DNA from: Actinomycetes bacterium
GTDB lineage: Bacteria > Actinomycetota > Acidimicrobiia > Acidimicrobiales > SZUA-35
NCBI GenBank assembly: GCA_024280015.1
Contig: JAJRQY010000148.1
Span: forward strand, 1-34,829
Direction of reading: 5' to 3'
DNA: 34,829 nucleotides
The position numbers were made by a program, and so were the translations under genes. Positions 1 to 34,829 of the stretch are shown here, piece by piece; positions within the stretch are counted from its first letter, which is position 1; the number at the start of each line of letters is the position of its first letter. Under the pieces are notes generated by a model. It made no database searches and was not told where the DNA came from. It saw only the letters and a list, made by a program, of their open reading frames with translations.

Positions 1-1177
1 CAACCGAATAGGTGGGAAGAGGCCCACCTATCGTGATCGGGTTGCCAGGCTCCAGCACCGACCAGGTTGCGGTCACGGTTGCTTCGGTCGGACCATAGGC
101 ATTGAGCACTCGACGACCCGGGCTCAACCAAGGCTCGATCAGATCCCGAGGGCAGGCCTCGCCTGATACCAACAAAAACCGAAGGTTCGTCAGGTCAGGC
201 TGCAAGGTTGACAAAAGTGTCGGCACGCAGCACAAGGCACTGATCTGTCGATCACGCAGGAACTGTTGGAGGTCCGAGCCAAGGAGTTGGATGTCAGAAG
301 AAGCGGGTACGACGGTTGCTCCACAGCAGAGCGGGACCCACAGTTCTTCGACGGAGAAGTCAAAGGCGATGGTCATGCCCTGATAGACGCGGTCCTTACT
401 GGTGTAGCCGTACAAGGAACTGGCAACGTCAAGGAAGTTGCAGATACTCGAGTGGCGAATGGGAACACCCTTGGGCAATCCTGTTGAGCCTGAGGTGTAG
501 ATCACATAGGCGGTTGGGTCCAGCACATCTCGCAGATCGTCGGGTTCGAAGATCCCCGAGTCATAGGAGTGGATCTCCTCCATATGGTCATCGATGGCGA
601 TAACGGGAACATCCACCCCACGAAAGAGAGGAAGGTAGCAGCGTTGGGTCAGCACGCCGGTTACTCCACTATCGGTGATGATGTGGTTGATGCGATCGGT
701 CGGGAAGCCTGCATCCAGAGGCACATAACTCACTCCTAGACGCGACACCGCCAGCACCGTTGCCGGGGCCATCACTGAACGATCGAGAAGGACGGCCATA
801 TGGTCGCCCCCCTCGACTTGTTCGGCGTCAAGGAAACGGGCAATCTGGTTGGAGAACCCGGCTAGGTCAGCGTAAGAAAAAGCGACAGACCCATAGTCGA
901 TGGCGATTTGAGATTGGGCTTGGCTGTCCAGGTGGAAACACTGGCGATCAAACAGGTCATGAAATCGAGTTCCCTGGCGCCAGCGAGAATGATGGTCTTG
1001 TGTGCTGACCAGAACAGAAACTGTCTGGTCGGACTCTGTCTGGCTGGGCTCTGCCTGGTTGGATTCAGCCGTTGCCCGCTCCGGGACGGGGTAGGAGCGC
1101 AAGGTCCAAGACGGAACATGCCCGGGGGTGGTCGATGCGGGATCGGCCGGTTCTGGGAACTTGACCCTGGTTCTCAT
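1..1177 (-). CDS. NRPS adenylation-domain protein, N-terminal part (Pls/PosA-like), runs off left edge
   Basis: The frame is open from ATG at 1177 to the left edge (392 codons), so the C-terminus is missing. A linker of about 70 residues precedes the adenylation domain, which begins near GTRFHDLFDRQ and carries the A3 motif YTSGSTGLPKGV, the A4 motif IAFDFSVEELW and the A5 motif NAYGPTEATVTATW. Such domains activate an amino acid as aminoacyl-AMP. Stretches such as VYQGMTIAFDFSVEELW and ALCCVPTLL..LRFLLVSGEAC recall, from memory, the Pls/PosA family (poly-lysine synthetase-like: A-T plus a membrane C-terminal part) more than modular NRPSs. No condensation domain precedes the A domain. My hand-aligned specificity code is about D-F-E-C-L-S-A-V-T, with no confident substrate. 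The ATG overlaps the stop of the upstream diaminobutyrate aminotransferase (ATGA), so diaminobutyrate or a product of it is a plausible substrate (inference). Confidence 0.88.
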   Translation of the reverse strand, partial: MRTRVKFPEPADPASTTPGHVPSWTLRSYPVPERATAESNQAEPSQTESDQTVSVLVSTQDHHSRWRQGTRFHDLFDRQCFHLDSQAQSQIAIDYGSVAFSYADLAGFSNQIARFLDAEQVEGGDHMAVLLDRSVMAPATVLAVSRLGVSYVPLDAGFPTDRINHIITDSGVTGVLTQRCYLPLFRGVDVPVIAIDDHMEEIHSYDSGIFEPDDLRDVLDPTAYVIYTSGSTGLPKGVPIRHSSICNFLDVASSLYGYTSKDRVYQGMTIAFDFSVEELWVPLCCGATVVPASSDIQLLGSDLQQFLRDRQISALCCVPTLLSTLQPDLTNLRFLLVSGEACPRDLIEPWLSPGRRVLNAYGPTEATVTATWSVLEPGNPITIGGPLPTYSV

Positions 1178-2478
1178 CCAGCAGCGACCGTCGGACGAAG
1201 CTGCTCCTGTACCGACTGGTGAAGGATCTCGAGACCAGCAAGGAGCTGGGAGGCGGGTGTGGTCAAGGGGGCCAGGACCTTCACCACTTCTCCATAGGCG
1301 CCGGAGGTCTCAATCACTAGACCGGAAGCGAAGGCCTGACGGCAAATCTCACCGGCTAGTTCGCCACTGCCAACATCAAGCCCAAGAAATAGGCCTCGTC
1401 CCTTGACGACAGATCCTGGTATGAGCTTGCCCATTTCTGAGAGCGACTGATGGACGATCTGACCCTTGCGCCTCACATCATTGGCCAGGTCATCGTTGTG
1501 CCAGAATTTCTTGAGGGCGACGGTGGCCGTAAGAAAGGCGAGGTTGTTCCCCCGGAACGTTCCGTTGTGCTCAGCTGGTAGCCATTGGTCGTGGTCGGGA
1601 TGGATCAAGACGAGGGCAAGTGGAAGTCCGAAGCCCGACAGGGACTTGGAGAGGGTGACAATGTCAGGCTCAATCCCCATGTCATCAAAGCTGAAGAAGT
1701 TTCCCGTGCGCCCACACCCGGCCTGGATGTCATCGACGATCAGAAGGGCTCCGTGCTTCTTGGCAATGCGAGAAAGGCTGCGCATCCATGATGCTGAGGC
1801 GGCATTGATTCCGCCCTCTCCCTGAACGGTTTCCACCAGGATCGCAGCAGGCTGGTCATAGCCACTGGAAGGGTCCGATAGTAAGCGGTCGAGGAGGTCG
1901 GCGGTGTCGACCTCGGTCCCCAGATAGCCATCGAACATGGCGCGAGTCACGCCGGAAAGGGCGACGCTGGTGCCCATGCGGTGTTGGCGGTTGGCGGTGG
2001 CGGCCAGCGCTCCGACGGTCACACCATGGAAGCCGTTGGTGAATGCGATCACGTTGCTTCTGCCGGTTACCTTCCGAGCGAGCTTGAGGGCAGCCTCCAC
2101 CGCGTTGGTTCCAGTCGGTCCGGTGAACTGGAGCCGGTAGGGAAGGCCGCGTGGTTCCAGGATCAGGTCCACGAATGTCTGTATGAACTCGGCCTTGGCT
2201 GTGGTTTGCAGGTCGAGCCCATGGGTGACGCCGTTGCCCGAAAGGTAGTCGATGAGGGCCGCCGTCATGTCGGGGTCGTTGTGGCCGTAGTTGAGTGTCG
2301 AACAACCAGCCAGGAAATCGATGTAGGTCCGCCCGTTGATATCGGTCATCGTGCTCCCCTCGGCGTGAACGAACGTTGTTGGGAAGCTTCGTGAATAGCT
2401 ACGGACCTCGGACTCTCGTCCGAAGGGGTGTTTGGAACGAGCGGAGGTGTCTGGTTCGCCGACCACGGTGAATGTCAT
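1174..2478 (-). CDS. Class III PLP aminotransferase, diaminobutyrate--2-oxoglutarate transaminase (EctB-like)
   Basis: 434 aa. The N-terminal signature FPTTFVHAEGSTMTDINGR and YIDFLAGCSTLNYGHNDPDM, then GNGVTHGLDLQTTAK, are typical of EctB/DABA aminotransferases, which make L-2,4-diaminobutyrate from aspartate semialdehyde and glutamate. PLP-binding features are GPTGTNAVEAALKLAR, the acidic VDDIQAGCGRTG segment and the Schiff-base lysine in TLSKSLSG. No ectA or ectC is adjacent. Instead the stop codon overlaps the start of an adenylation-domain protein, so the diaminobutyrate probably feeds a nonribosomal product or polymer rather than ectoine (inference). The start at 2478 keeps the whole N-terminal signature; its Shine-Dalgarno is weak. 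Overlapping palindromes lie 44-62 nt upstream. Confidence 0.9.
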   Translation of the reverse strand: MTFTVVGEPDTSARSKHPFGRESEVRSYSRSFPTTFVHAEGSTMTDINGRTYIDFLAGCSTLNYGHNDPDMTAALIDYLSGNGVTHGLDLQTTAKAEFIQTFVDLILEPRGLPYRLQFTGPTGTNAVEAALKLARKVTGRSNVIAFTNGFHGVTVGALAATANRQHRMGTSVALSGVTRAMFDGYLGTEVDTADLLDRLLSDPSSGYDQPAAILVETVQGEGGINAASASWMRSLSRIAKKHGALLIVDDIQAGCGRTGNFFSFDDMGIEPDIVTLSKSLSGFGLPLALVLIHPDHDQWLPAEHNGTFRGNNLAFLTATVALKKFWHNDDLANDVRRKGQIVHQSLSEMGKLIPGSVVKGRGLFLGLDVGSGELAGEICRQAFASGLVIETSGAYGEVVKVLAPLTTPASQLLAGLEILHQSVQEQLRPTVAAG

Positions 2479-2521
2479 GGACTGAACCTATGACTGGTGA
2501 CGTTTTTGTTCAATGGGAGAT

Positions 2522-2540
2522 TGGTCGTACGACCATGGTC
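2522..2540. promoter_or_regulatory. Overlapping palindromes upstream of the aminotransferase/NRPS operon (candidate operator)
   Basis: A perfect 14-bp palindrome TGGTCGTACGACCA (2522-2535) overlaps a perfect 10-bp palindrome GACCATGGTC (2531-2540), giving alternating TGGTC/GACCA/TGGTC half-sites. They sit in the 92-nt gap between the aminotransferase start (2478) and the regulator gene ending at 2571. The position suits an operator for the minus-strand operon. The 10-mer recurs inside another palindrome at 26728-26741. The binding protein is unknown. Confidence 0.45.
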
Positions 2541-2570
2541 AGCAGCTTGAATAAGGGGTTCGCGTTGGCA

Positions 2571-3221
2571 CTATTCCTGGCCATCCCCGGAGCGGCCAAT
2601 GTCGTTTCTCTGGGCCCACAATGTGGCTTGCAGACGATCAGAGACTCCGATTCGGCCATAGATCTGGGTGAGATGTGCCTTCACTGTCGATTCAGCGATA
2701 CTGAGTGCTCTGGCGATCTGTTTGTTCTGGAGACCCTTGGCAACCAGGTCCAGAACCTCAAGTTCTCGCGTACTCAGATCCTCCTGGGTTGGCGAATGAG
2801 TGTCGGTGCGAAGGGCCGAGATAACTGCACTGGCGGCACGTGGATCTAAGGGTGAGTGCCCGGCTGCGGCTTGTCGAACGGCCTCCAGTACCTGATCAGG
2901 TGAACTGTCCTTCAGGAGAAAGCCTGATGCTCCGGCTTCTAGGGCTGCCAATATTCGACTCTCTTCACCGAACATGGTTAGGACTATGATCTGCGCGTCT
3001 GGCTGGCCTGCCGCGATCTTTCGAATGGCCGGCTCTCCATTTCCTTTTGGCATTGAGAGGTCCATGAGTACGACGTCGGGTTCAACAGATGCCACGACCC
3101 GCACTCCTTCGGGGCCACTGTCGGCAATCCCAACCAACTCCATGTCGATTGCTTCTTCTAAGACGGCTTCAAGCCCTTGGCGGATTACCCAATGGTCATC
3201 GACAAGCACAACTCGGATCAT
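2571..3221 (-). CDS. NarL/FixJ-family response regulator (receiver + LuxR HTH)
   Basis: 216 aa. The receiver domain (1-120) has the acidic pair in LVDDH, phospho-acceptor Asp54 in VVLMDLSMP, the conserved Thr in IIVLTMF and the Lys in GFLLKDSS. The C-terminal LuxR HTH (about 148-205) contains LSTRELEVLDLVAKGLQNKQIA and TVKAHLTQIYGRIGV. All canonical receiver residues are present, so it is the likely phosphoryl acceptor for the kinase at 3218-4519, whose stop codon overlaps this ATG (ATGA). It is the last gene of a chain of four coupled genes. Targets are unknown. Confidence 0.93.
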   Translation of the reverse strand: MIRVVLVDDHWVIRQGLEAVLEEAIDMELVGIADSGPEGVRVVASVEPDVVLMDLSMPKGNGEPAIRKIAAGQPDAQIIVLTMFGEESRILAALEAGASGFLLKDSSPDQVLEAVRQAAAGHSPLDPRAASAVISALRTDTHSPTQEDLSTRELEVLDLVAKGLQNKQIARALSIAESTVKAHLTQIYGRIGVSDRLQATLWAQRNDIGRSGDGQE

Positions 3222-4519
3222 GTCACTGGCACCCTAGCCGTGGCGATAAGACCGGTTCCGGTTTGTGGAGTTTGCAGGTCGAGGTTGCCGCCGGCGGCAC
3301 TGAGCAGGTCAGAGAGTGATCGCAATCCGAGTCGCGGTCTGGTGTCTGTGGCGCTCGCCGCCGTTGCGGCGAGTCCCTTTCCGTTGTCAATCACCGCGAT
3401 GTGAAGGAGGTCGTCTCTGCATCGGACGGAGATGTCGATGGTGGATGCCTCGGCGTGATGTCTGGCGTTTCGGAGTAGCTCTCGAATGGTTCGGTAGGCC
3501 AGCGCAACCGCAGGCTTGGGCAAGGACAAACCCGATTCGATATCGACCGAGATCGTTGCTGTGTCGGTCGGATTCTCCGATGCGAGGTCGGCGACGGCCC
3601 GCCGAAGCCCAATCTCGTCAAGGTTTGGCGGATAGATATCGACGAGCAATGATCTCAGGGAACGGACAGCACGGCGGGTTGCGGTGGCGGCGTGGTGGGC
3701 AACCTCGGAATCTCGTTGGTTGCCTTGTCGCTCGGCCCGATCACCGAGGACGGCAAGAGACATGGAGATGCCGGCCAGGTCCTGAACGGTTCCGTCGTGG
3801 AGATCGGTGGCAATGACGAGTCGCTCTTGTTCAGCAGCAGCGATTGAGCTTCGGAGGGCTAGGCGCTCTTGGGTTTGTGCCTGGTCCAGTCGGCGCACTA
3901 GGAGGTAGGTCAGGGGGAGTTGCAAGCTGAACAGACCAAAGATTGTGCCAAGAGCCAACGGCACCATGGTTGTGAATAGGTCGGTCGAGCGGGCTCCTAC
4001 TGCGGCGTAGGGTTGGTAGGTCTCAAAGAGCAGCTGGTTACCGCTTCGGTCCGTGATTCGGTAGTAGACCTCCAATTCCTGGATGGCATTGGTGATTCCC
4101 TCGTTGGCTTCTCGCTCGGGGTCACTGACCTTGCTCTCGGGCAAGCCGGTGCGGAAAGCACGGATGGCGGCTGCATCAAGATCATGAACGCTTCCGATCA
4201 GATCGTCCTGGTCGCTATAGAGGATCTGCCCCTGTCGGTCCCAAACTCGGACGTGGACAATCCTGTCTGACAACACGCTTTGGCGTACGACGTGGTCGAG
4301 GGCCGGATCAGAAGCTCCTGCGTCAAACACTGGTGGCAGTGACGGCTGAATGTACAGCTCTCCCACTTCAGCCGTATTCTGACCAGCATCACGAAGTGCT
4401 TGACGCAGGGCAAGTCGTCTTGTGGCCCAGACAGTGACACCGGCGACGATGATCACGACGACTGTGGCTGCCAGTGCGAACTGGTACAGGAGTTGACGAG
4501 TTGAAACTGGCTGGGTCAC
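3218..4519 (-). CDS. NarL-type membrane sensor histidine kinase (HisKA_3)
   Basis: 433 aa from GTG at 4519, chosen because it overlaps the TGA of the upstream regulator (GTGA); a longer reading frame would run far into that gene. TM1 is at about 12-32 and TM2 at about 184-207, with an extracellular domain between them. The HisKA_3 dimerisation/phosphorylation box follows, with His241 in ATDLHDGTVQDLAG. The HATPase domain has the N-box RTIRELLRNARHHAEA and the G-box VIDNGKGL. The kinase lies between two NarL-type regulators in one coupled operon, so it may signal to both. The stimulus is unknown; the extracellular part has no recognisable ligand motif. Confidence 0.92.
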   Translation of the reverse strand: MTQPVSTRQLLYQFALAATVVVIIVAGVTVWATRRLALRQALRDAGQNTAEVGELYIQPSLPPVFDAGASDPALDHVVRQSVLSDRIVHVRVWDRQGQILYSDQDDLIGSVHDLDAAAIRAFRTGLPESKVSDPEREANEGITNAIQELEVYYRITDRSGNQLLFETYQPYAAVGARSTDLFTTMVPLALGTIFGLFSLQLPLTYLLVRRLDQAQTQERLALRSSIAAAEQERLVIATDLHDGTVQDLAGISMSLAVLGDRAERQGNQRDSEVAHHAATATRRAVRSLRSLLVDIYPPNLDEIGLRRAVADLASENPTDTATISVDIESGLSLPKPAVALAYRTIRELLRNARHHAEASTIDISVRCRDDLLHIAVIDNGKGLAATAASATDTRPRLGLRSLSDLLSAAGGNLDLQTPQTGTGLIATARVPVT

Positions 4520-5163
4520 GTGCTCTTGGACCGATGCTGGCGACCACTGGGGAGTGGAGAAAGATGCTCGCGGGCCCAGAGCGCTGCGAGCGAACGGTTG
4601 GAGACACCAATCTTGGAGTAGCAACTGCTGAGATGCGATTCCACGGTCTTGGTCGAGATATCCAGGTGTTCAGAAACGTGTCGATTGCTCTGGCCAAGGG
4701 CCACCAGTTGGAGGATTTCAGACTCCCGTGCGGTGAGTGTTGTCTGGTCGGACTCCTGGCGAAGATCGATGGATGGATCATCTGAGCTTGTGAGGTCAAG
4801 GACGCCGGCTGCGGAGCGCAAGGCGTCGAGAATCTCGTTGGGGTCTGAGTCCTTCATCACATAGCCCACTGCGCCAGCTCGCAGGCAGGTTGAGGCTATG
4901 TCCGGGCTGGCGTGACCGATGAAGGCCACGACTCGCGAATCGTCATGCATTTGGAATAGCTCTGCGGTCGATACGTCATCGTCAGTCGAAGTGATGCGCG
5001 GGTCCATTAGGATCACATCGGGATGCAGTCGGTCGGCCATGCTCACCATCTCCTGAGCCGTGGAGGCTTGGCCGACGAGGGTCACGTCAGGCGCGTTGCC
5101 GATCAGTGCCTTGAGGCCCTGTTGAACTAGATCTTGCTCATCGGCCACCAGGATCCGAATCAT
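4516..5163 (-). CDS. NarL-family response regulator with atypical receiver
   Basis: 215 aa from ATG at 5163, where MIRILVADEQDLV starts the fold; longer in-frame ATGs upstream would add a non-homologous extension. Asp54 (VILMD) and Lys104 (YVMKD) are kept. The acidic pair is D8-E9, the usual L-x-M-P after Asp54 reads PRIT, and the switch Thr/Ser after beta-4 appears to be Ile82 (VVAFIGHAS). The LuxR HTH at about 141-200 is intact (LTARESEILQLVALGQSNRHVS, TKTVESHLSSCYSKIGV). It is coupled to both neighbours: its ATG overlaps the micropeptide stop and its TGA overlaps the kinase GTG. It may be only partly phosphorylation-controlled (inference). Confidence 0.9.
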   Translation of the reverse strand: MIRILVADEQDLVQQGLKALIGNAPDVTLVGQASTAQEMVSMADRLHPDVILMDPRITSTDDDVSTAELFQMHDDSRVVAFIGHASPDIASTCLRAGAVGYVMKDSDPNEILDALRSAAGVLDLTSSDDPSIDLRQESDQTTLTARESEILQLVALGQSNRHVSEHLDISTKTVESHLSSCYSKIGVSNRSLAALWAREHLSPLPSGRQHRSKST

Positions 5164-5243
5164 TGCTGGAGGTCCGGTGGTGAGGTTGGCAATAGGCTTT
5201 GGACGACCGCGAGAGCGAGCGCCGCGAGAACGAGTATTGTCAC
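5160..5243 (-). CDS. 27-aa hydrophobic micropeptide leading the two-component operon
   Basis: GTG start at 5243 is preceded by a perfect AAGGAG at 6-nt spacing, far better than the site in front of the following regulator. The peptide begins MTILVLAALALAVVQSLLP and ends PPDLQQ: one potential membrane segment with a short polar tail. Its TGA overlaps the ATG of the regulator at 5163 (ATGA), so translation of the operon seems to enter here and pass down the chain. It could be a leader that only sets expression, or a small membrane regulator of the kinase. I know no family for it. Confidence 0.65.
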   Translation of the reverse strand: MTILVLAALALAVVQSLLPTSPPDLQQ

Positions 5244-5449
5244 GGCAGTCTCCTTGGATCGGGTGGATTCTCTGGTGGACAGGCATCAGATTGACATGGG
5301 AATTGATCTCCCCGGCAGCCACAGTAGTTTCTGTCGCCCTAGTGAGTGGCCAACAAATAGTTAGCAGTTGGCAAAGATATCGATGCCGAGGTAGGGGTGA
5401 GTTCACCCATGATCTCGAACGGTGTCATCTTCCACGGTGTTGCTTGCCG

Positions 5450-6232
5450 TCAGAACATGCGGCTGAAGTGATGCGTCCGTCCCACTTCAACGAAGCCGAG
5501 GCGTTGGTACCACCTATGTGGCCAATCATCGAGGTCGGCGGTGAGAAAAAACAAGTCACAATCAGCCTGCTGACCTCTCCGCAATGCATCACGAACCAAC
5601 GCATCACCGTAGCCATTGCCTCGGAAGGCATGGCCGGTCACCAAGCTCTCGAATTGGGCAAGGCTCCTCTGCCGATCGATATAGAGATCGGCATGAGCCG
5701 CGATCTCTCCACGCTCAAAGACAGCAAGGGGTGTGAATTCGGCCCCACGGGCATACAACGCTTTGCGACCGGCAAGCTGTCTGAGCGCCTCGTTGCTGGC
5801 CGTGGGGAGCTCATCTCGCCAATCTCGTATGACTGCTGATTGCACCTTGTCCAGAGATACTGCTTGGACGTCGTGGGTTGATGGCTCAACCAGCGGACCG
5901 GAATAGACCATTGCCGCGATTGTTTCGTGTTCGTATCCGGCCGCCTCGAACTCGGCGGTCAAGGTCTGACCTAGCTCGTCGTCGTCGACAGACAGATATC
6001 GATGTTGGACATGGGCTAGTACTTCTTCGACCGTCTCCAGTATGTCCGGCGCCGGGGCAGGGTCAGTGACGACAACCCTGTTGTGATAGTGCGAAAGCGG
6101 GAAGTCCAATTGCCGGAGGGCGTACCCCCAACCAAGATCAATGACGGAGCTGGCCTGAGACGTGGCGAAGTGGCGTTCGAACTGCATGACCTGTTCGAAC
6201 TGTGCGTTTCGCTCGAACTCGGAGGTGGCCAC
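5450..6232 (-). CDS. GNAT-family N-acetyltransferase
   Basis: 260 aa from GTG at 6232; ATG at 6187 (MQFERHF) is an equally plausible start. The C-terminal GNAT fold (about 120-260) shows the beta-strand LAVFERGEIAAHADLYID, the acetyl-CoA pyrophosphate loop in AFRGNGYGDALVRDALRRG (R/Q-x-x-G-x-G/A), and the closing strand DLFFLTADLDDWPHRWYQRLGFVEVGR. The first 110 residues resemble the degenerate N-terminal half of tandem-GNAT proteins. The substrate is unknown. It is a single gene divergent from the hydrolase at 6452; the 219-nt gap between them shows no clear operator. Confidence 0.85.
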   Translation of the reverse strand: MATSEFERNAQFEQVMQFERHFATSQASSVIDLGWGYALRQLDFPLSHYHNRVVVTDPAPAPDILETVEEVLAHVQHRYLSVDDDELGQTLTAEFEAAGYEHETIAAMVYSGPLVEPSTHDVQAVSLDKVQSAVIRDWRDELPTASNEALRQLAGRKALYARGAEFTPLAVFERGEIAAHADLYIDRQRSLAQFESLVTGHAFRGNGYGDALVRDALRRGQQADCDLFFLTADLDDWPHRWYQRLGFVEVGRTHHFSRMF

Positions 6233-6451
6233 CCACTGAGACTAGCTGGGCACAAGTCTGGCGGCGGTTCCTCTCATGATCGCGTCAAGCACCTCTGGGT
6301 CAAGGTCAAGCTCGCCTTGTCCAGCGCGACAAATCCGACTGGTGGGCCCGGCCACAGAACCCTCCGCCCCCTGAGACAACAATTTGCTGTGGCATCAACC
6401 TCACCATAGATCGCCAGTATTCTTGAGGTTCGACCACCACAGGATGCTTCG

Positions 6452-7225
6452 ATGATTTCCCGCCCCGTGCCCGACTCTGATCTGCCCCCGGTCCTGTTCG
6501 TCCATGGCGCCTGGCACGGCCCCTGGTGTTGGGGAAGGTGGATGGATTCCCTCCACGATGAGGGCTTCTCGTCCTACGCGGTTGAGCTTCCCGGGCACGG
6601 CCAGCCAGGGTCCCCGAAACGGATTTGGAACCGGCTATCCCACTATGTGACCGCGGTCGAAGCCGCTCTGGATGAACTGGGATACGAGACGATTCTGGTT
6701 GGTCATTCCATGGGTGGTCTAGTCACCCAGCTGGTGCTGGAACGTCGGGATGTGGCCCAAGCGGTTGTTGTTGCTTCGGTGCCTCGCAGGGGAGCGCTAC
6801 GATCAGCTATCCGGGTAGTTGCTGGCGATTTTGTCAATGCGGTGGTCATGTTTCCGCTGGGAACCATGTGGACGATCGTGCGGACACCAGAGCAGGTGAG
6901 GCGCTGGTTCTTTTCGGCGAACTCGGCTGATGAGGATGTGACCCATGTTGGGGAGAAGTTGCAGAACGAATCCATTCTGGCCTTTGCCGGAATGCTGACG
7001 CGCTGGCCTCGCCCGGCCAAGGTTGGAACGCCAGTACGGGTGATGGCGGCATCCGAGGACGCCATCTTCTCGGTAGCAGAAGAGACCGATCTGGCCACCG
7101 CCTACGGAACAGAGGTCGTGATCATTGAGGGAGCGGGCCACGACATCATGGTCGATGGCCCCCACGCCGACGCTGGAGTTCGGGCTTTGCTGGAGATGAT
7201 TCGTGGCGCCAAGCATCTCCACTAG
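6452..7225 (+). CDS. Alpha/beta-fold hydrolase
   Basis: 257 aa. Oxyanion-loop motif HGAWHGPWCWG (about 19-29), nucleophile elbow GHSMGG (Ser at about 89), and the late His in GAGHDIMVD, with an acidic residue in VMAASEDAIF, make a complete catalytic triad. The middle cap region is helical. Such proteins are esterases or lactonases of varied specificity, so the substrate cannot be read from sequence. No signal peptide, so cytoplasmic. The downstream DUF533-like gene starts 10 nt after the stop, suggesting co-transcription. Confidence 0.88.
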   Translation: MISRPVPDSDLPPVLFVHGAWHGPWCWGRWMDSLHDEGFSSYAVELPGHGQPGSPKRIWNRLSHYVTAVEAALDELGYETILVGHSMGGLVTQLVLERRDVAQAVVVASVPRRGALRSAIRVVAGDFVNAVVMFPLGTMWTIVRTPEQVRRWFFSANSADEDVTHVGEKLQNESILAFAGMLTRWPRPAKVGTPVRVMAASEDAIFSVAEETDLATAYGTEVVIIEGAGHDIMVDGPHADAGVRALLEMIRGAKHLH

Positions 7226-7235
7226 AGTCTGCGTC

Positions 7236-7790
7236 ATGATCGCACTATTGGGTTCGTTGCTCGGAGGCCGTGGAGGCCGCATGATTGGTTCGATGATCGG
7301 AGGGCGGACCGGCGGAATGGTCGGTGGCCTCGCTGGTGCCTTGCTCGGTGGACGCCAACTCCGAGGCTTGGGGCGAATGATCTCCAACCGTGGAGGCGGA
7401 AATGACCAGTTTGATGGCGGCGCAGCCGTCGATATGGATGACAATCAGGCAGAGGTTCTAATTCGGGCCATGTGCAACTCGGCGAAGGCTGATGGTCATG
7501 TCGACAGCGATGAAACCAGCCAGATCTTGTCTGAACTCGGCGATGTCTCTGCTGCAGATCGAGCCTTCTTGCAGTCTGAGCTTGAGTCCCCATTCAAATC
7601 AGCGGCCGAGATTGCGAGTTTGGTTCCGCCCGTGCTCAAGGTGGAGGCCTACGCCGTTTCACTCATCGCCATCAATGTTGACACCATGCAAGAAGCTCAG
7701 TATTTGTCTGAACTCTCGTCGGAATTGGGCCTTTCTGTTGCCGATCGGGACAACATCCACGATGACCTTGGAGTCGACCAACTCGCGTAG
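7236..7790 (+). CDS. DUF533/TerB-like tellurite-resistance-fold protein
   Basis: 184 aa from ATG at 7236; an in-frame extension to 7203 would overlap the hydrolase gene. The N-terminus is Gly-rich and weakly hydrophobic (LLGSLLGGRGGRMIGSMIGG), typical of YebE/DUF533 proteins and likely membrane-associated. From about residue 75 there is a TerB-like helical domain (EVLIRAMCNSAKADGHVDSDE, ending LGLSVADRDNIHDDLG), with the acidic metal-binding-like DGHVDSDE loop. Function is not established for the family; envelope or stress roles are usually proposed. Confidence 0.75.
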   Translation: MIALLGSLLGGRGGRMIGSMIGGRTGGMVGGLAGALLGGRQLRGLGRMISNRGGGNDQFDGGAAVDMDDNQAEVLIRAMCNSAKADGHVDSDETSQILSELGDVSAADRAFLQSELESPFKSAAEIASLVPPVLKVEAYAVSLIAINVDTMQEAQYLSELSSELGLSVADRDNIHDDLGVDQLA

Positions 7791-7871
7791 GTGCGTGCTG
7801 TCAGCGGCTTGTCAGCGCGATCGGCTTGAGTTCAGTCGAAGAGGAATCTCGATCAATAGGGGGAACTAAGA

Positions 7872-10451
7872 ATGAGACTCTTGAGCCGATGGCGGACACC
7901 AGCGATGCTTGGTCTAGGTGTGATGATGCTGGTTGTTAGTGCCTGTACCAGCGGTGATTCTGAGGCAGAAGACAGTCCAGCAACCACGGTCGCAGCCAGC
8001 GAAGTTACTGACGTCAACGATGAGTCAGCGACGACTGAGAGCATTAGCAGTCCAGTCTTTGTCAGTGATGCTGAGCTTCTCACTCTGGAGTTTTCTCCGG
8101 TCGACGAGGGCATATACCGGCTTGATTCTCTTGGGACACCGTTCTCTGTGGAGATCATCGGTGACTGGTTTGTTCAACCAAACAGTGCCGCCCTGGTGGT
8201 GTTCTCTCATCCCGATTCCGGAGGTCCGGGTGACCGGGACGTTGTTTTCTTGCGACCGGCTCAGCTGTCGGACCCGGTGAATCCAACAAGTGGCAGCGAG
8301 TCTCAATCCAGCTGGCCCGCAGAGGACATTCCCGGCTGGATTGATGGTCTCATCGACGGGGTGACCATCAGCGACATCGAGGACGTGAGCATCGGCGGTC
8401 GTGAGGCCGTGAGGTTCGACGTTGAAATCGCTGACGACTCAATTTGTGGACCACAGTCTTGCATCGATTTCACCACCAACAACGACGTAGGCGACTTCGC
8501 CTTCGATGCTGGCTTCACATACCGAGTCCATTGGGTCGACATGGGTGAGTTCGGCCCCGTCGCCATCATCACCGGTTGGCCCTCAGAAGACGACGCATTC
8601 GAATCCGATGCGACAGCACTTCTGAGTACGGTCGCATTTGGAGATCCACAAGCAAACCCGATCCCGGATGGAGCCGCACCTTGGGAACTGGGTCTTGGTG
8701 CACTTGTGCCGCCGGGACTCGTGCAGCTGCCTACGGCGGGCGGCATCGAATTTGATCTGGCCCAAGAGAGATTTATTGACCAGTTCTCCGGCTTCGCTGC
8801 CGTGACGCTTGACAATGCCCCCGGAGATTTCGAAATCCTTACACCATTGCGGGCTGACGGAGGACCAGACGTCAAGACGGTTGATGATGCGTTGGCGGCG
8901 GTGGAGTCGTTAGGTGTTGTGGCGACGGAGATTGAACCAGCGACCTTTCCTCTTGGGGCGGCCCGAGTCTTTGACATGGAAGGGTCCTCGGGTACCGCAG
9001 GGACGAAGAGCATTGTTACTACTGACGATGCACTTGGAGGTTGGCGTGCGCCGCGATTGGGGAGGATGTGGCTCTTCGATACCGAGCGGGGCGTCATCAT
9101 GGTTACCGCCGAAGCTGGCTCAGCGGACAACGAAGTGCTCGCCGAAGCAGTCGCCCTAGCCGAAGAGATTCTCCCCACTCTTGTACTTGCCAGCATGCCA
9201 GACGGGCGAAGTGCTCGCTCAATGGCTGACGCTGCTGCTGTGGGTGAGCCCTCCGGCGATGGCATCCTCCTGACTCCAGGGGTGTACACCTCTGATCAGC
9301 TCGATGACGTCTTCCTAGCGTGGAAGCTTGAAGATGACCTGACGCTGATGGACGAATTCCCCGGCCTTGTCGGGGTTGGGCTGCCGGGTGCGCTCAGAAC
9401 GGAGAACCATCTAGCGGCAGTGTTCACTGCGACCGGAATACCTGGGCCCGATGAAGGAGACGACCCGCTACCTCTTCCGTCCGACGTTGGCGCATACATC
9501 GAAGGCATCTCGCAGTTCGAGGTGTCCGATTCCGGGACGCAGACCATCAGCTCGGTTGAGGCATCCTGGTGGGACTTGACGGTGGTCTCCGGCGCCGAAG
9601 GTACATTCCCCTGCCCCTTTGGGGAAAGCTGCTTTCCTGTACTCAGCCATACGTCATTTCCGGCGGTAGTCATCGGCGACGAGTTCCAGTTCCGACTGTG
9701 GTCGATTCCTGATCCGGATGGGCAGGTCTTTGCCTTGGTCCAAGCCTCGCCTGAAGCTTTTGACAGTGTCGTGGCGGGAGCCGTTAGTGCCCTCAATGGG
9801 TTACGGGTATTGCCGTTCGTTGAACCGGTCGAGGTGGATGATTCCAACCTTGATCAGCTTGGCCGTTCGTTGGCCGATGGCCCTCTCCCGCTTGAGCCGG
9901 GCCAGTACTTCACTGAGAACATGCCGTTCAAGGTCTCGCTCGAACTGGCCTCACCCCTTGAGCTCAGCCTGTCTCAACCGACACACCTGGCGTTGATACC
10001 CGCGGGTCACGATCCGGTTGGCCCGCTGCAGTCCCTTGCACTTCTCCAGCCCATTCGCGGAGTTGCTGACCCCGATGACATCGGCGGCCCGGAAGGCCCG
10101 CCTGCTTTCATTGACGTACCGGATGATCTGCAAAGCTGGCTCGATGAAATACCACAGCTTGAGGTGACGGACTCGGGAACGGGAACGATCGGCGGCATTG
10201 CCTCGAGCTTCGTTGATCTACGAGTTATCGGTGCTCCTGAACGACGAGGTACTTGTGGTGATTTGAGCTGCTTCGCATTGTTTGATTGGCAAAGTGGACC
10301 TTGGATCATTGATGAGGAAAGTCCACAGCGCATCTGGACCGTGCCCCATCCCGCTGGCACGATCTTTGTACTCATCGAAGCACCGACGGAAGTCTTTGAT
10401 CAGTGGGCTGATGAGGTGCAGCCCGTAATCGACTCTCTCAGCTTTGGATGA
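7872..10451 (+). CDS. Large lipoprotein of four degenerate ~180-residue repeats
   Basis: 859 aa. A signal peptide ends in the lipobox VSAC with Cys25, followed by a Thr/Ser/Asp-rich linker to about residue 75. The rest can be laid out as four copies at about 79-257, 278-445, 468-647 and 675-858. Each starts with PG-x-Y or a similar turn and ends in a helix plus V-x-x-L. Copies 1, 3 and 4 share a W-x-x-x-IP-x-(L/F)EV/T-x-DSGT-like segment and a close Cys pair (192/197, 581/587, 795/800). Copy 2 has lost the Cys pair. SD AGGGGGA stands before the ATG. The protein is predicted to be anchored outside the cell. No enzyme motif is recognised; a binding or scaffold role is a guess. Confidence 0.88.
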   Translation: MRLLSRWRTPAMLGLGVMMLVVSACTSGDSEAEDSPATTVAASEVTDVNDESATTESISSPVFVSDAELLTLEFSPVDEGIYRLDSLGTPFSVEIIGDWFVQPNSAALVVFSHPDSGGPGDRDVVFLRPAQLSDPVNPTSGSESQSSWPAEDIPGWIDGLIDGVTISDIEDVSIGGREAVRFDVEIADDSICGPQSCIDFTTNNDVGDFAFDAGFTYRVHWVDMGEFGPVAIITGWPSEDDAFESDATALLSTVAFGDPQANPIPDGAAPWELGLGALVPPGLVQLPTAGGIEFDLAQERFIDQFSGFAAVTLDNAPGDFEILTPLRADGGPDVKTVDDALAAVESLGVVATEIEPATFPLGAARVFDMEGSSGTAGTKSIVTTDDALGGWRAPRLGRMWLFDTERGVIMVTAEAGSADNEVLAEAVALAEEILPTLVLASMPDGRSARSMADAAAVGEPSGDGILLTPGVYTSDQLDDVFLAWKLEDDLTLMDEFPGLVGVGLPGALRTENHLAAVFTATGIPGPDEGDDPLPLPSDVGAYIEGISQFEVSDSGTQTISSVEASWWDLTVVSGAEGTFPCPFGESCFPVLSHTSFPAVVIGDEFQFRLWSIPDPDGQVFALVQASPEAFDSVVAGAVSALNGLRVLPFVEPVEVDDSNLDQLGRSLADGPLPLEPGQYFTENMPFKVSLELASPLELSLSQPTHLALIPAGHDPVGPLQSLALLQPIRGVADPDDIGGPEGPPAFIDVPDDLQSWLDEIPQLEVTDSGTGTIGGIASSFVDLRVIGAPERRGTCGDLSCFALFDWQSGPWIIDEESPQRIWTVPHPAGTIFVLIEAPTEVFDQWADEVQPVIDSLSFG

Positions 10452-10625
10452 CCTGGCGCGGGAAGTTCAATAGCTCCGCTCGTTGCTTGCTCGCAGCGTG
10501 AGTTGGTGAGTTGGGCTGCTGGCGTTCGGGCTTGTGGGTGGTTGCCTACACTTGTGAGATGTTGATCCCGGGAGAGGTGCTGATTGTGTCTGGCTCTCCT
10601 GGATCGGGAAATTGAGGTGGCGCTG

Positions 10626-10754
10626 ATGGACTACACCGAGTTGACTAATGCCGTGATCCCCACTGGCTATTTGCGAAGTGTCCGAGTGTCGATGGCCGCC
10701 CCATCGGACACCCCAGGAGCGGCCATGAGCCCCCGCCCAGGTTCGCGAGGATGA
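10626..10754 (+). CDS. 42-aa short ORF coupled to the LuxR-type regulator
   Basis: ATG at 10626 follows a strong SD (GAGGTGG, 10614-10620) at 5-nt spacing. The 42-codon frame (MDYTELTNAVIPTGYLRSVR...) ends in a TGA at 10752 that overlaps the ATG of the next gene (ATGA). The next gene has only GCGAGG directly abutting its own ATG, so this short ORF probably delivers ribosomes to it. Two further inverted repeats lie inside the ORF, and one spans its stop. An even shorter ORF (10559-10615, 18 codons, weak SD) precedes it. The product is rich in Pro and Ala near its end and has no recognised family. Confidence 0.5.
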   Translation: MDYTELTNAVIPTGYLRSVRVSMAAPSDTPGAAMSPRPGSRG

Positions 10755-10760
10755 ACCTGG
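10678..10760 (+). promoter_or_regulatory. Three perfect 8-bp inverted repeats around the start of the LuxR-type gene
   Basis: GTGTCCGA (10678-10685) pairs with TCGGACAC (10704-10711). ATGGCCGC (10692-10699) pairs with GCGGCCAT (10719-10726) and begins inside the loop of the first, so the two stems interleave. CCAGGTTC (10737-10744) pairs with GAACCTGG (10753-10760), and its loop holds the purine-rich ribosome site and most of the ATG at 10751. The arrangement could be an RNA switch or pseudoknot that hides the start unless the short ORF is translated, or a set of DNA operators. Confidence 0.4.
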
Positions 10761-11800
10761 CGGAGTTCACCATTGCTGATGCCGTAGAGCTTGGTGCCCA
10801 GATTCGAGAGTGTGGCAAGGGAGCCACGTCCGTGCAGGAGGTTGCCAACTCCATCATTCGTGTAATGAGCGAGGCGACTACTTACGACGAAGGCGAGCCA
10901 TCCTTAGCCCTGATTCGTTGTTTCATGATTGACGCGCACAGTCGCCTCCCGCAACGCTTGGCTCGACTGGTGCCGCTGGATGATGACGATGATGACCCCG
11001 ATGGGCAGTGTTTGGTGTTGGTGGCCACTGAAGGCGTTGAACCCGAGTGGTGTGATCCACGAACCTCTGCCCGTCATCAGGTCATCCCACTGGTGGGTAG
11101 TGCCATGACGGTCACATTCCCCATGATCACGCGAATGTTCCGCCAGTTCGGGGTGCCAATCTCGGCCATCGTGAGTCGAGATGTTGACGGCTTCATCAAT
11201 CCTGAACAACGGTCGTTCAACGTGTTTCATGTGGAGGAAGCTGCAGGCAGTTCGGACATACCTGATCAGGAGTTCATCTCGGACTACAAGGTGTCCTCGG
11301 TCGTGGCTGTTGGCAGTCCACTTCCGGCCCGTGGCTTATTCGCCGTGTTGATGTTCAGCCGTGTCCCTATCGACCGGCGACTGGCGGAGATGCTCGAACC
11401 GTTGGCCTTGTCCATGAAGCTGGCCTTCTTGCCTGTTCTTGAGCGTGTCTTTAGCGATGACTCTTCGGCGGAGCGACCGACTGGTAGCCCCGAGGGTCGA
11501 CTGCGAGTTGAGGTCGACACCTTGCGCTCCCTGCTCGAGGTCGAACAACGGCTCTTGTGCGGGCAGTACCGGACTTTGGTTGCAGCGAATGAGTCTCGAA
11601 GCGAAAACGAGTTAACTAACCGAGAGAACCAGATACTGCAGCTGGTAGCCACCGGCGCCACCAACAAGCAGATCGCCTCGAGTCTTGATGTCGGCGCTGG
11701 CACGATCAAGTGGCACATGTACAACCTGTTTCAAAAACTCGGCGTTGACACCCGCACCGCGGCGGTCACGACCGCGCAGAATCGTGGCTTGTTGGACTAG
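10751..11800 (+). CDS. LuxR-family transcriptional regulator with N-terminal sensor domain
   Basis: 349 aa. Residues 1-235 form a sensor region with CFMIDAHSRLPQRLARL, a Trp-Cys-Asp motif in VEPEWCDPR, RHQVIPL, FNVFHVEEAAGSSDIPDQEF and GLFAVLMFSRVPI. From memory this resembles a domain found at the N-terminus of some histidine kinases and GGDEF proteins. A coiled region (about 245-275) leads to a LuxR HTH at about 285-340 (LTNRENQILQLVATGATNKQIA, GTIKWHMYNLFQKLGV). There is no receiver domain, so a small ligand or protein signal is more likely than phosphorylation. Translation appears coupled to the short ORF ending at 10754. Confidence 0.88.
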   Translation: MNLAEFTIADAVELGAQIRECGKGATSVQEVANSIIRVMSEATTYDEGEPSLALIRCFMIDAHSRLPQRLARLVPLDDDDDDPDGQCLVLVATEGVEPEWCDPRTSARHQVIPLVGSAMTVTFPMITRMFRQFGVPISAIVSRDVDGFINPEQRSFNVFHVEEAAGSSDIPDQEFISDYKVSSVVAVGSPLPARGLFAVLMFSRVPIDRRLAEMLEPLALSMKLAFLPVLERVFSDDSSAERPTGSPEGRLRVEVDTLRSLLEVEQRLLCGQYRTLVAANESRSENELTNRENQILQLVATGATNKQIASSLDVGAGTIKWHMYNLFQKLGVDTRTAAVTTAQNRGLLD

Positions 11801-11840
11801 CCGGTCCTTTCAGTCTGGGGTCAGTCCTGCTACCTGTGAT

Positions 11841-12275
11841 CTACAACCGGCGGTCAGACTCGTCGATGGGTACATCGTTTGCGCTCATGTCTCGCCGGGC
11901 CATCAGGCCGCTCTCGTTGAACTCCCAATGCTCGTTTCCGTGGGTGCGAAACCATTGCCCGGTCTGGTCATGCCATTCGTATTCGAAGCGGACCGAGATG
12001 CGGTTGTCGGTGAATGCCCACAGCTCCTTCATCAGCTTGTAGCCCAGTTCGTGTTCCCACTTTGTGGTTAGGAAGTTACGGATTGCTTCACGACCGATGA
12101 AGAACTGATCTCGGTTTCGCCAGTCCGATTCCTCGGAGTAAGCCATGGCGACACGATCCGGGTCGCGTGAATTCCATCCGTCTTCGGCCGCTTGGACCTT
12201 TGCTCGAGCAGTTTCGGCGGTGAAGGGTGGTCGAATGCTGGTGGCTGGGTTGGGCGGCGTGGCTGGTTCGCTCAT
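11841..12275 (-). CDS. DUF1348 / SnoaL-like (NTF2-fold) protein
   Basis: 144 aa. The motif run [67 protein letters not shown] and [12 protein letters not shown] is characteristic of the DUF1348 family, cone-shaped NTF2-like proteins of unknown function. A good SD (AAAGGA, 8 nt before ATG) supports the start at 12275. It is cytoplasmic with no signal peptide. It is transcribed away from the lipoprotein gene to its right and converges on the LuxR-type gene, with only about 40 nt between their stops. Confidence 0.88.
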
Positions 12276-12429
12276 CAGTTGGGTCCTTTGATTTGTGCGG
12301 GCTTGACGAATCGGTGCTGGTCAATGATCGCGGCTCGATGGATGGGGTTGGAACTGGCAGATGGTGGCTCGGAGACCAACCATCTGGTTGGTTTGTACAA
12401 CTCCGCTGCCGAGTGGATGATCAAAACTC

Positions 12430-12458
12430 TTGACAATAAAAATAGGAATCCTAATAAT
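12430..12458 (+). promoter_or_regulatory. Sigma-70-type promoter with internal palindrome, ahead of the lipoprotein gene
   Basis: TTGACA (12430-12435, consensus -35) and AATAAT (12453-12458, five of six -10 positions) are spaced by 17 nt. Between and partly over the -10 is TAGGA-A-TCCTA (12443-12453), an 11-bp inverted repeat positioned as a repressor operator. The stretch is far more AT-rich than its surroundings. The promoter places the transcript start near 12465, which favours ATG 12487 over ATG 12469 for the next gene. The MarR-family gene at 13299 is one candidate repressor. Confidence 0.6.
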
Positions 12459-12486
12459 AGGAGTCCGAATGAAATCAGGAGTTCAG

Positions 12487-13218
12487 ATGTTCCGTTCCCA
12501 ACTCGTTGCCCTATCCACCGCCACCCTTCTACTGGCCACTTCTTGTGGTAGCGACGGGGCGGTGCAGTCCGAAAAGGACACGAGCGTTGACCCCTCCTTT
12601 GACCTGTTGGAGACTTCGGTGGAGGCCGACGGCGACCATTTCGTCTTTCGGTCCCAGGTTGTTGGTACCGCAGGGGAGCAGATTCCCGACCCAGTTGGTT
12701 CGCTTGACCAGGCACCAGTTTGGTCCTATGTGTGGCCGACCTCTCTTGATTCAAGCTCCGTTGGCTTCGAGAGCAGTCAAGGAATTCTTGCCCTCGCTGC
12801 TACCGCCCACCCCGACTTTGATGACACCCCGCTCTATGACGAGAATGGTGACGGCGATATGGCAAATGATGGGGCCGATTGGCACGCCCACTGGGTTGTT
12901 CTGACCGAAGACGAAGCTTGTGGTGGGGGACTCAGCGTCAAGGGAATCCCTGAAGATGAGCAGCCAACACTTCCCTCAACTTGGCCGGGCCTTCCAATAA
13001 TGATTGATAGCCCCGATCTGATTCCCACCCTTGGCGGGAACACCATCGAGATCCGGGTGCCTCAATCTGAGGTTGGTGCACCCCGTAGTTTCAGCTTCGA
13101 TGGCGTGACCTCTGGTCTGCGTGTCTCGACCTCGCCCCACGACCCGCTCTTGTGTGTGGAAGTCGTCTTCGATATAGCTTCGGGCGACCTCAGCCTGCCA
13201 GGATCACTGGACCAATGA
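12487..13218 (+). CDS. Secreted lipoprotein of unknown function
   Basis: 243 aa from ATG 12487; an in-frame ATG at 12469 would add six residues. Each start has its own AGGAG, but the promoter evidence favours the inner one. The signal peptide ends with the lipobox ATSC. The mature part has VEADGDHFVFRSQV and SYVWPTSLDSSSVGFE, a Ca-loop-like acidic stretch (YDENGDGDMANDGADWH) and WHAHWVVLTEDEACGGGL. The two mature-domain Cys (in DEACGGG and DPLLCVEV) could form a disulfide. I recognise no family with certainty. Predicted location is the outer face of the cytoplasmic membrane. The MarR gene follows 80 nt downstream. Confidence 0.82.
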   Translation: MFRSQLVALSTATLLLATSCGSDGAVQSEKDTSVDPSFDLLETSVEADGDHFVFRSQVVGTAGEQIPDPVGSLDQAPVWSYVWPTSLDSSSVGFESSQGILALAATAHPDFDDTPLYDENGDGDMANDGADWHAHWVVLTEDEACGGGLSVKGIPEDEQPTLPSTWPGLPIMIDSPDLIPTLGGNTIEIRVPQSEVGAPRSFSFDGVTSGLRVSTSPHDPLLCVEVVFDIASGDLSLPGSLDQ

Positions 13219-13253
13219 GCTGGACCCGGCCCTGCTCGTCCGGTCTCACCCGA

Positions 13254-13277
13254 AGCGGTTCTGTGGGGGCAACCGCT
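13254..13277 (+). terminator. Hairpin after the lipoprotein gene
   Basis: AGCGGTT (13254-13260) and AACCGCT (13271-13277) form a perfect 7-bp stem with a 10-nt loop, 36 nt beyond the lipoprotein stop. There is no T-run after it, so it would be a weak or U-less terminator, or a leader structure of the MarR gene. Confidence 0.3.
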
Positions 13278-13298
13278 GAGGACTGTTCGCCGGGGTAG

Positions 13299-13928
13299 GT
13301 GAGGACTCAGAACCAATTCAGCAACGAACTAGGCCAGAATGAACCCGTGAGTAAACGCAGCGAACTGGACCAGAAGTTTATTGCCGCCGTTGATCGGCTT
13401 GGGCGGGCGCTGCGGGTTGCCCGTCAAGAAGTGGCAACCGGCCTGCAAGTCTCACTTCTGCAACTGCAAATCCTTGAACACCTTCTTCGGCTTGGTCCCC
13501 GCCGAGTTGGTCTCTTGGCCGCCGAGCTTGATGTCACCCCACCGACGGTGAGTGACGCGATTGCGGCGTTGCAGAATAAGGGAATTGTCGACCGTCATCC
13601 CGATCCCGATGACGGCCGGGCCACGCTCGTCGCGCTGACAAAGAAGGGTGATCGCCTGGCGGCAGAGGCGGATCGGGCGTTGGCGGGAGGAATCGAGTCT
13701 GACCGAGTCGATAGCGAGCAAGATCAGGCGACTGCCCTGAGGGTCGTCCTTAGCGAGATCCATCGCATGCAGCAGGCCGGCGTGATCTCCATCAACCGCA
13801 GCTGCTTGAGTTGTTCGCACTACCAGCCGCCAGCCAATTCAGGTCCGGGTCGATGCTTGCTGTTGCGAACCGATCTCACTAACGCTGACCTTCGTGTCGA
13901 TTGTCCGGATCACGAGTTGGCGCCCTGA
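13299..13928 (+). CDS. MarR-family regulator with C-terminal Cys cluster
   Basis: 209 aa from GTG 13299; GTG 13347 (VSKRSELDQKF) is an equally likely start. The winged-helix core (about 45-120) shows LLQLQILEHLLRLGPRRVGLLA, the recognition helix TPPTVSDAIAALQNKGIV, and the wing DRHPDPDDGRATLVALTKKG. The tail holds four Cys: 169 and 172 (SCLSCSHYQP), 186 (GRCLLLR) and 202 (LRVDCPDHE). This matches a MarR subgroup in which these Cys are thought to bind metal or an Fe-S cluster. It is probably a redox- or metal-responsive repressor, and the operator at 12443 is a candidate target (inference). Confidence 0.87.
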   Translation: MRTQNQFSNELGQNEPVSKRSELDQKFIAAVDRLGRALRVARQEVATGLQVSLLQLQILEHLLRLGPRRVGLLAAELDVTPPTVSDAIAALQNKGIVDRHPDPDDGRATLVALTKKGDRLAAEADRALAGGIESDRVDSEQDQATALRVVLSEIHRMQQAGVISINRSCLSCSHYQPPANSGPGRCLLLRTDLTNADLRVDCPDHELAP

Positions 13929-13947
13929 AACCCTGATCAGGTGCTCC

Positions 13948-14277
13948 CTATTTTGCCTTCTTCACGAATTCGGCCTTGATGAGGATGCCACGTCCGTTCA
14001 CCTTGCCATCAATCGGATGATCGCCTTCTACCAGTCGGATTGAGCGAACCTTGGTCCCGACCTTGACGCCCCCGGCCTTCCCGTCAAGTTTGATGTCCTT
14101 GATAATGGTGACGTCATCTCCGTCGGCGAGGACGTTGCCGTTGGCATCTCGAACCTCACCGACACCGCCAACTTCTTCTGACTCCCACTCAAACCCGCAG
14201 GTTTGACACTCATAGCCATCGGCTCCCACCAAAACATCGGTCATCGTGCATTGTGGGCATGGAGGAGTTTCAGACAT
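13948..14277 (-). CDS. phnA: PhnA/YjdM-family zinc-ribbon protein
   Basis: 109 aa, the usual length. The N-terminal zinc ribbon has Cys7-x2-Cys10 (PPCPQCTM) and Cys24-x2-Cys27 (YECQTCGFEW). The PhnA core follows (VRDANGNVLADGDDVTIIKD, LDGKAGGVKVGTKVRSIRLV, DHPIDGKVNGRGILIKAEFVKK). Despite its name the family is not a phosphonate-degrading enzyme, and its exact role is unsettled. It starts 20 nt after the TetR gene on the same strand, so the two are probably co-transcribed. Confidence 0.93.
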   Translation of the reverse strand: MSETPPCPQCTMTDVLVGADGYECQTCGFEWESEEVGGVGEVRDANGNVLADGDDVTIIKDIKLDGKAGGVKVGTKVRSIRLVEGDHPIDGKVNGRGILIKAEFVKKAK

Positions 14278-14297
14278 CTGAACTGTCTATCAGCGAC

Positions 14298-14960
14298 CTA
14301 CTTGGCAGCCTCAAGACCATCGAGAATCAGGTTGAGACCAAAGTCGAATTCGTTACCAAAGTCATAGCCCGGCTGAAGCACATGCTCGACGGCGAGCTCG
14401 GTCAGGTGGGGGAAAAGATCGTCTGGGAGGGGGTCGATGATGGATTCGGCCAACGCGGCCATGTCCGCCCCATCGGTCGCTGGGAGATTGGCCTCTTGCA
14501 GGACAAATCCGTAGATGTAGCTGTCGATGAGTGCGTAGGCATGGGCCGTCATCTTGATAGAGAACCCACCGGATCGGAAGCAGCCAAGCACGGCATTGTG
14601 ATGGCCCAGCGTTTCTGGCCCGGGTGAGGTTCGCGATTCCATCAATGGCACGGCCCAGGGATGGCGGGCGAGCACCGAGCGAGCGGAGACCGAGCGTTGT
14701 CGGATTGCCGCTTTCCAGTCAAGGTCCTTGCTTGGGTGATCGATCTCGCGAAAGACAAGGTCAACCATGCCATCGAGGATGGCTTCCTTATTGGCGACAT
14801 GGTGGTAGATCGTCATCGGTTTCACGTCGAGTTCGGCGGCCAACTTTCGAATGGTGAAGGAGTCAATACCAATCCGGTCGGCCAGGGTGATCGCTGCTGC
14901 GATGACCCGGTCGCTGCTGAGTGAAGTTCGTGGTGAAGCCTTGGTTCGCTCGCTGGCCAT
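14298..14960 (-). CDS. TetR-family repressor
   Basis: 220 aa. The HTH (about 18-62) reads [20 protein letters not shown] then [21 protein letters not shown]. The C-terminal part ([36 protein letters not shown]) matches the TetR_C_1 ligand-binding domain of the TetR/QacR-like group. It is divergent from the DUF4386 gene. The 135-nt gap holds two identical 13-bp palindromes, which makes self-regulation and control of the DUF4386-selenoprotein-Memo genes likely (inference). The ligand is unknown. Confidence 0.92.
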
Positions 14961-14991
14961 CAGATCCTCTCGAGAACTATCAGTTGCCTAT

Positions 14992-15039
14992 CGTACTAAG
15001 TACGTGTACCGTGTTGCAACAGTAGCCGTACTAAGTACG
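14992..15039. promoter_or_regulatory. Two identical 13-bp palindromic operators for the TetR repressor
   Basis: CGTACTAAGTACG occurs at 14992-15004 and again at 15027-15039, start-to-start 35 bp. Each is CGTACT-A-AGTACG, a perfect inverted repeat around a central base. They lie between the divergent TetR (start 14960) and DUF4386 (start 15096) genes, the classical place for TetR operators. Confidence 0.8.
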
Positions 15040-15095
15040 AGCACGAGAAATCGACCGGATCTGTGAAGGTTCGAAGCTGAAAGAGAAACCGAAAC

Positions 15096-15869
15096 ATGAT
15101 CGAACTTCTATCTGACCAGGAGCACGGAGCTATTCGCCCCGGCGATGACGCCGATAAAGACTCTGCGGAAATCCGGGGAGGCTCCTCGCCGAGACGGGCC
15201 GCCCAACTGGCAGGCGTCGCCTATGTGGCACTGTTCATTCTTGGGGTATTCGCCAACTTTGTCGTACGAGAAGGCTTGGTAGTCAGCGGCAATGCCCAAG
15301 CAACTGCCGGCAATATTGCAGAATCGCAGGGCCTGTTCCGACTCGGCCTCGTGGCCTTCCTAGCTATATTTATTATGGACATTGTCATCTCGTGGGCTCT
15401 TCACCTTGTCTTTCGTGACACCAGCCACGACCTATCGGTCCTGGCGGCCTGCTTTCGGCTGATGTACACCGTCTTTCTTGGAGTGGCCGTCGTCTTCTTG
15501 TTCCAAGCCCTACAACTTCTTGGGGATGCACCATTCCTCGGTGTCTTTGATCAAGACCAGTTGAATGCCCAAGCCCTTGTGGCCCTCGACATGTTCAACT
15601 GGACCTGGCTCATCGGCTTGATGGTGTTCGGCGGTCACCTGATTCTGATTGGCCAACTCATCGTTCGCTCCAACTACGCGCCGAAGTCACTTGGCTACCT
15701 TCTCATGCTCTCCGGGACCAGCTATGTGATTGACACCCTCGCACACGCTGTTCTTAGCAACTACCACGACTACAAGACTGGGTTCGTGATCATGGTGGCA
15801 CTACCAGCAGTCATAGCCGAGGGCTGGTTCGGGGTATGGCTCCTGCTTCGCGCTCGACGCGAACCCTAG
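15096..15869 (+). CDS. DUF4386 integral membrane protein
   Basis: 257 aa with about six membrane segments. After a polar N-terminus of about 30 residues come AAQLAGVAYVALFILGVFAN, LFRLGLVAFLAIFIMDIVIS, a third segment around MYTVFLGVAVVFLFQALQLL, then WTWLIGLMVFGGHLILIGQL, a segment around YLLMLSGTSYVIDTLAH, and VIMVALPAVIAEGWFGVWLL. The ARRAAxxAGxxYL-like start and the YAPKSLGYLLMLSG loop are typical of DUF4386, whose function is unknown. It follows the paired TetR operators and precedes the TGA-containing AhpD-like gene by 30 nt, so all three downstream genes probably form one operon. Confidence 0.88.
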   Translation: MIELLSDQEHGAIRPGDDADKDSAEIRGGSSPRRAAQLAGVAYVALFILGVFANFVVREGLVVSGNAQATAGNIAESQGLFRLGLVAFLAIFIMDIVISWALHLVFRDTSHDLSVLAACFRLMYTVFLGVAVVFLFQALQLLGDAPFLGVFDQDQLNAQALVALDMFNWTWLIGLMVFGGHLILIGQLIVRSNYAPKSLGYLLMLSGTSYVIDTLAHAVLSNYHDYKTGFVIMVALPAVIAEGWFGVWLLLRARREP

Positions 15870-15899
15870 GCCTGCTGCTGGACGCGGCCCAAGTGCGGC

Positions 15900-16403
15900 A
15901 TGGTCAGTTCTGGACCATACTTGGCGTCAATGAGCATGCGACTGAAACTGTCCGGGGCACCGCTGGGTTACACCGCGGCGCTAGTGGAGGGAACCGCCGA
16001 CTCCTACAAGGCATTCGGCGTGGCCCTCTGGTCCGATGAACGCATGGTTCCGGCTTCCATGAAGGAGCTGATATTCATCCGCTCTTCCATCGTCAACCAG
16101 TGCCCCACCTGACTGAAGGGCCATGTTGTCTCGGCGAGACGACGAGGAATCACTGATCAGGAGATCGATGCACTTGAACAGCCTGAGACCTGGGTTGACG
16201 TGTTCGACGATAAGGCCGTAGCTGCCCTGCGGCTGGCTGACGTCATGTGCGGTGACCGGGTCCACACACTCGAACCCGAGCTTGTTGCTGAGCTTCGCTC
16301 GCACTATGTCGAGATCGAGTTGGCGGAACTGATCCTGGTCTGTGGACAGGCCAACTTGAACAATCGAGCCGGGAACGCGGCAAAACAACTGCTTGGGGAC
16401 TAG
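15900..16403 (+). CDS. AhpD/CMD-family redox protein, predicted selenoprotein (in-frame TGA at 16110-16112)
   Basis: The frame from ATG 15900 to TAG 16401-16403 holds 167 residues and one internal stop, TGA at codon 71. Ordinary gene calling splits it into two pieces. Before the TGA comes PASMKELIFIRSSIVNQCPT; after it comes LKGHVVSARRRGITDQEIDA, a normal AhpD/CMD continuation. Together they read C68-P-T-x71-L-K-G-H75, so the TGA replaces the second Cys of the CxxCxxxH active site. AhpD-like proteins use this pair as a peroxidase or disulfide reductant, and Cys-to-Sec exchange in this family is known in principle. A hairpin at 16125-16143 fits a bacterial SECIS. Starts at 15930 or 15936 are also possible. 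Alternative reading: a single nonsense mutation. Confidence 0.75.
16121..16147 (+). promoter_or_regulatory. Candidate bacterial SECIS hairpin
   Basis: GTTGTCTC (16125-16132) pairs with GAGACGAC (16136-16143): eight pairs, one of them G-U, around the loop GGC (16133-16135). A U-G pair, an A-A mismatch and two C-G pairs can extend the stem to 16121-16147. Twenty nt separate the TGA from the loop and the loop begins with G, both within the usual bacterial SECIS rules as I know them. Confidence 0.65.
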
Positions 16404-17242
16404 TGGATTCCGCCTACGAATGGAAGCAGTTCTACAACACCGAGCGAGACCAAATTGGCGCGGCGACAATGCTGGCCATGGTCGATGCAGCCCAACCGCT
16501 TGACCTTGAAGCCGGGGGAGCGATCGTCATCCCGCACACTCGATTTGAGATAACCGGGTCTCAAATCGCTGCCGCGGTATCCACTGTTCTGGAATCGGGA
16601 ACCGATCGTGTTCTTGCCCTTGGCGTCTTGCATGGCGCCAGGCGAAGCGATCAACGAGAGGTCGCACGAGCCAAAGCGGGCGATCCTGAGGCGATCAACG
16701 CCTTGCGAGGTGTACATGAAGAAGACGGACTTGCGGCCGAAGAATTCTCTCTCGACGCCTTCGTCCAACTGCTTACGCTGGCCGCAGAGCGTCAGGGACG
16801 CCCGATCGATGTCGTGCGTCGCTATCCGTTCTTGGTAGGAGAGAACCCGGCATCATTGCCCGGTGTCGAAGGACTCCAAGAGATGGTCGACGATGGTGCA
16901 CTGCTGGTCGCCACAACTGACCCGATGCACCATGGACGCGCCTATGGCATGCCGGTGCCTGATTGTTTGGATCCGTTGCTCGCCAGCACAAGGGCGGTCG
17001 CCGGTGACGCGATCGGCGAGCAGCTGGACGCGTTGTCGGATCACCGGTTTGCCGAATTCGCCCGCCTGGTAGGACGCGACCGATCGGACTTCCGGGACAC
17101 TGGTCCGGTGATGGCCCACCTCCTCGGTTCGGGGTTCGACTGGAAGATTTGTGATCTCGACCTGGTCGACTACAGCGTGGTACTGGACTCGCCAGGACCT
17201 TCGTGGGTTGCCGGAGCACTCATCGTCACTTCGAATCACTGA
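16403..17242 (+). CDS. Memo-like protein (MEMO1 / class III dioxygenase fold)
   Basis: 279 aa from GTG 16403, which shares one base with the TAG of the preceding gene (TAGTG). Landmarks of the Memo fold: N-terminal FYNTERDQI; IVIPHTRFEITGSQIAAAVS with His45; VLALGVLHGAR with His77; VATTDPMHHGRAYG with His176/177; and the C-terminal SWVAGALIV, like YAAGAL of MEMO1. His45, His77 and His176/177 match MEMO1 metal or active-site histidines. The third MEMO1 metal ligand, a Cys in a C-G-R-H-P stretch, seems absent: the matching region reads FRDTGPVMAH. The usual AMMECR1 and radical-SAM partners are not nearby. It is probably a metal-dependent redox or hydrolytic enzyme acting with the AhpD-like selenoprotein (inference). 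Confidence 0.75.
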   Translation: MDSAYEWKQFYNTERDQIGAATMLAMVDAAQPLDLEAGGAIVIPHTRFEITGSQIAAAVSTVLESGTDRVLALGVLHGARRSDQREVARAKAGDPEAINALRGVHEEDGLAAEEFSLDAFVQLLTLAAERQGRPIDVVRRYPFLVGENPASLPGVEGLQEMVDDGALLVATTDPMHHGRAYGMPVPDCLDPLLASTRAVAGDAIGEQLDALSDHRFAEFARLVGRDRSDFRDTGPVMAHLLGSGFDWKICDLDLVDYSVVLDSPGPSWVAGALIVTSNH

Positions 17243-17302
17243 ATCTCGATCGTGGAGTACTCGTCGCTCCTGGATCGTGGCCTTGCCTGGTAGCTTGCTC
17301 GG

Positions 17303-18808
17303 ATGATTGGCCACCTCCTTTCAGTCAACGCCCGCGTTCGCTTGGTTATCGGTGTTTTCTTTCTCGGCATGACTGCGCTAGTCGTCAGTCCATCTCCAGC
17401 AGCCGCACACACCGGATTCGAGTCGTCTTCTCCCGCTGATGGTGAAACGCTCGATTCGCCGGTCTCCACCATCTCCATCACTTTCTCGGGTGCGGCCGAA
17501 CCGGCAGGCGACGGGTTTGTTGTGCTCGACGCGTCTGGCGAACTCAGAACACCCGACGAGGTGGTGTCGGTCGACAACCTCACATGGACACTCACCTTTA
17601 GCCAGCCGCTTGCTGGAGGAACCGTTGGGGTTCGGTGGCGGGTGGCAGCCCCCGACGCTCACCCGATTGAAGGTGCATTTAGCTTTACTGTCACCGCGCC
17701 GGTTGCCACGACGACGACGGAACCGCCGGTGGCTGCTTCCTCGACCAGTCAACTTGCTGGTGCGCCGACAACTGAGTCCGCGCTCGCCAATTCCTCCGAA
17801 GCGACGGTCGGGCCGTCCAGTGATGATGCGTCCAGTGATGATGCAGCCGTCGGTGGAGCACCGGTCGGGGAGGCTTACGACTCTGTCAACGATGGCGCCC
17901 TCGACGATTTTCTTGCAACCGACAGTGCAGCGTCTGCGTGGGGGGCGACTTGGTTTGGGAGACTCGGGCGAATCGTGGCCCTGTTTGGTGCCATGCTCGG
18001 TATCGGTGGTCTGGTGTTTGCCAACCAGGTGCTCGGAAGCGAACCTGCTGATGTTCGCTTGGTCCTGTTCTGGGACCGCCGAGCCGGAGTCATGCTTGTC
18101 ACTGGATCGGTTGTTGAAGCGGTCACCCAAATAGCTGTTGTTGGCGGCGCATGGTCATCGCTCTGGTCACCATCAGGCTTTGCCGATGTCATCGGCTCAT
18201 CGTTTGGTGTTGCTATCGCCCTGAGACTCATGGGAGGGGTCGCATTTGCCGCAGGACTCCAACAAATGAGTCTCAGCGCGGCGAAAGCATCCGGTGTTGT
18301 CGCTGTCTTGGCTTCTTACCTGTTTGATGGCCATACGGTCACCGAAGGGCCGCGCTGGTTACACGCCATCGTGAACGTAGTGCATGTTGGCTCGGGTGCA
18401 ATTTGGGCGGGTGGTGTTGTGATGTTGGCCTCGGTCATCTGGGGGCGACACCGGCGAGGAGCGAAGCTGCAGGCCGCTCCGTTGGCCATACGCTTCTCGG
18501 TTATCGCTGCCGTTGCCCTCACGGTTGCCGGTCTTGCGGGTACAACACTGGCTGTCGTCATCCTCGAAAGTCCTTCGGGGTTGTGGGCAACGTCGTGGGG
18601 TCGCCTTCTCATGGCAAAGGTTGTGCTGGTTGCCCTGGCTGGGAGTGCGGGGGCCTACAACCACTACGCACTGCTGCCTGGGATGGAACAATCGTCCGAT
18701 AGTGAGCAGCTCGGGCATCGGCTCAGGACAGTTGTCGCCACAGAAGCAGCGATTCTCCTGCTAGTCATTGCTGTCACCGGCTTGCTTATTTCTGCTGCGT
18801 CGCAGTAG
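17303..18808 (+). CDS. CopC-CopD fusion, copper-binding/copper-transport protein
   Basis: 501 aa. A signal peptide is cleaved near SPAAAH, leaving an N-terminal HTGFESSSPADGE typical of CopC, whose Cu(II) site uses the N-terminal His and the D-x-H in APDAHPIEGAFSF; both are present. A Thr/Ser/Ala linker (about 135-205) follows. The CopD part (about 212-498) has about eight membrane segments, including RWLHAIVNVVHVGSGAIWAG with the conserved His pair. Such fusions help import or handle copper at the membrane, often for cuproenzymes. It is probably a single gene. The next gene, a metallophosphoesterase, begins 21 nt after the stop and may be co-transcribed. Confidence 0.92.
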   Translation: MIGHLLSVNARVRLVIGVFFLGMTALVVSPSPAAAHTGFESSSPADGETLDSPVSTISITFSGAAEPAGDGFVVLDASGELRTPDEVVSVDNLTWTLTFSQPLAGGTVGVRWRVAAPDAHPIEGAFSFTVTAPVATTTTEPPVAASSTSQLAGAPTTESALANSSEATVGPSSDDASSDDAAVGGAPVGEAYDSVNDGALDDFLATDSAASAWGATWFGRLGRIVALFGAMLGIGGLVFANQVLGSEPADVRLVLFWDRRAGVMLVTGSVVEAVTQIAVVGGAWSSLWSPSGFADVIGSSFGVAIALRLMGGVAFAAGLQQMSLSAAKASGVVAVLASYLFDGHTVTEGPRWLHAIVNVVHVGSGAIWAGGVVMLASVIWGRHRRGAKLQAAPLAIRFSVIAAVALTVAGLAGTTLAVVILESPSGLWATSWGRLLMAKVVLVALAGSAGAYNHYALLPGMEQSSDSEQLGHRLRTVVATEAAILLLVIAVTGLLISAASQ

Positions 18809-18829
18809 ACAGACTCAATTCTTGGTTCT

Positions 18830-19750
18830 ATGAAAGACTCTGGCATGGCTGACCCTGTTCGTATCGCTCAACTGTCCGACACTCACTTCCTTGAGGAGGG
18901 AGCCAGTCCGGAGGGAGGGCATTCCTATGACACCGATGCTGCCTTTGAGGCGGTGCTTGGTCACCTCGGCGACCATTCCAACCTTGACATGGTGGTTGTC
19001 ACCGGAGACGTCGCTGACCATGGGCGAGCGGAACAATACCGCAAAGCCTCCAGTGCCTTTTCCCGTATGCAGGCACCGGTCAATATCTGTCCCGGTAACC
19101 ATGACTTCGATAGCGCCTTCCACGCCGGGGTCGGACGTCCCGGCGTTGCTACGTCCCGAGTCGTTGAGATCGGAAACTGGGCGTTCTTGTTTGTCGACTC
19201 CAACGCTGGTGTGATGCAGCCCACCGCTTCTGGTCTTCACGTTGATCCTCCGGGCATGGAGCGACTGCACACCAACGGTCTTCTGGGCAGCCGAGAGTCG
19301 GCCTGGATTGCTCAGATGTGTGAGGCAACAACGGCCGACCATGTTTTTGTCTGGCTTCACCACCCACCAGATGTGCCGGTGCCAGCCACATATAGCGAAC
19401 ATTATGCCAATGAATGGCATGCCCTTCTGGACGATCATGCGAACATTCGCGGGCTCGGCGCGGGACACACCCACATCCCTGAGCAGTACGAGATCAGAGA
19501 GAGGCCAGTCTTTGTCGCCCCGTCCTTGAAGAACAACTTTTCCCTCGAACCACAGACCTGGCTGCCTCCGGGATATCGGACTTATGAGTTCTCACCCGAT
19601 GGTTCAATCCAGAGCTCGCTTCATCTGGTCGACGATGAGCGCTGGCCCCGCAAGCCGTTCGGCCGCGCTTTGAAGTCACTGTTTATGGGTGAGATAACCT
19701 TCGCCCAGCTTGAAGAAATTGCAGCCAGGCGCGGGGTCCGAAACGACTAG
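18830..19750 (+). CDS. Calcineurin-like metallophosphoesterase (CpdA type)
   Basis: 306 aa, or 301 from ATG 18845 (MADPVRIAQ), which is closer to the usual family start. All dimetal motifs are present: QLSDTHF (D-x-H), VVVTGDVADHG (G-D-x-x-D), PGNHDFD (G-N-H-D), WLHHPPD (His) and GAGHTHIPEQ (G-H-x-H). This is the class III phosphodiesterase signature (cyclic-nucleotide or phospholipid esters); the substrate is not deducible. A C-terminal extension (about 245-306) has WPRKPFGRALKSLFMG, unlike the core. No signal peptide, so cytoplasmic. Confidence 0.9.
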   Translation: MKDSGMADPVRIAQLSDTHFLEEGASPEGGHSYDTDAAFEAVLGHLGDHSNLDMVVVTGDVADHGRAEQYRKASSAFSRMQAPVNICPGNHDFDSAFHAGVGRPGVATSRVVEIGNWAFLFVDSNAGVMQPTASGLHVDPPGMERLHTNGLLGSRESAWIAQMCEATTADHVFVWLHHPPDVPVPATYSEHYANEWHALLDDHANIRGLGAGHTHIPEQYEIRERPVFVAPSLKNNFSLEPQTWLPPGYRTYEFSPDGSIQSSLHLVDDERWPRKPFGRALKSLFMGEITFAQLEEIAARRGVRND

Positions 19751-19803
19751 GGGGCCGGCCATCATGGCTCAAGGCCAAGTCCAAATGGGGAGGTCTGCGG
19801 TGA

Positions 19804-20478
19804 CTAGTTTTGGGTGGCTAGGGCTAGTCGAAGCCCGAGTCCGCCCAGCGCGGTGCCAACAATCCGTCGGATCCAGACTTCGACTGACGGCCGTTGTAGA
19901 TACCCCGACAGTGAATCAACGGCCATGACATAGAAGCTCAACCAGACTGCTCCCATGGCGATGAATACGGCGGAGAGGATGATGATCTGGGGTGTGGTCG
20001 CCGCTTGATTGGAGATGAACTGAGGCAGAAAGGATACGAAGAAGATTGCCAGTTTGGGGTTCAGAACGTTGGTGAGGAATCCTTGTAGGAGCGGGTCTCT
20101 GTTCGCAGCCTTGGCCTCATGGCCGGGTTGGTCAGTATGTGATTGGCCAGTCTGTGGCTGGTCCCTTGGTGTTCGATCACGAATGGTTGACGTCGTGCCT
20201 TGAGATGAGCCGATGGTTGACCACAGGGTCGACATCCCGATGAAGATGAGGAAGAGGGCACCGAGAATTTTCACGATGGAGAAGGCCGTTGCCGAGGTGG
20301 CGATCAGGGCGGAGAGGCCAGCGATGGCGGCACTGGCGTGTACTGCGAGTCCCAATCCAGCGCCGGCCACGGTCCGAAATCCAGCGGCTCGGCCGCGGCT
20401 CATCGTGTTGTTGGCGACCAACATCATGTCGGCGCCAGGGATGACAATGATGAGGGCTGCGACCCCGATGAACGACAA
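19804..20478 (-). CDS. LysE/RhtB-family exporter
   Basis: 224 aa. The N-terminal motif VIPGADMMLVANNTMSRGRA is the LysE G-x-x-x-x-P-G-P-D signature. Further parts are GLGLAVHASAAIAGLSALIA, AFSIVKILGALFLIFIGMS, a long polar Gln/Asp/Arg loop (about 92-128), GFLTNVLNPKLAIFFVSFLP and the C-terminal GTALGGLGLRLAL. It probably exports amino acids or related metabolites. The start is uncertain. A TGA lies at 20497-20499 in this frame, so only TTG 20478 or a non-standard ATC at 20493 can start it. ATC would give a full first helix (IPPQILSFIG...) and has AGGA about 7 nt upstream, whereas the TTG has no SD. Confidence 0.88.
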   Translation of the reverse strand: MSFIGVAALIIVIPGADMMLVANNTMSRGRAAGFRTVAGAGLGLAVHASAAIAGLSALIATSATAFSIVKILGALFLIFIGMSTLWSTIGSSQGTTSTIRDRTPRDQPQTGQSHTDQPGHEAKAANRDPLLQGFLTNVLNPKLAIFFVSFLPQFISNQAATTPQIIILSAVFIAMGAVWLSFYVMAVDSLSGYLQRPSVEVWIRRIVGTALGGLGLRLALATQN

Positions 20479-20604
20479 GATTTGCGGTGGGATGGTTCAA
20501 TCCTAGACGCCATCAGATTAGTGATGCCGGGTTGGGTCATGTCCGTCACCCAGAGGCTCCAGGCCGTAGACCAATAGACGCGGTTCGGTAGGTCAGAGGA
20601 GTTG

Positions 20605-20700
20605 ATGACATCGGGCCCTGTTCAGTTTGAGTTCGGTTCTCTAACGTCGGAGCAGCCGGGCAGGGGCACGGCAAGGGGGGCGTGCGGCGCTCCGCTTTGA
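20605..20700 (+). CDS. Possible 31-aa short ORF before the ABM-like gene
   Basis: ATG 20605 follows AGAGGAG with tight spacing. The frame (MTSGPVQFEFGSLTSEQPGR...) stops with TGA at 20698, 16 nt before the next ATG, which has its own AGAGGAG. No recognised family. It could be a leader peptide or chance; the SD is the only positive evidence. Confidence 0.25.
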   Translation: MTSGPVQFEFGSLTSEQPGRGTARGACGAPL

Positions 20701-20716
20701 TTCAGAGGAGTGAGTT

Positions 20717-21022
20717 ATGAGTGCATTCATTCATGCAGTGACAATGCAGGTTAAGCCAGGGAAGCTGGCCGAAGCCAGAGCAGAAGTGGCCAGGATGGCC
20801 GCAGCCGTCGAGGCAAATGGAGCCAAGGCTCGCCTGTTGGTTTCGATGGCGGGCGACACCAGTGAGGCGACACTGATCATCGAGTTCAAGAGTGGCAAGG
20901 CTTGGGCCAAGGTGATGCAGTCTGATGTTGTCCGCGAGGCTCGTCGTCGCCGCTACGAATCAGATTTCCCGTTCACGGTCTCCAACACATCGGTGTACCA
21001 AGAGCTGGATATCAACTCCTAG
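20717..21022 (+). CDS. Small ABM/Dabb-like (dimeric alpha-beta barrel) protein
   Basis: 101 aa with good SD AGAGGAG. The layout is a beta-strand (FIHAVTMQVKPGKLAEARAE), a long helix (VARMAAAVEANGAKARL), strand LVSMAGDTSEATLIIEFKSG, helix AWAKVMQSDVVREARRRR and a last strand. This beta-alpha-beta-beta-alpha-beta order with VKPGKLAE fits the dimeric alpha-beta barrel fold (antibiotic monooxygenase/Dabb type). Assignment is by pattern only, and no catalytic residues are certain. It is a single gene between divergent LysE and convergent serpin genes. Confidence 0.7.
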   Translation: MSAFIHAVTMQVKPGKLAEARAEVARMAAAVEANGAKARLLVSMAGDTSEATLIIEFKSGKAWAKVMQSDVVREARRRRYESDFPFTVSNTSVYQELDINS

Positions 21023-21075
21023 CGAATCGGCCTTCATTAGGACGGTTGCGTAAGTCGGCGTCAACCGATCGACGG

Positions 21076-22380
21076 CTAGCTGGTCGGGTCGACGACCTGA
21101 CCAGCAAACAGAACAGCGCCGCTCTCAACGTGGCGTACAACATAGAAGAAGGGTCGCTCGGCTGCGATCACGATTTCGGGCTCGCCTGGCCCAGATTCAT
21201 CGAAGCCAAGAGCTGTAGCAGCCGCGGCCACCGTTCCGTTTTCGTCCACGGTGATGTCGGCACCGTGGATGGCTTCGGCCAGGAACACCCCTGGACCAAT
21301 GCCGGGGTAGGCGCCGGGGGCAATGCGGAGTTCGGTCAGCCAGTCAGCCAGATTGATGGTGCTGGAAGCCTCCCACTTGGGCATGCGTAGTTCGTAGGGG
21401 CCGGTGGTGAACGTATTGTCGATCTCGGCCAGGAGGTCCTGTGAGAGGCGTTGGCGGACCTCATCGAAGCGTCCTTCGTCGGGAATGATGAGAAGCATGG
21501 CGTAGTCGTCACCCAGGTAGGGAATCTCCGCCCCGGAGTAGCCATCGCCAAGTCCACGGATTCCAGATTGCTCCAGATCGACCAGGTAGCTGAGGTCGAC
21601 CATCGAACCATCGAGGCGGGTAAAAGCCCCCGACTCGGGGCCGTACTTGCCGAAGACACTTCGCCAATCAGCCTTGAAATAGATGGTGTCTGTCAATACC
21701 AGCACGGTGTTGCTAGTGATGAAGTTCTCGGGGAGAAGTTCGGGGATGAGGGTCTGTGTCTGCTCAGAAACCCAGTCGTTGATTCGTGACCGGGAGGCTT
21801 CAGGGTCGGAGACATCGATAGTTTCCACGTCGGCGCCATGGTGAGTGGCCATCAGGTCAACCCAGTTCTGATTGGGACTGGCTGCGGTCGAGGGCCAGAG
21901 CCGATCCGAGACGGTGACAACCGGTGTTCTTGAACCATCGGGGGCAGTCTGGGTGACGTTGGAATCAGCGATGGCGGCATCTAGCGTGTTCCAAGCGTCG
22001 TGAGCTTCCATACCTGCGGGAAGGCCGAACGCATCATCGATCGCAGCCCCGGTGGCATCATCAGCCGCAGCCCGAGCCATGAGTAGGGCGTGTCCGATGC
22101 TAAGAGGACTGAAGATGAGGTTGGTGTCGGCTGGTTGGGTGCGCATCAGATCAAACCCGGCGTTGGTGAACCCGGCAGCCAGGTCCCCAACCTTGGCATC
22201 GGCCATGATGGGGGCGCGTACCAGCTCAGCGGATGGCTTAACGACGGGCCCGGTCAGCGAGCCCGATCCAGCACTCGTGTCGTTGCCGGGGACAGCACCG
22301 CAGCTTGCAACCAGCAGGGCAAGTGTCAGAAAGGAGGGGCAGGCCAACTTGCGATGGTGTCCAGACTTGGTTCGACTCAT
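21076..22380 (-). CDS. Lipoprotein serpin (serine protease inhibitor)
   Basis: 434 aa. A signal peptide with lipobox VASC (Cys27) and a short linker lead to a full serpin domain (about 65-432). Landmarks: TNLIFSPLSIGHALLMARAA, FITSNTVLVLTDTIYFKADW, YELRMPKWEASSTINLADWL, AIHGADITVDENGTVAAAAT and the C-terminal ERPFFYVVRHVESGAVLFAG. The hinge of the reactive-centre loop (E380-N-G-T-V-A-A-A-A-T-A) has the small residues needed for loop insertion, so it is probably inhibitory. P1 by counting is near the D-E-S at about 394-396, which is unusual. It would be displayed on the outer face of the membrane to protect against external proteases. Confidence 0.93.
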   Translation of the reverse strand: MSRTKSGHHRKLACPSFLTLALLVASCGAVPGNDTSAGSGSLTGPVVKPSAELVRAPIMADAKVGDLAAGFTNAGFDLMRTQPADTNLIFSPLSIGHALLMARAAADDATGAAIDDAFGLPAGMEAHDAWNTLDAAIADSNVTQTAPDGSRTPVVTVSDRLWPSTAASPNQNWVDLMATHHGADVETIDVSDPEASRSRINDWVSEQTQTLIPELLPENFITSNTVLVLTDTIYFKADWRSVFGKYGPESGAFTRLDGSMVDLSYLVDLEQSGIRGLGDGYSGAEIPYLGDDYAMLLIIPDEGRFDEVRQRLSQDLLAEIDNTFTTGPYELRMPKWEASSTINLADWLTELRIAPGAYPGIGPGVFLAEAIHGADITVDENGTVAAAATALGFDESGPGEPEIVIAAERPFFYVVRHVESGAVLFAGQVVDPTS

Positions 22381-22546
22381 TGTTGATAGACGCTACTGAG
22401 CCTGACATTAGTTCCCGACAGGCCAAAACAGCATAGAGCAGTCCTACTGTCCAAGACGGCCTCCAGGCCTGCTGCACCATGGGGTCGGCAAGTAACTCTC
22501 CAGGACCGTCATTCTGATTCGCTGCAGACGCTGGAGTGTCTCGTAT

Positions 22547-23485
22547 CTAGGCCTGTTGCTGGGAAATCAACGCGGCTCCCAGAGCACCAGCCTCGTCACC
22601 TAGTTCGGCCATGACCACATCGACCGCTGGGCGGTGCTTGGCGCCGAGCAGAAGCTTGTTTAGCCAGTGCTGCGTGCCCTCTTGCAGGGGCTTACCGATC
22701 TCGGTGAGTCCACCACCGATCACAATTCTCTCGGGGTCGAAGATGACTACGAGGTTGGTGAGTCCGAGTGCAACCGCCCGGCAGAACTCATCAAGGATCA
22801 CCGCGGCCTCACCGTCACCTGCTCGAAGTGCCGCCACGACATGGACACCCGTGATCGCTTGAATGGACCCGGCCAGTCCGGTTCCGGCACGAAACACGCC
22901 ACCCTCAGCGGCTTCGCGGCCCATCCGACCGAGTGCACTTCCTGAGGCAAAGTACTCCCACGGCCCTCGCTGACCGGTGATGTGTTCGGGGCCGTTGGCC
23001 TCCACCACCATGTGTCCAGTCTCGCCCGCAAAGCCGTTGGCACCGGTAAGCAACCTGCCCCCACAAACGAATCCGGTGCCGATGCCGGTTCCGAGGGCGA
23101 CAAAGGCAAAGTCATCGGAGCCCCGGCCTGCCCCAAGCTTGGCCTCGGCCCAGGCACCGGCGGTGGCATCGTTCATTACTGCTACCGGAACTCCGAGCGC
23201 TGCTTGCATCTCCGTGCCCAAAGGGTACTCGACTAGTCCCGGCAGATTCGGTGAATAGCGGACGACTCCCGAGCGGTGGGCCAGGCCAGCAACCCCGAGG
23301 CCCACGGCATCGACAGTCGTCTGATTGCGTCGTTCCAACTCTCGAACGATCCCGGTCAATCGGTCGCGTAGTTCGACTCCGGATCCCTCGCTTGAAGAAC
23401 GTTCCCGGTCGATAACCCGACCGGAGTCGGTTTCGATCAACAAGCAACGGGCATTGGTGCCACCGACATCGAAACCTGCGATCAT
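22547..23485 (-). CDS. ROK-family sugar kinase without the zinc-binding Cys motif
   Basis: 312 aa from ATG 23485, where the fold starts (MIAGFDVGGTNARCLL); an upstream in-frame extension to 23536 has no support. It has the ATP phosphate loop D-x-G-G-T, LGVAGLAHRSG, catalytic Asp106 in MNDATAGAWAEA, LGTGIGTGFV, the ROK His in GFAGETGHMVVEANG, and VIFDPERIVIGGGL. The family zinc motif C-x-C-G-x-x-G-C is replaced by H-I-T-G-Q-R-G-P before the otherwise normal WEYFASGSALGR. It is probably a glucokinase or similar hexokinase, but the metal site is lost or rebuilt. It is divergent from the GHKL ATPase gene. Confidence 0.92.
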   Translation of the reverse strand: MIAGFDVGGTNARCLLIETDSGRVIDRERSSSEGSGVELRDRLTGIVRELERRNQTTVDAVGLGVAGLAHRSGVVRYSPNLPGLVEYPLGTEMQAALGVPVAVMNDATAGAWAEAKLGAGRGSDDFAFVALGTGIGTGFVCGGRLLTGANGFAGETGHMVVEANGPEHITGQRGPWEYFASGSALGRMGREAAEGGVFRAGTGLAGSIQAITGVHVVAALRAGDGEAAVILDEFCRAVALGLTNLVVIFDPERIVIGGGLTEIGKPLQEGTQHWLNKLLLGAKHRPAVDVVMAELGDEAGALGAALISQQQA

Positions 23486-23630
23486 GAGATCTGAGGATAG
23501 GGGCCTTCGTTCTTGAGTCGCTGGACACCGGTTCAAGGCTGACTTAGAACCTCGCTGGGCTCAATGGGCGCTCACCGGGAGGGTTGGGTAGGTTGTGATC
23601 ACCATTTACCCGTAGGAATCGTCGAGAACC

Positions 23631-25160
23631 ATGGCACCGAAAAAGATTCGCCTTCGGATTGGAAGTGTGAAGAAGGCGGTTTTGGTTGCTGGCCAGACCT
23701 ACCAGGACCCGAAGGATGCACTGAATGAGTTTGTGTCCAATGCCGCGGATGAGTACACCGAGACTGAGCGAAATGGGGCCCGGATTCGCATCATCATGCG
23801 ACGGCGGGGGAAGTACCCAACCATCGTGGTTGATGATGATGGTCGAGGGATGTCACCGGAGCGGTTGGAGGAGGTGGCCAAGAATCTCTTCAACTCCAAC
23901 AAGGTTGGCGATGAGCGAACCCTGGGGGAGAAGGCCATTGGCATGCTGGCCTTCCAGCAATTGGGGGCCAAGCTTGACATTGTTTCGCGTGCGGAAGGGT
24001 CAACGGAGACTCATGTCCTGAAGCTCACTCGTGGCGAGGTGAATGCCACTATTGATCGAGAGAGGCGGCGGGCCCGCGACCGTCCCGGCACCAGCATCTA
24101 TATCGGGCATCTGGATAAGGAGGTCTTGCGGATGATCACCCAACGCAAGATCGTCACCTATCTACGTGAACGTCGGGCCAGTGCCCTGGCCTCGGGGCTC
24201 TATGAGATCGAAGTGATTGAGGGATCAAAACGCGAACTCGTGACTCCGGATGAACCTGAGGGGGTCAAGGTACCGCTGCGCCCGCATCAGACCCTGTGGG
24301 GCCTTCTTGAGTTTTCACTGTATGTCGCGCCGCCCGGTGTGAGCCGGTCGGTGGCAGTCGTCGGTCGAGCCGGGACAACCATCATCGACGATCTCACGGC
24401 CATGGAAGAATTCGATCATCAGCCTTGGACCGGCGATCAAGTGCTTGGCCGAGTCCAATTCCCGGCACTCAAGCAGTCGGCGGGTCGTCGGGCGATCCTG
24501 CGAGATGATGAGGCATGGCCGATCTTTGTTGAAATCGTTAGGTCGATCGAGCCGCTGGTGGCAGCCATGGCCGAGAAAGTTCGGGTCGAGCTGGATCGAG
24601 ATGTTGCAGACCGTATGGGTGACCAGATCCGAAAGATCTTCAGCCGGGTACTTAAGGAACTCGATGACCTGGATAACCCGATGCGAACCCTGATGGGTGA
24701 TCAACCAGGCGAGGGCGGCCTGTTGTCGGGTCTGAACGCTGCCGGTGGCTCCGGCTCGGGTGATGACAATGATGCGGGTGGTGGGTCAGATGACGATCCG
24801 TCGGAGGAGTCTCCGTCAATCGATGACCTGGCACCGGAGCCAGGCCCCGATCAGCCTCCGCCGCTATCCGAGGGGGCCAAACCTTCGGGCCGTCGGGCAA
24901 AGCGACTGCCAACGGTTGCCGTTGATCCGTCACCGGGGCGTGATCGAAGTCGCTTTGATGCCGAAGCCAGTGTCGTGCTGTACAACCAAGACCATCCCGA
25001 CTTCCTCATGCTCAAAGACGATGAGCCGGCCATGCTCGATTATCTGGCGACCCTGGTAGCCAAGGAGTATGTGGTCTACAACAATCCGATGGCCGCCGCC
25101 GATGAATTAGCCGAGGAAATGGTGCGAATGGTTGTTCGCGTTCGGCGCCACATGCGATAG
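23631..25160 (+). CDS. Stand-alone GHKL (Hsp90/MutL-like) ATPase
   Basis: 509 aa. The ATP-binding Bergerat fold is clear: N-box ALNEFVSNAADEY (Glu33, Asn37), G1 VDDDGRGMSPERLEEVA (Asp68-70), the lid region LFNSNKVGDERT, and G2 LGEKAIGMLAFQQLG. A second alpha-beta domain (about 150-290) resembles the transducer domain of Hsp90/MutL-like proteins. A helical part (about 300-355) precedes an acidic, Gly/Ser/Pro-rich linker (about 360-430) and a C-terminal helical domain (about 445-509). There is no phospho-acceptor His box, so it is not a sensor kinase, and it is too short for HtpG or gyrase B. A DNA- or protein-remodelling ATPase is likely; the role is unknown. Confidence 0.8.
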   Translation: MAPKKIRLRIGSVKKAVLVAGQTYQDPKDALNEFVSNAADEYTETERNGARIRIIMRRRGKYPTIVVDDDGRGMSPERLEEVAKNLFNSNKVGDERTLGEKAIGMLAFQQLGAKLDIVSRAEGSTETHVLKLTRGEVNATIDRERRRARDRPGTSIYIGHLDKEVLRMITQRKIVTYLRERRASALASGLYEIEVIEGSKRELVTPDEPEGVKVPLRPHQTLWGLLEFSLYVAPPGVSRSVAVVGRAGTTIIDDLTAMEEFDHQPWTGDQVLGRVQFPALKQSAGRRAILRDDEAWPIFVEIVRSIEPLVAAMAEKVRVELDRDVADRMGDQIRKIFSRVLKELDDLDNPMRTLMGDQPGEGGLLSGLNAAGGSGSGDDNDAGGGSDDDPSEESPSIDDLAPEPGPDQPPPLSEGAKPSGRRAKRLPTVAVDPSPGRDRSRFDAEASVVLYNQDHPDFLMLKDDEPAMLDYLATLVAKEYVVYNNPMAAADELAEEMVRMVVRVRRHMR

Positions 25161-25219
25161 CTGGTCAACCATGGGAGCAAGGTTTCGTCCAGCTGTCTTC
25201 GAGCGTCTCGACTCGACCC

Positions 25220-26524
25220 CTATTGTCCGAGTCCATCGATTGGTTGCCAGGCGTGGAGGACAGAACTGGTGACGAGGTCGGCGGAGAAGTAGTGTCCCTG
25301 ACCAGGTTGGTCGTGTTTGCGATTGATGGCTTTGCCCGTGAGGTGGCAGTACCACAGGGTGCCGACTCCGCCATGGCCGATGACGGCGATATCGGTGGCG
25401 GTTGAGATGTTGGTTGCTGGGTTGTCGGTGGTTTGGTCGAGCTGGGTTGCTGGGTCAAGCAGGTCGGCGAGTCCAGAAACGATGCGTGCTTGGGCATCAA
25501 CTGCTCGTTCCCAACCCTGGATTGACACCTCGGGCTGGGCGAAGAACGTGTCCGCCAGCCTCTCGAATTCGTCGGGTGGAACAAAGCCGGTGGCCGAGCG
25601 ATCGTTCTCGCCGGTACCTGGTCGAACCTCGACGGTGAGACCCAGGTGGGCGGCCAGGATTTCGGCTGTCTCCAGCGCCTTCGTCTCGCCACTGGACACA
25701 ATTCGACCAATCGAGGCGACCCAGGGTTGTCGCAACATGGCTTGGGTTTGGCGCCGGCCCTTCTCGCTCAAACCCCAGCGGGGAACAGGGACATTGGGAT
25801 CGATATTGACGCTGGGATGGGTGATGTAGCGAAGGATGCTCATGGGGATGGTCTTGTAAAGGGAGGAGGGAGTGAGTCTACCGCGGCGAAAACCCCAAGG
25901 GTGGTTGGGGGGAAGATGACGTAGCAGCCACGTGTGTTGTTCAGGTGAGAGTTCGGGCATGAGCGTGGCTGCGTCAAGGTCATCTTTGGGTCGAGGGTTC
26001 TTGGCCTTGAACAGCAGTTGCAGTTCGGGGGCCAGATAGGGAACACCGGCCCGGCTGGTGAGGATGGCTTTGTTCCACGCCAGTCGAATTGTTGGATCGC
26101 GGCGATAGATCCATTGGTCATTGTCCCCTTCGCCGATGGTTACATCGAGTGCCCACGCTTCGTCGGGCGATGGGCGACACCACAGGTTGGTTGCCGCGTG
26201 GTCGGACCGGTCGGGTTCGAGGGGCAATCCGTCCCAGGGAGTGAGGGCGCCGCCAGCGGCGATGTGGATATCCCATCCCTGGAGAACGCTTCGGAGTTGG
26301 GGTGCGTCCTGTCTGGAGATACCAATGTCGGTGTCATCGTGAGTTCGCCAACTTCGACCGAGATGGGCCTCCAGAGCGTGGCCGCCGGTTAGCCACCAGC
26401 GAATGGAAGCAGGCCGGAACAGTCGAACTGCATTGGCGACGGGCAGCGGTGCCCATGGTCCAAGTTCTTCAGGTCCCATGGGATTCGCGCTTGTTGTCGC
26501 TTGGTTGGAACGTGGCTGAGTCAT
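25220..26524 (-). CDS. Fusion of nucleotidyltransferase-like and histidine-phosphatase domains
   Basis: 434 aa from ATG 26524; ATG 26479 is possible and a start at 26563 is unlikely. Residues 25-200 are an aminoglycoside-adenylyltransferase-like fold: WWLTGGHALEAHLGRSWRTH then DDTDIGISR (Gly-Gly and the Asp-x-Asp pair), later WNKAILTSRAGVPYLAPELQ and LFKAKNPRPKDDLD. Residues 228-434 are a phosphatase: ILRYITHPSVNIDPNVPVPR with catalytic His236 in T-H-P instead of R-H-G, WGLSEKGRRQTQAM, SSGETKALETAEILAAHLGL, GENDRSATGFVPPDEFERLA and the second His in IAVIGHGGVGTL. The domains meet at LYKTIPMSILRY, where an internal ATG (25841) could make the phosphatase alone. Substrates are unknown. Confidence 0.85.
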   Translation of the reverse strand: MTQPRSNQATTSANPMGPEELGPWAPLPVANAVRLFRPASIRWWLTGGHALEAHLGRSWRTHDDTDIGISRQDAPQLRSVLQGWDIHIAAGGALTPWDGLPLEPDRSDHAATNLWCRPSPDEAWALDVTIGEGDNDQWIYRRDPTIRLAWNKAILTSRAGVPYLAPELQLLFKAKNPRPKDDLDAATLMPELSPEQHTWLLRHLPPNHPWGFRRGRLTPSSLYKTIPMSILRYITHPSVNIDPNVPVPRWGLSEKGRRQTQAMLRQPWVASIGRIVSSGETKALETAEILAAHLGLTVEVRPGTGENDRSATGFVPPDEFERLADTFFAQPEVSIQGWERAVDAQARIVSGLADLLDPATQLDQTTDNPATNISTATDIAVIGHGGVGTLWYCHLTGKAINRKHDQPGQGHYFSADLVTSSVLHAWQPIDGLGQ

Positions 26525-26876
26525 GGCTGAAGGGTGCGGAAGATGAACATGGCCGAGATGCAACTGATGAAACCGTGGTCATTGGTCCATCAACATATGC
26601 CTTCAGGCATGTGGTGCCACGGGCGAAGTCAGCCTTGGTCACCGGTACAAGTTGTGGAGAATGTGAACGGAAACGATTTGTCCTTCAGTATGACTATTCC
26701 GTTCGTGTCAATGTCTGACCCGGTCCGGAGACCATGGTCTCGGTTTGCTCGGACGTGAATTGGTACGCCAATAGTGCATCGAGATAGGGCTTCGTACGAC
26801 AGCAGTCTCGTATTGGGTCGATTCAGAACTACTGAACTAACGTCGGATGGGTGACTAAGCCGGACGTGAATCAACC
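26525..26876. other. 352-nt gap between divergent genes
   Basis: No convincing gene. ORFs on either strand here lack family motifs and good ribosome sites. The one structure seen is a perfect 14-bp palindrome GAGACCATGGTCTC (26728-26741) that contains the 10-mer GACCATGGTC also found at 2531-2540. CGGACGTGAAT occurs twice (26750-26760 and 26861-26871). Confidence 0.5.
26728..26741. promoter_or_regulatory. Perfect 14-bp palindrome, candidate operator
   Basis: GAGACCATGGTCTC is perfectly self-complementary. It stands in the divergent gap between the nucleotidyltransferase-phosphatase gene and the broken hydrolase gene. Its core is identical to the palindrome ahead of the aminotransferase operon at 2531-2540. 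The binding protein is unknown. Confidence 0.35.
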
Positions 26877-27161
26877 ATGTTTGTAGAAATCACTCACTAC
26901 TTCGCCAAGGACGGCCGAGCCGATGAGGTGCTGGCAATACGACGACGGGCGTGTGCGCTGCGAACCCAGCTTGGGCTTGACCCCGGCACCATCCTGATCA
27001 AGGACCAGTGCCAAGATGCCGGTCAGCAACACGATTAACGAGGTGATCAACGAGCTGGTCCAGATGTTTCTTGGCAATGCCAGTACCCCTCCCGCCTAGC
27101 TCTTGATGCCGACCTTGCAGCACGGGCCAACAGCACCGACTTTGGCACGGTCAGGCAGCAG
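26877..27161 (+). pseudogene. N-terminal ABM-like domain of the hydrolase gene, cut by an in-frame TAA
   Basis: ATG 26877 opens a frame (MFVEITHYFAKDGRADEVLA, then RRRACALRTQLGLDPGTILI) that meets TAA at 27036-27038 and then continues in the same frame (AGPDVSWQCQYPSRLALDAD, then TVRQQMTDAVDQFERH) straight into the hydrolase at 27162. The sequence reads as one dimeric-barrel domain once fused to the hydrolase. The TAA lies in the first of two near-identical 12-bp tandem units (27033-27044 and 27045-27056); the matching codon in the second unit is CAA, so a C-to-T change made the stop. The upstream peptide of 53 aa is probably non-functional. Confidence 0.7.
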
Positions 27162-28067
27162 ATGACCGACGCGGTCGACCAATTCGAACGCCACATAACC
27201 CAAACCGACGACGGCTCAGCAACTGGTCAGACCCCACCCGACCAAACGCCCGTCTCGGCCTCCACCACTGGCTCGGTCTCACTAGTTGATATCGCGCTGG
27301 TTGACACCGCGCTGATTGAAACCGCGATTGTTCCGCGCGTCGTCTCCTTCGACTCGGGCACCGAACGGCTCACCGGCTACCTGTACTTGCCACCAGGTCC
27401 GGGGCCGTTCCCCTGCATCATCACCAACCACGGCAGCGCCATCGAACAAGGCACCGACGACGTGTGTCGACCTGGCACCGCGTCCCTGTTCATGAGTTGG
27501 GGCTACGCATCTTTTCTTCCTCATCGTCGGGGCTACGGTGAATCGACCGGAACCCCTTGGAACGTTGAAGTCGACGCCAAGTTTGGAACTGACTTGTATG
27601 ACCAACAACTGGTTGCTCGTCTCGAGGCCGAGAGTGATGACGTCATCGCGGCCATCGAGCACGTAGCCCAGTTCTCCGAGATTGATGCCGGCCGCATGGC
27701 AGTGTTGGGCAGCTCCTTTGGTGGCACTGTGACCCTGTGGGCTGCGACCAAATCCTCCCGAATCCGTTGTGCCGTTGACTTTGCTGGAGCCGCCATCAAC
27801 TGGGATCACACCCCCCAGCTCCGTCAAGCCATGATCGAGGCCACCCTCGAAATCAAATGCCCGATCTACTTCCTTCAAGCAGTCAATGACTACTCCATCG
27901 GACCAACCCAAACCTTGGGAGCACTACACGGTGAGGCCTCACACCCCATCTCATCCAAGGTCTTTGAAGCCTTTGGAATCACGAAGGACGAAGGCCACTA
28001 CTTCGAGAAGTACGGCTCACTGATCTGGGGACCCGAGGTCCGAGGCTTCCTCCAACACTGGCTCTAG
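27162..28067 (+). CDS. Alpha/beta hydrolase (dienelactone-hydrolase-like), possibly expressed from an internal start
   Basis: 301 aa from ATG 27162, inside the last helix of the broken N-terminal domain; SD is weak (AGGCAG). The hydrolase core begins near residue 58 (VVSFDSGTERLTGYLYLPPG). It has the oxyanion region ITNHGSAIEQGTDDVCRPGT, then YASFLPHRRGYGESTG, the nucleophile elbow LGSSFGG (Ser about 186), the acid in AVNDYSIGP and the final His in DEGHYFEKYG, so the triad is complete. Residues 20-55 are a Thr/Val-rich spacer with VDIALVDTALIETAI repeats. The enzyme part is intact; expression depends on reinitiation or on the internal start. Confidence 0.78.
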   Translation: MTDAVDQFERHITQTDDGSATGQTPPDQTPVSASTTGSVSLVDIALVDTALIETAIVPRVVSFDSGTERLTGYLYLPPGPGPFPCIITNHGSAIEQGTDDVCRPGTASLFMSWGYASFLPHRRGYGESTGTPWNVEVDAKFGTDLYDQQLVARLEAESDDVIAAIEHVAQFSEIDAGRMAVLGSSFGGTVTLWAATKSSRIRCAVDFAGAAINWDHTPQLRQAMIEATLEIKCPIYFLQAVNDYSIGPTQTLGALHGEASHPISSKVFEAFGITKDEGHYFEKYGSLIWGPEVRGFLQHWL

Positions 28068-28086
28068 GCAGTCGCCAAAAGTGAGG

Positions 28087-28926
28087 CTAGCGATAACTGT
28101 CCAATAGGTCGAAGATCACCACACCGTTGCTCAGAGTGCCGGGGAAGTGACCCTCCCCTTCCTCGATGTTTAGGGTCACGTCGCCACCGAGATCACTCAA
28201 GCGTGTCTCGGTATCTTGAGCTGAGGTGATCCAGAGTTCGCTGTCATTGGAACCAACGAAGAGCACGACGGGGATGTCGACCAATTTGGCCAAGGCATCC
28301 TGGTCGCTGTCGCTTCGAGGAAAGCCGGGGGCGACAGTGATTGACGCGATGAGTTCGGGTTGGGCCGCAGCGATGCGGAAGGAGCTGATCCCGCCGTTGC
28401 TTATTCCGGCCAAGTGAACACGACCGCCCTCGGCTGGGTACTCCGCAAGGATCAGGTCTAAGAAGTCCGGAATTAGTTCTTCCGAACCCTGGAAGAATAA
28501 GACTCCGTCGGGGGCCGAGGGACTCACCACCACCCAACCTCGCTTGTCGGCTTCGGGTGCCCAGGTCGAGCCAAGCACGCTGTCTCGAAGTTCGATTGTT
28601 TGCCCTCCTGGAGGCATGGCCAACAGGAGCGGGCGTTCCTCGCCCGATCGGTAGCCATCGGGGGTGGCTACGGCGTACTCCAGGTCGGTGCCATTGATGG
28701 TCACTGTGGCGTGGATGATTGTCGCTTCCTGTCGGTCGCTGCTTGCCGATGCTGGCTCACCCGGTGTCGAGTCGACCCCGGCGTCAGCGGTGGAATCGGC
28801 TTGTTGCTCGGCCGTGGTGTCTGTGGTAGTCGTCTCCTCCGCACTGGCGGAACCGGCGCCACTTCCGCAGGCCGCCAATGTGAGGGAGCAAAGTACGAAG
28901 AAGGAAGCGAGTCGTCGGGTGGGCAT
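28087..28926 (-). CDS. Lipoprotein of the esterase/PHB-depolymerase alpha/beta hydrolase type
   Basis: 279 aa. A signal peptide ends in lipobox LAAC (Cys20), followed by a Thr/Ala/Ser/Asp linker to about residue 68. The hydrolase domain has LLLAMPPGGQTIELRD, the nucleophile elbow GISNGG (Ser about 176), VPVVLFVGSNDSELWI with the acid, and EGEGHFPGT with the His. This resembles extracellular esterases related to polyhydroxybutyrate depolymerases. It is predicted to be anchored on the outside of the membrane. It lies 60 nt downstream of the TetR gene on the same strand and may share its transcript. Confidence 0.85.
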   Translation of the reverse strand: MPTRRLASFFVLCSLTLAACGSGAGSASAEETTTTDTTAEQQADSTADAGVDSTPGEPASASSDRQEATIIHATVTINGTDLEYAVATPDGYRSGEERPLLLAMPPGGQTIELRDSVLGSTWAPEADKRGWVVVSPSAPDGVLFFQGSEELIPDFLDLILAEYPAEGGRVHLAGISNGGISSFRIAAAQPELIASITVAPGFPRSDSDQDALAKLVDIPVVLFVGSNDSELWITSAQDTETRLSDLGGDVTLNIEEGEGHFPGTLSNGVVIFDLLDSYR

Positions 28927-28986
28927 GCCCCAGCCTTACATGACGATAAGCCGGACCGGGGTCGGGCAAAGATCAGGCGACCGCAA

Positions 28987-29562
28987 TCACGAGGCTTGCC
29001 CGTGTCTGGTTAGTGCCTCGATGGCCATGCTGACCATGGTTTCGAGCTCGTCTGAGTCGATATCGCTGTTGTCAACGATTCGCTTGGAGATGAAAGGCCC
29101 TTGAATGATGTGCATGGCCAGGTCGAGATCGGTGGTCGGTGCTAGCTCACCTCGAGCGATGGCTCGTTGCAACGCCATCACTGTTGGCCCGCGGGGTTGA
29201 ACCCGCACCGCACGGAAAAGGTCCGCATGGGCTGGGCTGGTCGTCGCTCGACCCATCATCCAAACGAAGAGTTCTCGAACAGTTGAGGAGCGAGCTTGCT
29301 CGACGTAGTGGCGTTGAATCTCGATCAGGTCTCCTCGCAACGAACCGGTGTCGGGGCTGGTGTTTTGCGACACATCTTGAGATACCGCAGCAAAGATCAG
29401 CTCGTCGAGTCCCCCATAGTGACGGTAGATCGTGGTTTTAGCTACGCCGGATCTGCTGGCAACCTCTTCGATTGTGCAGTTGGCAACACCCTTCTCAATG
29501 ATGATCTCTTTGGTCGAGTCCAGCATCTTGGATTGGGCGGACTTACTTCGTGGTCGAGCCAT
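28987..29562 (-). CDS. TetR-family repressor
   Basis: 191 aa. The HTH at about 10-56 reads KMLDSTKEIIIEKGVANCTI then EEVASRSGVAKTTIYRHYGG. The C-terminal domain (ELFVWMMGRATTSPAHADLF, AMHIIQGPFISKRIV) resembles the TetR_C_11-type ligand domain. It is divergent from the DUF6326 membrane protein at 29648; two inverted operator-like copies lie in the 85-nt gap, one next to each start codon. It likely represses itself and the membrane protein. The ligand is unknown. Confidence 0.92.
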   Translation of the reverse strand: MARPRSKSAQSKMLDSTKEIIIEKGVANCTIEEVASRSGVAKTTIYRHYGGLDELIFAAVSQDVSQNTSPDTGSLRGDLIEIQRHYVEQARSSTVRELFVWMMGRATTSPAHADLFRAVRVQPRGPTVMALQRAIARGELAPTTDLDLAMHIIQGPFISKRIVDNSDIDSDELETMVSMAIEALTRHGQAS

Positions 29563-29567
29563 GACGA

Positions 29568-29643
29568 AACGAATCGTAGCGTAACAAACGGACAGGTGTC
29601 CACTTGCGTAAAGAGAGTTCAGCCATTACGCTACGCTTCGTAG
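29568..29643. promoter_or_regulatory. Inverted pair of operator copies between TetR and DUF6326
   Basis: AACGAATCGTAGCGTAA (29568-29584) matches the reverse complement of TTACGCTACGCTTCGTA (29626-29642) at 15 of 17 positions. The right copy includes the inner palindrome CTACG-CTT-CGTAG (29631-29643). One copy abuts the TetR start and the other the DUF6326 start, as expected for a repressor that controls both genes. Confidence 0.7.
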
Positions 29644-29647
29644 TCTA

Positions 29648-30085
29648 ATGAAAGATCGAATTGTGCCTGTCTCTATGACATCCAACTATGAGGATCCACC
29701 AATAAACGTACGGTTGAAATTGTCGGCCCTGTGGATCTCGATGCTCTTCGTCTTTGCCTATGTCGATCTGTTCTCTCTTTATCGCGAAGACTTCCGCGCC
29801 GACATCGATTCTGGCCAGATTGCTGGTTTCAAGATTGGTCAGACGTTCCTACTCCTCACCACCCTGTACGTCGTCATCCCAAGCTTGATGGTGTTCGCAT
29901 CCCTGGTCCTTCGCCCGGGCGTCGTCCGAGTCCTGAGCATGGTGTTGAGCGGGCTCTATGGATTGAGCATTCTTGGAGGCGCCATCGGAGAATGGAACTA
30001 CTACATCCTGGGCAGTGTGATTGAGGTCATCCTGCTTGGACTGGTTGCCTACTATGCATGGAATTGGCCCAAGACTGAGCAGTAG
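29648..30085 (+). CDS. DUF6326-like four-helix membrane protein
   Basis: 145 aa with four membrane segments: ALWISMLFVFAYVDLFSLY, FLLLTTLYVVIPSLMVFASL, VLSMVLSGLYGLSILGGAIG and YILGSVIEVILLGLVAYYAW. The LWISMLFVFAYVDLFSLYRE-like start and the acidic loop ADIDSGQIAGFKIGQ agree with the DUF6326 family (function unknown) as I remember it. A start at 29675 (MTSNYEDP) is also possible. It is divergent from, and probably repressed by, the TetR protein at 28987-29562. Confidence 0.8.
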   Translation: MKDRIVPVSMTSNYEDPPINVRLKLSALWISMLFVFAYVDLFSLYREDFRADIDSGQIAGFKIGQTFLLLTTLYVVIPSLMVFASLVLRPGVVRVLSMVLSGLYGLSILGGAIGEWNYYILGSVIEVILLGLVAYYAWNWPKTEQ

Positions 30086-30089
30086 TCTT

Positions 30090-30106
30090 GACCGGGTTGC
30101 CCGGTC
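30090..30106 (+). terminator. Hairpin after the DUF6326 gene
   Basis: GACCGGG (30090-30096) and CCCGGTC (30100-30106) form a perfect 7-bp GC-rich stem with loop TTG, 4 nt after the stop codon. A second small stem, AAGACT (30071-30076) with AGTCTT (30084-30089), spans the stop codon. No T-run follows, as is common for actinobacterial terminators. Confidence 0.5.
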
Positions 30107-30199
30107 TGGGTGCTTGCAAAGACCGGCCGGTGGCAGTAGTTCAGTTTCGTCCAGCTTTGGCCGACTAGAGAGGATGGAGTCAGAGCTACTGGAGCCCTC

Positions 30200-30409
30200 A
30201 TGGTTGTAGAAAATCCCCAATCACAAACCCAACACCTGGCCGAACCCAACTGGCCCATGGCCCGAATTGTTCAATGGGCGACAACCGCGGCCATTGTGCT
30301 GGTGGCCGAGATCGTGTTCTTCAAGGGCTACGCGGGGCTCAGCTATCTCCTCGATGCGGTCGCAGTCGGTGTCTTCTTCGGGCTTCGTAAGGCCCGCGAG
30401 AACAACTGA
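30200..30409 (+). CDS. Small membrane protein, 69 aa
   Basis: A polar N-terminus (about 22 residues) is followed by two short hydrophobic stretches, MARIVQWATTAAIVLVAEIV and YLLDAVAVGVFFGLRKA, with a basic end. It was accepted because the sequence is clearly membrane-like and the gap is otherwise empty; there is no strong SD. Function unknown; no family recognised. Confidence 0.5.
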   Translation: MVVENPQSQTQHLAEPNWPMARIVQWATTAAIVLVAEIVFFKGYAGLSYLLDAVAVGVFFGLRKARENN

Positions 30410-30470
30410 GTCCCACCCGGACTTCAATCCCACGTACTGTTCAATCTCGCCCGGTAGTGGATGTAATTAG

Positions 30471-31142
30471 CTAGCCGCGAATGCTGGCGTAGGCGCGAAC
30501 GGTAAAGGTTCCGGCTCCGGTGATCTTTGGTGGAACCGCGGTGAATCGGAACCCGGATGATGGAAGCTCAGCCAGGTTTGTCAGGTGCTCAATGATCGGA
30601 ATGCCCGCGGCCAGCAGTATCGAATGAACCGGGCGTTCACCTGTTCCTTCGGTGGCATCGATATTGAGGGTGTCGATCCCAACACAAGCCACTCCCGCGT
30701 CGACCAGACGTTGAGCGCCGGTGGCGTCAAGAGCGGGATGGTCCCGGAAGTAGGACTCGTCGCCCCAGTGATTGGAATGATCAGTCCGGATGAGGACGGC
30801 ACACCCGGCGGCCGTTGCCAGCTCCTCCTCGTCGGCGAGGTCGATGACTCGCCGGCCAACCTGATCTGACACCAATGCCGGTACCGATGCCACCCGATCA
30901 AGGGTCAACTCGGACAAGTCATGCCCATCGGCATAGCGATGGAAGGGCACATCCAGATAGGTGCCGGTGTTGGTGCACATGGTGATGAGTCCGATCTGGA
31001 AGGTGATGCCAGGCCCATAGATCTCCTCGGCGGCCGATCGGCTCAAGTGATCAGCGACCTTCGGCGTCGGCAGGCCGGGATAGGTGACCATTCCGTGTTC
31101 GATCACGTGACTAAGGTCGATGTGTCGCTCTGCTGTGTTCAT
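30471..31142 (-). CDS. Cyclase-family protein (kynurenine-formamidase-like)
   Basis: 223 aa from ATG 31142 (MNTAERHIDLSHVIEHGMVT); longer in-frame extensions lack homology. The cyclase-family metal motif usually reads H-x-G-T-H-x-D-x-P-x-H; here it is N-T-G-T-Y-L-D-V-P-F-H-R-Y-A-D-G, so the first two His are Asn and Tyr while Asp and the last His remain. Other matches are VIEHGMVTYPGLPTPKV, CAVLIRTDHSNHWG and VACVGIDTLNIDATEGTGER. I recall a subfamily with the N-T-G-T-Y variant, so this need not be decay. It is probably a metal-dependent amidohydrolase; substrate unknown. Confidence 0.88.
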   Translation of the reverse strand: MNTAERHIDLSHVIEHGMVTYPGLPTPKVADHLSRSAAEEIYGPGITFQIGLITMCTNTGTYLDVPFHRYADGHDLSELTLDRVASVPALVSDQVGRRVIDLADEEELATAAGCAVLIRTDHSNHWGDESYFRDHPALDATGAQRLVDAGVACVGIDTLNIDATEGTGERPVHSILLAAGIPIIEHLTNLAELPSSGFRFTAVPPKITGAGTFTVRAYASIRG

Positions 31143-31249
31143 CCGGGACAGACTATTGGGCCGATGAGAACGGGAAAACCCAGACTCGTCGGACCGGAGC
31201 ACAGAGACTCCAACCCCGATGAGTCTGGGTTGATTAGGAAGAGTGCTTT

Positions 31250-32512
31250 CTACAGGCGTGAACGAATCTCCGCTCGCAAGTTCACCATGTCCTGGTCAGC
31301 CCACAGCATCTGAACCTTCTGCTCGGCAATGGTGTTGCCCTGTGGTCGATCCTTGAGGACGAACTCGGTGAAGGTCTCCGCCAGATCCTCAACTGCGTTA
31401 GTCATGGCGTAGTCGGTGACAAACGAATCAGCGTTTTCGGTGTAGTACGCATCCAGTGCGTCCCAGTCACCGGACTCGTTCAACTGCTCAAGTTCGTTTT
31501 GCAGAGACTGTGGCCAAAAGGCGGCGACGAACTTGGCCAGGGTTGACTGGCTGAGTGCACATCCTTCTCCGGGGTCAAAGGTCGGGCATGATCCGTTCTC
31601 CGAGCTTGGGGGAACCTCACTGGCCTTGAGGGTTAGTAGGTGACCAAATTCGTGGACCAGTACATAGTCCAGTTCCTCGCCACTCATGGCGCTGTCAACC
31701 CCCAGGATCCACTTGGTCGGATTGTCCTCGTCGGCGTAAACGTGGGCCCCTCCGTATTCCGAACTCATGAGTTCGAAGCCGCTAACCATGGTGCGTTCGG
31801 TAGCCGGAATTATTTGGGTGAAACGGCTCCAGACGGCATTGGCTTGGTCCAACTGTTCAGCGCTGGCTTCTGATCCCATCAGCTTGCCGTCCACTACCTT
31901 GAAGCTGGCCAGGGGTGAGTCGGAATCGTCATAGGAGTCAGAATCATCGGAGGAGTCAGAGTCATCGGAGGTTTGGGGGTCGCTCTCGTCCCAATCGCCG
32001 TCCTCAGAGGAGATGTCGACTCCGGCATCTTCGAGGATGGTGAAGAATTCCTCATCGGAAAGGGCGTCGACTTCTTCGTCAGTCATTCCATCAAACGGAT
32101 CGACCTGTGCAGGGTTAGAGTTTTCGCTGGGGCTGTCCAGGTAGTCCTGGTCAATCTCGGAACCAATCCAGTTCTCTGGAGAGGGGGTGAACACCAGGTC
32201 GAGGCCGAGGCTTTCCAGCTCGTTGGCCAAGTCACCCAACCTGACGTCGTCAAGGTCTAAACCTTGATTGGTCTGCAGCGCGTGAGTGGGAGTTTGGTCC
32301 CGGCCTTGAGCGGCGTTGACGAGGCTTGGAGTCACGGCACCAATGGCACTGATGGAGGTGACCGCTGCCAGTATGAGAAGTGCGCTCCGCTTGCGGGCTG
32401 ACCGCTTCGCTCGTTGACCAGGTGTATGGCCAAGCAGGCCCTGCTGCTTGAGTGGTGATGGACCGAACGACGGGCGGTCGCTTGGGGGTTGGGTTGGAAT
32501 TTGCTCAGTCAT
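31250..32512 (-). CDS. Exported zinc metallopeptidase-like protein with acidic linker
   Basis: 420 aa from ATG 32512 (MTEQIPTQPPSDRPSF). After a basic cytoplasmic segment (about 30-42) comes a membrane/signal stretch ALLILAAVTSISAIGAVTPS. A Thr/Ser/Asp region follows, with an Asp-Ser run at about 180-200 (SDDSDSSDDSDSYDDSDS). The protease part has YVLVHEFGHLLTL, giving H-E-F-G-H at 287-291, with VEDLAETFTEF (about 374-384) supplying a likely third Glu ligand. Two Cys (CPTFDPGEGC) flank a loop. It is probably secreted or membrane-anchored. It is divergent from the OmpR-type regulator, and direct repeats in the gap suggest control by it (inference). Confidence 0.82.
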   Translation of the reverse strand: MTEQIPTQPPSDRPSFGPSPLKQQGLLGHTPGQRAKRSARKRSALLILAAVTSISAIGAVTPSLVNAAQGRDQTPTHALQTNQGLDLDDVRLGDLANELESLGLDLVFTPSPENWIGSEIDQDYLDSPSENSNPAQVDPFDGMTDEEVDALSDEEFFTILEDAGVDISSEDGDWDESDPQTSDDSDSSDDSDSYDDSDSPLASFKVVDGKLMGSEASAEQLDQANAVWSRFTQIIPATERTMVSGFELMSSEYGGAHVYADEDNPTKWILGVDSAMSGEELDYVLVHEFGHLLTLKASEVPPSSENGSCPTFDPGEGCALSQSTLAKFVAAFWPQSLQNELEQLNESGDWDALDAYYTENADSFVTDYAMTNAVEDLAETFTEFVLKDRPQGNTIAEQKVQMLWADQDMVNLRAEIRSRL

Positions 32513-32570
32513 TGTTCTGGTCTCTTTCTCGGTGTTGGTTTTTCTTGATGACGACATCATGAGGAACTGT

Positions 32571-32599
32571 TCTTGAGAGACCGTTGAGCAATCTTGAGA
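32571..32599. promoter_or_regulatory. Three TTGAG direct repeats, candidate OmpR-type binding site
   Basis: TTGAG occurs at 32573-32577, 32584-32588 and 32594-32598, i.e. at 11- and 10-bp steps, one helical turn each. The outer two are within TCTTGAGA (32571-32578 and 32592-32599). Direct repeats with this period are the usual site for OmpR/PhoB-family regulators, and one is encoded just to the right. Confidence 0.6.
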
Positions 32600-32653
32600 A
32601 TTCGCTGTGAGAGCATGGGTGCCCCACCAGCCGGGCGCTGTCATCATGTGGGG

Positions 32654-33376
32654 GTGAGAATCCTTCTTGTCGAAGATGAGGCCCTTATCGCCCGAGCACT
32701 AAGAGAGGCCTTGGAGGCCGAGGGCTACGTGGTCGATCATGCTGATCGGGGAGACGACGGGCTGTGGCAAGCCACCGAGAACTCCTATGACGGCATCATC
32801 CTGGACATCATGCTGCCCGGCCTGAACGGCTACAAGGTCTGTCGCCAACTCCGCCAGGCCGGAAACTTCACGCCAATCATGATGCTGACCGCCAAGGATG
32901 GCGAGTTTGATCAGGCTGAGGGCCTTGATCTCGGCGCCGATGACTATATGACCAAGCCGTTTTCGCTCACTGTGCTGCAAGCCAGGCTGCGGGCCATGCT
33001 TCGTCGGGGTCCCAGCGAGCGGCCAGCAGTAATGACAGCTGGAGACCTGGTTCTTGATCCTGGGGCCAGGACGTGCATCCGAGCGGAACACGAGATTGAT
33101 CTGACACCTCGAGAGTTTTCACTCCTGCGCTATCTCCTGCACCGGCTTGATGAACCGGTCTCCAAACGTGACTTGCTCGAACACGTCTGGGCCGACGATG
33201 ACGCCGATGTCAATGTGGTCCAGGTCTACGTTGGATACCTGCGCCGCAAGATTGATGAACCTTTCGGATGTCAGTCGATCGAAACCGTTCGTGGCTACGG
33301 GTACCGGCTGGTGAGGTCCGGCGGAGTTCCGGATTCGGGACGGGATGGATCATCCGGAGGTAAGGGAGATGGATAG
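32654..33376 (+). CDS. OmpR/PhoB-family response regulator
   Basis: 240 aa from GTG 32654 (GTG 32648 also possible). The receiver domain has the acidic pair in LLVEDEA, Asp51 in IILDIMLPGLNGY, Thr79 in MMLTAKD and Lys101 in DDYMTKPFS. The winged-helix C-terminus (about 128-225) has DLTPREFSLLRYLLHRLDEP, VSKRDLLEHVWADDDADVNV and VQVYVGYLRRKI, ending TVRGYGYRLV. All canonical residues are present. Its end overlaps the kinase start by 8 nt, so the two are a cognate pair. Candidate DNA sites are the TTGAG repeats upstream. Confidence 0.95.
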   Translation: MRILLVEDEALIARALREALEAEGYVVDHADRGDDGLWQATENSYDGIILDIMLPGLNGYKVCRQLRQAGNFTPIMMLTAKDGEFDQAEGLDLGADDYMTKPFSLTVLQARLRAMLRRGPSERPAVMTAGDLVLDPGARTCIRAEHEIDLTPREFSLLRYLLHRLDEPVSKRDLLEHVWADDDADVNVVQVYVGYLRRKIDEPFGCQSIETVRGYGYRLVRSGGVPDSGRDGSSGGKGDG

Positions 33377-34712
33377 GTCTGCCTCGCTTCGAGGCCGTCT
33401 GGGAACGGCCACTGCTCTTGGGTCGGCGCTGCTTGCCGCCGTTGCAGCTGTGTCGGTGGCGGTTCTGGCTTGGCTCGATGCCGGGAACAAGCTTCTTGAT
33501 CACACCACCCTGGCGGCCTTCGTGGCTGCAGAGGCCAACGACCCAATTTTCAGCCCCATACCCAAAAGCGGGAGCAACGGATTCGTCGTGACTTTTTCTG
33601 AGTCCGGTGAACTAATTGATCAGACTTCTCCTCTCTCCAACGATCTGGTCGAGGTCCTCCGAGATGACATTTGGGTAGGAACGACCAGAGCCGAGGAGGT
33701 GGTATCGGCTACTTACGTGCAGACGGGCAAGGTTGACGAACTCAGCGTCGCCGGAGTGCAGTGTTTCAATCTCCTCGCCTGTGAAACGGTCATTGTTGGT
33801 GCATACCGAGAACCACTCCCGTCATACTTGTGGTCTCACGCCGCCCTTATTCTTGGTCCAATTCTCCTAGTTGGAGCGCTCGCCGGTTTTGGAGCCCGCT
33901 GGCTGGTCGGTCGATCCTTGCTGCCGGTCGACCGGATGCGACGCGAGTTAGCCGAGATCACCGAGACCAATCTGTCAAGTCGTGTCGAGGTTCCTAGTAC
34001 CGGAGATGAGCTGGCGGAGCTGGCAGAGACGTTTAACCAGACGATCGCTCGTCTCGATGGCGCGGTTCAGGCCAATGAACGCTTCGTTGGTGATGCGGCC
34101 CATGAGCTGCGATCACCAATTGCCGGGGTGCGGGCAGCTGTTGAGTTGGAAGGCGCCAAGAACCCTGGCGGGATTCTGGATGATGCGCTAGGCGAACTGG
34201 ACCGGGCCGGAAGGTTGATCGATGACTTGTTGGTCTTGGCCCGCAGGCAAGGATCAGTTGCAGCAAGACTTGGCGATGTTGATCTAGACGATCTGGCCCG
34301 GGCGGAGGTTCGTAGTGCGTCATCTCGTTTCCCCCAGATCGAACTGGTATCGAGCATTGAGCCACTGCGGGTCACTGGCCAAGCAGATGCTTTGCGCCGA
34401 GTGGTGTCCAACCTGGTTGAGAATGCCTGTCTGTACGGAAAGAGCCTGGTTCATGTCGTGGTCGCCACCGTGGATGGTGTGTCACGATTGGAAGTACATG
34501 ACGATGGCCCCGGTATCCCGCCAGACGCGATCGATCGGATATTCGAGCGCTTCGCTCGATTGGACGAGTCACGAGCCCGTGCCAGCGGAGGTTCCGGGCT
34601 TGGCCTTGCCATCGCCAGTGAGATAGCTAGCGACCACGGAGCCAAGCTGGACGTCTTGCAGTCAGGACTAGGAGGAGCCTGTTTCCGATTGTCGTTTCCG
34701 GCCGTCTCCTAG
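33369..34712 (+). CDS. Membrane sensor histidine kinase (HAMP-HisKA-HATPase)
   Basis: 447 aa from ATG 33369, which has GGAGG at 8-nt spacing and overlaps the regulator gene by 8 nt. TM1 is at about 13-35 and TM2 at about 157-180. The extracellular domain between them carries the pair Cys132/Cys138 (QCFNLLAC), possibly a disulfide. HAMP (about 181-233) is followed by the HisKA box with His245 (GDAAHELRSPIAGVRAAVEL), then the N-box NLVENACLYG, G1 DDGPGIPPDAIDRIFERFAR and G2 GGSGLGLAI. It is a complete transmitter for the OmpR-type partner. The signal is unknown. The gene ends 26 nt before the transposase fragment. Confidence 0.94.
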   Translation: MDRSASLRGRLGTATALGSALLAAVAAVSVAVLAWLDAGNKLLDHTTLAAFVAAEANDPIFSPIPKSGSNGFVVTFSESGELIDQTSPLSNDLVEVLRDDIWVGTTRAEEVVSATYVQTGKVDELSVAGVQCFNLLACETVIVGAYREPLPSYLWSHAALILGPILLVGALAGFGARWLVGRSLLPVDRMRRELAEITETNLSSRVEVPSTGDELAELAETFNQTIARLDGAVQANERFVGDAAHELRSPIAGVRAAVELEGAKNPGGILDDALGELDRAGRLIDDLLVLARRQGSVAARLGDVDLDDLARAEVRSASSRFPQIELVSSIEPLRVTGQADALRRVVSNLVENACLYGKSLVHVVVATVDGVSRLEVHDDGPGIPPDAIDRIFERFARLDESRARASGGSGLGLAIASEIASDHGAKLDVLQSGLGGACFRLSFPAVS

Positions 34713-34738
34713 TGGGCCCGCGCGTTAATCATTATGAC

Positions 34739-34829
34739 TTACGCGGCTAACGGCCGGCCATCATAAGTCCACCGGAACGGCCTCGCCTTCTTGTTATAAG
34801 CATTAATGAACTCAATGATCCGACCAGCA
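34739..34829 (-). mobile_element. IS630-family transposase, C-terminal end only (runs off right edge)
   Basis: Reading leftwards from the edge, 29 codons give A-G-R-I-I-E-F-I, then NAYNKKARPFRWTYDG and RPLAA before TAA (34741-34739). The I-E-F-I-x-x-Y-N-x-x-A-x-P-F-x-W-T-Y pattern is the usual C-terminus of IS630-type DDE transposases. The element would continue to the right. Its inner end must lie between the kinase stop (34712) and 34738, where a terminal repeat cannot be defined without the other end. GACTTA (34736-34741) and TAAGTC (34764-34769) form a 6-bp inverted pair over the 3' end. Confidence 0.75.

Follow-up and report, generated by a model that had tools for sequence, protein, structure and literature searches.

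Selenoproteins that carry an AhpD-like or CMD domain together with a CxxU active site first appeared in a 2005 study of the Sargasso Sea (PMC1088965) and have been listed again since (PMC9312934, PMC13188914). In PA0269 of Pseudomonas aeruginosa and in AhpD of M. tuberculosis, one study describes a relay consisting of Glu, Cys, Tyr or His, Cys, and His, and characterizes PA0269 as only a weak reductase of H2O2 (PMC3141380). The window, by which is meant the whole 34,829-nucleotide stretch of DNA analysed here, encodes on its plus strand a predicted protein that keeps the Glu, the two redox positions and the His of this layout. Given the publications on CxxU AhpD/CMD selenoproteins from 2005 onwards, the kind of protein is already known, and the Sargasso Sea class shares with the window protein both the CMD/AhpD domain and a CxxU motif with selenocysteine (Sec) in the second place. 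The published AhpD-like class is that of COG2128/TIGR01926, and the window protein, at 13.7 bits, lies well below the cut-off of 81.8 for that model. The CMD-like class of the same publication (PF02627), a broad one, would by its description take in the window protein, which may already be among the sequences published under it.

We place at roughly 95% the probability that the gene encodes a functional selenoprotein, namely an AhpD-like thiol/selenol oxidoreductase whose UGA codon would be decoded as Sec by way of a hairpin. The frame, the codon, the hairpin and the active-site motif are all conserved, the Sec genes are present in the genome, and the fold is predicted.

Family assignment

When the TGA is read through, the joined frame matches the Pfam CMD profile PF02627 at 44.8 bits (cut-off 23, E 1.3e-11) and TIGR00778, the NCBIfam model of the AhpD core domain, at 42.2 bits (cut-off 27.8), and solved AhpD-like proteins align to it on both sides of the TGA. 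The score against TIGR00777, the model for classical AhpD, is 13 bits against a cut-off of 191.95. Three NCBIfam models that cover selenoproteins describe a domain related to that of the window protein, which falls far below their cut-offs or is unmatched: it reaches 27.8 of the 310 bits of NF053654 (YciW-related (seleno)protein) and 26 of the 110 bits of NF041047 (GSU3128 family (seleno)protein), and it has no match to NF041238 (AhpD-related (seleno)protein) at E values up to 1, a model that weakly matches 18 of the 21 subfamily members described below. Because it scores so far below the thresholds that these selenoprotein models set, the window protein is a new subfamily-level member of an already described kind. 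A literature search on selenoprotein together with Acidimicrobi found nothing apparently relevant.

Reading frame and conservation of the TGA codon

Across positions 15900-16403 of the plus strand runs a single frame that ends with TAG at 16401-16403 and whose sole in-frame stop before that end is the TGA at 16110-16112. A first-pass annotation made from the DNA alone had recognized this frame with TGA as its only interruption, and profile and structure matches that span both sides of the codon confirm it. The frame and end that it gave for the gene, 15900-16403, also hold, with the start moved to 15930: homologue alignments begin at the codon corresponding to ATG 15930 (GTG in one row), and two relatives (L033 and L021) carry an additional TGA immediately upstream of the start-equivalent codon. 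The product is therefore most likely a protein of 157 amino acids with Sec at residue 61, replacing the earlier figures of 167 amino acids and residue 71. With its frame, profile matches and conserved ATG, the predicted AhpD/CMD-like selenoprotein gene thus occupies 15930-16403 on the plus strand, TAG included.

At E <= 1e-15, a search of 298 genomes of the same order recovered 16 loci, spread over 15 genomes when that of the window is counted, and a collection scan contributed 14 further loci, many of them on contigs already counted. TGA stands at the Sec codon in 30 of 30 aligned loci (the window copy, L017, among them); these include many contigs fetched twice and collapse to 21 distinct sequences, that is, the window's and 20 others with 56-76% protein identity to it. 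Named relatives are labelled mostly as uncultured Acidimicrobiales. The gene has no match among phage records, and the 125 plasmid records that matched are every one under 60% identity.

All 21 distinct sequences carry TGA at the Sec codon, and none has another stop downstream of the start. Other stops or frameshifts in close relatives had been named at the outset as signs of a pseudogene; instead, the close relatives found share this TGA and have no further in-frame stop within the gene. A nonsense mutation that ends an AhpD-like protein at residue 60 would explain why a single TGA interrupts the frame under translation table 11, but it is at odds with an identical TGA in all 20 distinct homologues and with strong conservation on either side of it. 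The TGA common to the homologues and the conserved sequence beyond it lead us to reject a pseudogene as exceedingly improbable. A sequencing error as the origin of the TGA was also considered and is effectively excluded.

The active-site motif reads E-x11-C-P-T-U-x3-H, with the TGA at the second active-site position, and its four key positions (Glu46, Cys58, position 61 and His65) are invariant across the 21 distinct sequences. The Glu46 codon (16065-16067, plus strand) encodes the counterpart of the AhpD proton-relay glutamate, with the spacing of Glu36 in PA0269 and Glu118 in M. tuberculosis AhpD. The codon of Cys58, the partner cysteine of CxxU, lies at 16101-16103, and that of His65, at 16122-16124, is always CAT and corresponds to the proton-relay histidine (PA0269 His55, M. 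tuberculosis His137). Close and distant homologues alike point to the TGA at 16110-16112 as the codon of Sec61, the second position of CxxU.

On the opposite strand an ORF of 162 amino acids (15981-16469) is open, and the plus-strand frame might in principle be merely its shadow. Similar antisense ORFs lie over the gene in 5 of 15 compared loci (window included), with another cluster of them in 4. It is the plus frame, however, that matches Pfam CMD and solved structures, that encodes a protein conserved in 21 distinct sequences, and that gives a confidently predicted AhpD-like fold, and on these profile matches, protein conservation and predicted fold an antisense gene is rejected, its probability being negligible. 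The selenoprotein gene itself has variable surroundings. When ORFs of at least 90 amino acids from the window and 14 other loci were compared by BLASTP (E 1e-8), no cluster of neighbouring genes common to more than 3 of the 15 loci was found, the largest cluster (5 loci) and the next (4 loci) both being antisense ORFs across the gene. The neighbours in these 15 loci support no pathway and differ between loci, suggesting that the gene functions by itself or together with a partner encoded elsewhere.

Other ORFs of the window can be recorded here. An ORF at 16403-17242 (plus strand) overlaps the stop codon of the selenoprotein gene by one base; it is weakly Memo-like (E 0.038, below the cut-off) and clusters with nothing in the other compared loci. 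A gene for a serpin (serine protease inhibitor), here in a bacterial genome, lies at 21076-22380 on the minus strand (Pfam E 2.7e-61), and an ORF of 859 amino acids at 7872-10451 (plus strand) lacks any Pfam match at E values up to 0.1; inspected by eye, its start looks lipoprotein-like.

The downstream hairpin and the selenocysteine machinery

A putative bacterial SECIS-like hairpin occupies 16124-16144 of the plus strand, with a 9-bp stem pairing 16124-16132 with 16136-16144 around the loop GGC at 16133-16135. The stem begins 11 nucleotides, and the GG of the loop 20 nucleotides, after the TGA in 21 of 21 sequences; the stem is 9 bp long in 19 of them and 8 bp in two (L022 and L026), where the loop-closing pair is absent. 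Of the 189 cells that the stem has in the alignment of 21 rows, 98.9% are paired, as against 29-77% in slid controls, and two pairs are changed on both sides, in 5 cells. None of 500 shuffles attained the covariation score or as many doubly changed cells, and 18 of the 500 had as many doubly changed pairs; further pair types (4) are not above shuffles (493 of 500), and 5 of the 9 pairs are invariant and hence uninformative on covariation. Mean normalized synonymous codon entropy is 0.22 over the 9 hairpin codons versus 0.75 over 74 others (p 1.5e-5), the hairpin span having been chosen once the hairpin had been seen. Folded alone, the window hairpin exceeds shuffled sequences in stability only moderately (z -2.00), 7 of 200 shuffles folding equally well. 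Judged from these alignments, the conservation of the hairpin, its compensatory changes and its frozen codons are as would be expected of a bacterial SECIS. A covariance-model search of the window's own genome, scoring the best 150 of 2879 first-look candidates, found no second clear hairpin site (next match E 0.144).

The genome (4.8 Mb in 175 contigs, 96.6% complete) carries all four Sec genes above their curated cut-offs, every one of those that the first-pass annotation had suggested looking for: a tRNA-Sec whose anticodon is TCA (66.4 bits; cut-off 47), selA (419.5 bits) and selB (290.3 bits), which overlap on one contig, and selD (375.5 bits). The Sec genes and the window lie on different contigs of an assembly with an estimated contamination of 1.93%. 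Among 14 control genomes, too, there were matches over the cut-offs (tRNA-Sec in 5, selB in 2, selD in 2 and selA in 1), and therefore no single machinery gene is proof. A selA match (E <= 1e-30) was obtained in 179 of the 298 same-order genomes, 175 of them over the cut-off, versus 15 of the 15 genomes that carry the gene, its own included (hypergeometric p 3.7e-4, a value that ignores shared ancestry); in one carrier, G070, the match is weak (E 1.1e-43).

With this machinery, the UGA at 16110-16112 would be decoded by a tRNA-Sec that SelB delivers, SelB presumably recognizing the hairpin at 16124-16144 just downstream. The selD gene (L077, G000:C58:4240-5163) itself contains one in-frame TGA, in the motif HGAGUGCK, at what we take to be the catalytic Sec position of SelD, and is likely a second selenoprotein gene in the genome. 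Its TGA is not among the scored matches of the hairpin covariance model, and the sequence after it folds differently.

Distant homologues, fold and proposed chemistry

Among 395 genomes of the class, matches at E <= 1e-12 were found in at least 22 genomes and at least 25 loci. Four of these loci are orthologues with TGA at E below 1e-73, including the window and a single sequence outside the 21 (L055); after a wide gap in E values follow at least 21 distant loci (E 5e-20 or weaker), of which 18 have Cys and 3 have TGA at the site. Among the matches listed for 396 genomes of the phylum at E 1e-18, there are only the window genome and a Cys homologue, L052. With L052 included, the distant homologues counted among the matches listed have Cys in 19 of 22 and TGA in 3 of 22, with Trp in none; these counts are lower bounds, at most 9 first-look candidates per genome having been scored in the class and phylum searches, and the order, class and phylum draws overlap. 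Cys in homologues is what the first-pass annotation had proposed seeking at the Sec position, and its view of the gene as an AhpD/CMD-like selenoprotein with TGA in place of the second active-site Cys codon is now supported by the conserved TGA, the Cys in distant homologues, the hairpin and the Sec genes.

These homologues also bear on whether UGA is generally read as an ordinary amino acid such as Trp. A translation with TGA as sense does leave the frame open, but TGA terminates selA in this genome and 3 of the 12 window ORFs that were checked, the Sec machinery genes are present, and among the matches listed the site is mostly Cys, never Trp, in distant homologues. A general reassignment is thus effectively excluded, with hardly any probability left to it.

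In a tree of 44 rows the subfamily's 22 rows form one Sec-only clade with support of 100/99; on the tree as a whole the Sec/Cys label has to change three times, and only one of these changes is forced by starred branches. The draws of 298 genomes of the order, 395 of the class and 396 of the phylum, which overlap, revealed no Cys orthologue. We tentatively suggest, at somewhat less than an even chance, an AhpD-like subfamily scattered in one class (probably Acidimicrobiia) that is an obligately Sec-using, stand-alone selenoenzyme and for which NCBIfam has no dedicated model.

The three distant TGA-containing loci of the same class, L066 (G857:C273), L067 (G894:C86) and L071 (G921:C161), are AhpD/CMD-like genes with TGA at the second active-site position, in motifs CAYU, CAFU and CAFU, respectively. 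Pfam CMD is matched by L066 and L067; in L067 and L071 a hairpin at equal distance shares the apical sequence of the window's, and L066 has a hairpin of other sequence. All three probably encode further selenoproteins.

An AlphaFold2 model of the window protein, with Cys in place of Sec, has a pLDDT of 92.8 and matches AhpD-like structures, PA0269 being among the top fold matches (TM 0.70-0.77); the model combines a helical AhpD-like fold with the arrangement E-x11-C-x2-C/U-x3-H. PA0269 (2ijc, 2o4d) is also the closest solved relative in sequence (E 3.2e-9). In PA0269 and M. tuberculosis AhpD alike, the Glu, the two Cys and the His are spaced as Glu46, Cys58, Sec61 and His65 are in the window protein. 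Differences lie between the two redox residues, where PA0269 has Cys-Ala-Tyr-Cys and the window protein Cys-Pro-Thr-Sec, so that the fifth relay residue of those descriptions, His132 in M. tuberculosis AhpD and Tyr50 in PA0269, is replaced by Thr60.

The product would accordingly be a 157-residue, all-helical AhpD-like oxidoreductase of the CMD superfamily with an active site of Glu46, Cys58, Sec61 and His65. The selenol of Sec61 probably attacks an oxidized substrate, either a hydroperoxide or a partner's disulfide, assisted by Glu46 and His65; Cys58 would then resolve Sec61 by forming a selenenylsulfide, and a thiol reductant of the cell would reduce this again. Whether such a protein is a peroxidase is a separate question. 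Sec could be inserted as proposed into a thiol-disulfide adaptor, or into a protein of other CMD selenol chemistry such as Bmp8-like dehalogenation, a reading that we regard as a real but lesser possibility. In line with it, the debrominase Bmp8 (6ohj, 6ohi) appears among the fold matches of the predicted model, the best-matched solved sequence, PA0269, is such a weak H2O2 reductase, and no shared partner gene adjoins the gene in the 15 loci compared. Against it, Bmp8 stands only at rank 21, below AhpD-like structures, and the AhpD relay residues Glu, Cys, Cys/Sec and His are retained.

Understanding of the system is left unchanged by the finding, which adds to annotation a clean and easily recognized selenoprotein subfamily. 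Gene callers that take TGA only as a stop would be expected to split or lose the gene, here and in its relatives, and the subfamily is therefore useful for annotation. The TGA in three further CMD genes of the class helps in asking under what circumstances Sec is preferred to Cys, and if the subfamily is indeed obligate in its use of Sec, this would imply a reaction in which Cys is no substitute for Sec.
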